Assembly: GCA_014695195.1 (NCBI GenBank)
Contig: JACJNW010000044.1
Span: forward strand, 62,001-126,000
From: Cyanobacteria bacterium FACHB-DQ100
Lineage (GTDB): Bacteria > Cyanobacteriota > Cyanobacteriia > Leptolyngbyales > Leptolyngbyaceae
Direction of reading: 5' to 3'
Length of the DNA: 64,000 bases
How positions within the stretch are numbered: the first letter of the stretch is position 1; the number at the start of each line of letters is the position of its first letter. The notes below the pieces were generated by a model, which was given only the letters and a program-made list of their open reading frames with translations, was not told the origin of the DNA and did not search any database. Shown one piece after another: positions 1-64,000 of this stretch. Made by a program: the position numbers and the translations under genes.

Positions 1-474
1 GGGAAAGATCCGTTTTCGAGTGTCCCGCCCCTTGTTTCGTTCAAGGTTCCGGTGGCACCGCCATCTACAGCACAGCCAACGGGATCTACTCCCACTCCAC
101 AGCCGCCAGTGAAATCCGAGCCAAGGAATCGACCAACTGTGACTTTACCGAAACCAAAGCCGCAATCGCCGATTCGTCCGCTTCCGCCGCTGCCTGATTC
201 GAGCTTAGCAAAGGGAGTGCAAATTACGGGTGTCGTGGTCGTTGGTGGTGTACCGCAGGTGATCGTGCAGGCTCCGAATGAAGCAACCAGTCGCTATGTT
301 CAAGTGGGACAGCGCATTGCAAACGGGCAGGTCTTGATCAAGCGGGTCGAAATGAATAGCGGATCTGAACCCATTGTGATTCTGGAGCAAAATGGTGTCG
401 AGGTGGCGCGCTCTGTTGGGGGTTCTGGGACTCAACCCACTGCGGCCTTGCTGACTGTTCGATTGTTTGGTTAA
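1..474 (+). CDS. C-terminal part of a proline-rich protein of unknown function (5' truncated)
   Basis: The reading frame is open from the first base of the window (GKDPFSSVPP...), so the gene starts upstream and the GTG at 52 is probably internal. The visible part begins with a DPF-type motif, followed by a Pro/Thr-rich linker (about residues 18-60) and a compact C-terminal region (VQITGVVVVGGVPQVIVQAP, then a GQRIANGQVLIKRVE stretch) that looks like a small beta-rich domain. The 'DPF...P' start, Pro-rich linker and small beta domain recall PilP/GspC-type periplasmic proteins, but that is only a resemblance. It ends 112 bases before the next gene. No function is assigned. Confidence 0.6.
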   Translation, partial: GKDPFSSVPPLVSFKVPVAPPSTAQPTGSTPTPQPPVKSEPRNRPTVTLPKPKPQSPIRPLPPLPDSSLAKGVQITGVVVVGGVPQVIVQAPNEATSRYVQVGQRIANGQVLIKRVEMNSGSEPIVILEQNGVEVARSVGGSGTQPTAALLTVRLFG

Positions 475-516
475 TTATTTAGCAGTGACTCGCTACAATT
501 TGCAACAGCTTGCAGT

Positions 517-579
517 CAACTTCGGGAGACAAGCGCTAAAGTTGAAGCACTGATTCTCTAGCGCGGGCTTCCGAAGTTG
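517..579. other. Two-tier inverted repeat just upstream of the DUF6391-like gene
   Basis: Outer arms at 517-528 and 568-579 pair over 12 positions with one G-T pair. Inner arms GCGCTA (533-538) and TAGCGC (559-564) pair perfectly. The element ends 7 bases before the ATG at 587, so it could end transcription of the preceding gene or form a structured leader for the next one. There is no T-run after it, which argues against a classical terminator. Confidence 0.5.
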
Positions 580-586
580 TTGGGTT

Positions 587-1213
587 ATGACTGCACATGT
601 TTCTGAATTGGATCAATTTTTGAGTTCGTTGCTCCCAACTCCCCAAGCGTCTCAAGATACGGAGTTGCTTCAGCAGATTGGATTTATTCCTGGACTGCGA
701 GAAACGCTGATGGTGCGGCAGGTTCATGCGCTTGAACACGCAACGGTCTGGATTTTAAGTGGTTTGCCCGATCGGCGAATTGCGCCACCTGACTGGACAG
801 ATAATAGTGGGCTAGGCGGATTATCGACTGAGGAAGGATTTTATTTATATGGTCAGGCGGATACGGTTGAGGTTAAACGATCGGTGAATCAAGCGCTAGA
901 GCGCATTACCCATGGGGAATGGAACTTGGCGGTTCACCCGCGTTGTGGGACAAATCTTTCAGTGGGAATGCTGCTCACCGCCTCGATCGCGCTCGGAATT
1001 CACTTGCTCTTACCGCGCAACCCGATCGAGCAGCTATTGGGCTTAGGAGTCGCAGCAACAACCGCTTCGCAGATTGCACCGGAATTAGGGCGGTTTGTGC
1101 AGCAGTATGTTACCACTGCAATTCCGTTTAACCTGAGAGTGCGCGAAGTCTCTGTCGTTCAAGATGGTTGGGGTCGCCCCGCTCATTTTGTTCGGACAGA
1201 GTGGATCGATTAA
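587..1213 (+). CDS. DUF6391-like cyanobacterial membrane-associated protein
   Basis: A 208-residue protein of unknown biochemical role. It has a conserved-looking VHALEHATVWILSG segment (about residues 45-58), an HPRCGTNLSVG segment (about 116-126), and a following hydrophobic stretch MLLTASIALGIHLLLP likely to cross or enter the membrane. The clustered His, Glu and Cys residues could bind a metal, but this is only inference. I assign the DUF6391 family from memory of cyanobacterial proteins with this HALEHAT/HPRCGTN arrangement. The start is the ATG at 587; the 3' end overlaps the convergent prenyltransferase gene by 4 bases. No functional role is claimed. Confidence 0.65.
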   Translation: MTAHVSELDQFLSSLLPTPQASQDTELLQQIGFIPGLRETLMVRQVHALEHATVWILSGLPDRRIAPPDWTDNSGLGGLSTEEGFYLYGQADTVEVKRSVNQALERITHGEWNLAVHPRCGTNLSVGMLLTASIALGIHLLLPRNPIEQLLGLGVAATTASQIAPELGRFVQQYVTTAIPFNLRVREVSVVQDGWGRPAHFVRTEWID

Positions 1214-2109
1214 CTTCCAACAATCATTCCAGCTAATAAGAGAAAACCAATCCAAACATTTTGCTTGAAGCTAAACGCATAGAATGAATGGGGAATTGAG
1301 AGTTGGATCAGTTTGTACGATTGCCATGCCCACGCGATCGTGCTGAGTCCTAATGCGCTCCAATACCACAGATTCAACTGCATCACGGCTCCCAGTTTTG
1401 CCAAAATGACCACCGTTCCTATATAGAAGGCAGTGATCGCATAAGGAGCATACCGTCCAAAAAATAAAGCGCTGGACTTGACTCCGATGCGGCGATCGTC
1501 CTCGCGGTCGGACATGGCGTACACCGTATCAAATCCCAACGTCCAAAGCACCGTTGCGCCCCAGAGTAACCACATCGGTTGGGTGAGGCAAGCCGTGTTT
1601 GAAGTCGCGCTACAACTCACCGCACTCCAGCTAATCAAAACGGCAAAGCCCCACGCGATCGATAACACCAGTTGCGGCACAGGAAACACTCGCTTAGCAG
1701 CAGGATAAAGGAGAATCACGGGAACGGCAGCGACACAAAGCCAGAATGTGAACGGGTTGAGAAATATCGCTAATCCTGCGGCACACAGCAGCGAAATCAA
1801 GCCGACGACGATCCCGACCTTTACGGAGAGCGCTCGTGAAGCCAAGGGACGATCGCGGGTGCGTTCAACGTGTGGATCAATATTGCGATCCCAGAGATCA
1901 TTTGCCACACAACCTGCCGCACTGGTTGCCAAAGTGCCTAAAATAATGATGACTACTAATAACCAGGGTGGCGTTCCTCGTCCTGCGAGAAACACCGCCC
2001 ACAGTGCCGGAATCATTAAGATCAAACGCCCTTCGGGTTTGTGCCAGCGCAGGAGTCGTGCAATGGTGAGCCAGGTTGGTTCTGAAGAGGGTTTTGGCTG
2101 AGTCCACAT
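1210..2109 (-). CDS. plqA: 4-hydroxybenzoate polyprenyl (solanesyl) transferase, plastoquinone biosynthesis
   Basis: UbiA-family integral membrane prenyltransferase that attaches a solanesyl chain to 4-hydroxybenzoate, the committed step toward plastoquinone in cyanobacteria. The first Asp-rich motif is NDLWDRNIDPHVERTRDRPL (about residues 73-92) and the second is DTVYAMSDREDD (about 200-211). About eight hydrophobic segments fit the UbiA fold. The frame is open to a TTG at 2124, but the ATG at 2109 (MWTQPKPSSEP...) is the more likely start, giving 299 residues, normal for the family. It is divergent from the ppx-like gene across about 180 bases and convergent with the DUF6391-like gene (4-base overlap). 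The Asp motifs make the family secure; the exact prenyl donor is inferred from the organism type. Confidence 0.88.
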   Translation of the reverse strand: MWTQPKPSSEPTWLTIARLLRWHKPEGRLILMIPALWAVFLAGRGTPPWLLVVIIILGTLATSAAGCVANDLWDRNIDPHVERTRDRPLASRALSVKVGIVVGLISLLCAAGLAIFLNPFTFWLCVAAVPVILLYPAAKRVFPVPQLVLSIAWGFAVLISWSAVSCSATSNTACLTQPMWLLWGATVLWTLGFDTVYAMSDREDDRRIGVKSSALFFGRYAPYAITAFYIGTVVILAKLGAVMQLNLWYWSALGLSTIAWAWQSYKLIQLSIPHSFYAFSFKQNVWIGFLLLAGMIVGS

Positions 2110-2285
2110 AAAGTTCGATCGCAAGTCTATAAAAAGACCTTAGCGTGGTTTTTGCCTAAAAAATCGGTTGACTGACTTAGGAGTTGCGATAAAACCTTAA
2201 TCTGAGAAATGGTTTGACTTGTCTGATCGCGGTTTGAATATTCGGTGCTCTCGCTCGTAGAAACATTAGGTCGCAGTACGCTTTA

Positions 2286-3941
2286 ATGCTCATGGTTAAT
2301 TCCATCTCGAACCCTCCTCAAGAGAATCCGGTGACACTGCCTACAGTTCCATCGGATCGCGATCGCGTTCTGGCAGCAATTGATGTCGGAACGAATTCAA
2401 TTCACATGGTAATTGCCCGGATTCAGTCAGACATTCCGACCTTTACGATCGTAGGTCGGGAAAAGGCGACGGTGCGTCTGGGCGATTTTTGTAAGAAAAC
2501 GGGCGAACTGTCAGCCGAAGCGATGGATCGGGCGTTTGTTGCGCTGAAGCGCTGTCAGGAAGTTGCGAAGAGCTTGAACGCTGAGCAGGTGATTGCAGTG
2601 GCGACCAGTGCGGTACGAGAAGCGCCAAATGGACAAGAATTTTTACAGCGCATCGAGAACGAGCTAGGGCTGTGGATTAATTTAATCTCCGGAGCCGAGG
2701 AAGCGCGGCGAATCTATCTCGGTGTGCTGTCAGCGATGAGTTTCAACAATCAGCCGCACGTGATTGTGGACATCGGCGGCGGTTCGACTGAGTTAATTTT
2801 GGGCGATGGCCATGAGCCAAGAACGCTTAGTAGTACCAAGGTTGGCGCGGTTCGGCTTACGGCTGAGCAGGTTAAAACTGACCCGATCAGTGTGACTGAG
2901 TTTGCTGGGCTGCAAGCTTATATTCGCGGAATGCTGGAACGATCGATTGAAGATCTACAAGCGCATCTCAATCCTGGAGAACGTCCGCGCCTTGTGGGGA
3001 CATCGGGAACGATCGAGACACTGGTGGCGTTAAATGCTCGCGAGAAGTTTGGCGCGGTTCCAGTGCCGCTCAATGGTTGTGAATTATCGCTGAAAGATTT
3101 GAAAGATTGGATCAACCGCTTGCGAAAAATGACCTTGGCAGAGCGCTTGGCAATTCCAGGATTATCAGAGCGACGCTCTGAAATTATCCTGCCTGGAGCG
3201 ATGATTTTGCAGGAAGTAATGACTCAGTTGAAAGCAGAATCGATCGTCATTTGTGAGCGATCGCTACGAGAAGGAGTCATCGTCGATTGGATGGTCGCGC
3301 ATGGGCTGATTGAAGATCGTTTGCGCTATCAGGGATCTGTCCGCGAGCGCAGTATCTTCAAAGCAACTCAGAAATATCAAGTCAACCTAGAGCATAGTCA
3401 GCGAGTCGCAGAATTGGCGCTGAGTCTGTTTGATCAAACGCAGGAGAAACTGCATTTTTGGGGAGATGAGGAGCGAATGCTGCTTTGGGCGGCGGCGATC
3501 TTACATAACTGTGGGCATCACATCTCGCATTCTTCGCATCACAAGCATTCTTATTATCTAATTCGCCATGCGGAGTTGCTAGGATTTACAGAGATGGAGA
3601 TCGAAACGATCGCGAATCTCGCTCGCTACCACCGCAAAAATAGCCCGAAAAAACGTCACGAAACTTATCGCAATCTCACCAGTAAGCGACATCGGCGCGT
3701 TGTCGAGCAGTTATATCCACTGTTACGATTGGCGGTGGCGCTCGATCGTCGTCAAATTGGAGCAATTCAATCCATTCAATGCCAGTTCAATTTAGACCAA
3801 AGAGAAATGCGATTGTTAGTTAAACCATCGCATTTCGATGATCCTTGTGAGTTGGAACTTTGGAGCTTAGCAGGCAAGAAGGGAAGCTTTGAGACGGAAT
3901 ATGGTGTGAAGCTTACGCCTGTGTTGCAGGTGAGTGCATAA
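2286..3941 (+). CDS. ppx: Ppx/GppA-family exopolyphosphatase with C-terminal HD-like domain
   Basis: A 551-residue enzyme predicted to remove terminal phosphates from polyphosphate and/or hydrolyse pppGpp. The actin-like ATPase fold is shown by AIDVGTNSIHMVIARI (about residues 30-46) and VDIGGGSTELILG (about 160-172), the phosphate-binding loops of the family. A C-terminal helical domain (about 360-545) carries an HD-like element in the form ILHNCGHH, with Asn where the canonical Asp would be, followed by a His-rich run. It resembles full-length long-form Ppx proteins. ATG at 2286 and ATG at 2292 are both possible starts. Ppx and GppA activities cannot be told apart from sequence alone. Confidence 0.88.
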   Translation: MLMVNSISNPPQENPVTLPTVPSDRDRVLAAIDVGTNSIHMVIARIQSDIPTFTIVGREKATVRLGDFCKKTGELSAEAMDRAFVALKRCQEVAKSLNAEQVIAVATSAVREAPNGQEFLQRIENELGLWINLISGAEEARRIYLGVLSAMSFNNQPHVIVDIGGGSTELILGDGHEPRTLSSTKVGAVRLTAEQVKTDPISVTEFAGLQAYIRGMLERSIEDLQAHLNPGERPRLVGTSGTIETLVALNAREKFGAVPVPLNGCELSLKDLKDWINRLRKMTLAERLAIPGLSERRSEIILPGAMILQEVMTQLKAESIVICERSLREGVIVDWMVAHGLIEDRLRYQGSVRERSIFKATQKYQVNLEHSQRVAELALSLFDQTQEKLHFWGDEERMLLWAAAILHNCGHHISHSSHHKHSYYLIRHAELLGFTEMEIETIANLARYHRKNSPKKRHETYRNLTSKRHRRVVEQLYPLLRLAVALDRRQIGAIQSIQCQFNLDQREMRLLVKPSHFDDPCELELWSLAGKKGSFETEYGVKLTPVLQVSA

Positions 3942-3946
3942 ATTAT

Positions 3947-3982
3947 ATAGAGGCGATCGAGTTTACTCACGATCGCCTCTAT
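3947..3982. terminator. Bidirectional hairpin terminator between ppx and PIG-L genes
   Basis: Perfect 13-bp inverted repeat, arms 3947-3959 and 3970-3982, with a 10-base loop, placed between two convergent genes. The arms contain GCGATCG, so a HIP1-like core has been built into the stem. T-richness downstream is weak on either strand. Confidence 0.7.
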
Positions 3983-4000
3983 CTCTCAAAACAAGAATGT

Positions 4001-4660
4001 TTAAAACACTAACTTTCGGCTATAAAACGCTTCCGCAAACTTACTGGAGGAATTGGCTTCAATACCTCGCAACCGTAAGATTGCTTGGAACGTATCTTCA
4101 GTAAACCACTGTCGCTGTTTTTGAGTTTCAAACACCTCCATCAGCGTTTGAATTTTACGCTGGCAAACTGCTTCGCTCAAGGGAACATAGAAATTTGGAT
4201 TACCAATGTCGCCATCGTATTTCGGAATTTCGTACTCCAGGACTAGGTGATTCCGATAGCTATTCCAGGTTAAATCCGAAATGACCCGATGATCCTGGTG
4301 AGCATCATGCTTGTAGTGCGTCAGAATTAGATCCGGTGAAAATGCTTGGCTGAGTTCGTTGAAGTAGTCTTTGATTTCGGTTCCCACATAGGGAAAGAAG
4401 CTGTTGCGGAAGTTTTTCACCACAATGTTCTCAACTTTCGCACCTGCTAGAAATCGATCGGCACTCGCAAATGCTTCTTTCGAGCGAATCTCACTAGAGC
4501 TAAACACAACCCAGTAGAACACAGCATTTGGATACTCTTCGATCAGCTTCAGAATAGTTCCTCCACAGCCGATCTCAATATCATCACAATGAGCGCCAAG
4601 ACAAAGAATACGGTATTCAGCATCTTTGCCGCGATCGAACATCAGTTTCAGCATTTTCAT
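4001..4660 (-). CDS. PIG-L family (LmbE-like) N-deacetylase
   Basis: A 219-residue zinc-dependent deacetylase-type enzyme, the family that removes acyl groups from N-acetylated sugars or sugar conjugates. The signature appears as AHCDDIEIGCGG (about residues 23-34), with Cys replacing the usual Pro of AHPDDE, and as HDAHQDHR (about 118-125), which supplies the other metal ligands. It is the last gene of a six-gene minus-strand sugar cassette, 16 bases after the nucleotidyltransferase gene. The likely substrate is therefore an acylamino sugar made in this pathway, which is inference. ATG start at 4660. Confidence 0.85.
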   Translation of the reverse strand: MKMLKLMFDRGKDAEYRILCLGAHCDDIEIGCGGTILKLIEEYPNAVFYWVVFSSSEIRSKEAFASADRFLAGAKVENIVVKNFRNSFFPYVGTEIKDYFNELSQAFSPDLILTHYKHDAHQDHRVISDLTWNSYRNHLVLEYEIPKYDGDIGNPNFYVPLSEAVCQRKIQTLMEVFETQKQRQWFTEDTFQAILRLRGIEANSSSKFAEAFYSRKLVF

Positions 4661-4676
4661 CTTCCCAGATTAATGA

Positions 4677-5465
4677 CTACATCACTTTACGAGTCTTCCA
4701 AACTTCCCAAGGTGGATTGCCCTGAGTGTATAAGTCATCAAGATTCTGCTTGTCGCGGAAGGTGTCCATGCAAGTCCAGAAGCCATCGTACTTGTAGGCG
4801 ACCAATTGTTCTTTTTCAATCAGGCGTTGGAAGGGTTCAATCACCAATTCTTCACCGGGTTGCATATATCTGAAAATCTCAGTTTTAAGCGCAAAGAAGC
4901 CACCATTGATTCGTAAATCTGCGTTGTTCACATGCTCAATGCTTTTTACCAATCCATCTTCTTCTGTTGAAACCACATGGAAGGTCTGAGTCGGCTTTAC
5001 TGATAGAAAGCTTGCAACTTTGTCATGGCGCATGAAATGGTTAACAAAGTCATCGAGCGGCAGATTACTTAAACCGTCGCTGTAGTTCGCCAGAAACATT
5101 TCTTCGCCTTCTAGGTACTTCTCAACTGCTTTGAGACGCTGTCCGATGTTGGAATTGAGTCCGGTGTCAACGAAGGTGATTCTCCAATCGTGAATGTCGC
5201 TGCCGATCATCTGAACTTGCTTACCCCCCGCCGACAGAACAAAGTCATTCGAGAGGCATTCGTTATAGTTCAGGAAATACTCTTTGATGTAGTCCGCTTT
5301 GTAGCCAAGACAGAGGATGAAATCTTTGTGACCATAGTGAGCGTAATACTTCATCAAGTGCCACAGAATCGGACGATACCCAATGTTGACCATGGGTTTC
5401 GGAATCTTTTCCGAGTAGTCTCTCAGTCGAGTGCCTAGACCGCCACAAAACAAAACAACTTTCAT
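4677..5465 (-). CDS. RfbF-like sugar-1-phosphate cytidylyltransferase (nucleotidyltransferase)
   Basis: A 262-residue nucleotidyltransferase predicted to activate a hexose 1-phosphate, most likely glucose 1-phosphate with CTP. The N-terminus reads VLFCGGLGTRLRDYSEKIPKPM, the nucleotide-binding loop plus the catalytic Lys-Pro. The following PILWHLMKYYAHYG, YKADYIKEYFLNY, DTG and CMDTFRDKQNLDDLY segments match the RfbF/glucose-1-phosphate cytidylyltransferase pattern more closely than RmlA. The usual partner, a CDP-glucose 4,6-dehydratase, is not in the window, so the product may be used differently. The start at 5465 has a purine-rich GAGGG upstream. It is cotranscribed with its minus-strand neighbours by position. 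Confidence 0.82.
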   Translation of the reverse strand: MKVVLFCGGLGTRLRDYSEKIPKPMVNIGYRPILWHLMKYYAHYGHKDFILCLGYKADYIKEYFLNYNECLSNDFVLSAGGKQVQMIGSDIHDWRITFVDTGLNSNIGQRLKAVEKYLEGEEMFLANYSDGLSNLPLDDFVNHFMRHDKVASFLSVKPTQTFHVVSTEEDGLVKSIEHVNNADLRINGGFFALKTEIFRYMQPGEELVIEPFQRLIEKEQLVAYKYDGFWTCMDTFRDKQNLDDLYTQGNPPWEVWKTRKVM

Positions 5466-5507
5466 GCAGATTTCCCTCTCTATTTTTGCTTTTACAAATC
5501 AATCCCG

Positions 5508-6824
5508 TCAGATAGCCACTTCTTTCAACAGCTCGGTTTCAATCAATGCCTCTGCAACCTGCCTAATGGTGTCAAACTCATAGCCCGATCGCTCTGCAAT
5601 GTCTAACAATGAATGCTGTCCATCAGATAGATTCAATGTCCATAACAGGGCAAGCTCATTCAGTCCTGTTCCAGAAGCGCCGCCGATCGATCGATACAAT
5701 CCTCGTCGCCCTAGCTGTGGTTCACACTTCGGATTCTGGTTGAGATAGACCTTGTTATGCTCCAACACACTCAACACACTCAAACATTTCAAAAAAGAAT
5801 CAGTGAGAGATTCAGGTCGAATGAAGTCGAGGTTGTCAGCCGAGGTGTGATATTCAGGGAACTTACTATTTGGCGATCGCATCAAGCATCCAACAGGTAA
5901 GTTAAACCCGGGTGAGCAAAACTGCCGCTCATCATAGCCGTAGGGGAAGAAGTCAATCATGTTGTAGTCTTGCTCAGAATGCTTCAAAACATGACTGACA
6001 ATGCGATCGATTTCTGCATCTCCCCGCCGACTTTTCTTGTAGGTTGACTTACCCGGATCGCCCAAACAGCTTAAAACTAAACCATGTTTGATCCGCTGCA
6101 CCTGGTCTTCGTTTTGACTGAGCCAGGTGATTGATCCGATCGTCGCTGGAATGAAGATGAAGCGGTAGGAATAGCGATGCCTAATCTCACTTAGGGACTT
6201 TGCAAGATGGACGGCGATTGCAATTCCCGATAGATTGTCATTTGCCAAGGACGGATGGCAAACATGACAGGAAATCAGAACTTCATCTTCAATTTCCCCA
6301 GGTAGATAATACTCACCATAAGTCAAATTTCCCGCTTCTAGGGTCGAATCAATGAAAACTTCATACTGATCCTCTGGTAGTTCAAGTAACTGCTTGTGAG
6401 TGAGGCAGAACCCCCAGGTATCTTTGTAGTAAGACGTGCGATAGGGAATCCAATCCGGGCGATCGGGCAGGCTGAACAGATGCGGCTTTAGTTCTTCCAA
6501 TGACATTGTTTGATGCACTGGAATGCTGTAGTTAACCACATGTAGATTGCACTGTTGGAAATCGATGACGCGATCGCCGCGTGAGTTTTTCACATAAGCA
6601 TCGCGAATATTCCATTCCCGTGGAACTGTCCAATCAAAGACCTGTGTCCCGGTTGGGATTTCAAATCGCTTTAGGGGGATAAAGCGTTCGATTTGACGCA
6701 GGGTTTCCCGAAAGCCGTCGCCTGTGATGCTGCGACAAATGGGGTACAATTCAGCAGCAAAGCGATGGAGATCTTCACCGATCGCCTGAGAGTCGAGAAC
6801 TGTTTTGAGATCAGTAATGTTCAT
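5508..6824 (-). CDS. DUF4910/DUF2172-type M28-like aminopeptidase-domain protein with C-terminal winged helix
   Basis: A 438-residue protein of a family built from a split M28-like zinc-peptidase fold with an inserted domain and a small C-terminal winged-helix module. The metal-site region is visible as SCHVCHPSLANDNLSG (about residues 195-210), with His and Asp ligands, followed by the helix IAIAVHLAKSL and a PATIGSITWLS segment. The last 70 residues (ALLWTLNLSDGQHSLLDIAE... onward) fit the winged-helix domain. Family members sit mostly in surface-polysaccharide loci; their substrate is unsettled. It lies 3 bases after ugd and 42 bases before the cytidylyltransferase. It could cleave an amide on a sugar or serve as a scaffold; neither is shown. 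Confidence 0.78.
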   Translation of the reverse strand: MNITDLKTVLDSQAIGEDLHRFAAELYPICRSITGDGFRETLRQIERFIPLKRFEIPTGTQVFDWTVPREWNIRDAYVKNSRGDRVIDFQQCNLHVVNYSIPVHQTMSLEELKPHLFSLPDRPDWIPYRTSYYKDTWGFCLTHKQLLELPEDQYEVFIDSTLEAGNLTYGEYYLPGEIEDEVLISCHVCHPSLANDNLSGIAIAVHLAKSLSEIRHRYSYRFIFIPATIGSITWLSQNEDQVQRIKHGLVLSCLGDPGKSTYKKSRRGDAEIDRIVSHVLKHSEQDYNMIDFFPYGYDERQFCSPGFNLPVGCLMRSPNSKFPEYHTSADNLDFIRPESLTDSFLKCLSVLSVLEHNKVYLNQNPKCEPQLGRRGLYRSIGGASGTGLNELALLWTLNLSDGQHSLLDIAERSGYEFDTIRQVAEALIETELLKEVAI

Positions 6825-6827
6825 TGC

Positions 6828-8165
6828 TTAAAGCCCAATGCCTTCGTAGCGCTGAATCGAGTGCTTGTCTAACATCCGACGACCATCCACAAAGACAGGC
6901 TGCGGGTCGAATTCAGCAATCAGTTCAGGAACAGCGCGGAATTCATCCCAGCGTGTGACTAGCACGATCGCGTCAACGCCTTCAAGCACCGACGGTAAGC
7001 TATCACAGAGTTCTACATCCTCTGGTTTGAGTAGTTTTGCAGCTTCGGGAATTGCAACCGGGTCGTAAGCTTTGAGTGCTGCATTTTGCGCTTTGAGTGC
7101 CTTGATCAATGGGATTGCTGGCGTTTCGCGCATGTCATTCGTATTGGGTCTGAAGGAGAGTCCCAAGATTGCAATTTTCACGCCATCAAGTGACGGGAAA
7201 TGTTTGTTGAGTCTCGCGATCACTTGCTGAGGTTGCGCCTGATTGATCTGAATAACAGCGTCTAACAAGGGCATTGGACTTTGATATTTCTCGCCATGAG
7301 CAATCAAAGCCTTAACATCTTTGGGTAGGCAGCTTCCACCAAATCCGCAACCTGCGGCGAGAAAGCTGGTAATCGGTGGAACAATTCGCTCTCCGTTCGG
7401 GAGTACCGTGGTCAAGTAGCGACTGTTATGTACACCCTTCATCACCTCTACAATATCAGTGTTGCCGATCGCAGAACAGAGATTGCCAACCTCGTTTGAG
7501 AATGAAATTAGCAGTGCCAACAATGAGTTGGAGGTGTACTTGATCATCTCAGCGGTTGAATTGTTCGTGCGTAAGCGATCGACTCCTTCAAATCCGGTGT
7601 AGAGAGCATCTAATTGATCGATGCTGCGCTCATCAATCCCACCCAGAACAATGCGATCGGGATACATAAAGTCATCGATCGCTTCTCCTTCGGTGAGAAA
7701 TTCTGGATTCATCCCCACTCCAAAATCAACACCTGCTTTCTTACCCGAAGCCGCTTCGAGAATTGGTAGCACCACTTGATCAGTCGTTCCTGGAACAACC
7801 GTGCTTTTAACCACAACTAAATGATAGGAAGACTTCTCTTTCAGCGCTTCACCAATCTGCTGTGCGACTTGCTTTACGTAAGTGAGATCAACTTCTTTGC
7901 CGTCGAAAGGAGTTCCAACTGCGATCAAAGAAAGCTCCGTTTCAAGAATCGCTTGCCGAAAATCAGTGGTTGCTTTGAGGCGAGTGTTAATGTTGCGCTC
8001 TAACAGTTCGTTCAGTCCAGGCTCATAGAAAGGAGAAATGCCCTGATTAATCAAATCAACCTTGGATTGATCCACATCAACACAGTACACTTGATGCCCT
8101 TTCTCAGCAAAGCAAACGCCCGAAACCAAGCCAACATAACCCGTTCCAATGATCGAAACTTGCAT
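6828..8165 (-). CDS. ugd: UDP-glucose 6-dehydrogenase
   Basis: A 445-residue NAD-dependent enzyme that oxidises UDP-glucose twice to UDP-glucuronate. The N-terminal Rossmann motif is GTGYVGLVSGVCFAEKGH (residues 7-24) and the catalytic cysteine lies in CGFGGSCLPKDV (about residues 260-271). Full family length. The ATG at 8165 overlaps the stop of the upstream epimerase gene by one base (TAATG arrangement), suggesting translational coupling. Coupling to a UXS-like decarboxylase predicts flow UDP-glucose to UDP-glucuronate to UDP-xylose or a related pentose. The GDP-mannose dehydrogenase alternative is less likely given that neighbour. Confidence 0.92.
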   Translation of the reverse strand: MQVSIIGTGYVGLVSGVCFAEKGHQVYCVDVDQSKVDLINQGISPFYEPGLNELLERNINTRLKATTDFRQAILETELSLIAVGTPFDGKEVDLTYVKQVAQQIGEALKEKSSYHLVVVKSTVVPGTTDQVVLPILEAASGKKAGVDFGVGMNPEFLTEGEAIDDFMYPDRIVLGGIDERSIDQLDALYTGFEGVDRLRTNNSTAEMIKYTSNSLLALLISFSNEVGNLCSAIGNTDIVEVMKGVHNSRYLTTVLPNGERIVPPITSFLAAGCGFGGSCLPKDVKALIAHGEKYQSPMPLLDAVIQINQAQPQQVIARLNKHFPSLDGVKIAILGLSFRPNTNDMRETPAIPLIKALKAQNAALKAYDPVAIPEAAKLLKPEDVELCDSLPSVLEGVDAIVLVTRWDEFRAVPELIAEFDPQPVFVDGRRMLDKHSIQRYEGIGL

Positions 8166-9358
8166 TATGCGTCCTCCGCTTCTTGGTTGTCTTGATACCA
8201 GATCAGCGATCGTCGAAGTCCTTCATCGATCGAAATGGTCGGATTGTAACCCAGATGAGTTCGAGCTTTTTCAACCACCGGACAGCGACGATTCGGATTG
8301 TCTACCAAATAGTCTTTGTCTTCACTAATCTTACGAACGACTTTACCTTCGTACCCAAACAATTCTTTGGAGATTGCAACCACTTTTTCTGCAAGTTCTG
8401 CAACAGAAATCTCAGGCGTTTCGATTCCGATGTTATACGCTTCACCCGCATGACCTTTGACTAAGACCTTGTAGTAGCCTGTGATCGAGTCTGCAGAATA
8501 GCAGAATGTGCGCTTTGGTGAACCATCAGACAGCATTGTAATGTCCCGACCGCTGAAGATGTCACGCGCAAAGTCGGGGAGCAAGCGACGATCGGTAATC
8601 TTTAATCCAGGGCCGTAGTTGTTAAATGGGCGGGCTGATTTAATCGGTAGATTATATTGCTGAGCGAAGTTCACACACAGCGTTTCACCGTAGCGCTTCG
8701 CCTCGTCATAGCAGGCGCGAGGCCCAGTACAGGACACATTGCCGCGATAGTCTTCGGGTGTGGGAATGTTCTCTGGTGTGGGATCGCCGTAGATCTCGCT
8801 ACTAGAGAAGAACAAAAAGCCACCGACTTCTTTGCCTTGATCTCGTTGATTTTTAAAGTATTCCAGCAGGTTGCGGAGTCCATTCACATTGGCATCCATT
8901 GTGCCGATCGGGTCTCTACGGTAGAACGTAGGAGATGCGATCGAAGCCGCATGAATAATGTATTGAAAATCACCCATATCCGAGGGTAATGGCTGCGTCA
9001 TATCGTGCTTGAGCAGCGTTAGAGTTGGATCATCTTTGAGATCCGTTAGCCAAGCAGGTACGCCTCGCGAATAGTTGTCATAAACGGTCAAAGGAATCTG
9101 TTGGTCTGGCTCGTGCTTTTGATTCCAGTGCAGAACCGATTGCACAAAGTAATAGCCTAGAAAACCCGCACCGCCTGTGATCAGCAAGTTTTTGCCTGCC
9201 ATCGTGCCAAACTCTTCAGTAAGGTTGCCACAGATATAGTCTAGGTCTTCAGCAATGATGTCTTTTGCTCGAAGTTGAGTTTTGGGCTGGATCTTAGTTT
9301 GATTACTCATTAATCGCTCTTGATTAAGGCTCGCGCCTACACTACTTATTCCACTCAT
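8165..9358 (-). CDS. NAD-dependent sugar-nucleotide epimerase/decarboxylase, UXS-like
   Basis: An extended short-chain dehydrogenase with the NAD loop LLITGGAGFLGYYFV (about residues 58-72) and catalytic Tyr/Lys in GPRACYDEAKRYGETL. This form (GPRxCYDExKR) is typical of UDP-glucuronate decarboxylases (UDP-xylose synthases). The protein is longer than usual at the N-terminus, with about 55 residues before the Rossmann fold. The ATG at 9358 has GGAG eight bases upstream and is preferred; an in-frame ATG at 9310 is possible. Its 3' end overlaps ugd by one base, and the pair forms a likely UDP-pentose branch. Another product, such as a 4-keto-pentose, cannot be excluded. Confidence 0.85.
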   Translation of the reverse strand: MSGISSVGASLNQERLMSNQTKIQPKTQLRAKDIIAEDLDYICGNLTEEFGTMAGKNLLITGGAGFLGYYFVQSVLHWNQKHEPDQQIPLTVYDNYSRGVPAWLTDLKDDPTLTLLKHDMTQPLPSDMGDFQYIIHAASIASPTFYRRDPIGTMDANVNGLRNLLEYFKNQRDQGKEVGGFLFFSSSEIYGDPTPENIPTPEDYRGNVSCTGPRACYDEAKRYGETLCVNFAQQYNLPIKSARPFNNYGPGLKITDRRLLPDFARDIFSGRDITMLSDGSPKRTFCYSADSITGYYKVLVKGHAGEAYNIGIETPEISVAELAEKVVAISKELFGYEGKVVRKISEDKDYLVDNPNRRCPVVEKARTHLGYNPTISIDEGLRRSLIWYQDNQEAEDA

Positions 9359-9424
9359 ACATCAGTCTCCGCAACATTAGCAGCAAGTTACATCATCGAG
9401 AACACAAGACTGGCAGCGCCATGA

Positions 9425-10669
9425 CTAGGCGTAGATTTTAACTTCAGGGATAGGAACCACGAACTGACCGCCCCATTCACGAATGTAGGAGACTTGCTCC
9501 ATAATCTCGTCTTTGACGTTCCAAGGCAGAATCAACAGATAGTCTGGCTTGGTTTCTCGAATCTTCTCTGGAGAGTAGATAGGAATGTGAGTTCCAGGAG
9601 TGAACTTGTTCTGCTTGTAAGGATTGCGATCGACTGTGTAATCGAGAAAATCGGTGCGAATGCCACAGTAGTTGAGCAAGGTGTTGCCTTTTCCGGGCGC
9701 ACCGTAGCCTGCGATCGTTTTCCCTTTTTGCTTTGCCGTAATCAGGAACTCTAGCAGCCTCCGCTTGGTTTCTTTGACTTGTTCTGTGAAGTGAGCATAG
9801 GTCTCAAGCTTGTCAAATCCTGCTGCTTTCTCCCGCTCTAGCAGTTCGATGACGCGATCGCCCACAGGCTTCGAGTTGTCTTCGGTGTGTCGAGCGTAAA
9901 TCCGGAGAGATCCACCGTGAATCGGAATCTCCTGCACATCGAACAATGTCAGACCGTGATGGGCAAAAATGCGCTGCACTGCCATGAACGATAGATACGA
10001 GAAATGTTCGTGGTAGATTGTATCAAACTGGTTCTCTTCCATCAGGCGCATCAGATGGGGAAACTCCATCGTGATCACACCGTCGGGCTTCAGCATGAGC
10101 TTCATCCCGCCCACAAAATCATTGATGTCGGGAACGTGCGCTAAAACATTGTTACCCAACAGCAAATCTGCTTTACCATCAGCTGCAAGCTCGGTTGCAG
10201 TTTGTACTCCAAAGAACTTGTTAACAACCGGAATTCCCTTGTCTTTTGCAACTTGGGAGACATTCACCGCAGGCTCAACTCCCAACACTGAGATGCCCTT
10301 TTTCACAAAGTATTGCAGGAGATAACCATCGTTGCTGGCGATTTCAACCACTTTACTTTGGGAATTTAAGCCAAACCGCTCTACCATTAAATCGCTGTAA
10401 TTGCTGGCATTTTTTAACAGCGCATCAACATAGGATGAGAAATAAGCGTACTCAGTAAAGATGTCTTGGGGGCTGACAAACTCTTGTAGTTGAACCAGAA
10501 AGCAATTGTCACAAACATAAGTATGCAGTGGATAGAAGGGTTCCATCTCGTTTAATTGCTCTGGAGTGATATGGGTTTGACAGAGCGGTGACATTCCCAA
10601 ATCGACGAACGTGTGATGCAGCGCAGAGCCACAAAACCGACAATTTGAACTACTCATAAAATCATGCAC
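9425..10669 (-). CDS. Class I SAM-dependent C-methyltransferase with N-terminal zinc site (sugar methyltransferase type)
   Basis: About 410 residues in three parts. First is an N-terminal zinc-binding region with CRFCG (about residues 11-15) and CDNC (about 53-56). Next is a SAM-binding domain with VVEIASNDGYLLQYF (about 107-121) and LLGNNVLAHVPD. The C-terminal domain contains GYGAPGKGNTLLNYCGI. This is the architecture of NDP-sugar C-methyltransferases of the TylC3/NovU type, which make branched sugars from 4-keto intermediates. It is the first gene of the minus-strand sugar cassette. Two ATGs compete (10669 and 10657); GAGG lies 3 bases before the first and 15 before the second, so 10657 may be the real start. 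Confidence 0.83.
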   Translation of the reverse strand: MHDFMSSSNCRFCGSALHHTFVDLGMSPLCQTHITPEQLNEMEPFYPLHTYVCDNCFLVQLQEFVSPQDIFTEYAYFSSYVDALLKNASNYSDLMVERFGLNSQSKVVEIASNDGYLLQYFVKKGISVLGVEPAVNVSQVAKDKGIPVVNKFFGVQTATELAADGKADLLLGNNVLAHVPDINDFVGGMKLMLKPDGVITMEFPHLMRLMEENQFDTIYHEHFSYLSFMAVQRIFAHHGLTLFDVQEIPIHGGSLRIYARHTEDNSKPVGDRVIELLEREKAAGFDKLETYAHFTEQVKETKRRLLEFLITAKQKGKTIAGYGAPGKGNTLLNYCGIRTDFLDYTVDRNPYKQNKFTPGTHIPIYSPEKIRETKPDYLLILPWNVKDEIMEQVSYIREWGGQFVVPIPEVKIYA

Positions 10670-11032
10670 CTCACAGCATTAGGGCGCTACAACAACAGCA
10701 CGGCAAGCTTTAAATCAGGTTTCTAGTTAGAGAACAGCTACGATCGGAGACTGACATCACTCCTAGCTCATATCAAGTCTCTTCTGAAAGTTAGCTGAGA
10801 CAAGTCTCTACCATCTCTGCATAATTTTCCAGTGTTTCCACCTAATCTTTATCGAAACCTCAGCATCTTTACTTAAACAAAATAGAGATGCAAAAATTGC
10901 TGTTTGGCGGTTGAAAATTTTACGGAAATATTGATCGGATCTCTATACTTAGAGAAATTGAATATTACTGATTAACCACCTTTCATCAACATATTATTTC
11001 TTGGTCTTAGCAATTCATAATCATAATGTGAG
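10670..11032. other. Intergenic region upstream of the sugar cassette, AT-rich, no gene seen
   Basis: A 363-base gap between two minus-strand genes. It must hold the promoter of the six-gene sugar cassette. It is AT-rich around 10840-11000. I see no convincing open frame, RNA gene or long inverted repeat in it. Confidence 0.6.
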
Positions 11033-11992
11033 CTATATATCTGCTGCGGCATTTGCTGCGATCGCTGCCAACACCGCATCATGAATTTCTCCTTGACTCG
11101 CCACGATGCCACGATTCTCAATCAACTGAGCATCGGTTGAAAAATTCAACGGTTTACCGTGCATATCACTGACGCGCCCCCCTGCTTCTTCTACAATGAT
11201 TGCGCCTGCTGCATGATCCCAAATGTTTTCGCGATAGTCTGGATTTTGTGACCAAGGCAATCGTAAATAAAGTGCGGCATGACCCGAAGCGATCGCACCA
11301 TATTTGGCTTGACTGTCCATTTGCAAAGAAGGTGCAGTTAGCCCGACAGCTTGAGCAATCGATCGCTGCCGTTCTGGATCGCCGTGACTCGTTTCTACAC
11401 TTTCGGCTAAACGAAATTGGAAAGAGGTTTGATCGTTCAAAACCTTGAGCGCTTGTGACTGTCTAGTCTGGAGTGAAAGTCTTTGTGCTCCTTGCCCCCG
11501 GATTGCTGTAAAGATGCAGCCTTCTTCAAAAGCAGGACAAGCGATCGCGCCCAGTTTCACTTCTCCAGATTCAATTAGCGCGATCGCAATCGCATACTGA
11601 TCTCCTCTGAGAAACCCTTTCGTGCCATCGATCGGGTCAAGCGTCCAAAATCGTTCTCCGACTTTTCCTTGACCTAAGTCAATCCAGGCTGCAACCTGTT
11701 CAGGCATTGCATCTGGAATTAACGCTTGCACAGCTTCAGTCACCTTTGTTAACTGTGAGGCTGATTGGTAGAGAAGCGCAGCGCTCTCTTCTGCAACGAT
11801 CGAGTCTTGTGGAAAGGCTTGATGAAGTTGGTGGCAAATAATTGCTTGAGCCGCAAAATCCGCGATCGTTACCGGAGAGCGATCCGGCTTATCTAGACTT
11901 ACAAAATTCACTGATCGGCGCACTGACTCACAAAGAACAGCAGCTTGTTTTGCAGCAGCGATCGCAACGTTAGATTCGTGTTCATATGTCAT
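11033..11992 (-). CDS. Inositol monophosphatase-family 3'(2'),5'-bisphosphate nucleotidase (CysQ/HAL2-like)
   Basis: A 319-residue Mg-dependent, Li-sensitive-type phosphatase. The metal-binding signatures are EES (about residue 69), DPIDGTKGF (about 120-128) and WDHAAGAIIVEEAGG (about 265-279). The DPIDGTKGFLRG version and the overall length fit 3'-phosphoadenosine 5'-phosphate (PAP) phosphatases of sulfur assimilation better than plain inositol monophosphatase. ATG at 11992. It faces the divergent alpha/beta-hydrolase gene. The substrate is inferred from the motif variant; inositol or fructose bisphosphate activity is an alternative. Confidence 0.85.
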   Translation of the reverse strand: MTYEHESNVAIAAAKQAAVLCESVRRSVNFVSLDKPDRSPVTIADFAAQAIICHQLHQAFPQDSIVAEESAALLYQSASQLTKVTEAVQALIPDAMPEQVAAWIDLGQGKVGERFWTLDPIDGTKGFLRGDQYAIAIALIESGEVKLGAIACPAFEEGCIFTAIRGQGAQRLSLQTRQSQALKVLNDQTSFQFRLAESVETSHGDPERQRSIAQAVGLTAPSLQMDSQAKYGAIASGHAALYLRLPWSQNPDYRENIWDHAAGAIIVEEAGGRVSDMHGKPLNFSTDAQLIENRGIVASQGEIHDAVLAAIAANAAADI

Positions 11993-12130
11993 TTGCCGTC
12001 ATGCTCCGTATTCCTGACCGTAAAATCCGTAGTTCGCGGATACCATAGACTACCTTTTTTGTTGCAGGATAAGGTTTTGTTGCACAATGAGGGACTGGAT
12101 AAAACTGATGCCCAGGCCGAGGAAGTTCAC

Positions 12131-13066
12131 ATGAGCCAAGATTCTCCTATTTCTACGATCGAGCTGCTAGATGGAATTGGCGGCTCGATTCGAGAACATA
12201 AATGGAGTTGGAAAGGCAAGCCGCTGACGCTGGTGTACGAAGTGCTGGGGGAAGGTAAGCCGATCTTATTACTTCCGGCGCTGAGTTCAGTGTCTAGTCG
12301 ATCGGAAATGCGGGGTTTAGCAAAGCAGTTGGCAGACGAATATCAGGTGTATGCGATCGATTGGATCGGATTTGGCGATTCGTCGCGTCCTGCAATACAA
12401 TACACCCCTGCTTTGTATGAAACCTGTTTACGGAGTTTTGTGCAGACGATGTTTTCCGAGCCTGTGGTTGTGATCGCAGCGGGACATGCAGCGGGATATG
12501 TGATGGAGTTAGCTCAGCGGCAACCGCCTTGGGAATGGGTTGTGTTGGTCTGTCCGACTTGGCGCGGCCCTTTACCGACCGCGATGGGGGAGCACCGTTG
12601 GGCGTATCGCCTGCTGCAACGGCTGATTGGATTGCCGCTGATTGGGCAATTTCTTTATTCTTTAAATACGACTCGCGGCTTTTTAAGCTGGATGTATGGG
12701 CGGCACGTTTTCGCAAAGAAGGAAAATATCACCCCTGACTTGATCGATCGCAAGTGGAAGACGACCCAGCAAAAAGGAGCGCGGTTTGCCTCTGCTGCAT
12801 TCGTGACGGGGGGACTGGATCGAGTACGATCACGCCAAGATTGGTTGAATTGGTTTCAGCCGCTTCCGGTGCCCGCGATGATGGTGATCGGTGAAGAGAT
12901 GCCCCCAAAATCCCGGCAAGAGGTTGAGATATTGGCGCATTTCTCTGGGGTGCAAGTGTATCGAATGCCGGGATCGCTTGGGCTGCATGAGGAATATCCG
13001 GAGCAGTTAGCAGCAGGAATTCTGTCGTTTCTTGAGAAATATCGATCGCGAAAACGCAGATTCTAA
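12131..13066 (+). CDS. Alpha/beta-hydrolase fold protein lacking the nucleophile serine
   Basis: A 311-residue alpha/beta-hydrolase fold protein. The fold is clear: strand plus oxyanion region ILLLPALSS (about residues 45-53), DWIGFGDSSRP (77-87) and the C-terminal His region LGLHEEYPEQ. The nucleophile elbow, normally GxSxG, reads GHAAG (residues 118-122), so position 120 is Ala and classical esterase/lipase chemistry is unlikely. The frame is open further upstream, but the ATG at 12131 begins the recognisable domain. It is convergent with hfq. The protein may have lost catalysis for a binding role, or use another mechanism; no substrate is suggested. Confidence 0.8.
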   Translation: MSQDSPISTIELLDGIGGSIREHKWSWKGKPLTLVYEVLGEGKPILLLPALSSVSSRSEMRGLAKQLADEYQVYAIDWIGFGDSSRPAIQYTPALYETCLRSFVQTMFSEPVVVIAAGHAAGYVMELAQRQPPWEWVVLVCPTWRGPLPTAMGEHRWAYRLLQRLIGLPLIGQFLYSLNTTRGFLSWMYGRHVFAKKENITPDLIDRKWKTTQQKGARFASAAFVTGGLDRVRSRQDWLNWFQPLPVPAMMVIGEEMPPKSRQEVEILAHFSGVQVYRMPGSLGLHEEYPEQLAAGILSFLEKYRSRKRRF

Positions 13067-13073
13067 GCAAAAA

Positions 13074-13095
13074 CCAGGAGCCGGATTGCCCCTGG
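13074..13095 (-). terminator. Probable terminator downstream of hfq
   Basis: On the minus strand CCAGG and CCTGG arms (13091-13095 and 13074-13078) are followed directly by a run of five Ts, just after the hfq stop. An alternative pairing GAGCC/GGCTC overlaps it. The stem is short, so confidence is moderate. Confidence 0.5.
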
Positions 13096-13108
13096 CTCGG
13101 CGTGATTT

Positions 13109-13324
13109 TTAGAGTTTAGGCTTGATAAACACGATCGACTGTCTCCAGACGATTGTCGGCTGATCATAGTGATCGATGATGCAGATACAATGGGGGTCTT
13201 GCCAACGTACCTTTCCGGTGAGCAAATCTCCAGTCGAAAGTTTCATTTCGATCTCTTTTTCTTCGCGGATAATCGTCTGAATCTGACGAGTGCTTGGCAA
13301 TCCGGTATCTAGTTCAATACTCAT
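13109..13324 (-). CDS. hfq: Hfq, cyanobacterial type
   Basis: A 71-residue Sm-like protein. The Sm1 region QIQTIIREEKEIEMKLSTGD and Sm2 region (TIVWRQSIVFIKP) are visible, but the bacterial Sm2 YKHA-type motif is absent, as is usual for cyanobacterial Hfq. Work in Synechocystis links this protein to type IV pilus function through binding of the PilB ATPase rather than to general sRNA matchmaking. It is divergent from dapF across 85 bases, an arrangement also known in Synechocystis, which supports the call. ATG at 13324. Confidence 0.9.
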   Translation of the reverse strand: MSIELDTGLPSTRQIQTIIREEKEIEMKLSTGDLLTGKVRWQDPHCICIIDHYDQPTIVWRQSIVFIKPKL

Positions 13325-13409
13325 TGGGGGAAGTCCTCGATCGAAACCGTTCTAACCTACTAGAGTGCCTTAATTCACCAAATCCTACACATTCTTGTAA
13401 CCGATCATC

Positions 13410-14255
13410 ATGACGATTGAATTTACGAAATATCACGGGCTGGGCAACGATTTTATTTTGATCGACAATCGCACGTCCGATCAGCCGAAACTGACTCCTG
13501 AAGATGCGGTAAGGTGGTGCGATCGACATTTTGGCATCGGAGCAGACGGCGTGATTTTCGCGCTTCCGGGTCAAGATGGCACCGATTACACGATGCGAAT
13601 CTTTAATTCCGATGGTTCAGAGCCAGAGATGTGTGGAAATGGCATCCGCTGTTTGGGACGGTTTCTGGCAGATTTGGAAGTTGCAGAAACCGGAAAATCT
13701 CAACCCCAATACCGCATTCACACTTTAGCAGGGGTAATGACTCCGAAGTTTGAAGCCGATGGTCAAGTTACGGTGGATATGGGAGAACCGCGTTTATTGG
13801 CAGGAGAAATTCCGACGACGATCGCGGCTCCAGATCAAAAAGTAATTAATCAACCGCTCGAAGTGGCAGGGCAAGTTTGGAATGTCACTTGTGTCAGTAT
13901 GGGAAACCCCCACTGTATTACATTCGTGGACGATGTTGCCGCAATCGGGCTTGAAGAAATTGGCACCCTGTTTGAAAACCATCCTGTTTTCCCGCAGCGT
14001 ACCAATACCGAGTTTATTGAAGTGGTGCGATCGGACTACCTTAAAATGCGAGTCTGGGAGCGCGGAGCCGGAATTACCTTAGCTTGCGGAACCGGAGCTT
14101 GTGCCTCGCTGGTTGCGGCTGTACTGAATCAAAAATGCGATCGTCGCGTCACGATTGAGTTGCCCGGCGGTTGTTTGCAAATTGAGTGGGCAGTCGATAA
14201 CAGGCTGTATATGACGGGCAGCGCTGAGAAGGTCTTTACTGGAATCCGGCAGTAG
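13410..14255 (+). CDS. dapF: Diaminopimelate epimerase
   Basis: A 281-residue enzyme converting LL- to meso-diaminopimelate for lysine and peptidoglycan synthesis. Both catalytic cysteines are present: Cys75 in [11 protein letters not shown] and the second in [10 protein letters not shown] (about residue 226). The N-terminus [13 protein letters not shown] is characteristic. Length is normal and the ATG at 13410 is well placed. Divergent from hfq and convergent with the DUF4327-type gene, from which it is separated by a hairpin. Confidence 0.96.
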
Positions 14256-14303
14256 GGAGCGGAGAGTGGGGAGAAGGCTGAATGAATTTTCTCCCCGCTC
14301 CTC
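14256..14303. terminator. Bidirectional hairpin terminator after dapF
   Basis: GGGGAGAA (14268-14275) pairs with TTCTCCCC (14289-14296), and flanking GGAGCGG/CCGCTCC-like sequence can extend the stem. The element fills the whole gap between the stop codons of two convergent genes. Confidence 0.65.
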
Positions 14304-14525
14304 CTAATCGTTATCCCAGCATTCCTGACAGATTAGATCGCTAATGCGATCGCGCAGCAGAAAATCATAACGCTCTAACTCGGCTTCAAAGCGCATCCAC
14401 TCACGAGCTGGAATATGCTTACAAAGGGTGTAAATCGGCTGTTGTTTGCTAATAACGCCGCGATCGATCAATTGGCGTACTTCGTCTTGAATCATTTCAA
14501 GCGAATACTGTACGGTCTGAAGCAT
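14304..14525 (-). CDS. DUF4327-like small cyanobacterial protein
   Basis: A 73-residue protein with predicted helices and no membrane segment or signal peptide. The segment SLEMIQDEVRQLIDRGVISKQQPIYTLCKHI matches the small cyanobacterial family DUF4327 as I remember it. A CQECW pair of cysteines sits at the C-terminus. Function is unknown. The ATG at 14525 opens after a long AT-rich leader. Confidence 0.72.
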   Translation of the reverse strand: MLQTVQYSLEMIQDEVRQLIDRGVISKQQPIYTLCKHIPAREWMRFEAELERYDFLLRDRISDLICQECWDND

Positions 14526-14818
14526 GGGTCTACCTTCCTGAGAAATCTGGGTGTCGAAGATATCAACCTAACTAGCGTATAGGGACTAACTAAAAAGATA
14601 TCCAAAGTTTAGCGCTATCTGTCTCCTTCAAACAGCGTACTTTGTAGTGAGATATACTGAATTATTTTCTACCTCATTTCTGAGTCAAAAATGTAAGAAC
14701 TGTTACTAATGTCAGTAATTTATGACATTTGCTTCTGCACTAAATCTGCTCTTTGAAACGAAAACCTGGCTTTTCGGCCAGACCTGAGTGCTTACAACCT
14801 ATGAAAATCATTCATAGA
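14526..14818. other. Intergenic region, no gene recognised
   Basis: A 293-base gap carrying the promoter side of the DUF4327-like gene and the 3' flank of pdxA. A short stem (CTATGAA/TTCATAG, about 14800-14817) lies right after the pdxA stop and could serve as a weak terminator. A second short stem-like stretch (CTGGCTTTTCGGCCAG) lies at about 14766-14781. No open frame is convincing. Confidence 0.5.
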
Positions 14819-15850
14819 TTATATTATTTCGGCTGAAGTGAAATATGCTCGACGCTGCACCAGTTCAACCGCAAGTTTGATCGCGGCTTTCATGCTAGTT
14901 GCATCAGCAATTCCTTTACCCGCAATATCAAACGCAGTCCCATGATCGGGTGAAGTTCGTACAAACGGCAATCCGATCGACGTGTTGACGGCACGATCGA
15001 ACGCCATTAACTTCACGGGAATTAAGCCTTGATCGTGATACAGCGCCAGATACGCATCATGAGCTGTCACCGGAGCGCTCCCAAACCAAGCCTGCCCCGG
15101 TTTGACCCACATCGTATCCGGCGGCAGCAATCCATCCAGTTGAACGTGAGGAAATCGATCGCGCATCTCGTCCAGCCAAGTCAAGATCCAATCGATTTCT
15201 TCGCGTCCAAGTTGTCCTTGTTCGCCACTGTGGGGATTTAGTCCAGCGATCGCAATTCGCGGCTGGGCAATTCCAAATGCGTGTTCAAGACATTCGATCA
15301 AAAGTTCCAATTTGCGCGTTAATCCATTCGGTGTAAGGGCATCCGCAACCTGCCGCAGTGGAATGTGCGTGGTTGCCAAAAGAGTACGTAATGTCCAATC
15401 GGTGTAAGGAGATCGAGCCACAAACATCATGCCGTAGCGATCGACTCCTGCTTTTTCGGCAAGCAATTCGGTCTGTCCGGGGTAAACGTGACCTGCGGCT
15501 TTCCAGGCAGATTTGGCGATCGGAGCCGTAACGATGCCGTCAAACTCACCCGCCAAGGTTCGATCAATTGCGGTTTCTAAACACCGAAAACTGGCTTCGC
15601 CACTATAGGCATCCCCTGTGCCGAGTGTGATCGTTCCTGGACTATCAAGGTGCAGAATTTTGAGGTCTTTTGGGTTCGCTAAGTCAGAACATAAGGCACT
15701 GAGGCAATCGTGGATTTCATGGAGATAATTGCGATTTCCAACGATGGTAAGATCGGCACTTTCAGCGATCGTCGGATCAGCCAGTGCCTTAAGAATAACT
15801 TCTGCACCGATTCCCGCAGGGTCGCCGATTGGAATAATTAAACGAGTCAT
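14819..15850 (-). CDS. pdxA: 4-hydroxythreonine-4-phosphate dehydrogenase
   Basis: A 343-residue NAD-dependent oxidative decarboxylase of pyridoxal 5'-phosphate synthesis. Visible features are the N-terminal [27 protein letters not shown] (about residue 115), and the metal/substrate region with [21 protein letters not shown] and [17 protein letters not shown]. The frame extends upstream, but the ATG at 15850 ([15 protein letters not shown]) is the natural start. It is divergent from petM, sharing a 120-base regulatory gap. Confidence 0.93.
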
Positions 15851-15970
15851 AGAAAACGTGATGAAAAACCCGTGACTGAACTGCTTTACAATACTTATGA
15901 ACGGTTTCAAATTTCAAAAACGAACTTCGACAACCGAACTCGATCGCTGTTTAACAGGAGAATTGACACA

Positions 15971-16075
15971 ATGGCTGGAGAGATTTTTAACACCGCAATC
16001 CTGGCGTTTACCCTGATTTTGGTTGGGTTGTCGCTGGGCTTTTTGCTTCTCAGACTTCAGGGCGGCGAAGAGTAA
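15971..16075 (+). CDS. petM: Cytochrome b6f complex subunit PetM (subunit VII)
   Basis: A 34-residue single-span thylakoid membrane protein. It reads MAGEIFNTAILAFTLILVGL and continues with SLGFLLLRLQGGEE, matching the PetM pattern of a short N-terminus, one hydrophobic helix and a QGxEE tail. It stabilises the b6f complex and affects electron flow between the photosystems. The ATG at 15971 follows an AGGAG motif 9 bases upstream. A longer in-frame extension upstream is ignored because it is not PetM-like. Convergent with the ArsR-type gene. Confidence 0.93.
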   Translation: MAGEIFNTAILAFTLILVGLSLGFLLLRLQGGEE

Positions 16076-16108
16076 TCACACGAAGCGAGAGTGATGGAGC
16101 CGTTTCCC

Positions 16109-16492
16109 TCACTCTTCTTCATCTAAATGCTCGGCAACCTCGCGGTAAAGATTAAACACATGATGATCTTTGAGCGAGTAATAGACATTACGACCCTGTT
16201 TCCGATATCCCACTAACCGCATCGATCGTAACGCCCTTAATTGATGCGAAACCGCAGATTCTGACATCTTCACCGCAGCAGCAAGATCACAGACGCAAAT
16301 TTCTTGAATGGATAGCGCTGAGAGAATCCTCAATCGATTGGCATCCCCCAGTAAGCTAAAGAATTCTGCCATTCGCTGAGACTTTTCCACACTCAAAAGG
16401 TCGCGGTGCAGAGAGCGAATATGGTCTAAGTTCACCGGATGCTGATCACTGCATTGGTCAGCCGCAGGTGTCACAAGATTAGGATTTGCCAT
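16109..16492 (-). CDS. ArsR/SmtB-family metal-sensing repressor (ZiaR-like)
   Basis: A 127-residue winged-helix repressor. The recognition helix is SESAVSHQLRALRSMRLVGYRKQGRNVYY. The zinc-site ligands of the alpha5 type are all present with SmtB spacing: Asp109, His111, His122 and Glu125. A CVC pair (Cys66, Cys68) plus N-terminal Cys14 and His18 give a second, alpha3N-type site as in ZiaR. It is therefore likely a Zn(II)-responsive derepressor. No metal transporter or metallothionein gene lies next to it, so its target is elsewhere or is its own promoter. I could not identify a clear operator. Confidence 0.88.
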   Translation of the reverse strand: MANPNLVTPAADQCSDQHPVNLDHIRSLHRDLLSVEKSQRMAEFFSLLGDANRLRILSALSIQEICVCDLAAAVKMSESAVSHQLRALRSMRLVGYRKQGRNVYYSLKDHHVFNLYREVAEHLDEEE

Positions 16493-16729
16493 AGAAATTC
16501 GAGAACGTAGCCTGCTACGATCGTAGATACTTTCAGAGTAGCGTACTTAGCTCTCTAGAATAAATGAGAGTTTTAACCCGCTCAAAGAAAACCGATACAT
16601 TCCTTTACCTACGCTACGATAAGGAATGCTCGATTCTGGATCTCAAAACTCGATCGCCCTTATCGTGCTTTCAATGCGAGATTTCTGATAGAATTTATCG
16701 AAAAGTTAACATTTTGTCACAAACTCCTC

Positions 16730-17713
16730 ATGAGCGTATTGATTGTAGGTGCCACGGGTACCTTGGGAAGACAGATTACTCGTCGCGCCTTGGATGAGGG
16801 ATATAAGGTACGCTGTCTCGTCCGTAGTCCCAGAAGAGCGGCCTTTCTCAAGGAATGGGGAGCCGAGCTTGTCACCGGGAACTTGTGCTATCCAGAAACC
16901 TTACCTGCGGCGCTAGAAGGAGTGACAGCAGTGATTGATGCTGCAACGGCTCGCGCAACCGATTCGCTTAGCATCAGGCAAATCGACTGGATAGGCAAAG
17001 TTAACTTAATTCAAGCGACGAAAGCAGCAGGGGTCGATCGCTATATTTTTCTTTCTATTTTGGATGCTGAAAAATTTCCCAACGTTCCCTTAATGGAAAT
17101 TAAGACCTGCACTGAAAAGTTTTTAGCAGAGTCAGGATTAGACTATACAATTTTGCGCCCTTGTGGATTCTTACAGGGATTAATCGGACAATACGCCATC
17201 CCAATTCTAGAAGGGCAAGGCGTTTGGGTCATGGGCAGTACCGCCCCAACTGCTTACATGGACACGATCGATATTGCCAAATTCGCTGTGCAATGCCTCA
17301 AAGTGCCGGAGTCGATCAGCAAAACTCTTCCCGTCGTTGGTTCAAAAGCTTGGAGCGCCGACGAAATTATTAAGCTTTGTGAACGTCTCTCCGGTAAAGA
17401 AGCGCGAGTGACAAAAACGCCGATTGGAGTCGTTAGAGCCACCCGTCGCATTGCTCAATTCTTCCAGTGGACTTGGAATATTGCCGATCGGCTGGCATTT
17501 ACTGAAGTGGTCGCAACCGGAAGACCGCTCGTGGCTCCGATGGATGAAACTTATCAAATCTTGAATCTCAATCCGCAAGAGATGACAACGCTGGAATCCT
17601 ATATGCAGGAGTATTTCAGCCGCATCCTGAAGAAGCTCAAGGAAGTCGAATATGCCCAAGAGCAAGCCAAGAAAAAGAAAGAACGCACCAAGAAAGCGTA
17701 TCCTCGATTTTAG
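16730..17713 (+). CDS. ycf39: Ycf39-like NmrA/SDR-family protein, photosystem II assembly
   Basis: A 327-residue atypical short-chain dehydrogenase. The NAD(P)-binding loop VLIVGATGTLGRQI (residues 3-16) is intact; the later region DYTILRPCGFLQGL fits the Ycf39/HCF244 group. In Synechocystis, Ycf39 associates with chlorophyll synthase and early D1 assembly complexes. The C-terminus ends in a strongly basic Lys-rich tail. The NAD kinase gene follows 40 bases downstream, the same order seen for ycf39 and an NAD kinase gene in Synechocystis. ATG at 16730. Confidence 0.9.
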   Translation: MSVLIVGATGTLGRQITRRALDEGYKVRCLVRSPRRAAFLKEWGAELVTGNLCYPETLPAALEGVTAVIDAATARATDSLSIRQIDWIGKVNLIQATKAAGVDRYIFLSILDAEKFPNVPLMEIKTCTEKFLAESGLDYTILRPCGFLQGLIGQYAIPILEGQGVWVMGSTAPTAYMDTIDIAKFAVQCLKVPESISKTLPVVGSKAWSADEIIKLCERLSGKEARVTKTPIGVVRATRRIAQFFQWTWNIADRLAFTEVVATGRPLVAPMDETYQILNLNPQEMTTLESYMQEYFSRILKKLKEVEYAQEQAKKKKERTKKAYPRF

Positions 17714-17753
17714 AATTAGATGTTTCCTGATTGTTTAGGATAGGTTTTTGCTT

Positions 17754-18668
17754 GTGCCGAAAGCTGGCATTATCTACAACGATGGCAAAGAAATTGCTTG
17801 TCAGGTTGCTACGCAACTCAAAGACAAGCTGATTTCGCTGGGCTGGGAAGTGGCACTTGCACCCGGTGCGGGTGGAATTTTGGGCTATGCCTCGCCGGAA
17901 AGTCCGATCTGCCATACGCCGATCGATCGATTAGTTCCACCAGGGTTTGATGCAGAGATGAAATTTGCGATCGTGCTTGGCGGCGATGGCACCGTTCTTT
18001 CTGCATTCCGCCAGGTTGCCCCTTGTCATATTCCTTTGCTCGCCGTAAATACGGGTCATTTGGGCTTCTTGACTGAAATCCTCCTCGACCAATTGCCAAA
18101 TGCGATCGAAGCCATCTTGGCAGATGAGTACGAGATCGAAGAACGCACAATGCTGCGGGTGCAGATTGTTCGCGAGGATGTCATGCTGTGGGAGGCGCTC
18201 TGCCTCAACGAAATGGTGCTCTATCGAGAACCACTCACCAGCATGTGTCATTTTGAGATTGAGGTCGGACGGCATACCCGCGTCGATATTGCTGCGGATG
18301 GAATTATCGTCTCGACTCCGACAGGTTCAACTGCCTATTCTTTATCCGCAGGTGGCCCTGTGATCGTTCCGGGGGTTCCGGTGATGATTTTAGTGCCTAT
18401 TTGTCCGCACTCATTAGCCTCACGAGCGCTGGTGTTTACCAATAGCGAACCGGTCACGATTTACCCCGCTAATCCGAATCGGCTAGTGTTGACGGCTGAT
18501 GGCAATGCGGGCTGCTATGTCTTGCCAAACGATCGAGTCTGTGTGCAAAAAGCGCCGTATCCGGCTCGATTTGTGCGATTACGCCCACCCGAATTTTTTC
18601 ATGTTCTCAGAGAGAAGTTAGGCTGGGGCTTACCGCATGTGGCTAAACCTTCGTCTGGACAATGCTGA
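17754..18668 (+). CDS. nadK: NAD kinase
   Basis: A 304-residue ATP-NAD kinase making NADP+. The GGDGT motif is at residues 76-80, the NE motif in CLNEMVLYR, and [14 protein letters not shown] marks the conserved third block. The likely start is the GTG at 17754 ([10 protein letters not shown]...); a TTG at 17748 is also in frame. Cyanobacteria usually carry two NAD kinases, and this one is the copy linked to ycf39. It is probably cotranscribed with ycf39 and lies 81 bases before the response-regulator gene. Confidence 0.93.
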
Positions 18669-18749
18669 CAACTTTGTGTAATTGAGGCACTTTCGCAGAT
18701 TACTGCGTCTATGGTTAAAATGGCGGCGTGAATTGTAAGCGAGTCGAGT

Positions 18750-19439
18750 ATGAGTCTTGCAGATGCTCCCCCCTGTGTCCTGATTATCGAAACTGATCCA
18801 GCATTAGCCCATCACGTTAGCATTGATTTGCAAGAATCGGGGTATGACACGATCGTTGTCCATGATGCCCGTGCTGGATTGCGACAGGCGATCGAGAAAC
18901 ATCCGGCTCTCATCGTGGTTGATCGTTTATTAGATGGAGATTCCGGTCTGACGTTCTGCCACGATCTTCGCACGACCGGAACTCGAACCCCCGTGTTACT
19001 CCTGATGGCGCGAGATACGGTGGACGATCGAGTTGCCTGTATCGAAGCGGGAGCGGATGATTATTTCCTCAAGCCTTACCGCAGTGAGGAATTTCTCAAG
19101 CTTGTCCGGTTGTATCTCAAGCCGGACATTTCGGTTTCTGAACAATTGCGGTTCGGGGACTTGGTGCTAGATTTGGCAACTCGTCAGGCGTTTCGCAATG
19201 GTCGAGCGATCGATCTCACGATGAAGGAGTTTGAATTGCTCAAATACCTGATGGAGCATCCCCGCGAGGTGCTGACACGAGAGCAAATTCTAGAGAATGT
19301 CTGGGGATATGATTTTGTTGGGGAGTCGAATGTGATTGAAGTTTATATTCGATACCTCCGCTTAAAGATCGAAGACGAGGGCGAAAAGCGCCTGATTCAA
19401 ACGGTACGCGGTGTTGGTTACGTTTTAAGAGAGTCATGA
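18750..19439 (+). CDS. nblR: OmpR/PhoB-type response regulator, NblR-like
   Basis: A 229-residue DNA-binding regulator with an N-terminal receiver and a C-terminal winged helix (DLTMKEFELLKYL, LENVWGYDF, VIEVYIRYLRLKIE, TVRGVGYVLR). The receiver keeps Asp58 and Lys108, but the acidic pocket is E14/D16 and the conserved Thr/Ser position is Met86 (LLLMARDTVDD). NblR, which controls phycobilisome degradation in starvation, is reported as an atypical regulator acting without phosphorylation, and the MARDTVDDRVACxEAGADDYFLKPYRSE stretch agrees with it. The stop overlaps the next gene by 4 bases (ATGA). RpaA/RpaB-type alternatives fit less well. Confidence 0.8.
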   Translation: MSLADAPPCVLIIETDPALAHHVSIDLQESGYDTIVVHDARAGLRQAIEKHPALIVVDRLLDGDSGLTFCHDLRTTGTRTPVLLLMARDTVDDRVACIEAGADDYFLKPYRSEEFLKLVRLYLKPDISVSEQLRFGDLVLDLATRQAFRNGRAIDLTMKEFELLKYLMEHPREVLTREQILENVWGYDFVGESNVIEVYIRYLRLKIEDEGEKRLIQTVRGVGYVLRES

Positions 19440-19969
19440 AATCAACGCATCAAATGATCTGCGCGAGTTTGGGATTGCTATTGGTCAGTTGCTCTACGAT
19501 GCCGTCGGTACCTGATGGAATTGTAACTGGGGAAAAACCTGCACCTTCTCCCACAGCCCCCATAGTTTCCAACTCATCAATGGGTCAAATTCTGCCGCTT
19601 TCAGCATCCTTTAAAGTTGCAGATCAAGTAATCAAGTTAGAAGTGGCAAGAACTCCAGACGAGCAAGCAACAGGCTTGATGTATCGTACAAGCTTGGCAG
19701 ACGATCGGGGAATGCTCTTTCCGTTCAATCCACCCCGTCCCACCCAGTTTTGGATGAAGAACACGCTGATTCCTCTAGATATGCTGTTTTTACGGAACGG
19801 AATTATTCGATCGATCTCTGCAAACGTGCCACCTTGCCAAGCAAATCCCTGCCCAACTTACGGTTCTCCCACTGAAGAAATTGATCAAGTAATCGAACTG
19901 AGAGCAGGTAGAGCCGCAGAACTTAACCTAAAAGCAGGCGATCGCATCACGATTCAGACAATTAAATAA
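19436..19969 (+). CDS. DUF192-family lipoprotein
   Basis: A 177-residue secreted protein. It starts with a signal peptide ending in a lipobox-like LLVSC, so Cys may be lipidated. After a Pro/Ser-rich linker comes the DUF192 domain (LEVARTPDEQATGLMYRTSL, GMLFPFNPPRPTQFWMKNTLIPLDMLFL, IIRSISANVPPC). The biochemical role of DUF192 is not established. Its ATG overlaps the response-regulator stop by 4 bases, which predicts translational coupling with that regulator. Confidence 0.85.
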   Translation: MKSTHQMICASLGLLLVSCSTMPSVPDGIVTGEKPAPSPTAPIVSNSSMGQILPLSASFKVADQVIKLEVARTPDEQATGLMYRTSLADDRGMLFPFNPPRPTQFWMKNTLIPLDMLFLRNGIIRSISANVPPCQANPCPTYGSPTEEIDQVIELRAGRAAELNLKAGDRITIQTIK

Positions 19970-20445
19970 TACAAATAATAATTTTTCAGGAAATAGACTC
20001 AGCTTCTAATTCTTAACTTTTTCGGAAAAAATTCCCCTATACTTGTATCGTCGCTTACACTCTATGTTTATCAACATTTGTCATAAAATGTTGCATTAAA
20101 ACAATAGTTCTGAAGTTCTATGACACGACACAATCACTCCGTAGATAGAGACGGTTTAAAAAGGCAATCTTTACACTTGGGGTCTCGCAACTAGCTGCAA
20201 TCATTAAGCTACAAGCTTTGAGAACAGAATGAACGGATTGTGAATTAGTCTAGCTGTTGCGCTCCTCGGCCGATACCAGAGTGGATTCAAACGACTTGTA
20301 TCCTTTGACTTACATTCTCTACTCGTTTCGTTACAACAAGTTTTAGCTTTATAGCAGGTAAACGTAGGCTATGAAGCCCACTCCCATCTAACTTGCCCAT
20401 TATTGGGCAAAATCTAATCCTTATTGCTCCAGAGGTGCTATCCGA
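19970..20445. other. Intergenic region of 476 bases, no gene recognised
   Basis: Between the DUF192 and DUF2949-like genes. It contains a short stem TTGCCC/GGGCAA (20394-20411 region) shortly before the next ribosome-binding site, but no T-run. Only tiny frames are present (for example a 24-codon frame near 20120). The length leaves room for an unlabelled small RNA, but I cannot assign one. Confidence 0.5.
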
Positions 20446-20643
20446 ATGTTGTCTGCTACTCACTCTAAATTTATTCGCTTTCTCCAGGAAGAGCTTTCAC
20501 TTTCAACGTCTTCGATCGCCCTCGCATTACGATATCGAGAACAGAACCCTGGCCCCTTGCCGATGATTCTCTGGCAGTATGGATTAGTTACAATAGAACA
20601 GCTTGACAGAATCTATAGCTGGTTAGAATCCTCCGATCGCTAA
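20446..20643 (+). CDS. DUF2949-like small cyanobacterial protein
   Basis: A 65-residue soluble protein (KFIRFLQEELSLSTSSIALAL, then PLPMILWQYGLVTIEQLDRIYSWL) resembling the small cyanobacterial family DUF2949. The pattern suggests two helical repeats of a degenerate helix-turn-helix type. The start ATG 20446 is preceded by a strong AGAGGTG about eight bases upstream. Function is unknown. It lies 63 bases before the first of three glycosyltransferase genes, but whether it is cotranscribed is unclear. Confidence 0.75.
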   Translation: MLSATHSKFIRFLQEELSLSTSSIALALRYREQNPGPLPMILWQYGLVTIEQLDRIYSWLESSDR

Positions 20644-20706
20644 ATTCTTCTACGATCAAAGAACTTCCCCTAATGGTCTGATGGTTAAAGCTTGAGGGTT
20701 GGTGGA

Positions 20707-21870
20707 GTGAAACTTCTATTTCTAGACCAGACGGGCAAATCTGGTGGTGCAGAACTCTGCTTGCTTGATATTGCAACTGCTTACCAGAACTCCTGCCTAG
20801 TCGGTCTATTTGAAGATGGGGACTTTCGGCAGCGATTAGAACAGCGAAAAATTCCAGTCCAGGTTTTAGCTGAAAAAGCGATTGCGGTTCGCAAGTCGAG
20901 CGGAGCGATCGCGGGCTTATTGAGTCTGGGTCAATTGCTTCCGTTAATCCACCGGGTTGCAGGCTTGAGTCGTGAATACGATGCAATCTACGCCAATACA
21001 CAGAAAGCGTTAGTCGTCGGCGCGATTGCGAGTACGCTGTCCCGCCGACCCTTGATTTATCATTTGCATGACATTCTTTCGCCCGATCACTTCAGCCGCG
21101 CTAATCGCCGCATCGCGGTATGGATGGCAAATCAAGCCAGATTGGTGATCGCAAATTCCAAGGCAAGTCGAGCCGCATTTATTGAAGCAGGCGGCAATCC
21201 AGCGTTAGTCGAAGTGGTTTACAACGGATTTGAGCCGGAAGCCTACGCAGTTGAAGTAGAGACGAATGAGTTGCGATCGTCGCTCGGCTTGACTGGACGA
21301 TTTATCGTGGGTCACTTCAGCCGCCTATCGCCCTGGAAAGGACAGCACGTTCTCATCGAAGCATTGCAATATTGTGACGAAACCGTTAGTGCAGTCTTTG
21401 TTGGAGATGCACTGTTCGGAGAGCAAGCCTATGTTCAGCAGCTACAGCAGCAGGTTCAGCAGCTAGGACTGCGCGATCGCGTGAAGTTTTTGGGGTTTCG
21501 CGAGGATGTGATTCCACTGATGAAACTGTGTGATGTCGTAGCGCATACCTCGATCGCAGCTGAACCTTTCGGACGGGTGATTGTGGAGTCGATGCTCTGC
21601 GGTAGACCGACGATCGCAGCCGCGTCTGGTGCGGCAGTAGAGCTAATCGATCCGGGTGTAACAGGATGGCTGACTCAATCTGGGGATGCAAAAGCCCTAG
21701 CAGGAGCGATCGAATCCTGCCGCAAATTCCCAACCGAAGCGGCTCAAATTGCTGCTTTTGCTCAACAGCAAGCTTGTCAAAATTTCCAACTTACTCAGAC
21801 TAATGCTCAAATTCACCAGCATTTGCAAAATCGGCTCTCTCCAGTGAACTATGTCGAGAAAGCTAACTGA
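20707..21870 (+). CDS. GT4-family glycosyltransferase
   Basis: A 387-residue GT-B glycosyltransferase. The N-terminal acceptor domain starts MKLLFLDQTGKSGGAELCLL, and the C-terminal donor domain has VGHFSRLSPWKGQHVLIEAL (about residues 200-219) and the EX7E-type motif EPFGRVIVESMLCGRPTIAA (about 295-314), typical of family GT4 retaining enzymes. The preferred start is the GTG at 20707; an in-frame TTG lies at 20692. It is the first of three GT4 genes before a polysaccharide export gene, so it likely acts in extracellular polysaccharide assembly. Donor and acceptor are unknown. Confidence 0.88.
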   Translation: MKLLFLDQTGKSGGAELCLLDIATAYQNSCLVGLFEDGDFRQRLEQRKIPVQVLAEKAIAVRKSSGAIAGLLSLGQLLPLIHRVAGLSREYDAIYANTQKALVVGAIASTLSRRPLIYHLHDILSPDHFSRANRRIAVWMANQARLVIANSKASRAAFIEAGGNPALVEVVYNGFEPEAYAVEVETNELRSSLGLTGRFIVGHFSRLSPWKGQHVLIEALQYCDETVSAVFVGDALFGEQAYVQQLQQQVQQLGLRDRVKFLGFREDVIPLMKLCDVVAHTSIAAEPFGRVIVESMLCGRPTIAAASGAAVELIDPGVTGWLTQSGDAKALAGAIESCRKFPTEAAQIAAFAQQQACQNFQLTQTNAQIHQHLQNRLSPVNYVEKAN

Positions 21871-21962
21871 ACTTCATTAGCGCTAACCTGTATTCCAAAC
21901 TACAGGGGGACGAATTTTCTCTAGAATTACCTCACTCTAAGATTTTATCTTCGTCTAAAAAT

Positions 21963-23099
21963 ATGGCTGTTCGCCCACTTTTGATCACTGATAAACCACT
22001 GATCAGCGTCTTTCTGCCCGCTTTGGCGGGAGGAGGAGCCGAACGCGCCATGTTGTACCTTGCTGTCGGACTAGCGGAGCGGGGTTGGCGAGTCAATTTA
22101 ATTGTGGCAGAGGCAAAAGGCGCTTATCTCGATCGCGTTCCGCCTGATGTTCAGCTAGTCGATTTGAAGGCAAGATTTCCTGTAATTTTGTCTAAAACGC
22201 TCGCCCTCCGTCACTATCTCCAACAGGCACAACCTGCCATTCTATTTTCAGCTTTAGACATCCTGAGTTCGGCGTATTGGGCGCGATTGGGCACAAATGT
22301 TGCGACTCGCCTTGTAATGTGCGTTCAAACATATTTATCAGAACAGTTTAAAGATGATCAAAGACCAACCTTCGGCAAACTGCGATCGCGCATGGTGCAA
22401 TGGCTTTATCCCAAATGCGATGCGATCGTTGCCGCTTCCTGGGGAACCGCGAAAGACGTGTCAGAGTTGACACACCTCCCGTTAGAGCAGATTCAGGTGA
22501 TTTACAATCCTGTAATTACTGAAGAAGTGTTTCAAAAAAGCGAAGAACCGCTAGAGCATCCCTGGTTTCAGCCCGGCGAGCCGCCCGTGATCTTAGGAAT
22601 TGGGCGATTGGTTAGCCAAAAAGATTTCCCGACTCTGATTGCAGCGTTTGCGAAAGTGCGAGAACAGCGCCCAGCTCGATTGATGATTTTAGGCGAAGGG
22701 GAAAAGCGATCGTCGCTAGAAGCTTTGATTCACACCCTTGGACTCGATGCAGAGGTGGCGCTACCTGGATTTACAGAGAATCCCTATGCCTACTTATCAA
22801 GAGCAGCAATATTTGCGCTGTCATCGCGGTTTGAGGGATTTGGCAATGTGGTTGCAGAAGCTTTAGCTTGTGGTGTCCCTGTTGTGTCTACAGATTGCCC
22901 TAGTGGTCCTGCTGAAATTCTAGATTACGGAAAATACGGTAGGCTAAGTCCAGTCGGTGACGCAGCCGCCATGACTACCGCAATTCTAACCCTGTTAGAG
23001 GCTCCAGCCGATCGTGCTGCGCTAAAACGTCGATCGCAATTATTCGAGCGAGATCGCATCGTCGATCAGTATGTGGCACTTATAGAACGCTTGCTATAG
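21963..23099 (+). CDS. GT4-family glycosyltransferase
   Basis: A 378-residue GT-B glycosyltransferase with an N-terminal LPALAGGGAERAMLYLAVGLAERG, a donor-site start LGIGRLVSQKDFPTLIAAF and the motif RFEGFGNVVAEALACGVPVV. The AGGGAERA start is typical of GT4 enzymes of capsule and exopolysaccharide clusters. It follows the previous glycosyltransferase by 92 bases and precedes the next by 5 bases, so these genes are likely transcribed together. ATG at 21963. Sugar specificity cannot be read from sequence. Confidence 0.88.
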   Translation: MAVRPLLITDKPLISVFLPALAGGGAERAMLYLAVGLAERGWRVNLIVAEAKGAYLDRVPPDVQLVDLKARFPVILSKTLALRHYLQQAQPAILFSALDILSSAYWARLGTNVATRLVMCVQTYLSEQFKDDQRPTFGKLRSRMVQWLYPKCDAIVAASWGTAKDVSELTHLPLEQIQVIYNPVITEEVFQKSEEPLEHPWFQPGEPPVILGIGRLVSQKDFPTLIAAFAKVREQRPARLMILGEGEKRSSLEALIHTLGLDAEVALPGFTENPYAYLSRAAIFALSSRFEGFGNVVAEALACGVPVVSTDCPSGPAEILDYGKYGRLSPVGDAAAMTTAILTLLEAPADRAALKRRSQLFERDRIVDQYVALIERLL

Positions 23100-23104
23100 C
23101 TAAG

Positions 23105-24187
23105 ATGCGAATTCTTCATGTTCTCAATCACGCTCAGGATGTCGGTAACGGCATCGTGAACGCCGCGATCGATCTTGCCTGTTGGCAAGCACAGGCGGGA
23201 TTGGAAGTTGCGATCATATCCAGCGGTGGGGAATATGAATCTTTGATGAAGCAATATCGAATCCGGCATTTCACGCTCAAAATTCCTCGATCGCCTCTGG
23301 ATGTTATTAAATTTGCTCGCGACTTCCGAGAAATTACGCAGATTTTTTTACCCGATGTAGTACATACCCATATGGTGAGGGGCGTAATTTCCGCAAAGGC
23401 ATTACGCGGAAACTCCGATTATGTCTTGGTTTCGACCGTGCATAACGAATGGCAATTCCACGCCTCTTTGATGGGGATCGCCGATCGAGTGATTGCCGTC
23501 AGTCGATCGGTTGCACGATCGATGCAACATCGCGGCATTCCCTTACAGAAGCTCCACATCGTCGCCAACGGCACGATCGGAAGCCCGCGCCGCCCACCGC
23601 TCGATCACGTCAAACCCTTACCACTTCAGCATCCTGCGATTACGACCGTTGCTGGACTCTATCCCCGTAAAGGAATTCGCGACTTACTTGAAGCCTTTGT
23701 GCAGGTAGCTGACGAATCTCCAGCCGCCCATCTATATTTAGTAGGAAACGGACCTCATCGGGCAGCGTTTGAGCGGCAAGCTCAGCAAAGCGCTCACTCA
23801 GGGCGGATTCACTTTGAAGGATTTCAAACTGAGCCACAACGCTACCTGCTCTCGACCGACATCTTCGTGCTTGCCTCGCGTCAAGAACCGTTTGGACTGG
23901 CACTCTCTGAGGCGCGAGAAGCGGGATGTGCGATCGTAGCAAGCAACGTGGACGGGATTCCCGAAGTCCTAGAGGGTGGAAACGCAGGTCAACTCGTTCG
24001 ATCCGGAGACGTGAAAGCGCTCTCCCAAGCACTCTTAGGGCTGCTTCGATGTCGCAAAGACCTCGAATCTTGGAAACACCGCGCCCAGACGAATCTCGAC
24101 TGGCTGCGAGTGGAACGAGTGCATCAAGAAACGCTAGAAGTGTACCAGGCTGCGATCGCAGAAATGACTCGGACTGTTTGTGCTTAG
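23105..24187 (+). CDS. GT4-family glycosyltransferase
   Basis: A 360-residue GT-B glycosyltransferase. The N-terminus MRILHVLNHAQDVGNGIVNA is followed by VHTHMVRGVISAK, a donor-site VAGLYPRKGIRDLLEAF and the motif RQEPFGLALSEAREAGCAIVAS. The start is only 5 bases after the previous gene's stop, and its 3' end is 16 bases before the export-protein ATG, so it is part of the same transcript. It likely adds one residue of the exported glycan. Specificity unknown. Confidence 0.88.
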   Translation: MRILHVLNHAQDVGNGIVNAAIDLACWQAQAGLEVAIISSGGEYESLMKQYRIRHFTLKIPRSPLDVIKFARDFREITQIFLPDVVHTHMVRGVISAKALRGNSDYVLVSTVHNEWQFHASLMGIADRVIAVSRSVARSMQHRGIPLQKLHIVANGTIGSPRRPPLDHVKPLPLQHPAITTVAGLYPRKGIRDLLEAFVQVADESPAAHLYLVGNGPHRAAFERQAQQSAHSGRIHFEGFQTEPQRYLLSTDIFVLASRQEPFGLALSEAREAGCAIVASNVDGIPEVLEGGNAGQLVRSGDVKALSQALLGLLRCRKDLESWKHRAQTNLDWLRVERVHQETLEVYQAAIAEMTRTVCA

Positions 24188-24203
24188 GAGACTTAAAAGA
24201 TTT

Positions 24204-25661
24204 ATGGATTTGAATTCAGCAGTTAGAAAGGTTCAGCCTAACCCGCTGATGATAGTGACACTACTTGGATTGACAGCGATGCCTCTGGCGCAAGCGACTC
24301 CTGCCCTGGCGCAAAGTTCAGGCAGCCAGACTCAATCGGCTCCTGCTGCCGTGCGGGTCGATGAAGGCTACTTGCTCGGCTCAGGCGATCGCCTCCGAGT
24401 TGACATCTTTGGTGTACCAGAATACAGCGGCGAATATCAAGTCATGGCAGACGGCTCGGTTAACTTCCCGCTTGCCGGGAGCGTGTCCGTGCAAGGACTG
24501 ACGCTGCGCCAAGCCTCTGCGACTGTCGCAAAACGCTACAGTGAGTATCTCACCCGCCCAGTCATTACCATTAGCCTCCTCGCCGCCCGCCCGATTCAAG
24601 TTGCCGTTTCCGGCGAAGTCTCGCGCCCTGGAACCTATACGACCACCCTAAACGACACGGGCATTCCTACCTTGAGTCGCATGATACAAATGGCAGGCGG
24701 CATCAAGCAATCCGCCGATCTCAAGCAAGTTCAGGTGAGTCGTCGCCGTCCGGGCGGAAGCGGGATGCAGACGTTTAATGTGGACTTGGGCAAGCTGCTG
24801 CGATCGGGCGATTTGTCGCAAGATGTGCAGCTACGAGATGGTGATAGCGTGATCGTTCCCGCCGCAACCGCGTTAAATTTCGCGGCTTCAAGCGACTTGG
24901 CAAATTCAAGTTTAGGCGCAAGTTCCGATCGCCCCATCAGCGTGATTATCGCAGGTGAGGTGAACCGCCCAGGGCCGCAAACCGTCCGGGGTGAAACGAT
25001 CGCCGTCTCCGATGCGGGTGCAACCGTCACGCCCGGACAGCCCGCAACGACGCGGCAGCGACTCCAAGCTCCGACGGTAACCAGAGCGCTCCAGCAAGCA
25101 GGCGGCATTACGCAACGGGCGAATATTCGCGATATTCAGGTGCGCCGTACTGTCTCAGATGGAGCTGAGCAAGTGCTCAAAGTCAATTTGATGAGCCTGC
25201 TGCGCGAAGGCGATGCCAAACAAGACCTCATCCTCCAAGAAGGCGATCGCGTGATCGTGCCCATGGCAACGGTGGCAGTTACGCCAGAAGATGCCGCAAT
25301 TATGGGTCGCGGAGTCATTTCGCCTGAACTGATTACCGTTAACGTTGTGGGGCAGGTCGAGCGACCCGGTGCCGTTCAAGTTGCGCCCTATACGACAATG
25401 AACCAGGCGTTACTTGCGGCAGGTGGATTTGCGCGAGGTGCGAAGCGTGATCGCGTTGAGTTCATCCGACTTCAGCCGAATGGAGCGGTCGATCGCCGCA
25501 GCGTTGATATTGATTTTTCACGAGGCATTGACCAAGCGAAGAATCCACCGCTGCAAGCAGGCGATACGATCGTAGTTCGCAAGACCGGATTCCAAACCTT
25601 TACCGAAGGCTTGGGTCAAGTCTTGAGTCCAGCGCTTGGAATTTTTGGGATTTTCCGTTAA
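24204..25661 (+). CDS. Wza-type polysaccharide export protein with SLBB repeats
   Basis: A 485-residue secreted outer-membrane-type export protein. A signal peptide (LLGLTAMPLAQATPALAQ) is followed by the Poly_export domain (GYLLGSGDRLRVDIFGVPEYSGEYQVMADGSVNFPLAG) and three SLBB-like modules starting near PIQVAVSGEVSRPG, PISVIIAGEVNRPG and LITVNVVGQVERPG. No lipobox Cys is seen, unlike E. coli Wza. I prefer the ATG at 24204, with TAGGAG upstream; a start at 24180 would overlap the previous gene. It closes the glycosyltransferase run and is followed by a strong terminator. Confidence 0.9.
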   Translation: MDLNSAVRKVQPNPLMIVTLLGLTAMPLAQATPALAQSSGSQTQSAPAAVRVDEGYLLGSGDRLRVDIFGVPEYSGEYQVMADGSVNFPLAGSVSVQGLTLRQASATVAKRYSEYLTRPVITISLLAARPIQVAVSGEVSRPGTYTTTLNDTGIPTLSRMIQMAGGIKQSADLKQVQVSRRRPGGSGMQTFNVDLGKLLRSGDLSQDVQLRDGDSVIVPAATALNFAASSDLANSSLGASSDRPISVIIAGEVNRPGPQTVRGETIAVSDAGATVTPGQPATTRQRLQAPTVTRALQQAGGITQRANIRDIQVRRTVSDGAEQVLKVNLMSLLREGDAKQDLILQEGDRVIVPMATVAVTPEDAAIMGRGVISPELITVNVVGQVERPGAVQVAPYTTMNQALLAAGGFARGAKRDRVEFIRLQPNGAVDRRSVDIDFSRGIDQAKNPPLQAGDTIVVRKTGFQTFTEGLGQVLSPALGIFGIFR

Positions 25662-25682
25662 ATTTCAACTCAGTTCGATCCA

Positions 25683-25726
25683 AAGGGAACGAGGCTTGAC
25701 TACCATAGAAGCAGCCTTGTTCCCTT
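25683..25726 (+). terminator. Terminator after the polysaccharide export gene
   Basis: 14-bp arms 25683-25696 and 25713-25726 pair with a single G-T mismatch around a 16-base loop. The arms are followed by ATTCTATTGATTT. It begins 21 bases after the export-gene stop. Confidence 0.75.
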
Positions 25727-25907
25727 ATTCTATTGATTTGTAAAGCCAATCGTTCAGTTAAGGAGATTAAATCACTCTTTATTCTGAGGCAGAAAGCCAA
25801 AGAAACCAGTAGACTGAATCAAAGCAAACTTTCTACTTCATTCCAGGAGAATGAATGAGTGAGTAATCACAGTCGTACTTGGTCGATCGCGTAGGATGGT
25901 GAAGTAG

Positions 25908-26933
25908 ATGGGCGAGCTAGAACGCTGCTATCAATTATTAGGATTAGAGCTTGGAGCCTCGCTTGAAGAAGTGAACCAAGCTTACAAAGATCTTGTGTTT
26001 ATTTGGCATCCGGATCGCGTCCCCAAGGATAATCCGCGTTTGGTTCAAAAAGCAGAAGCGAAAATCAAAGAGCTAAACCATGCGCGGGATATGTTGCGAT
26101 CGCATCTGAAAAACGGGACGGCTGCGAAACCCACTGCGGCACAGCCAAAACCGGCATCGCAAACCTACTACCAGTCCTACTATTACCGCCCACCGACTCA
26201 CTCGACGAACGCTCAAACGAACGGGCGACAAACCGGACAGGCTCAGGGGCATTCGACCAATGGACATTCCCAGGGGCACTCGACGAACGGACATTCAGCG
26301 AATGGTCACTCAAACGGGCATTCGTCCAATGGGCACTCGTCAAACGGACATACCCCCCGTCCGGGTCACCAAACCTACCAACCTTATCCTCGTCCGAACT
26401 ATTCCGCGAATGGTCGATCGGATCAGACGCGATCGACGGATGCGAGTCGAAAAGCTGAACCGCCCAAATCCCCAGACAATACGCAAAATTACTATCGTCA
26501 GTCGCATTACCGCGCAGAGTATCACCATCCACCGAAGTCTCCGGCACGCCCTCAAATGCCGGACATGACCGGAAAGGACTTGAGCGGACAGAACTTGAAG
26601 GAGAAAGATCTTTCTGGCTATAACCTCAGTCGCGCCAATCTCTCTCATGCTGACCTAAGCGACACATTTATGCACAAGGCAAATCTTGAAGGGGCGAAAT
26701 TGGAGAAAGCAAACTTGTTTCGGGCGAACTTGCTAGAAGCGAATTTGTGTGGGGCAGATTTGCGCGAGGCGAATTTGATTGGCGCAGATTTGAGTGGAGC
26801 GGATTTACGCGGGGCAGATTTGCGCGGAGCAAAAGTTGGGTTTGAAGATCGGGTGATGGTAAAACTCACCGGAGCCAATCTTCAAGGCGCAATCATGCCC
26901 AACGGTAAGGTTCACGGAGTGCAGTCTTCCTAG
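25908..26933 (+). CDS. DnaJ-domain and pentapeptide-repeat fusion protein
   Basis: A 341-residue three-part protein. Residues 1-65 form a J domain with the HPD motif intact (WHPDRVPKDNP), so it could stimulate an Hsp70 partner. Residues about 75-225 are low complexity and rich in Asn, Gly, His and Ser, with NGHS-type units repeated about eight times. Residues about 235-330 are pentapeptide repeats of the A(D/N)LXX type (about 16 units), predicted to form a right-handed beta-helix. The frame holds from ATG 25908. Similar J-pentapeptide fusions are known in cyanobacteria, but their role is not established. Confidence 0.85.
   Translation: MGELERCYQLLGLELGASLEEVNQAYKDLVFIWHPDRVPKDNPRLVQKAEAKIKELNHARDMLRSHLKNGTAAKPTAAQPKPASQTYYQSYYYRPPTHSTNAQTNGRQTGQAQGHSTNGHSQGHSTNGHSANGHSNGHSSNGHSSNGHTPRPGHQTYQPYPRPNYSANGRSDQTRSTDASRKAEPPKSPDNTQNYYRQSHYRAEYHHPPKSPARPQMPDMTGKDLSGQNLKEKDLSGYNLSRANLSHADLSDTFMHKANLEGAKLEKANLFRANLLEANLCGADLREANLIGADLSGADLRGADLRGAKVGFEDRVMVKLTGANLQGAIMPNGKVHGVQSS
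26230..26355 (+). repeat. Low-complexity repeats encoding Asn-Gly-His-Ser units
   Basis: Imperfect tandem copies of a unit like GGACATTCCAAC/GGGCATTCGTCC inside the DnaJ-pentapeptide gene. They encode NGHS and QGHS tetrapeptides. Period is 12 bases with some 18-24-base higher-order units. Such a stretch is likely to vary in copy number among strains. Confidence 0.75.
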
Positions 26934-27029
26934 CGTTGCAGAAGCTCCAGCCTATAGTTTGTAGAACTTTAGGGTTAATGAACTGATCCAATCAGCGTCA
27001 ACCACCCGCCAAAATAATTCCTTTCATGT

Positions 27030-28124
27030 TCAAGAGCGTGACGGAGGCACCGAATCTGCTGAAAAAGGAGTGCCGTAGTGCTGTTTGATCCAGGACAAGT
27101 AGGAGCCAGAGCGCACTTGCTCAATCCAGTCTGGGTTCTCTAAATACCAGTGGATCGTTTTGCGTAATCCGCTTTCAAAACTTTCCTGCGGTTGCCAATC
27201 GAGTTCAGCCAGAATCTTGCTGCTATTAATAGCGTATCGTCGATCGTGCCCCGGTCGATCTTTCACAAACGTAATCAGCGAGGTGTAATGAAAATCTGGT
27301 TTAGGGACTAGCTCTTGAAGAATTGCACAAATTTGCTCAACCACCGTGATGTTTCTGCGTTCGCTATTTCCCCCAATGTTGTAGGTTTCACCCACTTTTC
27401 CTTTTTGGAGAACGAGTTGGAGTGCGTCGCAATGATCTTCCACATAAATCCAATCTCGAATATTTTGACCATCTCCATAAATGGGAAGCGCTTGACCCTC
27501 TAGCGCGTTCAGAATCATTAGTGGAATTAGCTTTTCAGGAAACTGCCGAGAACCATAGTTGTTAGAACAGTTGGTCGTGAGTGTTGGCAGTCCGTAGGTA
27601 TGGTGAAATGCCCGGACTAAATGATCTGAACTAGCTTTTGAGGCGGCATAAGGACTGTTGGGAGCATAGGGGCTGTCCTCACAGAATGGCAAATCATCTA
27701 GACCAAGTGATCCATACACTTCATCAGTTGAGACGTGCAGGAAGCGAAATTTTTCTTGTTTGTCTGCGGAAAGACGCTGCCAATAGTCTCTAGCTGCCTC
27801 TAAGAGTTTGAAGGTTCCTACAATGTTTGTGGTAATAAAATCATCTGGGCTGGAAATCGATCGATCCACATGGCTTTCTGCCGCGAAGTTGAGAATGGCA
27901 TCGGGTTGATGCTGCTCCAGCAGTTGATTGACGAGTTCGGCATCCCCAATGTCACCTTGATAGAATTTGTAGCCCGAATCTTCTGATAGGGTCGATAAGG
28001 TTTGAGGGTTACTTGCGTAGGTCAACTTGTCCAGGTTGACAATGCTGCTCCAATGTTGGTGCCGCGCTTTCAAGATGTAGTTTGAGCCGATAAAGCCCAT
28101 CCCACCAGTCACTAGAGTTTGCAT
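27030..28124 (-). CDS. rfbB: dTDP-glucose 4,6-dehydratase
   Basis: A 364-residue extended short-chain dehydrogenase. The NAD loop is [16 protein letters not shown] (residues 3-18), STDEVYGSL and the catalytic [11 protein letters not shown] are present, and the C-terminal [11 protein letters not shown] segment is the RmlB signature. It converts dTDP-glucose to dTDP-4-keto-6-deoxyglucose, the branch point to dTDP-rhamnose and other deoxysugars. The other rml genes are not in the window. ATG at 28124. It lies just beyond the second glycan region and likely supplies it. Confidence 0.93.
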
Positions 28125-28392
28125 ACGATGAGTAAGTTATGAAATGAATCGCAGGCGAATTTAAGCGCCCGATCTCAATACGGAATCACGTACTTTAGAA
28201 GCCAAGTTTTGATGAGGACATTCCCCGTAACTTCGGTTTTCTTCACTCAGTAAGAGGGTCTTGCAATTGAGTAAGACCAGTCTACCCGAATAAAAATTAA
28301 TTACTGAAAATGTCGATTTCAACGGGGATAGATGAACCTCGTTTAGAAAGTATAAGTAGCGCTCAGACAAAGCCCAGCACAAGCTAGTTCAA

Positions 28393-28551
28393 CTAGCGCA
28401 GTTCATAGCGATCGCCCATTCCTTTTAATCCCAGCAACGGGACTGAAACTCCATCAGCAAACAGCAATGATGCAAAATACTTGCCACGATCAGAACCTTT
28501 AATCGTATGGGTCGAGTTCAATTCATCTTTGCTTGCAAACACAGTGCTCAC
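28393..28551 (-). CDS. Possible small protein gene (52 residues) with GTG start inside a hairpin
   Basis: A frame starting at GTG 28551 and ending at TAG 28393-28395. It encodes a soluble-looking 52-residue product whose middle (SDRGKYFASLLFADGVSV) and end (KGMGDRYELR) have normal codon use and no low complexity, unlike random frames nearby. The frame remains open to 28596 without an ATG, so a degraded or 5'-truncated gene is also possible. A second GTG at 28542 could be the start. It lies 80 bases downstream of the patatin-like gene in the same direction. I do not recognise the family and no Shine-Dalgarno motif is clear. Confidence 0.35.
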   Translation of the reverse strand: MSTVFASKDELNSTHTIKGSDRGKYFASLLFADGVSVPLLGLKGMGDRYELR

Positions 28552-28581
28552 GATCGTCTTGAAGACGTGAGCACTGTGTTT
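28537..28581. other. Perfect 15-bp inverted repeat overlapping the start of the small ORF
   Basis: Arms 28537-28551 and 28567-28581 are exactly complementary over 15 bp. An inner GTCTT/AAGAC pair (28556-28560, 28562-28566) extends the stem past a 4-base GATC bulge. It lies 50 bases after the patatin-like stop codon. There is no T-run on either side, so it resembles a regulatory or RNA-stabilising hairpin more than a classical terminator. The first codons of the small ORF are inside the stem. Confidence 0.7.
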
Positions 28582-28631
28582 AGCTGGACAGTACGCCTAT
28601 CGGATTGCTGCTTGTCCTGAAGCAATAGATG

Positions 28632-31600
28632 CTAGTCCTGCATTTGTAGGAGATGGAGCCTTTCGCGCAGCCAGGTAAAGGGAGCTGCCCAATTGATCGC
28701 GCCGTTAGGGGCGAAATAGGGGAGCGCAATCAGCGAAATCACAGCGACTACTATGAGCAGCCAGGAAGCCCATTGAGGTAAACCGAATCTACCTGTAAAG
28801 CGATTGATTAATTGCAAAAGAATAAGGGTAACACCGAGAACCAGCACTTGTACGGGTAATTGGCTCACAAAGAATGCTACACCCGCGATCGCAAGAATTG
28901 GTAAAAGAAAGGCTACCAAAGAGCGAAAACTTACAGGAATTAGGGATGTTTTAGGGTTACCCGCTTGCACCCACCAGTAGAACGCTTGGATTAATCGACT
29001 CAAAACTTGGAAAATAGGGTTATTTCTCACATATTGAGCCGCGGGAGGCGATTCTAGGATATTTCGTAAAACCAGTCCCACTCGTGCTAAAGTCCCTGCA
29101 AGAATAATACGTGGAATATTTTCCTCTGCTTTTTCAGCACCAACCTGATATTGATTGCGGAAATAATGTTCCAGTTTCTCCTGGTCATTCAGCAGTTCCT
29201 CAAGCGGAGCCTTAACTAATTCCTTGACTGCAAACGGAGTCACAGCTTGATCCAAATAGCCATCTGTTGCACAGAATTTCGGCTTGATCGATTCCCTCAA
29301 ACATTTAAGTGCTTTGTCCACCTGCTCATTCATAGAGCCAATGATGGTCGTCGATGTAGGAGAAGCATTTTTTGATTGCATTTCTGCTTTACCTATCTCT
29401 AAAAGCTTCTCTAAGAAGCCATAGAGGCTATGAATCGAGACATCAGGGCTCTTGATAAACTCCTGGAGGTATTGAGTTACTATTTGGCGATTAGATGCTT
29501 CAGAGGCTGGAAAGCTAGCTTTAAGTATCCTGTCAAAATATTTCTTGCATTCCTTAGGAGACTGTGATTTAGACTGATTTGATAGGTACCTGGCAATGTT
29601 TTGACGTGTTCTAGAATGAAGCAATTGATCGAGCAGTTGGTTGATGATTTGCAAGGCTTTTAATTGCGGATCAGACGAACTCGGAATTTTGATGCATTGG
29701 TAGCTTACATCTCCCGCCTTGGAGGGAATCGCTTGTTGACTCCAAGCAAGTTGATCGGCGATCGCATCTTCTAGAACGCAGCCTAGGTCAGACTTCAGAA
29801 TCGATCGATGAGCGGCTGTAACGAGCGTTTCCCAGAAATCTTTGAGCGGATGATTGGTCCCATCCTGATCCTGTAGGATTTCACCAAGAGCCATCTGCTG
29901 TAGCGTTTTCTTAATCTCCTTTTTTTCGGTTGGCGTTGCCTCCGGTAGTGTTTCCTCCACTAATTGATCAATGTAATCGGCTCTGGCTTCTTTTGTATCA
30001 CATTGACGATTCAGAAAATGAGAGAAGCGAGATCGAGAATCTGGTGCCATGAGAGACTCTGGTGTAAGCGTTGCTTCTACAATTCGATTTAAGCCGTCTA
30101 AACGACCCCAGAGAATATCATTCGATCGCCAATTTTTTTTGAAGAAGCCGCCGAATGCTCTCAGTTGATCTCCAGCCAGTTTATTTTCGGGTAGACGACG
30201 ACTAAAACCGAGTTGAGCATCGTTCGGACTAATGCGAAAAATCTCAAGCTGTTCCTTAGCTTGCAGCCCTGATAGGTACTCATAAGCATAAACCGACTGA
30301 TCGATATTTCTGAAGCACTTAAACAGCCTTAATAATCTTTTGCGTTCAGGTTCTTCAAGGTCGCTCTCTTGAATCAGTTGCGCTGTTGCTTCTTCTACTA
30401 AAAACAGAATGCTTAAACTTTGATTTTCCTGCCGATCGAAATTGTACTGGCTGTTCCAGATCGAATCAGAGTGAGCTGAATCAAGTTTATCCGGAGAACT
30501 TAGCAATTCCCAACTTCTTTTTCTCAGTTGAGCGAGTACGCCGGAAATGCGGGATGAAATCAAATCAGTACTCCACTCACTCTCTGTTTCCGCTCCAGAG
30601 AAAAGAGAACCCGGAAGAGTTTTGAAAAAGTTAGGTGCAGTCTTGGCAGAAGGTTGAGCTTGCTCAGGGCGATCCACTTCTGAAGTGTTGAGAAACCTTT
30701 GATCGCTCTCTGGATCAAACTCTGGCAGGCAGTTAGCATCCAGCAGAAAACGATGCAGTCGCAGCAAGTAGTCATAGATAGGCTTGCGCGCCTGGTCACG
30801 GTTTCCAGCATTCCGAATGATTTCGAGAAACCTATCGCTGACGGCAGGAAAAGACAGCATCTCCTCCAGTCCTGCTTGAATCACAATTAGCAGTTCCATC
30901 TGAGATTTAATCTTAAAAGCTAGCTGCCGCAGCTTTTGATGCGCTCTTTCATAAGCTGGATCTTCCATCCATTGACAAAGCTTCTCCAACAGGAAGAAAT
31001 GCTTTCTTCGAGCATAATCAACCTCAAGATTTCGAATTTCATAGCCTAACTCATGCAAGAGCTGATCACGATCGATTTGCTCTTTTGGGTTAGCACTATA
31101 CTGTGTAATAAATTCGGCTGTCTTTTCTAGTAATCTTTGTTGATTGTGTGGACTATCATTCTTGGGGTCTGAACGGTCAACTTGTTGAGCTTTAAGCATG
31201 AGCGGCAGAATTCGATCGCGCAGACCCACCAATCGACAGCGCAAATAAACTTCTTCTGCTGTAGGTTCACCGCTCGATCGAGGTTGCATCTCTGAGGGCT
31301 TTTGTTGCTCTTCTGCCCTCTCAGCACTCCTCTCTGCAGTACCGCGCAAAAATTTGTAGCGGCGAACCTTTTCATTGCGATTTTGAATCTCGTTTAAATC
31401 ATTAGCAATGCTCTCATATCGCGGCATACCAACAAGCGAATCTAAGGCAGCCTCCCAGATGCTTGGCTTGCTCATTTGATTAAACTTAAGACTTCCCAAA
31501 AATTGATCAGGACTGGGATCAATGTAAAATAATTTTCGATTGACAGGACGATAGGCAGTGCGTCGATAAATTTGGTCGATCGTATAGCTAAACGGGCGAT

Positions 31601-32510
31601 TGTCTAGTACACCCCCATCTACAAAATGGAGTTGATACCCCTCCTTCTCCGGTTTTTTCTCCGGTAATGCTCGATCGGCTAATGCTCCCCAGCGCACAAG
31701 TCGCTGATCGATTGGATCTATTTTCGATACTTCTTCTGCTTCTGTATGAATGGCTGTCCAATCAGCTTGCTTCGTTTTAGTTGTCTTTGTGCTGGGGGGA
31801 GGAGGCAGTTCGACGCTGACAACGGGAAAAGCAACCGGGAAGCAAGAGGTAATTCGGCAGAGCTTAGCAAGGGCTTGATGGGTGACTGGGGAAGGTTGAA
31901 AGGGGTGTTTACGTCCCTCGCGATGTTTCAGCAGAAACACAGCGCGATGATCTTTAACTTCAATAATGCAGCCCGTGTTATCGAATGCTTGATACACTTT
32001 ACCTAAAGTATCTGTACCCGTAACAAATAAATCCAGTTCTTTAGATTCAGAAAACCACTCTCCTGGTTCCGCAGGAGGCTTCTGAGCAAAAGCTTTTTGA
32101 AAGGCAGCTTCCAATTGATTTTGATAGTATTCTTCACCATCTAAGAGCGAATCTATGTCTTTTTGCTTTAGGTTTCGTAGAAGTTTACTAATGTCTCCAT
32201 CTTCTCGCCAAATATCAGCAAAATTCTTAAAATCAACAACAGTGTCTCGATCGCTGTTGGTTAAGGCATAGCTCAACAGTACGCCATTAATGCCTCCGGC
32301 TGATGTTCCTGAAACGACATCCACAATAATGTCAGAGTCGGTCAATGCTTTGATCAGCTTATAAATACCTCGACCTCGCACTGCATTGTAGAACTCTCGA
32401 CAAACCCCATTCATATAAATTGCCAGAGACACACCGCCATAGACGACTAAACCCAAACGAAATTCTTGCTGAAATTCGATCTTTTCTAGAAGTGGTGGAT
32501 GTGAAGACAT
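28632..32510 (-). CDS. Large patatin-like phospholipase-domain protein with C-terminal membrane region
   Basis: A 1292-residue protein. The N-terminal 310 residues are a patatin domain. The oxyanion region is YGGVSLAIYMNGV (24-36), the nucleophile GTSAG is at 68-72 (Ser70) and the Asp of the dyad is in VDGGVLDNRPF (Asp298), so acyl-hydrolase activity is plausible. The remaining ~900 residues are mostly helical and charged, with no repeat or domain I recognise. Residues about 1195-1275 hold two or more hydrophobic segments that could anchor the protein to a membrane. The architecture resembles the 'patatin-related protein' group of bacteria. ATG at 32510. Lipid substrate is unknown. Confidence 0.85.
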   Translation of the reverse strand: MSSHPPLLEKIEFQQEFRLGLVVYGGVSLAIYMNGVCREFYNAVRGRGIYKLIKALTDSDIIVDVVSGTSAGGINGVLLSYALTNSDRDTVVDFKNFADIWREDGDISKLLRNLKQKDIDSLLDGEEYYQNQLEAAFQKAFAQKPPAEPGEWFSESKELDLFVTGTDTLGKVYQAFDNTGCIIEVKDHRAVFLLKHREGRKHPFQPSPVTHQALAKLCRITSCFPVAFPVVSVELPPPPSTKTTKTKQADWTAIHTEAEEVSKIDPIDQRLVRWGALADRALPEKKPEKEGYQLHFVDGGVLDNRPFSYTIDQIYRRTAYRPVNRKLFYIDPSPDQFLGSLKFNQMSKPSIWEAALDSLVGMPRYESIANDLNEIQNRNEKVRRYKFLRGTAERSAERAEEQQKPSEMQPRSSGEPTAEEVYLRCRLVGLRDRILPLMLKAQQVDRSDPKNDSPHNQQRLLEKTAEFITQYSANPKEQIDRDQLLHELGYEIRNLEVDYARRKHFFLLEKLCQWMEDPAYERAHQKLRQLAFKIKSQMELLIVIQAGLEEMLSFPAVSDRFLEIIRNAGNRDQARKPIYDYLLRLHRFLLDANCLPEFDPESDQRFLNTSEVDRPEQAQPSAKTAPNFFKTLPGSLFSGAETESEWSTDLISSRISGVLAQLRKRSWELLSSPDKLDSAHSDSIWNSQYNFDRQENQSLSILFLVEEATAQLIQESDLEEPERKRLLRLFKCFRNIDQSVYAYEYLSGLQAKEQLEIFRISPNDAQLGFSRRLPENKLAGDQLRAFGGFFKKNWRSNDILWGRLDGLNRIVEATLTPESLMAPDSRSRFSHFLNRQCDTKEARADYIDQLVEETLPEATPTEKKEIKKTLQQMALGEILQDQDGTNHPLKDFWETLVTAAHRSILKSDLGCVLEDAIADQLAWSQQAIPSKAGDVSYQCIKIPSSSDPQLKALQIINQLLDQLLHSRTRQNIARYLSNQSKSQSPKECKKYFDRILKASFPASEASNRQIVTQYLQEFIKSPDVSIHSLYGFLEKLLEIGKAEMQSKNASPTSTTIIGSMNEQVDKALKCLRESIKPKFCATDGYLDQAVTPFAVKELVKAPLEELLNDQEKLEHYFRNQYQVGAEKAEENIPRIILAGTLARVGLVLRNILESPPAAQYVRNNPIFQVLSRLIQAFYWWVQAGNPKTSLIPVSFRSLVAFLLPILAIAGVAFFVSQLPVQVLVLGVTLILLQLINRFTGRFGLPQWASWLLIVVAVISLIALPYFAPNGAINWAAPFTWLRERLHLLQMQD

Positions 32511-33008
32511 AGGAATTACACAGTTTTAGGTTAAAAAGAATTACAGATGAACTTGTCATCTTTGAAAGACTGTTCCGATCGCTGAGCTTGCCTTTTGCTA
32601 AGTTTCAAAGCAGGGTTAGCGTTGCAAGTACGCCGAGCAACGCTTCGCTTTATTTGAACAAACGTTAGTGAACGACGATTCCACAATCCTGTTATGCTAA
32701 CCTTTGATGGCTAACGCTCTATCGCATCTGTTTTGTGTAGCTAGACAGCAACTTTAAGCTTAAGAGCTAACTCAAGCAAAGATACCTTAGCACTCAGACA
32801 GCTTCATTGCAGCGGTTTTAAGCGTGGCTGCATTAGCGTTTGAGCAGTAGGTGCATAGACTAACTTTGAAGCGGTAACAGATTTTGTCTAGCGACTAGAA
32901 TCTCTCCATGAATCTACAAACCATGAATCTACAAAGACAATGTTTGGATACCTAACTTTCTACCTAAAATTGCTGCACTCTTCCGCCGAAAGCCACATTT
33001 TGTAATAA
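32511..33008. other. 498-base intergenic region with no gene recognised
   Basis: Between the patatin-like gene and the EAL gene, both on the minus strand, so it carries the patatin promoter. It is AT-rich with dispersed short TTAGC-type stretches. The only clear structure is a 15-bp tandem duplication at 32906-32935. Confidence 0.5.
32906..32935. repeat. Tandem duplication of a 15-bp unit
   Basis: CCATGAATCTACAAA occurs twice in a row (32906-32920 and 32921-32935) with no mismatch. Probably a replication-slippage duplication; a direct-repeat binding site for a regulator is the alternative. Confidence 0.75.
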
Positions 33009-34109
33009 CTAGCGTGGGTAGCGTGGCGTTTCGCTTGCAGGGATAGCACTAGGCTTTGCAAACAGATAGCCTTGTGCAAAAGTTGCACCATGCTTTTGCA
33101 ACCAGTGTAACTCTGCGATCGATTCAATGCCTTCTGCTATTGTTGGCACACCGAGCGCCTGAGCAATCTCTAATAGCTTTGCAGTGATTGAAGCTTTATA
33201 AGGGTCTTGATCAACATTCCGAATCAACGCCATATCTAACTTAATAAAGTCAGGGCGTAACTGATGTAGTAGGTTTAAGCTCGAATATCCCGCACCCAAA
33301 TCATCAAGCGCCACTAAAAAACCCGCGTCTCGATAGTATTTCAGCACGGTTTTGAGATGATTGAGGTCTTGCGGTGTATCTGTCTCTACCACTTCAAACA
33401 CAATACGCTCATGAGCAATGCCTGCTCTGTCGATCGCTTCTACGGTACTCCGTAAGCAAGACACGGGATCATAAAGAGCCGTGGGCATGAAGTTGATAAA
33501 AATGTGGCTGTTCAATTGATGTTGGCTGGCGTGAGCGATCGCGCTGAGACGAGCGACTCGATCAAGTTGTGGGAGCAAATTTGCTTTCGTGGCTTGCTCT
33601 AAGATTAATCCCGGCATCACTAAATTACCGTCGGCATCTAGACCCCGCAGGAGAGATTCATACGCATAAATTTGAGAAGTATCCTGAGTCGAGACAATCG
33701 GTTGAAAATAGGTTGTAAACCGTTCGGCTGTAAGCATCTCGACCAGCCAGTCGCTTTCGTTCCGTCCAACAAAGTGCTGTAGTGAGGTGATATCGCTAAA
33801 GTCGTGCAGTTGGGGTTGAGCCATACCCTGTAAAAACAAAACCCGCGTCTCTCCTAGCTCTCTAGGCGCAAGTAGGTGAGCAATCTTGGCAGCAACTTCC
33901 TGAACCTGTCCAGTTTTGCAAGTCACCCTCAGCCCCGATCGTGCTTGCATAAGTTCATAGTCAAAGGCAGCTTGCTTGAGAAAAGGAATGACTTTGATCA
34001 AGGCGTGGGGAACTGGAAACCAGATGAAAAGCTGTCCTGCACCGGAGGGGCAGCCAACTCTAGGATTATGACAAACACAGGTTTTAGCGACTGGTAGAGG
34101 CTGGCTCAT
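33009..34109 (-). CDS. EAL-domain protein, probable cyclic-di-GMP phosphodiesterase
   Basis: A 366-residue protein. The C-terminal ~240 residues are an EAL domain. The signature Glu is kept in ESLLRG (Ala of EAL is Ser), and NFMP, FEVVE, DDLGAGYSSL, IKLD, EGIES and QGYLFAKP carry the metal and catalytic residues, so activity is likely. The N-terminal ~110 residues start with KTCVCHNPRVGCPSGAGQL, with three cysteines close together, and are not a recognised sensor domain. The frame runs upstream, but ATG 34109 (MSQPLPVAKTC) is the likely start. No GGDEF domain is present. Confidence 0.87.
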   Translation of the reverse strand: MSQPLPVAKTCVCHNPRVGCPSGAGQLFIWFPVPHALIKVIPFLKQAAFDYELMQARSGLRVTCKTGQVQEVAAKIAHLLAPRELGETRVLFLQGMAQPQLHDFSDITSLQHFVGRNESDWLVEMLTAERFTTYFQPIVSTQDTSQIYAYESLLRGLDADGNLVMPGLILEQATKANLLPQLDRVARLSAIAHASQHQLNSHIFINFMPTALYDPVSCLRSTVEAIDRAGIAHERIVFEVVETDTPQDLNHLKTVLKYYRDAGFLVALDDLGAGYSSLNLLHQLRPDFIKLDMALIRNVDQDPYKASITAKLLEIAQALGVPTIAEGIESIAELHWLQKHGATFAQGYLFAKPSAIPASETPRYPR

Positions 34110-34449
34110 CGGAATAGCTTTCAAACTTACTTTATTTAATCTAGTGTTTCCGCACTCTCTCACTGGATAAATACCTCTAAAGGAGTAGATTGAATCCTAC
34201 TCATATGGGGATGAAACAGATTACAACATCTCTATTGATAATTTGCATCAGCACAAAAACTTAATTAAAAAAAAACAATACTCTATCTTTTGTTGCAATC
34301 GAGTTACGAGAGGTTAGAGGCAAAAAACTATAAAGGCTCTTGGCAAAATCAACCGTAGATCCCGAATTGAGAATTAAATCTTGATAGCTATAAAGTTCCC
34401 GTTGGCGCTATCTATGTCACGATCGATTTCAACGTCAATTTTGCAATCG
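34110..34449. other. Divergent intergenic region between the EAL and remA-like genes
   Basis: A 340-base AT-rich region containing promoters for both divergent genes. There is an A-run around 34268-34276. An open frame continues upstream of the remA-like start (from 34381) but lacks family similarity, so I treat it as leader. No RNA gene was recognised. Confidence 0.45.
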
Positions 34450-34713
34450 ATGAGTGAAATCAGATTGATCAATATTGGATTTGGCAATATCGTCTCGGCT
34501 CATCGGGTGATTGCGATCGTCGCTCCAGAATCCGCCCCGATTAAGCGCATTATTCATGATGCCCGCGAACACGAAAAGCTCATTGATGCCACCTATGGGA
34601 GACGTACCCGTGCAGTCATCGTCATGGATTCCGGTCACATTATTCTTTCGGCGATTCAACCTGAGACAGTTGCTAATCGATTTCTATTCACCAAAGACAG
34701 TACGGATATCTAG
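34450..34713 (+). CDS. remA: RemA-like (DUF370) protein
   Basis: An 87-residue small protein. [30 protein letters not shown] and [30 protein letters not shown] are strongly RemA/DUF370. In Bacillus RemA activates extracellular-matrix genes as a ring-shaped DNA-binding oligomer; the cyanobacterial role is less defined. The frame is open from 34381, but family proteins start at [13 protein letters not shown], so ATG 34450 is chosen. It precedes gmk, 117 bases on, the same order as in many bacteria where this small gene is linked to guanylate kinase. Confidence 0.88.
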
Positions 34714-34830
34714 AATTTGAAAAATCATCCCAATCCTTCACCCTTTTATTAACTAATTCAGTCGAGTTGCAAGCTATACTCACAGAATCAGAAAACTGGG
34801 AACACTAGCGCACAAAATTATTACGTAGCT

Positions 34831-35400
34831 ATGAGCAAGGGTAGACTCATTGTTTTAACAGGGCCAAGCGGCGTCGGCAAAGGAACCTTGCTTCGATCGC
34901 TTCTTCAGCGCCACGAGCAGCTTTATCTCTCAGTCTCCGTCACCACCCGATCTCCCCGTCCTGGAGAAGTCGAGGGCAAAAACTATTACTACGCCACTCG
35001 CCCTCAATTTGAGCGAATGGTGGCACAGGGAGAATTTTTAGAATGGGCAGAATTTGCGGGAAATTGCTACGGTACACCCCGACGCACTGTGGAAGAGAAA
35101 ATTCGCGAAGGCAAGTGGGTCATTCTGGAAATCGAGCTTGATGGCGCTCGCCAAATCCGCAAGTCATTTCCAAGCGCGCTCCAAATTTTCATTGCACCCC
35201 CTTCGATGGTGGAACTCGAATCCCGCATTCGAGGACGCGGCCAAGACTCTGAAGCCGCGATCGTGCGTCGGCTGGAGAGAGCTTGGGAGGAAGTTGATGC
35301 GGCTGGAGAATTCGACCTTCAGGTGGTCAACGACGATTTAGAGCGTGCGGTAGGAGAAATTGAGCGCACGCTGTTTAAGCCAGTTGCCGCAGTGTGTTAA
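34831..35400 (+). CDS. gmk: Guanylate kinase
   Basis: A 189-residue enzyme phosphorylating GMP to GDP with ATP. The P-loop is [10 protein letters not shown] (residues 11-20). The GMP-binding region is [18 protein letters not shown] (about 36-53), and [16 protein letters not shown] follows. ATG at 34831. Full family length. Linked to the remA-like gene as in many genomes, and convergent with psaL. Confidence 0.96.
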
Positions 35401-35437
35401 TCGCATTACGACACGCAGAGGTGTGCGGTTAATTTCA

Positions 35438-35494
35438 CTACACAGCAAAACGAGTGGGCGATCTGTTTGGATACCCACTCGTTTTGCTGTGTAG
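35438..35494. terminator. Perfect 21-bp bidirectional terminator between gmk and psaL
   Basis: Arms 35438-35458 and 35474-35494 are perfectly complementary over 21 bp with a 15-base loop, among the longest perfect stems in the window. It occupies the gap between the convergent gmk and psaL stops. The stem contains an AAAA/TTTT block, so pairing would end transcription from either side. Confidence 0.85.
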
Positions 35495-35499
35495 CAGTT

Positions 35500-36024
35500 T
35501 TACAGTCCGCTTGTGAAGTTTTTGAACAGCGCTAGATTGGTGAGCAGGAAGTACGCCAAGGCTGCACCGCCAACACCGCCCACTAAGAAGCCAGCAGCAT
35601 ATTCGTTCCAACCATGTCCGGTTTTGAGTTCCGAGGGTGGGTTCGGAGTGGTGATTGTGGTCATGGGTGCCGGCGGATTGCTTGCGCCGTAGAGCGAAAT
35701 TGCCAGCGTAGAGATAATCAGGAGTCCGATCGTGCTGAGCAATCCGGCTAAGTTTGCCAAGTCGGTGTCACGCAGAGGGCCCAATTTTGCAAAAGGGCCA
35801 ATAATCCAATAGCCATGAGCGAGTCCCACTTCTAATCCACGGCGCAGCGGGGAGAGACCTTCGCGATAAGCGGGGAGGGCGTTGATATAAGTCCGAACGA
35901 GCGGGGACGCATTAATTGGTGTTGCGAGGTTGCCATTTTGAATATCAAAGGCAGGATAGATAACCTCTTTATTACGAGGATCGTCAGGACGATCGGTCGC
36001 TTCTGGATGTCTAAGAATTTGCAT
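35500..36024 (-). CDS. psaL: Photosystem I reaction centre subunit XI (PsaL)
   Basis: A 174-residue thylakoid protein required for trimerisation of cyanobacterial photosystem I. The N-terminal extension KEVIYPAFDIQNGNLATPINASPLVRTYINALPAYR and SPLRRGLEVGLAHGYWIIGPFAKLGPLR, two membrane segments, and the C-terminal YAAGFLVGGVGGAALAYFLL are diagnostic. The frame starts further upstream, but ATG 36024 (MQILRHPEAT) with AGGA 10 bases upstream is the natural start. psaI, its usual neighbour, was not found in the adjoining sequence. Confidence 0.95.
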   Translation of the reverse strand: MQILRHPEATDRPDDPRNKEVIYPAFDIQNGNLATPINASPLVRTYINALPAYREGLSPLRRGLEVGLAHGYWIIGPFAKLGPLRDTDLANLAGLLSTIGLLIISTLAISLYGASNPPAPMTTITTPNPPSELKTGHGWNEYAAGFLVGGVGGAALAYFLLTNLALFKNFTSGL

Positions 36025-36321
36025 AAATGAAATGTCCTGTTTTACAAGGGTGCTGGAAGCGTATTGTAGGGGGTTCGTTTTTGCGGCTTCATCACTCTCA
36101 AGACACAACCTGAATAACCCGTTCTCGAAGAATGTAAGAGTTTATGAACGGTGCGATCGATTAAACGCCTGAGCTTAGATAATCACAAAGTCATCCCACG
36201 ACTTAACCAAGTTTCTTTATAAAGATTTAAGATTTTGCAACATCGTGCCCCAAACTGAGGAATCCCCCCTATCTTTAGGAAAGTTCCAGCCTGTTATTCA
36301 TTTGCGATGGAAAGGTGAAGT

Positions 36322-36636
36322 ATGTCGTTTAGCCCCACCCCAAATTATCTACGATCGCTCTTGTTAGCCAGCTTGCTGAGCTTTCTTGCACCGATCGCCT
36401 TGATCGGGGGAACAATCGCGCTGCTGCTGTTGCTTGGCGTTGTACCGGGATTGATGCCTTTTGGACAAGCTTGTGCGGCTCAAATCCTGTCGTTTCTTGA
36501 AACGTTTGGAAATGGTAGCGCTTGGGAAGGAGCGATCGTGATCGGCTGTACCTGCGGTGTCGTCGGTGCTCTATTTGATACCTATATTTTTACGGTGACT
36601 CACTCGCTGACCTTGAGCAAGCCGCTCTCGAAATAA
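36322..36636 (+). CDS. Small membrane protein of unknown function
   Basis: A 104-residue protein with two or three hydrophobic segments (SLLLASLLSFLAPIALIGGTIALLLLLGVVPG about 11-42, and GAIVIGCTCGVVGALFDTYIF about 70-90). The start ATG 36322 has AAAGGTG about five bases upstream. I do not recognise a family. It precedes the M16 peptidase pair by 55 bases and may be transcribed with it. No catalytic motif is visible. Confidence 0.7.
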   Translation: MSFSPTPNYLRSLLLASLLSFLAPIALIGGTIALLLLLGVVPGLMPFGQACAAQILSFLETFGNGSAWEGAIVIGCTCGVVGALFDTYIFTVTHSLTLSKPLSK

Positions 36637-36691
36637 GCCATTGCCGACAAAACTCCCTATGCTAGAGAACATGCCTTAAGAGTTCGTTGAC

Positions 36692-38215
36692 ATGGTGAGA
36701 ATAAGTCGGACGATCGTAATCTTTGTTTTAGTGTTTCTGTTGGGTTGGGGTAGCGTTCCTGGAATTAGCGTAGCGCGGACGCTGCCTTCACAGTCGATTC
36801 AGCCTTATCTGGATCGAGTGATCCAAAACGTGACCGAGTTTAAGTTAGAAAATGGTCTGAAGTTTATTGTTTTAGAGCGTCATCAAGCTCCAGTGGTTTC
36901 GTTTGTAACTTATGCAGATGTGGGTGGAGCGGATGAACCGGAAGGAAGAACCGGAGTCGCACACTTCCTAGAACATTTAGCGTTTAAGGGTACCACTCGG
37001 ATCGGCACACAGAATTTTCAAGCGGAAAAGCCGTTATTAAACCAGCTAGATCAGCTTGCAGCACAGATTAAAACGGCAAGAGAGCAAAAGAAAGATGTTC
37101 GCACCTTGCAAGCGGAGTTCGATCGCGTTGAAGCCGAAGCCACGAAATTGGGACGGCAAAATGAATTAGGACGCATCGTGGAGCAAGCAGGTGGCGTGGG
37201 GCTGAATGCCAATACTTCGGCAGATGCCACGCGCTATTTCTATAGTTTTCCGTCTAACAAATTAGAGCTTTGGATGTCGTTGGAGTCAGAACGCTTTCTC
37301 GATCCGGTATTTCGAGAGTTCTACAAAGAGAAAGCGGTGATTCTAGAAGAGCGGCGATTGCGGACGGAGAATTCACCGATCGGGCAATTGATCGAAGCGT
37401 TTACGGGTACTGCCTTTAAGGTTCATCCCTATCGCCGTCCGGTGATTGGTTATCCAACTGATTTAGCCAATCTCACCCGACAAGATGTGCAGACCTTCTT
37501 CGACACGCATTATGTCCCGAATAATTTGACGATCGCGATCGTGGGCGATGTCAATCCAACCGAAGTGAAGCGTCTCGCTCAAACCTATTTTGGTCGCTAC
37601 AAAACGAAGCCCGCGCCGCCGGAAGTGGTTGCCGTTGAGCCGCCACAAACCCAGCAGCGTGAAGTCAGTTTGAAGCTACAATCTCAACCCTGGTACGTAG
37701 AAGGCTACCACCGTCCTGCGTTAAATCATCCGGATAACGTTGTGTATGAAGCGATCGCGTCAATTTTGAGCGATGGGCGCACTTCTCGGCTGTACCGATC
37801 GTTAGTTGAAGAGCAGAAGGTCGCATTAGCCGCTCAAGGAATTAACGGCTTTCCGGGCGATAAGTTTCCGAATTTGATGCTGTTTTATGCGCTGACCGCT
37901 CCGGGTCGATCGATTGAAGAAGTCGCGCCTGCTCTGAGAGCCGAAATCGATCGCCTGAAAACTCAGCCTGTTTCGGCGCAAGAACTCGATCGCGTCAAAA
38001 CTCAAGCGAGAGCCGGATTATTACGATCGCTCGATTCCAATATGGGCATGGCTCAGTCGCTATTAGAGTACGAAGTCAAAACCGGAAACTGGCGCAACTT
38101 ATTCCAGCAAATTGACGCGATCGCCAAGATTACGCCTGCTGATATCCAGCGAGTTGCAAACGCCACGTTTACCGATTCCAATCGCACGATTGGACGAATT
38201 TTGTCGCAAGGATAA
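36692..38215 (+). CDS. M16-family zinc peptidase, catalytic subunit
   Basis: A 507-residue secreted M16 metalloprotease. A signal-like segment (IVIFVLVFLLGWGSVPGISVA) precedes the peptidase domain. The inverted zinc motif HFLEH is at residues 91-95 with AFKGT after it, and the downstream region (GLNANTSADATRYFYS, then a Glu-containing helix) completes the site. The C-terminal half is the second M16 domain. It lies 34 bases before a second M16 gene lacking the HxxEH motif, an arrangement that suggests a heterodimer of active and inactive chains. Substrate unknown. Confidence 0.9.
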   Translation: MVRISRTIVIFVLVFLLGWGSVPGISVARTLPSQSIQPYLDRVIQNVTEFKLENGLKFIVLERHQAPVVSFVTYADVGGADEPEGRTGVAHFLEHLAFKGTTRIGTQNFQAEKPLLNQLDQLAAQIKTAREQKKDVRTLQAEFDRVEAEATKLGRQNELGRIVEQAGGVGLNANTSADATRYFYSFPSNKLELWMSLESERFLDPVFREFYKEKAVILEERRLRTENSPIGQLIEAFTGTAFKVHPYRRPVIGYPTDLANLTRQDVQTFFDTHYVPNNLTIAIVGDVNPTEVKRLAQTYFGRYKTKPAPPEVVAVEPPQTQQREVSLKLQSQPWYVEGYHRPALNHPDNVVYEAIASILSDGRTSRLYRSLVEEQKVALAAQGINGFPGDKFPNLMLFYALTAPGRSIEEVAPALRAEIDRLKTQPVSAQELDRVKTQARAGLLRSLDSNMGMAQSLLEYEVKTGNWRNLFQQIDAIAKITPADIQRVANATFTDSNRTIGRILSQG

Positions 38216-38249
38216 ACCACTCTATTGATGTGATGCGTTGTTAACTCAA

Positions 38250-39698
38250 ATGAAAACTTTCCGAATCTCAACTCTATTTGTTTTGGCGTTTCTAGCTGTG
38301 TTGTTGTTTGTACATCCGGCGATCGCAGAGACACCGAAACACTATACCGATCTAAAATTCACACCGCCCCCAGAAATTAGAGTCCCGGAGTACACGCGGT
38401 TTCAGCTTCAGAACGGCATGATCGTTTATCTGATGGAAGACCACGAATTGCCTTTAGTGAGCGGAACGGCGCTTGTTAAAACGGGAGATCGCTTCGAGCC
38501 TGCAAATCAAGTTGGACTTGCAGAACTCACGGGAACGGTGATGCGATCGGGGGGAACTCAAAAACGCACTGCTAATCAACTGAATCAATTACTTGAGCAA
38601 CGAGCGGCAGTGGTTGAAACTGGAATTTCCACTACTGCGGGAAGCGCCAGCTTTAACACGCTCACCGAAGATTTACCGGAAGTGTTTGATCTGTTTGCCG
38701 AAGTCATCCAGCAGCCTGCATTCGCACCCGATCAGTTAGCAATCGCCAAAGTTCAACTGCAAGGCGGCATTGCTCGACGGAATGACGATCCTAACGGCAT
38801 TGTCGGGCGAGAATTTCAGAAGCTCATTTACGGCAGCGATAGCCCTTATGCGCGTACTGTGGAGTATTCGACGATCACGAACATTTCTCGCAATGATTTG
38901 ATTCAGTTTTATAGCCGATCGTTCCGTCCGGATCAAATGCTGCTCGGAATCGTGGGAGATTTTGACTCGAAGCAAATGCGATCAGCGATCGAATCGAAGT
39001 TCGGAGCTTGGAAACCCGCAGAACAGGCTATCCCATCACAGCTTCCATCGGTTTCCCAAGCAAAACAAGGTGGAATCTTCTTCGTCAATCAGCCGCAACT
39101 GAATCAAAGCTATCTACAAATGGGGCATCTAGGCGGACAGTTAAACAGCCCGGATTACCCAGCATTAAGCGTGATGGAAGATGTATTAAGTGGCTTCGGG
39201 CGACGATTGTTTAACGAAGTGCGATCGCGCCAAGGATTGGCTTACTCGGTTGGGGCAAGCTGGAGCGCTCAGTTTGATTATCCAGGTGTGTTTATTGCTA
39301 GTGGAGAAACGAGATCGGATGCAACCGTTCCGTTTATTCGCTCGGTGATGAATGAGATCGATCGCATTCGCAAAGAGCCGATTTCAGCCGATGAATTAGG
39401 ATTCGCGAAAGATACCGTGTTGAATTCTTTTATCTTCAACTTCCAAGATCCGGGTCAAACTCTTTCGCGTTTGCTGCGATATGAATACTATGGATATCCC
39501 AAAGATTTCATCTTCCAATATCGCAAAGCGGTAGAAGCAACAACAATTCCCGATGTTCAGCGAGTCGCTCAGAAATATCTTCAGCCTGAAAAGATTGTTA
39601 CTTTGGTTGTCGGCAATGACAAAGAAATTCAGCCGCCGCTATCGAGCTTGGGGCAGCCTGTAACCCCTATTGATATCACGATTCCAAAGCTGCAATAG
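38250..39698 (+). CDS. M16-family peptidase-like protein, non-catalytic subunit
   Basis: A 482-residue M16 homologue with signal peptide MKTFRISTLFVLAFLAVLLF, ending near HPAIA. The zinc motif is absent: the HxxEH position reads LAELT in VGLAELTGTVMRSGG. The substrate-binding element RQGLAYSVG is kept, so it may bind substrate in complex with the preceding active chain. It follows that gene by 34 bases. The frame opens at a TTG at 38238, but ATG 38250 starts the signal peptide. Ends 8 bases before the convergent MOSC gene. Confidence 0.88.
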   Translation: MKTFRISTLFVLAFLAVLLFVHPAIAETPKHYTDLKFTPPPEIRVPEYTRFQLQNGMIVYLMEDHELPLVSGTALVKTGDRFEPANQVGLAELTGTVMRSGGTQKRTANQLNQLLEQRAAVVETGISTTAGSASFNTLTEDLPEVFDLFAEVIQQPAFAPDQLAIAKVQLQGGIARRNDDPNGIVGREFQKLIYGSDSPYARTVEYSTITNISRNDLIQFYSRSFRPDQMLLGIVGDFDSKQMRSAIESKFGAWKPAEQAIPSQLPSVSQAKQGGIFFVNQPQLNQSYLQMGHLGGQLNSPDYPALSVMEDVLSGFGRRLFNEVRSRQGLAYSVGASWSAQFDYPGVFIASGETRSDATVPFIRSVMNEIDRIRKEPISADELGFAKDTVLNSFIFNFQDPGQTLSRLLRYEYYGYPKDFIFQYRKAVEATTIPDVQRVAQKYLQPEKIVTLVVGNDKEIQPPLSSLGQPVTPIDITIPKLQ

Positions 39699-39706
39699 TT
39701 CCAAGT

Positions 39707-40267
39707 TCAGACCCGATCAAGCGGTTGGTGGGGAACTGGTGGTAGTTCAACTTGAATCACATCGCCAGGGCGCACCTCGCCATCCGCCACAACAATACTC
39801 ATCACTCCAGACTTGCGAATCAGCTTTCCTTGTTCATCGTGATCGAGCACTGCTGACATCAAACCAGGCTGAAATCGATCGAGTTGAGCGCAAGGATTCC
39901 GTAGACCTGTGAGTTCAACGATCGCACTGTTGCCTAGATGTAGCCGTGTTCCAGTCGGCAGATTCAGAAGATCGATTCCGCGTGTGGTAATGTTTTCACC
40001 CATTTGTCCCGCTGAAACTGAGAAACCAGCCGCTTGCAACTCGTCGTGCAATTCAGCGTGGATGAGATGTACCTGCCGCAAATTCGGCTGGGTTGGATTT
40101 TTTGCCGCGTGCGATCGGTGTTTGACCGTCTCGCCTAAGTGAGCATCACCCTCAACCCCAAGACCGCCCAAAAGCCGAATGCGCTCCTGATTCTGCTTGC
40201 TGAAGCTATGAGTTGCGCTGCGGCTAACGGCAACGACGGCTCCACTGAGTTGCACCACTTGACTCAC
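39707..40267 (-). CDS. MOSC-domain protein
   Basis: A 186-residue MOSC-domain protein, the domain of molybdenum-cofactor sulfurases and YiiM/YuaD-type enzymes, which handle sulfur through a conserved Cys. The conserved region GTRLHLGNSAIVELTGLRNPCAQLDRFQPGL contains that Cys. Also visible is RQVHLIHAELHDEL. It starts with GTG at 40267, 20 bases after aroE, so it is likely the last gene of the minC-minD-minE-aroE run. The specific sulfur acceptor is unknown. Confidence 0.85.
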   Translation of the reverse strand: MSQVVQLSGAVVAVSRSATHSFSKQNQERIRLLGGLGVEGDAHLGETVKHRSHAAKNPTQPNLRQVHLIHAELHDELQAAGFSVSAGQMGENITTRGIDLLNLPTGTRLHLGNSAIVELTGLRNPCAQLDRFQPGLMSAVLDHDEQGKLIRKSGVMSIVVADGEVRPGDVIQVELPPVPHQPLDRV

Positions 40268-40287
40268 TCCAAACGGTAAAAACTTTC

Positions 40288-41139
40288 TTAATTCAAACCT
40301 AAATGAGTCCGCAGCGATCGCCGCATGACATCATCCGGAGCAGTTTGTCCTGTCCAGATTTCTAGAGCCGCCGCACCTTGTTGAACCAGCATTTCTAATC
40401 CGTCGATCGCGTCTGCTCCTCGCTGTTGCGCCTGCTGCAAAAATCGAGTCGGATTCGGCACATAGATTAAGTCGTAAGCGATCGCGCTCGATCGGATTTG
40501 ATCTGCTTGTTCCTCGGTTAGAGGCGATTGATCAACGTGCGGCGACATTCCGATCGGTGTGGTATTCACAATCAGGTTTGCTTGCGGTAGAAGTCCAGAA
40601 AGCTGCTCCCAGGTGTGAACTGATAGAGAATCTAACGACCAAGATTGTGCAAACTCTTGAAGCTTGTCAGGATTACGTCCAACGACGTGAATTTCTGCAA
40701 ATCCTAGCTCTACGCATCCCGCAACAACGGCTCTTGCAGCGCCACCATTACCAAGAATCAGCGCGATCGATTGATTCCAAGTTCGATGCTTTAACGGTGC
40801 AATAAAGCCAACAATATCGGTATTTGTGCCGCTCCAGCCGCGATTAGTTCTCCAAACCGTATTGACGGCTCCGATCGCTTTTGCCACATCGGTAATCTCA
40901 GTCAAGAGCGGCATAATCGCTTGCTTGTGAGGAATCGTTACGCTGAATCCTTGCAGATCGATCGCCTCGAATCCAGCGATCGCAGTTCTGAGATCTCCTG
41001 GGCGAATGCGAAACGGAACATACGCAAAGTCGATCTGCATCTCGGAGATCGCAGCATTGTGCATGATCGGAGAGAGCGAGTGTTCGATCGGATCGCCAAT
41101 CACACCCAGCAGCTTTGTTTTACCCGTGATTCGATTCAT
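40288..41139 (-). CDS. aroE: Shikimate dehydrogenase (NADP+)
   Basis: A 283-residue enzyme reducing 3-dehydroshikimate in aromatic amino-acid synthesis. The shikimate-binding HSLSP (SPIMHNAAI) and [12 protein letters not shown] are present, as are the NADP motif [17 protein letters not shown] and NTTPIGMSP. Its ATG at 41139 lies 20 bases inside the minE reading frame, so the genes overlap and are likely translationally coupled. AroE following the min genes is not obviously functional but is clear in the sequence. Confidence 0.94.
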
Positions 41140-41530
41140 TCTTCGGCTTTGGGGGTTCGGACGGCTCAGATTGATCAGGTTGAGCTTTGGGCGGGTCTTC
41201 GGTCAAAGTCGCTTCAGTCAGCGTCAAATCCGGCACAATCTTTGCCATTTCTTCCGGGCTGGGTTCTGGCATCGAGCGAATTCGACGGATCGGTAAATTG
41301 GCAATTAACGCGGTCGATCGCTGGTGGTTTTCCAGCACAAACTCCATGCCTTCATCCAGCTCGACATAACGCGACACCACTTCTAGAATTTCTTTTCGCA
41401 ATTCCTCAACCAGGTGGGGCGGTAAATCTGCGCGATCGTGTGCTAGGACTAGCTTCAGCCGTCGTTTGACATCGCTGCGGCTATTATCTGCGCCACGCGG
41501 AAATAAGCGTTCTAGAAATTCGGTGATCAT
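41120..41530 (-). CDS. minE: Cell-division topological specificity factor MinE
   Basis: A 136-residue MinE with the MinD-binding helix near [41 protein letters not shown] (about residues 25-66). It has a longer C-terminus than E. coli MinE, ending in a Pro/Glu-rich tail ([16 protein letters not shown]), usual in cyanobacteria. It follows minD by 43 bases and overlaps the aroE start by 20 bases. ATG at 41530. MinE releases MinD from the membrane and drives placement of the division site. Confidence 0.93.
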
Positions 41531-41573
41531 GAGCAGAGATGCGAACGGTTAAATAAAACGTGCAGCGATCGGG

Positions 41574-42377
41574 TTAATTCTTCTTAGAAAATCGACCAAA
41601 CAAGCGAGCAAAAAATCCTTCATTTGGCGGTTCTAAGCTCATTAAGGGTACTCGCTCTCCTTCCAAACGGCGCACAATATTATCAAAAGCGGTTGCCGCC
41701 ATTGAAGGTGTTTCTGATAATACCAAGGGTTCACCTTTATTCGTGGAAACAATCACTTTTTCATCGTCAGGAACGACTCCCAATAATTGCACCGCCAAAA
41801 TTTCTTGCACATCTTCGACGGACATCATATCGTTCGCCTGCACCATATTCGGTCGAATGCGATTCACAATCAGACTGATGCGTTTAATGTTGTTCGCTTC
41901 GAGCAGTCCGATCACCCGATCGCCATCTCGAACCGCCGCAATTTCAGGAGTCGTGACGATAATCGCTTCTCGTGCAGCCGCGATCGCGTTTTGGAATCCA
42001 AGCTCGATCCCAGCCGGGCAATCAATCAAAATATACTCATACACTCGCGCCAAAGCATTCACTAATTGCCGCATTTGATCGGGGGTCACTGCTTCTTTGG
42101 TGCGATTTTGAGCCGCAGGAAGCAGCACTAAGTTCTGGAACCGCTTATCTTTCACCAGTGCTTGTTCCAATCGACATTGACCCGCGAGCACTTCAACGGC
42201 GGTGTACACCACGCGATTTTCCAGCCCTAGTAATAAATCTAAATTTCTCAATCCGAAATCCGCATCGATCACAGCAACTTTACGTCGCCGTTTTGCCAAT
42301 GCCATACCGAGATTTGCGGTAGTGGTCGTCTTTCCGACTCCACCTTTACCCGAAGTGATAACGATGATACGCGCCAT
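41574..42377 (-). CDS. minD: Septum-site determining protein MinD
   Basis: A 267-residue membrane-bound ATPase. The deviant Walker A is GKGGVGKTTTTANLG (residues 10-24), followed by DADFGLRNLDLLLGLE and the Walker B region YILIDCPAGIELGF. The C-terminal amphipathic membrane-targeting helix is GFFARLFGRFSKKN. It partners MinE (43 bases downstream) and MinC (upstream, after a 247-base gap). ATG at 42377. Confidence 0.96.
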   Translation of the reverse strand: MARIIVITSGKGGVGKTTTTANLGMALAKRRRKVAVIDADFGLRNLDLLLGLENRVVYTAVEVLAGQCRLEQALVKDKRFQNLVLLPAAQNRTKEAVTPDQMRQLVNALARVYEYILIDCPAGIELGFQNAIAAAREAIIVTTPEIAAVRDGDRVIGLLEANNIKRISLIVNRIRPNMVQANDMMSVEDVQEILAVQLLGVVPDDEKVIVSTNKGEPLVLSETPSMAATAFDNIVRRLEGERVPLMSLEPPNEGFFARLFGRFSKKN

Positions 42378-42624
42378 TAATAAAAATCCGCTTTCGAGAG
42401 GAACGGAGTATGCCGATTACAGGTTTTATAGGATATCAGAATTCGGAATTTGAAGTGTTCGGAATCTAGCATGATTTAAGAACTAGATCGAGAAACTTTC
42501 AAATTTGGGGTCGATCGCTGATTAGCATACCGCAAGCAGCAAGTCGCGCAAGGCTGGCTCTACAAAGCTTTACCGCACGTTGGAAATCACCATGAGCAAT
42601 TCTGATTTTTGGACTCAGACTAAT
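42378..42624. other. 247-base gap inside the min operon
   Basis: Lies between the minC stop and the minD start on the minus strand. It is unusual for minC and minD to be this far apart when cotranscribed. No open frame or strong hairpin was seen; an internal promoter for minD-minE-aroE is the simplest explanation. Confidence 0.5.
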
Positions 42625-43488
42625 TTAGTCCTGTTTCCGAATCACAAAATCTGCGGCTCTCGCAATCCGAATATTGCCTTGCGGTGAAACATACGCTACT
42701 TCTGGGAAATACTGAGCGGGCGGGGTTTCGGGGGCGCGGGCGACGTAATCGGCAATCCGAATCTGGGTCGGCTCTAATTGCAGCGCCATGATCAGACATT
42801 TCGAGTTGCCTTTGCATCCGGCATGAGCCACACCGCGCAGGCGACCCCAAACGAGAATATCGCCTTCTGCGATAATCGATCCTCCTGGATTGAGATCACC
42901 CATCACAATCACGGTTCCGTTATGGCGGATTTCCGTGCCGGAGCGCAGCGTCATTTGAATATAAAGCGGCTCCTCCATCGCGGTTGCCGTTCCAGGCTTG
43001 GCGATCAGCGGTGAAGCGGCAGTGATTTGCTCAACGGAGTAGCCTGCGGTAGCGGCGACGACAGCCGTTTGACGGCGACGGGTGTGAACGCATTTGAGTT
43101 GCAGTTGCGCTTCTGCGAGGGCTTGGGCGATCGCGCTGAGCTGGCGGGTATCGAGGAGGCGATCGTCTGCGATCAGATGCACAACAGTGTTGGGCTGCCA
43201 GTGGCGTTCTCGTCCGGCTAAAAGCTGTTTGAACTGCTGCCAGAGTTCACTCCATGCTAAAGCGACTTTGGAAACAGATTCAGATTCAGGCGGCAGAATT
43301 AAATGCAGCGCACCGTCTTTGGTTTTGAGGCGGACTTGCAGATCTTCGATCGCAATTCTGGGCGTGTCCGGGGTTTCGAGCGGCGGCAGTTCTGGTAAAT
43401 CCGGTTCGAGATTTGGGCTAGAAACGGATTCTGGGGAAATGGGGCTAGAGTCGTTCGAGATTGGCGAAACAGAGGTATCAGAAGTCAT
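42625..43488 (-). CDS. minC: Septum-site determining protein MinC
   Basis: A 287-residue inhibitor of FtsZ assembly. The N-terminal ~60 residues are Pro/Ser/Glu-rich, then a variable FtsZ-binding domain, and the C-terminal beta-helical domain with GTEIRHNGTVIVMGDLNPGG, GDILVWGRLRGVAHAG and LQLEPTQIRIADYVAR. The N-terminal extension is a cyanobacterial trait. ATG 43488. It is divergent from sucrose synthase across 142 bases, which must hold both promoters. Confidence 0.92.
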   Translation of the reverse strand: MTSDTSVSPISNDSSPISPESVSSPNLEPDLPELPPLETPDTPRIAIEDLQVRLKTKDGALHLILPPESESVSKVALAWSELWQQFKQLLAGRERHWQPNTVVHLIADDRLLDTRQLSAIAQALAEAQLQLKCVHTRRRQTAVVAATAGYSVEQITAASPLIAKPGTATAMEEPLYIQMTLRSGTEIRHNGTVIVMGDLNPGGSIIAEGDILVWGRLRGVAHAGCKGNSKCLIMALQLEPTQIRIADYVARAPETPPAQYFPEVAYVSPQGNIRIARAADFVIRKQD

Positions 43489-43630
43489 GCCTAATGTGGG
43501 GCTGCAACGGATAGATCATATTCACACATTCGGATGTTGGCAACATTGTTTCGATCGACAGACGTAAAGCCTGAGTTTTTTCATTATTGTGTGATGGCGA
43601 TTTTCTGACAGAGAACAATTAGGAGTTAAA

Positions 43631-46054
43631 ATGTCAGACCTAATTCAAGCCGTTCTAGATAGCGATGAGAAAACCTGTTTGCGGCAGTTTGCAAGCGTGT
43701 TGAGAGCTTATGACAAACGCTATTTCCTGAGAAACGAAATTTTGCAGGTGTTTGATGAGTATTGCGAACAGTACAAAAAGCCAGATAATTTTCAGGATTC
43801 GTCTCAATTAGGAAAATTAATTCGATATGTGCAGGAAATTATTTTAGAAGATGAGAGTTTATGTCTGATTATTCGTCCTAGAATTGCGCGGCAGGAAGCG
43901 TATCGTTTGCTCGAAGACTTGACGATCGAGCCGATGACGATTCAGGAACTTTTAGACGTGCGCGATCGCTTTGTTAATCATTATCATCCGCAAGAAGGGG
44001 ATGTATTCGAGATTGATTTTGCGCCGTTTTATGATTATTCACCTGTATTGCGCGACCCAAAAAATATTGGGAAGGGTGTAGATTTTCTCAATCGCTATTT
44101 ATCAAGTCAGCTCTTCCAAGATCCAAAGCAGGGACAAAATCCGCTATTTAATTTTTTGCAGCTACATCAATATAACGGGATTCAATTATTAATTAATAAG
44201 CGGATTCAATCTCCAAATCAATTGAGCGATCGAGTGAAACAAGCGCTGAATTTAGTCAGCGATCGTGATCCGAATGAGGCGTATGAAACATTTCAGTTTG
44301 ACCTACAAGATCTTGGATTTGAGCCAGGGTGGGGAAACACAGCAGGGCGAGTCAGAGAAACGTTAGAGATTTTGGATCAGTTAATTGATTCACCCGATCA
44401 CCAAGCCTTAGAAGCGCTGGTATCGCGGATTCCGATGATTTTTAGAGTAGCAATTATTTCGCCGCATGGCTGGTTTGGGCAAGAAGGCGTATTAGGCAGA
44501 CCAGATACAGGTGGACAAGTTGTTTACATTCTGGATCAGGTCAAAAGTTTAGAAAAGCAATTGCAGGAGGATATTACTCTAGCGGGATTAGGTGGGCTGG
44601 GTGTGAGTCCAAAAGTAATTGTGTTAACGCGGTTAATTCCAAATAGTGATGGGACGCTTTGCAATCAGCGACTTGAGAAAATTCACGGTACAACAGATGC
44701 TTGGGTTTTGCGCGTTCCGTTCCGCGAATTTAATCTGAATCTTACTCAAAATTGGATCTCTCGATTTGAGATTTGGTCTTATTTGGAAACGTTTGCGATC
44801 GATGCCGAACACGAGCTTCGAGCCGAATTTCAAGGCAGGCCTGATTTAATTATTGGCAACTATACAGACGGAAATTTAGTTGCGTTCCTGCTTTCAAGAC
44901 GCTTGAAAGTGACATATTGCATTATTGCTCACGCCCTTGAGAAATCAAAATACTTGTTCAGTAACCTTTACTGGCAAGAATCCGAAGATAAGTATCATTT
45001 TTCGCTGCAATTTACCGCAGATTTGATTGCCATGAACGCGGCAAATTTCATTATCAGCAGCACCTATCAGGAGATTGTCGGAACTCCAGAAAGCGTTGGA
45101 CAGTATGAATCTTATAAATCATTTACGATGCCAGATTTGTACCATGTTGTGAATGGCATTGAGTTATTTAGCCCGAAGTTTAACGTCGTTCCGCCGGGTG
45201 TGAATGAAGTCGTTTTTTTCCCATTTACGCGCACCGAAGACCGATTGCTGAACGATCGAGAACGCCTCGAAAATCTTCTGTTTACTGATGAAGACCCCGA
45301 TCTGATTTACGGCAAGCTCGACGACCCCACTAAACGCCCACTCTTTTCAATGGCACGGCTCGATCGCATTAAAAATCTCACGGGATTGGCAGAAGCCTAC
45401 GGTAAGAGCGAAGCCCTGCAAGAGCGTTGTAATTTGATTCTAGTCGCGGGTAAGCTTCGGATTGATGACTCTAGCGATTACGAGGAAATCAGCGAAATCG
45501 AGAAGCTTTACGAAATCATCAATCGCTACGATCTCAAAGGCAAAATTCGCTGGTTGGGTGTGCGATTGCCGAAAAGCGACACCGGAGAAGTCTATCGCGT
45601 GATTGCCGATCGTCAAGGCATCTTCGTACAGCCTGCTTTATTTGAAGCGTTTGGATTGACGATTCTCGAATCGATGGTGACAGGTCTACCCACGTTTGCA
45701 ACTCGGTTCGGTGGCCCGCTTGAAATCATTCAGGACAAAGTGAACGGGTTTTACATCAATCCGACCAATCATGAAGAAGTTGCAGCCGTGGTTCTGCAGT
45801 TTCTGGAGAAGTGCGATCTCAATCCAAACTACTGGAGCGAAATTTCCCAACGTGGGATCGATCGCGTCTTCAGCACCTACACCTGGAAAATTCACACGAC
45901 TCGATTACTGTCCCTCGCAAAAATCTACGGCTTCTGGAACTACACATCGCAAGAAAATCGCGAGGATATGCTGAGATATATCGAATCGCTGTTTTACCTG
46001 CTCTACAAGCCTAGAGCAAAGCAATTACTACAAGAGCAAATGCAGCGATCATAA
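43631..46054 (+). CDS. susA: Sucrose synthase
   Basis: An 807-residue GT4-type enzyme reversibly converting sucrose plus NDP to NDP-glucose and fructose. The long N-terminal regulatory region (to about 270) contains ...WGNTAGRVRETLEILDQL. The catalytic part has SPHGWFGQEGVLGRPDTGGQVVYILDQV (about 277-304), HALEKSKY and the nucleotide-sugar EX7E motif in FEAFGLTILESMVTGLPTF. Full length for the family. The ATG 43631 has AGGAG eight bases upstream. In cyanobacteria the enzyme favours sucrose cleavage feeding ADP- or UDP-glucose, which could link it to the UDP-sugar genes here. Confidence 0.95.
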   Translation: MSDLIQAVLDSDEKTCLRQFASVLRAYDKRYFLRNEILQVFDEYCEQYKKPDNFQDSSQLGKLIRYVQEIILEDESLCLIIRPRIARQEAYRLLEDLTIEPMTIQELLDVRDRFVNHYHPQEGDVFEIDFAPFYDYSPVLRDPKNIGKGVDFLNRYLSSQLFQDPKQGQNPLFNFLQLHQYNGIQLLINKRIQSPNQLSDRVKQALNLVSDRDPNEAYETFQFDLQDLGFEPGWGNTAGRVRETLEILDQLIDSPDHQALEALVSRIPMIFRVAIISPHGWFGQEGVLGRPDTGGQVVYILDQVKSLEKQLQEDITLAGLGGLGVSPKVIVLTRLIPNSDGTLCNQRLEKIHGTTDAWVLRVPFREFNLNLTQNWISRFEIWSYLETFAIDAEHELRAEFQGRPDLIIGNYTDGNLVAFLLSRRLKVTYCIIAHALEKSKYLFSNLYWQESEDKYHFSLQFTADLIAMNAANFIISSTYQEIVGTPESVGQYESYKSFTMPDLYHVVNGIELFSPKFNVVPPGVNEVVFFPFTRTEDRLLNDRERLENLLFTDEDPDLIYGKLDDPTKRPLFSMARLDRIKNLTGLAEAYGKSEALQERCNLILVAGKLRIDDSSDYEEISEIEKLYEIINRYDLKGKIRWLGVRLPKSDTGEVYRVIADRQGIFVQPALFEAFGLTILESMVTGLPTFATRFGGPLEIIQDKVNGFYINPTNHEEVAAVVLQFLEKCDLNPNYWSEISQRGIDRVFSTYTWKIHTTRLLSLAKIYGFWNYTSQENREDMLRYIESLFYLLYKPRAKQLLQEQMQRS

Positions 46055-46074
46055 ACCAAAGCGAATATAGACCA

Positions 46075-46107
46075 AAAAGAGGGTGAGATTAAACTCGACC
46101 CTCTTTT
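46075..46107. terminator. Bidirectional terminator after sucrose synthase
   Basis: Perfect 10-bp stem, arms 46075-46084 and 46098-46107, with AAAA at one end and TTTT at the other. It stands between the convergent susA and PEP-CTERM genes and can terminate on both strands. Confidence 0.8.
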
Positions 46108-46115
46108 GCTTGGTT

Positions 46116-47180
46116 TTACGCTTCAGCGTCGGCTTCTTGCTGCTTGCGGTATTTGAGTGCGATCGCACTCACGAGAGCCAAAGCTGCGATCGTGCCGGGT
46201 TCTGGGACTTTCGTAGGCTTTGGTGTAGGAGGTTTAGGCGACGTGGGTGGGCTGACTGGGGGCATAGTCGGTTGATCACCTGGTGGGGTTCCGTCGATCG
46301 GCTTGTCAAACAGTGGAGGCGGAGGTGTGACCGTGGTTGGTGGTGGAGGTGTCACAGTCGTCGGCGGTGGGGGGGTGACTGTGGTTGGTGGTGTTACAGT
46401 CGTAACTGACGTTCCGCGACCTGTACCACTCTCACCATTAAAGCCTAGAGATTTGCTATCAATGCTCTGATAGCGAACGCCAAAATTGCTCAGACTCAGC
46501 GTGTCCACATTACCGCTCAACGCAAGCGAAAAGCTAAATGTGCCCTTATCGAAGGTTCCAGGCAGCGAAGTGCTGTTGTTCACACCACCACTGGTTCCAC
46601 CTTGACAGGCATTACCATTCGTGAAGCAAACTCCGATATTACCAAACTGATTCGGGAAAGCGCCGTCGAGATGAGCGTTGCTAAACAAACCACTGGTGCT
46701 AGCACCTGTAAGCGTTGCTGAGGTGTTGAAGCCCAGCGCTGAAACGCGAGAGAAGATATCACCGCCAGTGGTGTTATCAAGCAAAACGTCGAATGTTGCG
46801 ATCGTGTTTCCACCCTGAGATGTGAATCCCTTGAAGGTGAAGTCGGCAAACGAGGACATCCCGTTCACTGTTTCAGTCGCAACGTTGCCGTCAAAGTTGA
46901 CGCGGAAGATTTTACCCAAATCTGCAAGTCCAACTGCAAAAGAACTGGTGGCTGGAGTTGCGCTTTGGGTAGGTGCTGTGGTCTGAGTGGAAGTTGTAGA
47001 CGTTGTGGTCTGAGTGGAAGTTGTAGGCGGTGTGGTCTGAGTTGGGGGAGTTGAGGCACCGTTGCCGTTACCGTTACCATTGCCGTTTCTTGCGAATGCT
47101 GGATCAGCAGCAAGCAACAAGCCTAAACTCGCAACCCCAGAACAGAGCGTCAAAATTGCAAAAGACAAGTTTTTAAACAT
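46116..47180 (-). CDS. PEP-CTERM sorting-domain protein
   Basis: A 354-residue exported protein. Signal peptide FAILTLCSGVASLGLLLA, ending near PAFA. Next comes a Gly-Asn run (NGNGNGNGNG), a Thr/Gln/Pro-rich stretch, then a beta-rich domain (about 80-255). After that lies a repeated TVTPPPPTTVTPPPP linker and, at the C-terminus, the sorting signal VPEPGTIAALALVSAIALKYRKQQ. This PEP signal, hydrophobic stretch and basic tail indicate processing by an exosortase system, associated with exopolysaccharide-producing bacteria. The exosortase itself is not in the window. ATG 47180. Confidence 0.88.
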   Translation of the reverse strand: MFKNLSFAILTLCSGVASLGLLLAADPAFARNGNGNGNGNGASTPPTQTTPPTTSTQTTTSTTSTQTTAPTQSATPATSSFAVGLADLGKIFRVNFDGNVATETVNGMSSFADFTFKGFTSQGGNTIATFDVLLDNTTGGDIFSRVSALGFNTSATLTGASTSGLFSNAHLDGAFPNQFGNIGVCFTNGNACQGGTSGGVNNSTSLPGTFDKGTFSFSLALSGNVDTLSLSNFGVRYQSIDSKSLGFNGESGTGRGTSVTTVTPPTTVTPPPPTTVTPPPPTTVTPPPPLFDKPIDGTPPGDQPTMPPVSPPTSPKPPTPKPTKVPEPGTIAALALVSAIALKYRKQQEADAEA

Positions 47181-47612
47181 CTGCGTGGTTTTAGACGATA
47201 TGTATAAGCTATTGCATCGGACTGCCAGAAGAGCATGATACTTCTGCGGACTTAAGAAACTCTTTAAAGAGTCAGTTAAGTCAGTATTATTACGGTGAAT
47301 TTTGTATAAGGCTAATTCAGTTTGTGATTAAGCAGGACAGAATTTGCTGGATTGTTAGTAAACATAAATAGAAATAGATGAAATTATTTTGTGTATCTCC
47401 GTATTTCCGCGGAAGGCAGGAATGGAATTGAGAAGAGATACGGGGATCGATTCAAGTATCAAGAGTACCGGAATTTTACTGAGGGCGGTTTGCAGAAGTG
47501 TAGCGATCCATTTTGCCCGAATGCACTTCAAAACGCTCCCGTAATTTCAGCATTGCCGAAGTTTTGGTTCTCGACATAATGGTTGCTTGTTCTGATGCCG
47601 TAGGTCGAGGAT
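47181..47612. other. 432-base divergent intergenic region
   Basis: Between the divergent PEP-CTERM and M23 peptidase genes, carrying both promoters. It is AT-rich at 47280-47390. The short frames present (for example 47391-47579) have no protein-like character. No hairpin or RNA gene stood out. Confidence 0.45.
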
Positions 47613-48791
47613 ATGCTGGCGATCGTCCAATCTATAACCGCTCTCAAGCCGATAAGAACGTTCCTGATCGGTGTATGCTGCATCGCCTTAATTTTCGTGG
47701 GATTACCGCTTGCCGCGCAAACCCCACCAGAAATTAACCAACTCAAGCAGCAGCAGCAGCAACTCGACCAGCAGCGATCGTACATCCAGAAAGAACGCGA
47801 AAAATTGCAGCGCCAAGAGCGATCGGCGCAAAAGAATCTCACAGGCATTCGTCGAAACATCCAAGTGACGACCGCTCAGATCCAAACGACTGAAGCACAA
47901 CTCAGCAACGCCAATCGAGTGCTGAAAAAATTAGAAGCCGATTTGAGTAAAGCGGAAAATAGCTATCAGCAGAGACAATCTGCCACCGTTTCACGGCTGC
48001 GATTTCTGCAACGCCAGCAGAGGAGTAGCGGTTGGGCAGTTTTGCTGCAAAGTGAAAATCTCAATGATTTTCTCGATCGCCGATTTCGTCTCAAGCAGAT
48101 TTACAAGAACGATCGCAAAACTCTAGCCGATCTGCAAACCGCAGCCGAAAAAGTCGATCGTCAGCGTCAACAAGTTGAACAGCAAAAGAACAACATCGTG
48201 ATAATTAGCCAACAATTGATGGCGCAAAAGTCCGAGTTTGAGCAGCAGGCAGACTCTCAGAAGCAAGTCGTCGACCGGCTCAGAACCAATCGCCGCGCTC
48301 TCGAAGCCGCAGAAGCCCAACTTGAACAAGACTCGAAAAGCATTGGAGAATTGATTCAAAGACGCATTGCCGAAGAACGCGCCAGAAATGGAATTGTGAT
48401 TTTAGGAACAGGGCAATTTAACTTACCGAGTGAAGGCCCGATTACTAGCCCATTTGGCTATCGAATGCACCCAATTTTGGGCTATCAGCGCTTTCATGCA
48501 GGATTGGACTTTGGAGCGGATTATGGTGCGCCGATCTTAGCTGCCGATCGTGGCGTAGTCATCTTTGCGGGCTGGTATGGCGGGTATGGAAACTCGGTGA
48601 TTCTGGATCACGGAAACGGAATTACAACGATGTATGCCCATGCTCAGGAACTCTATGTATCAGACGGGCAAACCGTAGAACGTGGAAAAGCGATCGCTAC
48701 AACTGGCTCGACCGGACTATCGACAGGCCCTCACCTGCATTTTGAGGTGCGAAAAGATGGAGAACCTGTCGATCCGATGAACTATCTCTGA
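47613..48791 (+). CDS. M23-family peptidase with N-terminal coiled coil (EnvC-like)
   Basis: A 392-residue secreted or membrane-anchored murein endopeptidase-type protein. A hydrophobic signal segment (TFLIGVCCIALIFVGLPLAA) is followed by a long coiled coil (about residues 35-245, Gln-rich), then the LytM/M23 domain with HAGLDFGADYGAPILAADRG (HxGxD zinc ligands) and HLHFEVRKDG (HxH ligand). All zinc ligands are present, so activity is plausible. The architecture matches EnvC and related cell-division murein hydrolase factors. The stop overlaps the convergent VKOR-like gene by 10 bases. Confidence 0.88.
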   Translation: MLAIVQSITALKPIRTFLIGVCCIALIFVGLPLAAQTPPEINQLKQQQQQLDQQRSYIQKEREKLQRQERSAQKNLTGIRRNIQVTTAQIQTTEAQLSNANRVLKKLEADLSKAENSYQQRQSATVSRLRFLQRQQRSSGWAVLLQSENLNDFLDRRFRLKQIYKNDRKTLADLQTAAEKVDRQRQQVEQQKNNIVIISQQLMAQKSEFEQQADSQKQVVDRLRTNRRALEAAEAQLEQDSKSIGELIQRRIAEERARNGIVILGTGQFNLPSEGPITSPFGYRMHPILGYQRFHAGLDFGADYGAPILAADRGVVIFAGWYGGYGNSVILDHGNGITTMYAHAQELYVSDGQTVERGKAIATTGSTGLSTGPHLHFEVRKDGEPVDPMNYL

Positions 48792-49306
48792 GCGATATCC
48801 ACGTCGCCCTTGCCCATGAGAAACTGGAAGGCGCGACTCGCTTCGGGAATCGAGAGCAGGAACGATGCGATCGAACACAGCGTCGCGACTTGACAGTAGG
48901 CGCAGAAGGCTTCGTTATCACGCCATTCAATCCGAGCTAAGCGTAGTGCAAAGATCGAATCCATCAAGGTTTTGCCTGACATTGCGATCGGCAACCAAGG
49001 GGCATCCTTTGCTCGATTGGCGGTGCCTGCCCCAGCTAACAATGCGGTGATGGAATAGTTCACCAGCATAAAGAAGCCATCGGGCGTATCCAAAACGCTG
49101 TAAGCATAATCGGAGGCATCGACTTTATTAGAATCAATCCCTGGAAGCGGCAAGTCTGGTAGTTCCTTGACTGCACCGATTTGATAGAGCGAAACAGCTT
49201 CTGCCATCGTTGCACCGAGTACAGATAGTCCAGTGATCAATCGACGGCGGGATAGGTCAGGATTGTCGCCTCTACGCAATTCAAGGCTCAGTTCTCTCGG
49301 TTCCAT
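48782..49306 (-). CDS. VKOR-like (vitamin K epoxide reductase family) protein without thioredoxin domain
   Basis: A 174-residue protein. Hydrophobic segments about 28-45, 78-100 and 145-160 suggest three or four membrane spans. The FCAYCQ motif (about 133-138) is the CxxC redox site of VKOR-type thiol oxidases, followed by VATLCSIASFLLSI. Unlike the common cyanobacterial VKOR-thioredoxin fusion, there is no thioredoxin domain here. The family call rests mainly on this motif in a hydrophobic setting, so confidence is moderate. Its end overlaps the convergent M23 gene by 10 bases. Confidence 0.6.
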   Translation of the reverse strand: MEPRELSLELRRGDNPDLSRRRLITGLSVLGATMAEAVSLYQIGAVKELPDLPLPGIDSNKVDASDYAYSVLDTPDGFFMLVNYSITALLAGAGTANRAKDAPWLPIAMSGKTLMDSIFALRLARIEWRDNEAFCAYCQVATLCSIASFLLSIPEASRAFQFLMGKGDVDIAQR

Positions 49307-49410
49307 CTCAAAGATTCTCCTTAGTTTGTAAGAATGCCTTGAATCAACGTATTGGATTCAATGGCGCGGTTAGGTTGGGATAAATTGCGTGAGTTCAACA
49401 GCAAAAATTG

Positions 49411-49539
49411 GCTTCGGTTACGGCTTCGGGTAGCTCCCTAAATCCCCCACAAGTGGGGGACTTTGAAGGTTGAAATTCCTGTCTCGAAGTCCCCCATTTA
49501 TGGGGAATTTAGGGGGCAAGAAGCCGCTCAAACCGAAGC
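49411..49539. repeat. Nested palindromic element (inverted pair of a dispersed repeat)
   Basis: The core contains two copies of a ~33-bp repeat in opposite orientation, each with its own internal GGGGG/CCCCC stem (49436-49464 and 49486-49514). They pair through CCCTAAAT.../...ATTTAGGG. Outer arms GCTTCGGTT (49411-49419) with AACCGAAGC (49531-49539), and GGCTTC with GAAGCC, extend the inverted structure to 129 bp. A third copy of the unit lies in the coding sequence at 63804-63839. It looks like a MITE- or REP-type mobile repeat, in a 416-base gap otherwise empty. Confidence 0.7.
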
Positions 49540-49672
49540 AAGAAGCTCCGTCAAACTAACGCTAAATGATTGCGATCGGGGTGAGCGTAAATGCTCGTAT
49601 TTCACAACGGTATTCACAATCAAAATCGGGGTCGTCTAACCATCGGAAGGCATCTGATCAAGACAATAAAAA

Positions 49673-49701
49673 AAGCGCCCGATCCAGTTGATCGAGCGCT
49701 T
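49673..49701 (-). terminator. Terminator of the HHL1-like gene
   Basis: On the minus strand, arms 49690-49701 and 49673-49684 pair over 12 positions with one G-T pair, and are followed by a T-rich run (TTTTTATTG). It begins 22 bases after the stop codon. Confidence 0.8.
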
Positions 49702-49722
49702 TACCGTAGACTCAGTTTGAAT

Positions 49723-50166
49723 CTATACAGATTTAGGCTTGAACAATCCGCCGAGTTTTTCACCCACAGATGCGATCGCGCTTTGCACCGCATTCGCAAC
49801 ACCCGGAGCCGGACGCACCGCTAATTGAATCTCTTCGTCTTTGAATTCTTTTAGCCGATAGCCATATTCCAGCGAATCTCGCTCTTTGCGGAGCGCGGGA
49901 AATAATCGGAATGCGCCTTTGAGCAGGTCTTCTTCGTTCGCAAAAATAGCCGCATCAATTTGAGACGATCGTTTGACCGCGATCGCGCCGATCGGGAACC
50001 ACTGAAGCTTCTTTTTCCCCTGGACACGGAGGTAAATTTCATACTCTGGTAACCCTTGCGATTTGAAATTATCAAACTGCTTCGAGGCTTGAGCGCGTTT
50101 GTCGGTTCCAGTAGACTTTTTCTTTTCTTTGTGAACCTTTTTACCGAATCCAGGAGAGCTTGTCAT
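49723..50166 (-). CDS. HHL1-like protein
   Basis: A 147-residue soluble protein. The N-terminal third is Lys/Ser-rich (about 14 basic residues in 40). The middle IYLRVQGKKKLQWFPIGAIAVKRSSQIDAAIFANEEDLLKGAFRLFPALRKERDSLEYGYRLKEFKDEEIQLAVRP is the conserved core shared with plant HHL1, a chloroplast protein needed for photosystem II repair in high light. I assign it from that resemblance. ATG 50166. A terminator follows. A role in photosystem maintenance is inference. Confidence 0.65.
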   Translation of the reverse strand: MTSSPGFGKKVHKEKKKSTGTDKRAQASKQFDNFKSQGLPEYEIYLRVQGKKKLQWFPIGAIAVKRSSQIDAAIFANEEDLLKGAFRLFPALRKERDSLEYGYRLKEFKDEEIQLAVRPAPGVANAVQSAIASVGEKLGGLFKPKSV

Positions 50167-50226
50167 AATCGCAGTGCAGAAATGTCTATTAACAAAAGTT
50201 TACGACATTTTAAGAATGAATGGGGA

Positions 50227-51162
50227 TCAGACTGCACCAAGTAGGCTTGCCATCAGTGCTTTCTGAGCGTGCATCCGGTTTTCCGCCTGATCCCAGACTT
50301 TCGATTGCTTGCCTTCGATCGCTTCATGGGTGATTTCCTCGCCTCGGTGCGCCGGGAGACAGTGCAGCACGATCGCGTCTTTGTCGGCATAGCTCATCAG
50401 TTGATCGTTTACCTGATAGGGCTGAAAAATCGGAATTCGACTGGCTGCGAGATCTTCTTGTCCCATGCTTGCCCACACATCGGTATAAATCACATGAGCG
50501 CCTTTGGCGGCAACGATCGGATCTTCAGTTAACAGCACTTCGGATTGACCATTGGCAATCTTTTCGGTCAGTTCGACAATTTCGCTCAAGGGTTGGTAGT
50601 CCTTGGGAGTTGCAACTCGGACATTCATTCCCACCAGCGCACACCCAATCATCAGCGAGTGCGCGACGTTGTTTCCGTCACCGACATAGGTTAGGGTCAA
50701 GCCAGAAAGCGTCGAAAAGGTTTCTTGAATAGTTTGGAGATCTGCCAGGATTTGACACGGATGCTCTAGATCCGTCAGAGCATTAATCACGGGGATTTCC
50801 ATTTCTTTTGCAAAGGTTTCGAGGTCGGATTGCTCGAAGGTGCGAATCGCGAGGATATCAAGATAGCGATCGAGGACTCTGGCGGTATCTGCGATCGGTT
50901 CTCCCCGGCTGACTTGAGTGGCGTTCAGTGGTAAATCGAGTACCTGTCCGCCTAAGTGATACATCGCACTTGAGAAGCTGACACGGGTTCGAGTAGAGGC
51001 TTTATAAAACAACAAACCCAGCACAGGGGGATGTCCGTTGACGGTCACACGCGGGTTTAATTTTCCTGATTTTAACTGCGCGGCGATGTCTAACAGTTCC
51101 ATCACTTCATCCGTGCTGAGATCTGACAATTTCAATAAATCTCGTCCTTTTAGTGATCCCAT
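50227..51162 (-). CDS. argF: Ornithine carbamoyltransferase
   Basis: A 311-residue enzyme joining carbamoyl phosphate and ornithine to citrulline in arginine synthesis. The carbamoyl-phosphate motif KASTRTRVSF is at about 50-59, HPCQILADLQTI at about 128-139, and the catalytic HCLPAHRGEEI near the C-terminus. ATG at 51162 follows GGAG by 7 bases; a TTG at 51174 is also in frame. A hairpin with a T-run lies just upstream (51186-51212), between it and the preceding DUF2079-like gene. Confidence 0.95.
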   Translation of the reverse strand: MGSLKGRDLLKLSDLSTDEVMELLDIAAQLKSGKLNPRVTVNGHPPVLGLLFYKASTRTRVSFSSAMYHLGGQVLDLPLNATQVSRGEPIADTARVLDRYLDILAIRTFEQSDLETFAKEMEIPVINALTDLEHPCQILADLQTIQETFSTLSGLTLTYVGDGNNVAHSLMIGCALVGMNVRVATPKDYQPLSEIVELTEKIANGQSEVLLTEDPIVAAKGAHVIYTDVWASMGQEDLAASRIPIFQPYQVNDQLMSYADKDAIVLHCLPAHRGEEITHEAIEGKQSKVWDQAENRMHAQKALMASLLGAV

Positions 51163-51185
51163 GTGCTTCTCCAAAAAATAAAAAT

Positions 51186-51212
51186 CGCTCCCTACTCAAG
51201 CGTAAAGGAGCG
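51186..51212 (-). terminator. Terminator or attenuator before argF
   Basis: On the minus strand CGCTCC (51212-51207) and GGAGCG (51191-51186) form a stem with a 15-base loop, followed by ATTTTTATTTTTT ending 11 bases before the argF ATG. It ends the upstream DUF2079-like transcript; because it is so close to argF, it might also act on readthrough into argF. Confidence 0.7.
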
Positions 51213-51263
51213 TTGTTTTACCCAGCGTAGCAAATCTATCCGATCGAGCAAATAATCAATGCT

Positions 51264-52886
51264 TTATCCCTGTTTCAGTTGCAGGACTAATTTCTGCCAT
51301 TGCGCCAACATCGCTGGATCAGAAGGCTGACCCTGCACCATCATCACCACGCCATCTTCAACTTGGCGAACACCGTACTGATTCTCGTTGACCAGCTTCT
51401 CCAGTAGCGGTAAGGTTCTGGCGAGGTATGCTTGACTATCTTTGAACGCTTTGCTGTATTCCTTCAGTTGCCAGAGATCTGCGATCGCATAATCGACCCG
51501 AACCTTTTGTCGGCGATCGTCATAGATCTCCAACGTTGGAAGGCGGACGATGATCCGACGGGTCGAAAGCTGCGGCACAAGATAGGTCGTCGTGCTAACA
51601 CTCACATTGTCTGGAACATTGCGAATCACGTTATAGATATGGCTTGCGTGTTCCCATTGGCGCGGCAGTGGCACAAACACCCAAGGGCGCACCGAATCTG
51701 GAATCATAAACGAAAACGCTCGATGCGGATTTCCGCTCACCATAAATAACAGCGATAGCACAATGCACACTTTCCACCATCGACGGAACTTGGCGGTAAA
51801 CCAGTGTGGATGGCGCTCCCACCACAGAATCGCACCATAAAACACACCCGGAACCACAGCAACGGCATATCGCAGCGTCACCGAGAGCGCAGTCTGTCCG
51901 GTTTGAGCAAAGATCGCAATCAACGGAAACGCTGAGAGAATCCAAGCCGCTCCCGATACCGCAGGCACAAGCGCTAACGCCGCCCACTGGCCCGCAAGAT
52001 AGTTAATGCGGCGATCGATCGGCAGCAGCAAATATTGCGCCAGCCGGAGCGGATGCGTGACCATGCCCCAAAGCACTTGCAAGGTCGTGGGCTGATCCGT
52101 ATCTACAAACTGTCTAAATCGATTGGCTAAATACAATCGTGAAACATCCGATGAAAACTGCGGTTGAATCACATTCGTCACGAACGCGACATAGCCAAAA
52201 CTGAGAATGCAGAGCGCAATGCCAATCCCCGGATACCGCCGACTCAGCATCAAATACACGCCAATACCAAACAGGATAATCCCTGCATCTTCCCGGACGC
52301 CCAGCACCAAGACCGCACAGATCCAAAACCAAAGCCAGTTTTTTTTCTCCAGTGCCAGAAGTGTTCCAAACGTAAACAATGGAATCTGGCAGTGTTCGTA
52401 GAAGTTCGCAACGGTTGAACCCACGACGGGAATCGCTGTGTAATAACTGGCAGTAATCCAGACTGATAACTGTTCTGATAATCGCTGTCGTGCTAGTGCA
52501 TATAGCACCAATCCGCCTACGGTCATCAATCCCACTTGCAACACAATTAATGTAATCGGATGAGGAAAGAGGGCATACAACGGAAGCCAGAGCAAGAAAT
52601 CTGGAACGAAATGCTGCCCTAGATGAATAAAAGATACAATTGGAGTCACACCGTCTTCGAGTGAAGCAATGGAATTTGCAGACGTGAGTGAACTCTGAAA
52701 CCAACGCCCGTGTAAGTTATTCCAAAATAGTTGATTGAAAAGTCCTTGATCGTAAGAGGTATAAAACGAGAAATAACGGTTGAGCGAAATTGCTAGGACG
52801 ATCGTAAAAAATACGATCGCAAGCATGAACGCTCGTCGCAATCCTACTTGATGGCGATCCGGGACGATTCGCTTCAAAATCCTCAT
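51264..52886 (-). CDS. DUF2079-like polytopic membrane protein
   Basis: A 540-residue integral membrane protein with about ten hydrophobic segments in the first ~380 residues and a C-terminal soluble domain (about 400-540). Such DUF2079 proteins resemble glycosyltransferase family 39/membrane glycosyltransferase-type architectures, but have no assigned activity. The likely start is the ATG 52886 (MRILKRI...), which overlaps the upstream gene's stop by 4 bases. It and its small partner gene make a coupled pair. N-terminal SFYTSYDQGLFNQLFWN and the first loop contain conserved-looking aromatic and Asp residues. Confidence 0.82.
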   Translation of the reverse strand: MRILKRIVPDRHQVGLRRAFMLAIVFFTIVLAISLNRYFSFYTSYDQGLFNQLFWNNLHGRWFQSSLTSANSIASLEDGVTPIVSFIHLGQHFVPDFLLWLPLYALFPHPITLIVLQVGLMTVGGLVLYALARQRLSEQLSVWITASYYTAIPVVGSTVANFYEHCQIPLFTFGTLLALEKKNWLWFWICAVLVLGVREDAGIILFGIGVYLMLSRRYPGIGIALCILSFGYVAFVTNVIQPQFSSDVSRLYLANRFRQFVDTDQPTTLQVLWGMVTHPLRLAQYLLLPIDRRINYLAGQWAALALVPAVSGAAWILSAFPLIAIFAQTGQTALSVTLRYAVAVVPGVFYGAILWWERHPHWFTAKFRRWWKVCIVLSLLFMVSGNPHRAFSFMIPDSVRPWVFVPLPRQWEHASHIYNVIRNVPDNVSVSTTTYLVPQLSTRRIIVRLPTLEIYDDRRQKVRVDYAIADLWQLKEYSKAFKDSQAYLARTLPLLEKLVNENQYGVRQVEDGVVMMVQGQPSDPAMLAQWQKLVLQLKQG

Positions 52887-53296
52887 TTCAACGCCTGCCA
52901 GTCCTTGGTCAATACTTCGCCCCATCGTGCTGCCAAACTGACTTGAGTAAAGGGCACTTCGATGGATTGATCGCCCAAATCAAATGCAAGTGCGATCGTT
53001 TTTCCCTTAGTGGGTGGCGCATTGAGATCAACGGCTTCACCGTTTACCAGCAATCGAATATTTTGCACAGATTCTAATGAAAAAGTATCGGTTTCGGTCA
53101 CTGCTTTGCGGGTTGCTTTGCCGACCGTTAGTGTATCTTCTTTTTGTCCCAAAACTGAGTAAATATCGTATTTCGCTCGTCCAAACGGTTCTGCCCAACG
53201 GCGGTAGGTTTCTAAGGTTTGATATTCATTCCAGCCTGCATACGCTAATCCAATAAATGCTGCCAATAACGGCAACCATAACAACCCGTGAATCAT
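52883..53296 (-). CDS. Small membrane-anchored protein, unknown function
   Basis: A 137-residue protein with one N-terminal membrane anchor (IHGLLWLPLLAAFIGLAYAGW) and a soluble C-terminal domain (about 40-137) of beta-strand character. The frame extends to 53392 but ATG 53296 is the natural start, just before the anchor. Its stop overlaps the DUF2079-type gene by 4 bases (ATGA), suggesting coupled translation and a shared complex. I do not recognise a family. Confidence 0.72.
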   Translation of the reverse strand: MIHGLLWLPLLAAFIGLAYAGWNEYQTLETYRRWAEPFGRAKYDIYSVLGQKEDTLTVGKATRKAVTETDTFSLESVQNIRLLVNGEAVDLNAPPTKGKTIALAFDLGDQSIEVPFTQVSLAARWGEVLTKDWQALK

Positions 53297-53412
53297 AATT
53301 TTGAAGGCGCACGATCGACAGTTTCCATCGTGCCATAGCTTTATTGTTCTAAACACACGAGAACAGCAGTATCGGCTATGGTTGGAGTGCAAGTAGGATT
53401 TTGGCTTCTATT

Positions 53413-55248
53413 ATGAGAAAGCTCCTGATCATCGCCCTCTGTCTTGTGGGATTGGGTTGGGCGATCGTGCAGTTTCCCGGTTTAGCCACTCAAGGCACTT
53501 ACGATCGCATCATTCTCGATTTCCGCGATGACCTCGCCAACGCTGAGATTCAATCTCAGATTGATGCGATCGCGCAAAATTATCATGTCCGCCCTCAGTT
53601 AAATAGTCAATTTTCACAACTCGAACATCTTTATACGGTTGAAGGCGACAAATCGCTGTTAGACCAACTGAAAAAATCCAATTTGAAGCGATACACCGAA
53701 GCGATCGAGCCGGATTATATCTATCGCATTCCCCAAGGTGAAACGCCGAAAGCGGTTCGTTCAAACTCTGAACCAAAGCTCTCCGCTCTAGCGCCCAACG
53801 ATCCGATGTACAGCCAACAATGGAACTTGCACAACATTGGCATCGAATCAGGCTGGACAGAAACGAAAGGACGGGGTGTAACGGTTGCAGTGATTGATAC
53901 CGGAGTCTCGAAGGTTCCCGATTTAGAGCAGACTAACTTTGTTACAGGCTACGATTTTGTGAACGATAGCGACAATGCCGAAGACGACAACGGACATGGA
54001 ACTCACGTTGCAGGCACGATCGCACAGTCCACAAACAATAACTTTGGCGTTGCCGGAATTGCTTACGAAGCAAACATTATGCCGCTCAAGGTTCTGAGTT
54101 CTTTTGGCGGTGGAACCGTTGCAGACATTGCGGAAGCCATTCGATTTGCAGCAGATAACAAAGCTGATGTGATCAACCTCAGTTTGGGTGGCGGTGGTGA
54201 AAGTTCAGTGCTGAAAGATGCGATCGACTATGCTCACGGTAAAGGGGTCGTGGTCGTCGCAGCGGCGGGAAATTCCAGCAGCAATGCGGCAGATTATCCA
54301 GCACGGTATCCTCATGCGATCGCGGTGGCAGCATTAGATGCCTCTGGAGAAAAAGCGCCTTATTCTAACTTTGGTGCCGGGGTGGATATTGCTGCTCCGG
54401 GTGGCTCAACGGCTCAAGGTGAAGCAGGCGGCATTCTGCAAAATACACTGAATCCCCAAACGGGTGAATCTGTGTTTGCAGCCTTTCAAGGAACGAGCAT
54501 GGCGGCTCCGCACGTTGCGGGAGTGGCAGCTTTGATCAAAGCCGCAGGAGTCACCGAACCTGATGAAGTGTTAACTGTTCTGAAGCAATCCGCTCGCAAA
54601 GTTGAAGCTGATGAACTAAATCATTTTGGAGCCGGAAAGCTGGATGCCTCAGCAGCAGTCAAACTCGCGCTACACGGCAAGATTACGTTTAACGATTTTT
54701 GGCGCTGGCTGCGGGATAATGGCTATCTAAATCCGCGCTTCTGGATCGATGGTGGAGTCGTAGGACTACTGCCAAAACTGGCAATGGTACTCGGTTCTTA
54801 TCTATTGGCATGGTTCTTGAAAGTGTACTTCCCGTTCAACTGGGGTTGGGCGATGTCTTCAGGTTTAGTCGCTGGAAGTTCTGGACTGTTCTTTCTCCGG
54901 GGACTGTACCGATTTGATATGCCGCAATTTCCGTTCCGCATCCTGGGAAGTTCGCTGCCTGAACTGGGAAGCGCAATTCAAGCGAGTGGAGCGCTCAATC
55001 CGATTTCTGCCAGTGTGCTGATTCCGTTTATGCTGCTTGCGTTATTGTTAGGACATTCTCAGGGAAGATTGTTTGCGATCGGCACGACGATCGGCGTGAC
55101 GACTTTCCTGGGAATTAGCGCGATCGTTGATCCACAAGTCATGTGGCTCGGTGAGGGTTTCATCGGGAGAGCGTATTTGATTGTGAATGCACTACTCTGC
55201 TATGGGCTAGCGCGATTGGCTTTGAAAGCGGGAGAAAGAACAGTATGA
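53413..55248 (+). CDS. Subtilisin-like (S8) serine protease with C-terminal membrane domain
   Basis: A 611-residue subtilase. An N-terminal hydrophobic segment (residues 3-23) may be a signal or anchor. A propeptide-like region (about 25-125) precedes the catalytic domain. The triad is Asp162 (AVIDTGVSKVPDLE), His195 (NGHGTHVAGTI) and Ser362 (GTSMAAPHVAG); oxyanion Asn287 (AAAGNSSS) is present. After about residue 410, a ~180-residue region has five or so hydrophobic segments, unusual for this family. The ATG 53413 is chosen over an upstream TTG at 53401. The stop overlaps a small gene by 4 bases. Substrate unknown. Confidence 0.88.
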   Translation: MRKLLIIALCLVGLGWAIVQFPGLATQGTYDRIILDFRDDLANAEIQSQIDAIAQNYHVRPQLNSQFSQLEHLYTVEGDKSLLDQLKKSNLKRYTEAIEPDYIYRIPQGETPKAVRSNSEPKLSALAPNDPMYSQQWNLHNIGIESGWTETKGRGVTVAVIDTGVSKVPDLEQTNFVTGYDFVNDSDNAEDDNGHGTHVAGTIAQSTNNNFGVAGIAYEANIMPLKVLSSFGGGTVADIAEAIRFAADNKADVINLSLGGGGESSVLKDAIDYAHGKGVVVVAAAGNSSSNAADYPARYPHAIAVAALDASGEKAPYSNFGAGVDIAAPGGSTAQGEAGGILQNTLNPQTGESVFAAFQGTSMAAPHVAGVAALIKAAGVTEPDEVLTVLKQSARKVEADELNHFGAGKLDASAAVKLALHGKITFNDFWRWLRDNGYLNPRFWIDGGVVGLLPKLAMVLGSYLLAWFLKVYFPFNWGWAMSSGLVAGSSGLFFLRGLYRFDMPQFPFRILGSSLPELGSAIQASGALNPISASVLIPFMLLALLLGHSQGRLFAIGTTIGVTTFLGISAIVDPQVMWLGEGFIGRAYLIVNALLCYGLARLALKAGERTV

Positions 55249-55460
55249 CCGTGACCGGAGTGATTCAGCGTAAAGGATTTGGGACAGGAGCTTGGGCGAT
55301 CGATGCCGACAATGGCAAGTCTTACGAATTACACAAGCCCCCGGAAGAATTGCAGCACGCAGGGCTAAAAGTCACCGTTGAAGGAGATATCCGCGATGAT
55401 GTGATGAGCTTTGCAATGATCGGACAAATTCTTGAAGTGAAACAGTTTCAGATTCTCTAA
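55245..55460 (+). CDS. Small OB-like or SH3-like protein, unknown function
   Basis: A 71-residue soluble protein, predicted almost wholly beta (TVTGVIQRKGFGTGAWAIDADNGKSYELHKPPEEL then LKVTVEGDIRDDVMSFAMIG). The pattern recalls small OB- or SH3-like domains but I cannot name a family. Its ATG overlaps the subtilase stop by 4 bases (ATGA), suggesting coupled expression and a possible regulator or partner of that protease. A perfect terminator follows. Confidence 0.7.
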   Translation: MTVTGVIQRKGFGTGAWAIDADNGKSYELHKPPEELQHAGLKVTVEGDIRDDVMSFAMIGQILEVKQFQIL

Positions 55461-55510
55461 TGCTGTTTTAGCGCAAACACAGAAACACTTAAGGCAGCTT
55501 TAATTCAAGT

Positions 55511-55556
55511 AAATAGGGTAGCTGAGCCAGCGAAGTCTAGCCCAGCTACCCTATTT
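55511..55556. terminator. Perfect bidirectional terminator after the subtilase pair
   Basis: Perfect 14-bp arms 55511-55524 and 55543-55556 around an 18-base loop, with AAAT/ATTT ends. It separates the small OB-like gene from the convergent glycine-zipper gene. Confidence 0.8.
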
Positions 55557-55584
55557 AGTTAAGTTAGTTAAGTGGTTTTGCAAG

Positions 55585-56151
55585 CTATTTCGGATCTTCA
55601 TTCACCGGAACTAGCTTATAAAGCGTGTCACCCGTGGGGGCAGTGGGTGAAGCAGTGGGCATATTGACGACTCGTTGTGCTGGAGCTTGAACATCATTGG
55701 CGATCGCTTTTACCGCGTTAACCGCATTGATCACAGTTCTCACAGTTTCGTTGACACCATCTGCTGTCTGCCTCACTGTACTCACAGTGCTTCTCACAGT
55801 ATGACTTACATTGGTTGTCACACTGTTAACCGCCTCGTTCACATCTTTGGTAGAACCATCGATATTCTCAGCGACACTGTTGACCGAATCTCCAATCTGC
55901 TGAACGGCATCATTGAGAGTATCAGCAGTTGATTTTGCAGTTCCACCTACGTTACGGATGCTGCGATTGAATCGCTCTGTCACTTCTGGGGTCAGAAGCG
56001 ATGCTGCAAAACCACCCAAGATTGCTCCGATCGATGCTCCAATCACAATCTTCGTCAAGCCATTTCCGCTCCCTGGTGGGCTAGCTGATGAATAGCTAGA
56101 ACTATTAACCGGAGGAGTTTCTGTTGTTAAAAACTGATTGCTATTCGTCAC
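55585..56151 (-). CDS. Glycine-zipper and amphipathic-helix repeat protein
   Basis: A 188-residue protein. A short Ser/Thr/Pro-rich N-terminus precedes a glycine-zipper membrane-inserting segment (IVIGASIGAILGGFAASLL, about 36-54). Next is a long run of 11-residue-like amphipathic units (repeated ...VNSVxxNxxxTVxxVxxTxxG...) to about 165, and a short tail. Such repeats resemble LEA or apolipoprotein-type helices that lie along membranes. The start is a GTG at 56151 with GGAG 10 bases upstream. A paralogous protein is encoded 39 bases upstream, on the same strand. Function unknown. Confidence 0.72.
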   Translation of the reverse strand: MTNSNQFLTTETPPVNSSSYSSASPPGSGNGLTKIVIGASIGAILGGFAASLLTPEVTERFNRSIRNVGGTAKSTADTLNDAVQQIGDSVNSVAENIDGSTKDVNEAVNSVTTNVSHTVRSTVSTVRQTADGVNETVRTVINAVNAVKAIANDVQAPAQRVVNMPTASPTAPTGDTLYKLVPVNEDPK

Positions 56152-56190
56152 GGTCGCATGTCTCCTGATTGACTGACTTCGATCTTCTGC

Positions 56191-57195
56191 TTACTCTCTC
56201 CGCTCAAAAGATTCGTAGAAAGCGTCAACCGGATCGACTTCTGCGTTTTGTTCCATCGTCGGGTAAGTGTAGGACTGTTCTGTTTGAATGTCCACTGGCT
56301 GATCGACATCCATCTCGACTGATTTTGCAGACATTTCGCGATCGATCACAGATTCTCCAGTTGAAGACTGTGTAGCATAAGCAGCATTATCGATCGTTTG
56401 GCTTGTTGCTTGTCCGGTTTGGTCGATCGCATTGGCAGTGGTCGAAGCCGCTTGTTGCGTTCCTTGGCTTACCGCTTGTCCAGTTTGGTCGATCGCATTG
56501 GCAGTGGTTGAAGCGGCTTGTTGTGTTCCTTTGCTTACCGCTTGTCCGGTCTGAGAGACAGCATTTGCAGTGGTCGAAGCGGCTTGCTGTACTCCTTGGC
56601 TCACGGCTTGTCCGGTTTGCTGAATCACATCAGCAGTCGTTGAAACAGCTTGTTGCGCCCCTTGGCTTACGGCGTGTCCGGTTTGCTGAATCACATCCGC
56701 CGTTCCAGATGCAACTTGTTGAACGCCATGTGCCACGTTATGTGCAGCCTCAGATGTTCCTCCTACAACTGCATAGCTCACACCGTCTCCAATACTTTGT
56801 GCTGCTTCTCCGATGCCTTTTGCAGTGGTTCCCAAGCCTTCCCCGATCGTACCCAGTGCTTTACCAAAGCCTTTAGAGGCGCGGTTAAAGCCTTCAGATA
56901 CTTTTCGACCAGCTAACAGTCCGATCGATGCTCCAATTAGCGCACCAACTAACGCTCTTGAGAGGGGTGAACCTAGGCTAGAGCTATCAGATTTCACTTC
57001 TGGCTTGTAGTCAGTCGAAGCGGGTGTTTTAGCCTCCATGTTAGCTGAGGTCGGATAGCTTTGTGATTGAGGGGTTGAGGTCGGATAGCTTTGTGATTGA
57101 GGGGTTGAGGTCGGATAGCTCTGTGATTGGGGGGTTGAGGTCGATTGCTGTGGATAGTTCGTTTGATTGGTATTAAACTGATCTTCTTGAAGCAT
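56191..57195 (-). CDS. Larger glycine-zipper and amphipathic-repeat protein, paralogue of the next gene
   Basis: A 334-residue protein. The N-terminal ~50 residues contain three STPQSQSYPT units. A glycine-zipper segment (ALVGALIGASIGLLAG, about 85-100) follows. The middle and C-terminal part has repeats (QTGQAVSQGTQQAASTTANAI-type 20-residue units) with amphipathic, Gln/Ala/Thr-rich helices. The order of zipper then amphipathic repeats matches the adjacent 188-residue protein, so the two look like ancient paralogues. The ATG 57195 is good. A role in membrane stress or protection is only a guess. Confidence 0.72.
   Translation of the reverse strand: MLQEDQFNTNQTNYPQQSTSTPQSQSYPTSTPQSQSYPTSTPQSQSYPTSANMEAKTPASTDYKPEVKSDSSSLGSPLSRALVGALIGASIGLLAGRKVSEGFNRASKGFGKALGTIGEGLGTTAKGIGEAAQSIGDGVSYAVVGGTSEAAHNVAHGVQQVASGTADVIQQTGHAVSQGAQQAVSTTADVIQQTGQAVSQGVQQAASTTANAVSQTGQAVSKGTQQAASTTANAIDQTGQAVSQGTQQAASTTANAIDQTGQATSQTIDNAAYATQSSTGESVIDREMSAKSVEMDVDQPVDIQTEQSYTYPTMEQNAEVDPVDAFYESFERRE
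57047..57136. repeat. Tandem 30-bp repeats in the glycine-zipper gene
   Basis: Three consecutive 30-bp units at 57047-57076, 57077-57106 and 57107-57136, the first two identical and the third with two substitutions. Each encodes STPQSQSYPT in frame. Such exact tandem copies indicate recent expansion and probable length variation. Confidence 0.85.
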
Positions 57196-57327
57196 GGCTC
57201 TTTTCCCTGGTTAAAAGTTTGTTGACTGATGAGTGATTAAATAGTCATCTACAGCAAAGCTAACGAGTTCACTTTAGGACTAAATGCCCCCAAAGACAGA
57301 CTTACAGCAAATTGCAATCAAACAAAA

Positions 57328-57360
57328 CTTCGGAGATTAGTCGCAATCTAATCTCCGAAG
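57328..57360 (-). terminator. Terminator of the mfd gene
   Basis: Perfect 13-bp arms (57348-57360 and 57328-57340) with a 7-base loop. On the minus strand, where the mfd transcript runs, it is followed by TTTTGTTTG, a good rho-independent signal. It begins 32 bases after the mfd stop. Confidence 0.88.
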
Positions 57361-57392
57361 AACGATAGGAATTTTAGAGCGAAGCTATTGCA

Positions 57393-60300
57393 TTACACCA
57401 ATGCGGGTTCCGGTAAAGCACCTTGCATCCGGCTTAACCAGTCAATTAAGTTCGTGAGCTGTTGATCGGCACTGAGCGCACCTAAACCGCGAACCGTAAC
57501 TTTTCCAGCCATGAAGACAAAGCGCGATCGTAGATGCTCCGGTAGATTCTCCTTCAGCAAATTCCAAGCCGGTTCTTCCATCGGAGTTTCCAAAATAACG
57601 TGCTGCTTGCCTTCGGGCTTGATGCGAGAGAAACCAAGCTTTTTAGCGATTTGCTTCAGTTCCATGACTCTAAGAAGCTGTTGAGCCGCGATCGGGATTT
57701 GACCATAAAGATCATTCCAGTCGGCTGCGACTTGCACCAATTCAGCTTTTGATTGTGCCGCCGCGACCGCACGATAAGCACCCATTTTCTGATCTAAGTC
57801 TGGAATATAATCGGCAGGAATAAATGCTGTGAGACTGAGATCAATCTGCGTATCATCGACTTGCGGGATTTCTTGACCGCGGATTTCCTGGATTGCTTCT
57901 TGCAGCATCTCCATATATAGATCAAAGCCGATCGCATCCATCTGTCCAGATTGTTCTGCACCGAGTAAGTTACCCACTCCTCGGATTTCCATGTCTCGCA
58001 TGGCTAACTGATAACCCGATCCAAGTTGAGTAAACTCTTGCAGAGCGCGGAGCCGTTGACGGGCTGCATCTGAAAGTTGATGTTGTTTCGGATAGAACAA
58101 CCACGCGTGGGCTTGAATGCCTGCACGTCCAACTCGACCTCGCAACTGATAAAGCTGCGATAAGCCGAATTTCTGAGCATCTTCGATCAAAATGGTATTC
58201 ACTCTCGGAATATCTAAGCCGGATTCGATGATGGTTGTACACAGTAACACATCGGCTTCACCTGCGCCGAAGGTTAGCATCACTGCCTCCAGTTCAGATT
58301 CAGGCATTTGACCATGCGCGATCGCAATTCTCACACCCGAAATCATTTCCCGAATTCGAGCGGAGATTTCTTCGATGCCTTCAACACGCGGAACCACATA
58401 GAAGACTTGACCGCCGCGGTCGAGTTCTTGCCGAATCGCCGATCGCACCATTTCACCGTCGTAAGGTGATAGATGCGTTTTAATCGGACGACGAGAAGGC
58501 GGCGGCGTAGTGATTAAGCTCATTTCCCGCACCCCCGAGAGCGCCATGTACAAGGTTCTTGGAATCGGAGTTGCGCTGAGCGTTAAAACATCAACTTGAG
58601 TCTTAAGGGATTTGATTTTCTCTTTTTGATTGACCCCGAATCGTTGTTCTTCATCCACCACCAACAATCCTAAATCTTTGAATGCAACGCCTTTCCCTAA
58701 GAGTTGGTGTGTTCCGACGACAATATCTAATTCTCCAGTAATCATGCGGCGCTGAATGTCTTTGCGCTCTTCAGCCGTGCGGAATCGGTTGAGCAATCCA
58801 ACTTGGATCGGGTAAGGTGCAAAGCGTTCTTTCAGAGTGTGATAGTGCTGTTGGGTCAGAATTGTTGTCGGTGCAAGTAATGCAACTTGCTTTCCGGCGG
58901 TGACTGCTTTGAAAATAGCTCGAATGGCGACTTCAGTTTTACCAAAGCCCACATCACCGCAAACTAAGCGATCCATTGGTCGATCGCTTTCCATATCCAC
59001 CTTGACATCCTGAACTGCTTTTAACTGATCCGGTGTGGGCTGATACGGGAAAGAATCTTCCATTTCCTGCTGCCACGGCATATCCAACGGATAGGTAAAT
59101 CCTTGCTGCTGTGCCCGTTGTGCGTAAAGCTGCAAGAGATCAACCGCAACCTTTTTAACCGCTTTGCGAACTTTGCTCTTGGTTTTTTCCCAAGCTTTGC
59201 TCGACATCTTGTTTAGTTCAGGTTTCGCATCTCCCACACCGCGAAAACGGGAGAGTGACCCTAACTGATCGGCTGCAACTCTTAACAATCCATCTGCATA
59301 CTTCAGAACTAAGTATTCACGAGTTTCATTGTTAATTGTTAAGCTTTCAAGCTTGAGAAACTGTCCAATTCCATGACTTTTATGAACAACGAAGTCTCCA
59401 GGCTGTAACTTATTGGGATCAACTTGTTTCGATGCAGCACGACGACGCTTACGAACATAAGTCGGTGTTGCTAAGGTTTGCTGTCCGAAGAACTCTTTAT
59501 CAGTAACAATAACAATGCGGAAGGTTGGTAAGACAAATCCTTCAAGTTCCGCTAAGCCAGAGTATTTAAGAGCAACTGGAATATGCTGTGTTTGGAGCTT
59601 GTCGATCGCCAGAAAGTCCTTCTGATTCGGCACAAACTGCGCGGGACAATCATGCTCTTGCAGCAATGCGACCGATCGCGACGGTTGCGCCGAAACGAGC
59701 CAAATTGCAAAGTTACGATCGCGCTCTTGCCGCAGGGTTTCTGCCAGTCGCGCAAACTGATGGGGAATCGCGGGAACCGGACGACAAGCCAGATTTAAGC
59801 CATTCTTTTCTTCAGAAAGCTCATTAAGAGTCATGCGATCGAACCGTTCAACCTCAATCAAAGCAGAGTCTAAAGTTCGGTGAATTTTCGGCAAGGTGGG
59901 TTTGACTTCTTGCCATTGTTCCTCAACGTGTTCAACCCAACGATCGCTATGTGCCTGAGTCATTTCAGGTTCATCGATCGCGATGATTGTATTGCTAGAT
60001 AGATAATCTAATAAAGATGCAGGACGATCGAACGCTAACCCTAAAAAGCGACGCATTCCCTCAATGGCTACGCCCTCTGCAAAGCGCTCTTGATCTTCGG
60101 GCGAAAGATATTCAAGAACAGTCTCATCTAATGCAGATTGAATGATCGGACTAAAGCTAGTTGGTGTTAAAGTGACTTGCGTAACGCGATCGAGCGATCG
60201 TTGTGTTCCTGGATCAAACTCGCGAATCTGATCTAACTCATCCCCGAATAGCTCTATTCGCACCGGTAATTCTGCTGCAACCGGAAACACATCAATAATG

Positions 60301-60839
60301 TCTCCGCGTCGGCTCCATTGTCCTTCGGTTTCAACTAAGTTCGATCGTTCATAGCCCAACTTCGCTAACGTATCGCTCAACTGTCCGAGGTTGATTTCTT
60401 TGCCCTTCTCCAGCGTCACGAAGTAGGGCGTAAACGCTTCAGGCGGCGGCAAATGCGGTTGAAGGGCGCGTTCGGTCGCGACGATCGCTGTTTTTCCCGT
60501 TCCCTTCACCAAATCCGCCAGCGTTTGCAACTGTCCCCAAGTCATCTCAGCTTCAGGATCAAACGGCTCATAGGGAGACGATTCTGAAGTTGGATAAAAA
60601 TGCACCGTATCCCAGCCCATCGCATCCATCTGAGCGCTCCAGCGCCCGGCCTCCTCCAGTGTTGCCGTAATCACTAAGAGTGGTCGATCGCTTGCCTGTG
60701 CCAACGTTGACGCGACAATCCCTTTGGCTAAACGAGATAAGCCACTGAGATGCAGCGTCGAATGTTGCTTGAGTTTGCTGAGCAGTTCGGTGGTGAGCGG
60801 CGATCGACCGAGTGCGCGGGTAATCGAAGAAAAAGCCAT
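57393..60839 (-). CDS. mfd: Transcription-repair coupling factor Mfd
   Basis: A 1148-residue SF2 translocase that removes stalled RNA polymerase and recruits UvrA. The N-terminal UvrB-like region ([13 protein letters not shown]..) is followed by the RNA polymerase-interaction region ([18 protein letters not shown]). Walker A is [11 protein letters not shown] and the DEAD-box position is DEEQRFGV, with [10 protein letters not shown]. The C-terminal [54 protein letters not shown] block is diagnostic. Full length. ATG 60839. It is divergent from the CNNM-type gene. Confidence 0.97.
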
Positions 60840-60982
60840 GTCGGACAGAAGATCTTAATGGGTCTTTACATTCTATCGAATTGAGTTTCTGCTGACAGAC
60901 GGAAGACCAAATGCCCGAAAGTATTCACCATTGGAAGATAAACTATTACAGTCCGTTCTCTCGGCAAAGTGCCAATTTCTGG

Positions 60983-62311
60983 ATGAATTCGTTCACCTCC
61001 GACCTGCTGATTATTCTGTTTCTGACGCTGGCAAACGGGTTATTTGTCATGTCTGAACTGGCGATCGTGTCTGCCCGCAAAGTCCGCCTTCTGCAAAGCG
61101 CGAATCAAGGCGACGCTAAAGCGAGAGTCGCCCTACGTCTAGCAGAGCAGCCGAATAATTTTTTAGCAATCGTTCAGGTCGGCATTACTTTAATTGGAAT
61201 TGCGTCCGGTGCATTCGGGGAACAAGCCTTAACTCGTCGATTAGAACCATTCTTTCAATCCGTGCCCTTTCTTGCGCCGTACAGTCAAGCGCTGGCGTTT
61301 GGAATTGCCATTTTGAGCCTGACTTATCTGACGCTGATTGTCGGTGAACTCGTACCAAAACGACTCGCACTCAACTCGCCAGAAGTAATTGCAACTTGGG
61401 CAGCCGTTCCGATGAGTTTGATGGCAAAAATCGCAGCCCCGATCGTCTATTTACTCAGCACGTCTACCAATATTGCGGTTCGATTTTTGGGCATTCGTCC
61501 GTCGGATGATCCGCCTGTCACCGAAGAAGAAATCCGCGTGATGATCGAGCAAGGCACCGAAGCGGGAATGTTCGAGCAGGCAGAAGAAGACATTATGAAG
61601 CGGGTGTTTCGGCTGGGCGATCGTCGTATTAGTTCGTTGATGACTCCCCGCTTAGAGATTACCTGGATTGATCTGGAGGATTCGATCGACGAGATTCGTC
61701 GCCAGATAACAGAAAGCGCCCATGCTCGATTTCCCGTTTGTCAGGGTGGATTAGATCACTTGCTCGGTGTGGTGCAAACTTATGATCTGTTGGTTAATCT
61801 CATGTCGGGGCAGTCGCTTGAGTTTACCAGTTCGCTCCAGACTCCGGTGTTTGTGCCAGAAAGTACCCGCGCCCTGAAAGTATTGGAATTGTTTAAGCAA
61901 ACCGGAACTCAGATTGCATTTGTGGTCGATGAGTATGGGGTGATTCAGGGACTGGTGACGCTGACGGATGTGTTGCAGGCGATCGTCGGAGACATTCCCA
62001 CAGTTGAGGAGTTAGCAGAACCGCAAGCGATTCAGCGCGAGGATGGTTCTTGGCTACTGGATGGAATGCTGCCCATTTATCAATTCAAAGAGATTTTAGA
62101 CCTTGAAGACCAAGAGCTTCCCGGAGAACAGCGAGGTAGCTATCAGACGTTGGGCGGTTTTGTGGTGATGTATTTGGGACGCATTCCCACCGCTTCGGAT
62201 GCTTTCGAGTGGGAAACACTCCGGTTTGAAGTGATGGATATGGACGGCAATCGCGTGGATAAAGTTTTAGTTGAGGCTGCTAAGTCCTACGGAACAATCC
62301 AAGAGATGTAA
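60983..62311 (+). CDS. CNNM/CorC-type protein with DUF21, CBS pair and CorC_HlyC domains
   Basis: A 442-residue membrane protein often labelled hemolysin-family. The DUF21 membrane domain (about 1-200) has four hydrophobic segments and the motif VMSELAIVSARKVRLLQSANQGDAKARVALRLAE. The CBS pair (about 210-345) has RISSLMTPRLEITWIDLED and VDEYGVIQGLVTLTDVLQAIVGD. A C-terminal CorC_HlyC domain follows. It likely affects Mg2+ or metal transport. The ATG at 60983 (MNSFTSDLLIIL) starts the membrane domain; the frame also opens at 60911. Divergent from mfd, and its stop is 3 bases before the convergent cupin gene. Confidence 0.88.
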   Translation: MNSFTSDLLIILFLTLANGLFVMSELAIVSARKVRLLQSANQGDAKARVALRLAEQPNNFLAIVQVGITLIGIASGAFGEQALTRRLEPFFQSVPFLAPYSQALAFGIAILSLTYLTLIVGELVPKRLALNSPEVIATWAAVPMSLMAKIAAPIVYLLSTSTNIAVRFLGIRPSDDPPVTEEEIRVMIEQGTEAGMFEQAEEDIMKRVFRLGDRRISSLMTPRLEITWIDLEDSIDEIRRQITESAHARFPVCQGGLDHLLGVVQTYDLLVNLMSGQSLEFTSSLQTPVFVPESTRALKVLELFKQTGTQIAFVVDEYGVIQGLVTLTDVLQAIVGDIPTVEELAEPQAIQREDGSWLLDGMLPIYQFKEILDLEDQELPGEQRGSYQTLGGFVVMYLGRIPTASDAFEWETLRFEVMDMDGNRVDKVLVEAAKSYGTIQEM

Positions 62312-62314
62312 CAC

Positions 62315-62638
62315 TTAAGCGAACAGCGCATGAATCGCTAACCAAATACAAGCAGGATTGTTGCTGGTATAGCTCACCCGATGTTTTTGGTGGGCTGGAA
62401 TCAATAGATAATTTCCTGCTTTGAGATCGATCGTTCTCCCATCCTCATACATTAACTGCGCCTCACCCTGCAATAGCAACACCCATTCATCGCGGGGTTG
62501 ATCGTACCATTCACCCTCCGGCGTGGTTTGTCCAGTTGAAATAATGCGTTCAACTAATAGCTGATCGGTTTCAATTAATGGCTCAAATAGTTCTCGATCG
62601 AGCGATCGCTCCCCAATCTCAAAGATGTTTCCAATCAT
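62315..62638 (-). CDS. Cupin-domain protein
   Basis: A 107-residue single cupin. The two conserved motifs are present: the first with WYDQPRDEWVLLLQGEAQLMYEDG and the second with AGNYLLIPAHQKHRV. Metal ligands (His, Glu) seem partly kept. The likely start is ATG 62638 (MIGNIFEIG...), 2 bases after the stop of the upstream aldehyde dehydrogenase, so these two are cotranscribed. No substrate can be inferred; many such small cupins are sugar-nucleotide or phenolic-related. Confidence 0.82.
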   Translation of the reverse strand: MIGNIFEIGERSLDRELFEPLIETDQLLVERIISTGQTTPEGEWYDQPRDEWVLLLQGEAQLMYEDGRTIDLKAGNYLLIPAHQKHRVSYTSNNPACIWLAIHALFA

Positions 62639-62640
62639 AC

Positions 62641-64000
62641 CTACCCTTGAATTGCTGCGATTACGACCTGAGCAAAGTTGCCCCACGTGGGTTTAATCTG
62701 AAGTCTTGCAAAACATCGCGAACAATTGAGCAAATTCCGATGATCCGCAAACCAAACCGGAGTCAGCGGCATTCGGAACGGTGCATACAAGACAGATTTT
62801 TGGGGTCGATCGAGAAAGCAAGCGTTATGCACAAAGCCTTGACCGGATTGAATATCGTTCGCATCATTGCCTGGATAAGCCCCCCAAGTCAGTTGAGGCA
62901 CGCCGAAATTGGCAGCCGACCAAGCATTCACGCCGATCGCGCCATACTTCAAATTCGCAACCGCATCTTCTACGTTTGACTTCGACAAAATTACGCAGGA
63001 CAAATTGCCCCAAATTTTCTCATTAGCAAAGGGAACGACACGATCAAGAAATTCTTCTGCGGTCGTCGCGTCTAAACTCACCTCAGCCAGCACTCCACAA
63101 AAAGCTTCGTTTTGTAGCGCATAATCATCCTCAATATTCGGAATGAATGTCCACGGTACAATCGCTTCCGTGCGAGTGCCGAAGATTTCAGCTTGGGGAT
63201 AACGATCGAGAAATGCCTGATAGCGCTGTTGCGCCCCTGGATAGTAAGCGTTGCGACTGGGAGTTTTGGCGAGTTCTTCTCGGATTAGATCGAGGAAACG
63301 ATCGCGCAGTTTCCACCCGCTTGCCGTCACAATCACCTGTGCAGCCACACAGTTAAAACTGGCATTGTTGACTACCATACTCGCGACATGACGAGCTTGA
63401 TATCTTAACTCCGACTCAGACCAATCGCCGGGAACAATCAAAACCGGAGTGACACAGCCTAGCTCAGAGGTGATCGGCTTCGGCTGAGGGAGTGATTGAA
63501 CGATCGCTTCATAAGTATGATGCGACCCCGTGATGTGAATGGTGTCAATTTTTGGATGCTGACAAAGAAATGCGCCGACATCAGCGCCACCATAGACAAT
63601 TTGCAGAAAACCATCCGCGATTAACGGCTCAAACGCTTGCTCTAAAAATTTCCCTACATAAGCGTTGACCGGATTCATCTTCAGCAAAACGACTTGATTT
63701 TCAGCAAATAGCTTGTGAATTGCATCGAGCGGCGGCGTTGCTCCGACATTCCCCGCTCCCAAAACCAGCGCAATCCCTCCAGTTTGAGAAACCTGACGAG
63801 ATTCAAAGTCCCCCACTCGTGGGGAGTTTAGGGGGCTTTCTGAGTCTTCAGCCGCACCTCGATCGAGCCAAACTTCCCCCCGAAACCCAAGCCAAAGCAA
63901 TCGATCGAACCAATTATCGGGGAACGCCCGCGCAATATTATTTTCGATTTTTGCAGTTCGTCCTTCGAGTGTTCTGACGATCGCCCGCAGCATCGTCAAG
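62641..64000 (-). CDS. Aldehyde dehydrogenase-family protein, 5' truncated, with an in-frame repeat insertion
   Basis: At least 452 residues of an NAD(P)-dependent aldehyde dehydrogenase fold. The reading frame continues past the end of the window, so the true start is missing. Visible features are GGIALVLGAGNVGATPP (cofactor region), TITGSHHTYEAIVQSL, ELGCVTPVLIVPGDW and the catalytic Cys in NNASFNCVAAQV. The segment ESPLNSPRVGDFESR (about residues 54-68 here) is encoded by a palindromic repeat and is absent from the normal fold. The cupin gene follows 2 bases downstream. The preferred substrate is unknown. Confidence 0.85.
   Translation of the reverse strand, partial: LTMLRAIVRTLEGRTAKIENNIARAFPDNWFDRLLWLGFRGEVWLDRGAAEDSESPLNSPRVGDFESRQVSQTGGIALVLGAGNVGATPPLDAIHKLFAENQVVLLKMNPVNAYVGKFLEQAFEPLIADGFLQIVYGGADVGAFLCQHPKIDTIHITGSHHTYEAIVQSLPQPKPITSELGCVTPVLIVPGDWSESELRYQARHVASMVVNNASFNCVAAQVIVTASGWKLRDRFLDLIREELAKTPSRNAYYPGAQQRYQAFLDRYPQAEIFGTRTEAIVPWTFIPNIEDDYALQNEAFCGVLAEVSLDATTAEEFLDRVVPFANEKIWGNLSCVILSKSNVEDAVANLKYGAIGVNAWSAANFGVPQLTWGAYPGNDANDIQSGQGFVHNACFLDRPQKSVLYAPFRMPLTPVWFADHRNLLNCSRCFARLQIKPTWGNFAQVVIAAIQG
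63804..63839. repeat. Palindromic repeat inside the aldehyde dehydrogenase coding sequence
   Basis: Contains CCCCAC/GTGGGG (63811-63824) and outer AAAGTCCCCC/GGGGGCTTT arms. On the minus strand the sequence matches the units at 49434-49470 closely (CCCTAAA...CCCCAC...GTGGGGGACTTTGA with few differences). It is read in frame and adds about 15 residues to the protein. Confidence 0.72.

Follow-up and report, generated by a model that had tools for sequence, protein, structure and literature searches.

A palindrome in a 64,000-nucleotide cyanobacterial window is very probably the interior of a 176-bp MITE with IS982-type ends

The window, the whole 64,000-nucleotide stretch of DNA analysed here, carries a palindrome at 49411-49539, and the element that contains it lies upstream of a minus-strand reading frame of 174 aa, at a distance of 80 bp. 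The inverted arms of the palindrome are 56 nt each, 75% complementary and separated by 17 nt, and it is the longest among six inverted repeats listed for the window. Folded as single-stranded DNA, it reached -41.5 kcal/mol, whereas 200 shuffles averaged -16.59 (sd 2.8) and none of them was as good; z was -8.90. It holds two 27-nt hairpin units in opposite orientation (core 1, with the structure CCTAAATCCCCC-loop-GGGGGACTT), and with these arms, fold and units the nested palindrome of an inverted repeat pair described in the first-pass annotation was confirmed. Elsewhere in the window, a perfect inverted repeat with 21-nt arms and 15 nt between them is found at 35438-35494, and a further one with 30-nt arms, 83% complementary and 6 nt apart, at 55501-55566.

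The same annotation had taken the 129 bp of the palindrome as the element itself, and here its edges were wrong. The inverted arms reach out to 49387 and 49562, which means that the mobile unit is not the 129-bp stretch; the real element measures 176 bp (Table 1). It was aligned end to end with 12 sister copies of a family termed type B, the window spacer being shorter, and it has the characters of a miniature inverted-repeat element (MITE), being short and non-coding, with terminal inverted repeats and many family copies. Its flanks agree at 5 of 6 letters, or at 2 of 7 in the 7-bp register, and show no exact 7-bp duplication.

Table 1 Features of the palindrome-bearing element, in window coordinates
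Feature	Position	Strand	Basis
Whole element, putative MITE with IS982-type (type B) ends, 176 bp	49387..49562		End pair; end-to-end alignment with 12 sister copies
Left flank TAAATT, candidate decayed target duplication	49381..49386	+	5/6 letters equal to 49563-49568
Left terminal inverted repeat GCGTGAGTTCAAC	49387..49399	+	End pair; sister alignment
Direct repeat AGCAAAAA, left border of the stretch absent in G007	49400..49407	+	G007 comparison
Inner arm GCTTCGGTT, left edge in the first-pass annotation	49411..49419	+	Inverted-arm comparison
Hairpin unit 1 (core 1)	49437..49463	+	Unit pattern
Spacer between units 1 and 2, 23 nt	49464..49486	.	Unit pattern
Hairpin unit 2, opposite orientation	49487..49513	-	Unit pattern
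Inner arm AACCGAAGC, right edge in the first-pass annotation	49531..49539	-	Inverted-arm comparison
Direct repeat AGCAAGAA, right border of the stretch absent in G007	49537..49544	+	G007 comparison
Right terminal inverted repeat GTCAAACTAACGC (plus-strand letters)	49550..49562	-	End pair; sister alignment
Right flank TAAATG, candidate decayed target duplication	49563..49568	+	Compared with left flank

The palindrome was also thought to be repeated in the genome, and this held: used as a query against its own genome, with 40 of the 159 candidates scored, it gave at least 87 matches by BLAST (E <= 0.01), and a strict pattern of the core 1 unit occurred 150 times in the 5.5 Mb (69 forward, 81 reverse) against 0 for the reversed control. 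The strict unit was present in 90 of the 194 genomes searched, own included, with reversed-control columns all zero. Counts within the genus were uneven (own genome, G000, 150; G001, 100; G002, 4; G003, 258; G004, 63; G005, 0; G006, 32; G007, 16), several of the compared relatives being draft genomes. With a looser pattern, 158 units were placed in 93 clusters from 60 own-genome stretches and the window; 52 clusters were inverted pairs, 20 and 12 were singles on either strand, and 9 had other arrangements. One cluster (L119) repeats the window element and was dropped from the class counts. When both ends were required, the remaining 92 clusters comprised 28 of type A, 15 of type B, 4 of type C and 45 with no recognised ends; the 60 stretches were picked for holding a core 1 unit, and these shares are therefore valid for unit-bearing sites only. 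Inside the window element, two 27-nt hairpin units stand in opposite orientation; many cyanobacteria carry repeats of this unit, which is also found within other MITE types.

Several further observations concern the unit itself. Its loops occur in both orientations in the own genome (ATTCT 31 and AGAAT 11; ACGAGT 26 and ACTCGT 8; 137 scored units), as if flipped by small inversions, and the loop end letters are complementary in 136 of 137 units. A second, single copy lies in the window at 63806-63832 on the minus strand and is absent in G006, where the site has diverged. In a distant relative (G160, contig C1, 1507583-1507762), three units are arranged head to tail with 76-bp spacing, unlike the inverted pairs seen here. 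An Rfam search returned nine matches with E values of up to 1, none of which reached its gathering score; several are to animal microRNA families, and we take the nine as chance fits to a hairpin.

Type B elements have the ends ACGTSAGTTCGAC, and most copies are 192-198 bp long (the sister copies about 195 bp). Among 19 scored end pairs, which include alternative pairings of one element, the 7-bp flanks were identical at 7/7 letters in 8 (shifted control 0/114) and at 6/7 in 3 (shifted control 1/114); the other 8 shared just 2 to 4 of 7 letters. Target duplications, for which the earlier annotation had suggested looking, are thus seen in type B at the level of the family. When each cluster was represented by its best pair only, 7/7 flanks were found in 6 of 15 type B clusters, and 3/3 flanks in 25 of 28 type A clusters. 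Growth of each copy from its own template was considered and rejected, as the left and right arms of one element were no more alike (mean 0.694) than arms taken from two different ones (0.734 to 0.736; 15 type B elements).

Empty sites were sought by comparing 15 own-genome sites with relatives, L119 and the window being a single entry. Only sites with an interrupted match were taken, and those at which a relative keeps the element go uncounted. Two of the 15, L070:12267 and L071:4438, were read as near-clean insertions and a third, L070:15239, as compatible with one; most others carry further changes. The sister type B copy at L070:12217-12411 has a near-clean empty site in G007, where TAAAGGA is found once, against twice in the own genome. 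The type A copy at L071:4398-4555 likewise has a near-clean empty site in G007, with TAA on one side of the copy and CAA on the other. The search for empty sites proposed in the first-pass annotation therefore succeeded for sister copies and fell short at the window site, where G007 lacks the inside of the element but keeps both ends.

At the window site, G007 has the same flanks, both end repeats and a 39-bp remnant, with 137 bp absent. The absent stretch runs from AGCAAAAA to AGCAAGAA, 8-bp direct repeats that differ at one letter. The G001 sequence has both flanks in recognisable form, separated by about 60 bp in which no such ends are seen. No clean empty allele of the window site was found in G007, in which the ends are kept, or in G001, which is too diverged for a target sequence to be made out. 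Because the remnant consists of the two element ends, and because bare hairpins of this kind occur at control level, the state in G007 is best read as an internal deletion of an older insertion. The lack of such ends in G001 suggests that this lineage had probably split off before the insertion took place.

The same G007 allele could be read in the opposite direction, with a bare hairpin GCGTGAGTTCGAC...GCCGAACTAACGC present first and a palindrome of about 129 bp entering its loop, AGCAAAAA and AGCAAGAA then being the target duplication. G007 has exactly this bare hairpin, the difference from the own genome amounts to 129 bp plus an 8-bp overlap, and nesting has a precedent in the own genome, where a type A element of 100 bp, flanked by TTA at either end (L073:729-828), lies within another unit cluster. 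We nevertheless consider such a nested insertion improbable, since both arms of the bare hairpin are type B family ends, the supposed target duplication is imperfect, and bare hairpins form no repeat family: with arms 4-34 bp apart, the 8 genomes gave one occurrence in each of G000, G005 and G007, against 0-3 per genome in the reversed control. The idea of bare hairpins as an abundant ancestral target was dropped on the same strict-pattern counts.

A candidate source of mobility for the type B ends was found in the own genome. A search with PF01609 (DDE transposase) gave 9 matches there. One intact element, L206:1413-2430, begins and ends with ACGTGAGTTCGACG and is flanked on either side by TAAAATC, an exact 7-bp duplication; its 303-aa protein scored 257.7 bits with the IS982 model NF033520 (cut-off 130) and 234.5 bits with PF13612. 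Related proteins are present in cyanobacterial records with a species name (90% identity in Phormidium tanganyikae FI6-MK23, for example), and 18 of the 58 genomes searched, own included, have one at E <= 1e-60. Among 80 related transposase loci (50 of 80 named-record matches and 30 from the genome search), the end pair was present in 68 and an exact 7-bp duplication in 28, or in 64 and 27, respectively, when counted as distinct sequences. The letters common to the window element ends and the IS982 element number only about 13, and the abundance of core 1 is not tied to this transposase, as G004 and G006, with 63 and 32 strict units, have none at E <= 1e-60.

From the matching ends and the matching duplication length, the type B MITE was most likely mobilised in trans by an IS982-family transposase. 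Taken together, the feature at 49411-49539 is with high probability the interior of a 176-bp non-autonomous DNA transposon with IS982-type ends, likely moved in this way. The MITE-like, copy-spreading nature first proposed is upheld by the terminal inverted repeats, the target duplications, the near-clean sister empty sites and the matching autonomous element. As a sequence of events, the transposase of a full element elsewhere in the genome would have recognised the short inverted ends, and a copy would have inserted at an AT-rich site with duplication of about 7 bp, in the common ancestor of the own genome and G007; the G007 copy would then probably have lost 137 bp by slippage between the two 8-bp direct repeats.

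The other mobility proposed in the first-pass annotation was of the REP/BIME kind, with two inverted REP hairpins (a REPIN) moved by a REP-associated Y1 tyrosine transposase of the IS200/IS605-like TnpA-REP type. The units are indeed short, abundant hairpins, mostly in inverted pairs (52 of 93 sampled clusters). However, no PF01797 match was found in the own genome (99.92% complete), whereas 5 of 14 control genomes were positive, and target-duplicating ends together with an IS982 element bearing the same ends are DDE-type features, which makes this explanation very unlikely. Least credible of all is a vertically kept, non-mobile regulatory or terminator palindrome, the refuting alternative named at the outset: the strong hairpin does lie between two same-strand reading frames, 80 bp from a start codon, but its inside is absent in G007 and the whole element was not seen in G001, with both flanks preserved; a separate terminator-like hairpin, at about 49668-49702, belongs to the upstream reading frame; and there was no Rfam match at gathering score.

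The IS982-type ends are one of several end sets in which these hairpins are enclosed. Type A ends are TACCAAATTGAT, and their 3-bp duplication was identical in 29 of 33 end pairs (one overlapping pairing, L085, included), 28 of those being TNA; type A sizes are mainly 100 bp with one unit and 156-158 bp with two. Short-gap type A elements without a core numbered 0 in 7 of 8 genomes, with one match in G006. As both type A (3-bp) and type B (7-bp) elements hold core 1, one hairpin is found in two MITE types. Conversely, in sister species type B ends were found around a second hairpin, core 2 (GCCCCGGAATAGAATTCGGGGC), with flanks of 7/7 (CTGGATA) at L357 in G003 and 6/7 at L353 in G001; at L346 and L361 in G007 the ends are present and the flanks match at 2/7 and 5/7. 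Core 2, allowing up to one mismatch, has 188 copies in G006 and 0 in the own genome and G005, and is often arranged as inverted pairs about 102 bp apart (G006; L344, L349, L354 and L363 among others). It also occurs within type D ends (GAGGATGTTTGAAAAG) with TAA on both sides (L350, L360). Among 30 core 2 loci, 19 were without any tested end type and 7 had a type B-like pair, several of these weak.

For type D, PF13586 genes at three of 28 loci examined (L381, L385, L386) are flanked by inverted GAGGATGTTT-like ends that resemble those of type D, two of the three having TTA on either side, and these transposases are likely helpers of type D elements. No transposase partner for type A or C ends was found near 30 PF01609 loci, scanned for types A, B and C, or near the 28 PF13586 loci.

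The combinations seen are type B with core 1 (the CCCCCTAAATCCCCC unit), type B with core 2, core 1 with types A and C, and core 2 with type D. It is conceivable, though we would not call it probable, that cyanobacterial MITEs are modular, with transposase-specific ends and hairpin cores exchanged independently within one genus. Such exchange may proceed by nested core insertion, by a switch of template at motifs held in common (CGCTTCG, for example), or by repeated capture. If MITEs are modular in this sense, the cores would themselves be able to move or recombine, or would be kept as strong hairpins that help the enclosing element to transpose. One hairpin in two MITE types and two hairpins in one end set raise the question of how non-coding transposons swap interiors, and also whether the hairpin itself aids the spread of the element enclosing it. 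What was an unexplained palindrome can now be read as a mobile element whose probable helper lies in the same genome, which makes mobilisation directly testable.

Among known systems, the element resembles IS982-family insertion sequences and MITEs derived from them, as its ACGTSAGTTCGAC ends and the 7-bp duplications match the IS982-family element of the own genome. The full element differs in having a transposase gene and a length of about 1018 bp rather than 176 bp, and in lacking the hairpin unit pair. The small dispersed repeats (SDR) of Nostoc punctiforme, reportedly described by Elhai et al. in 2008, are said to be very short hairpin repeats, often nested, in mini-transposons. By that description, the units here are like them as short cyanobacterial hairpin repeats within mini-transposons. 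The exact core and end strings were found in the open-access literature only in papers on eukaryotic or plant-virus subjects, unrelated by title. Nezha and other MITEs occur in cyanobacteria, according to two reports (PMC3733652, PMC10969869), and are similar in kind, as MITEs in a cyanobacterium. PMC3733652 also describes cyanobacterial REPs with GTAG or CGTC tags as short palindromic repeats in many copies, which the unit resembles in these respects; it differs from them in having no tag beside the stem, judged by eye, and no Y1 transposase in the own genome. The window feature belongs to a known kind, the MITE, and the mixing of ends and cores goes further.
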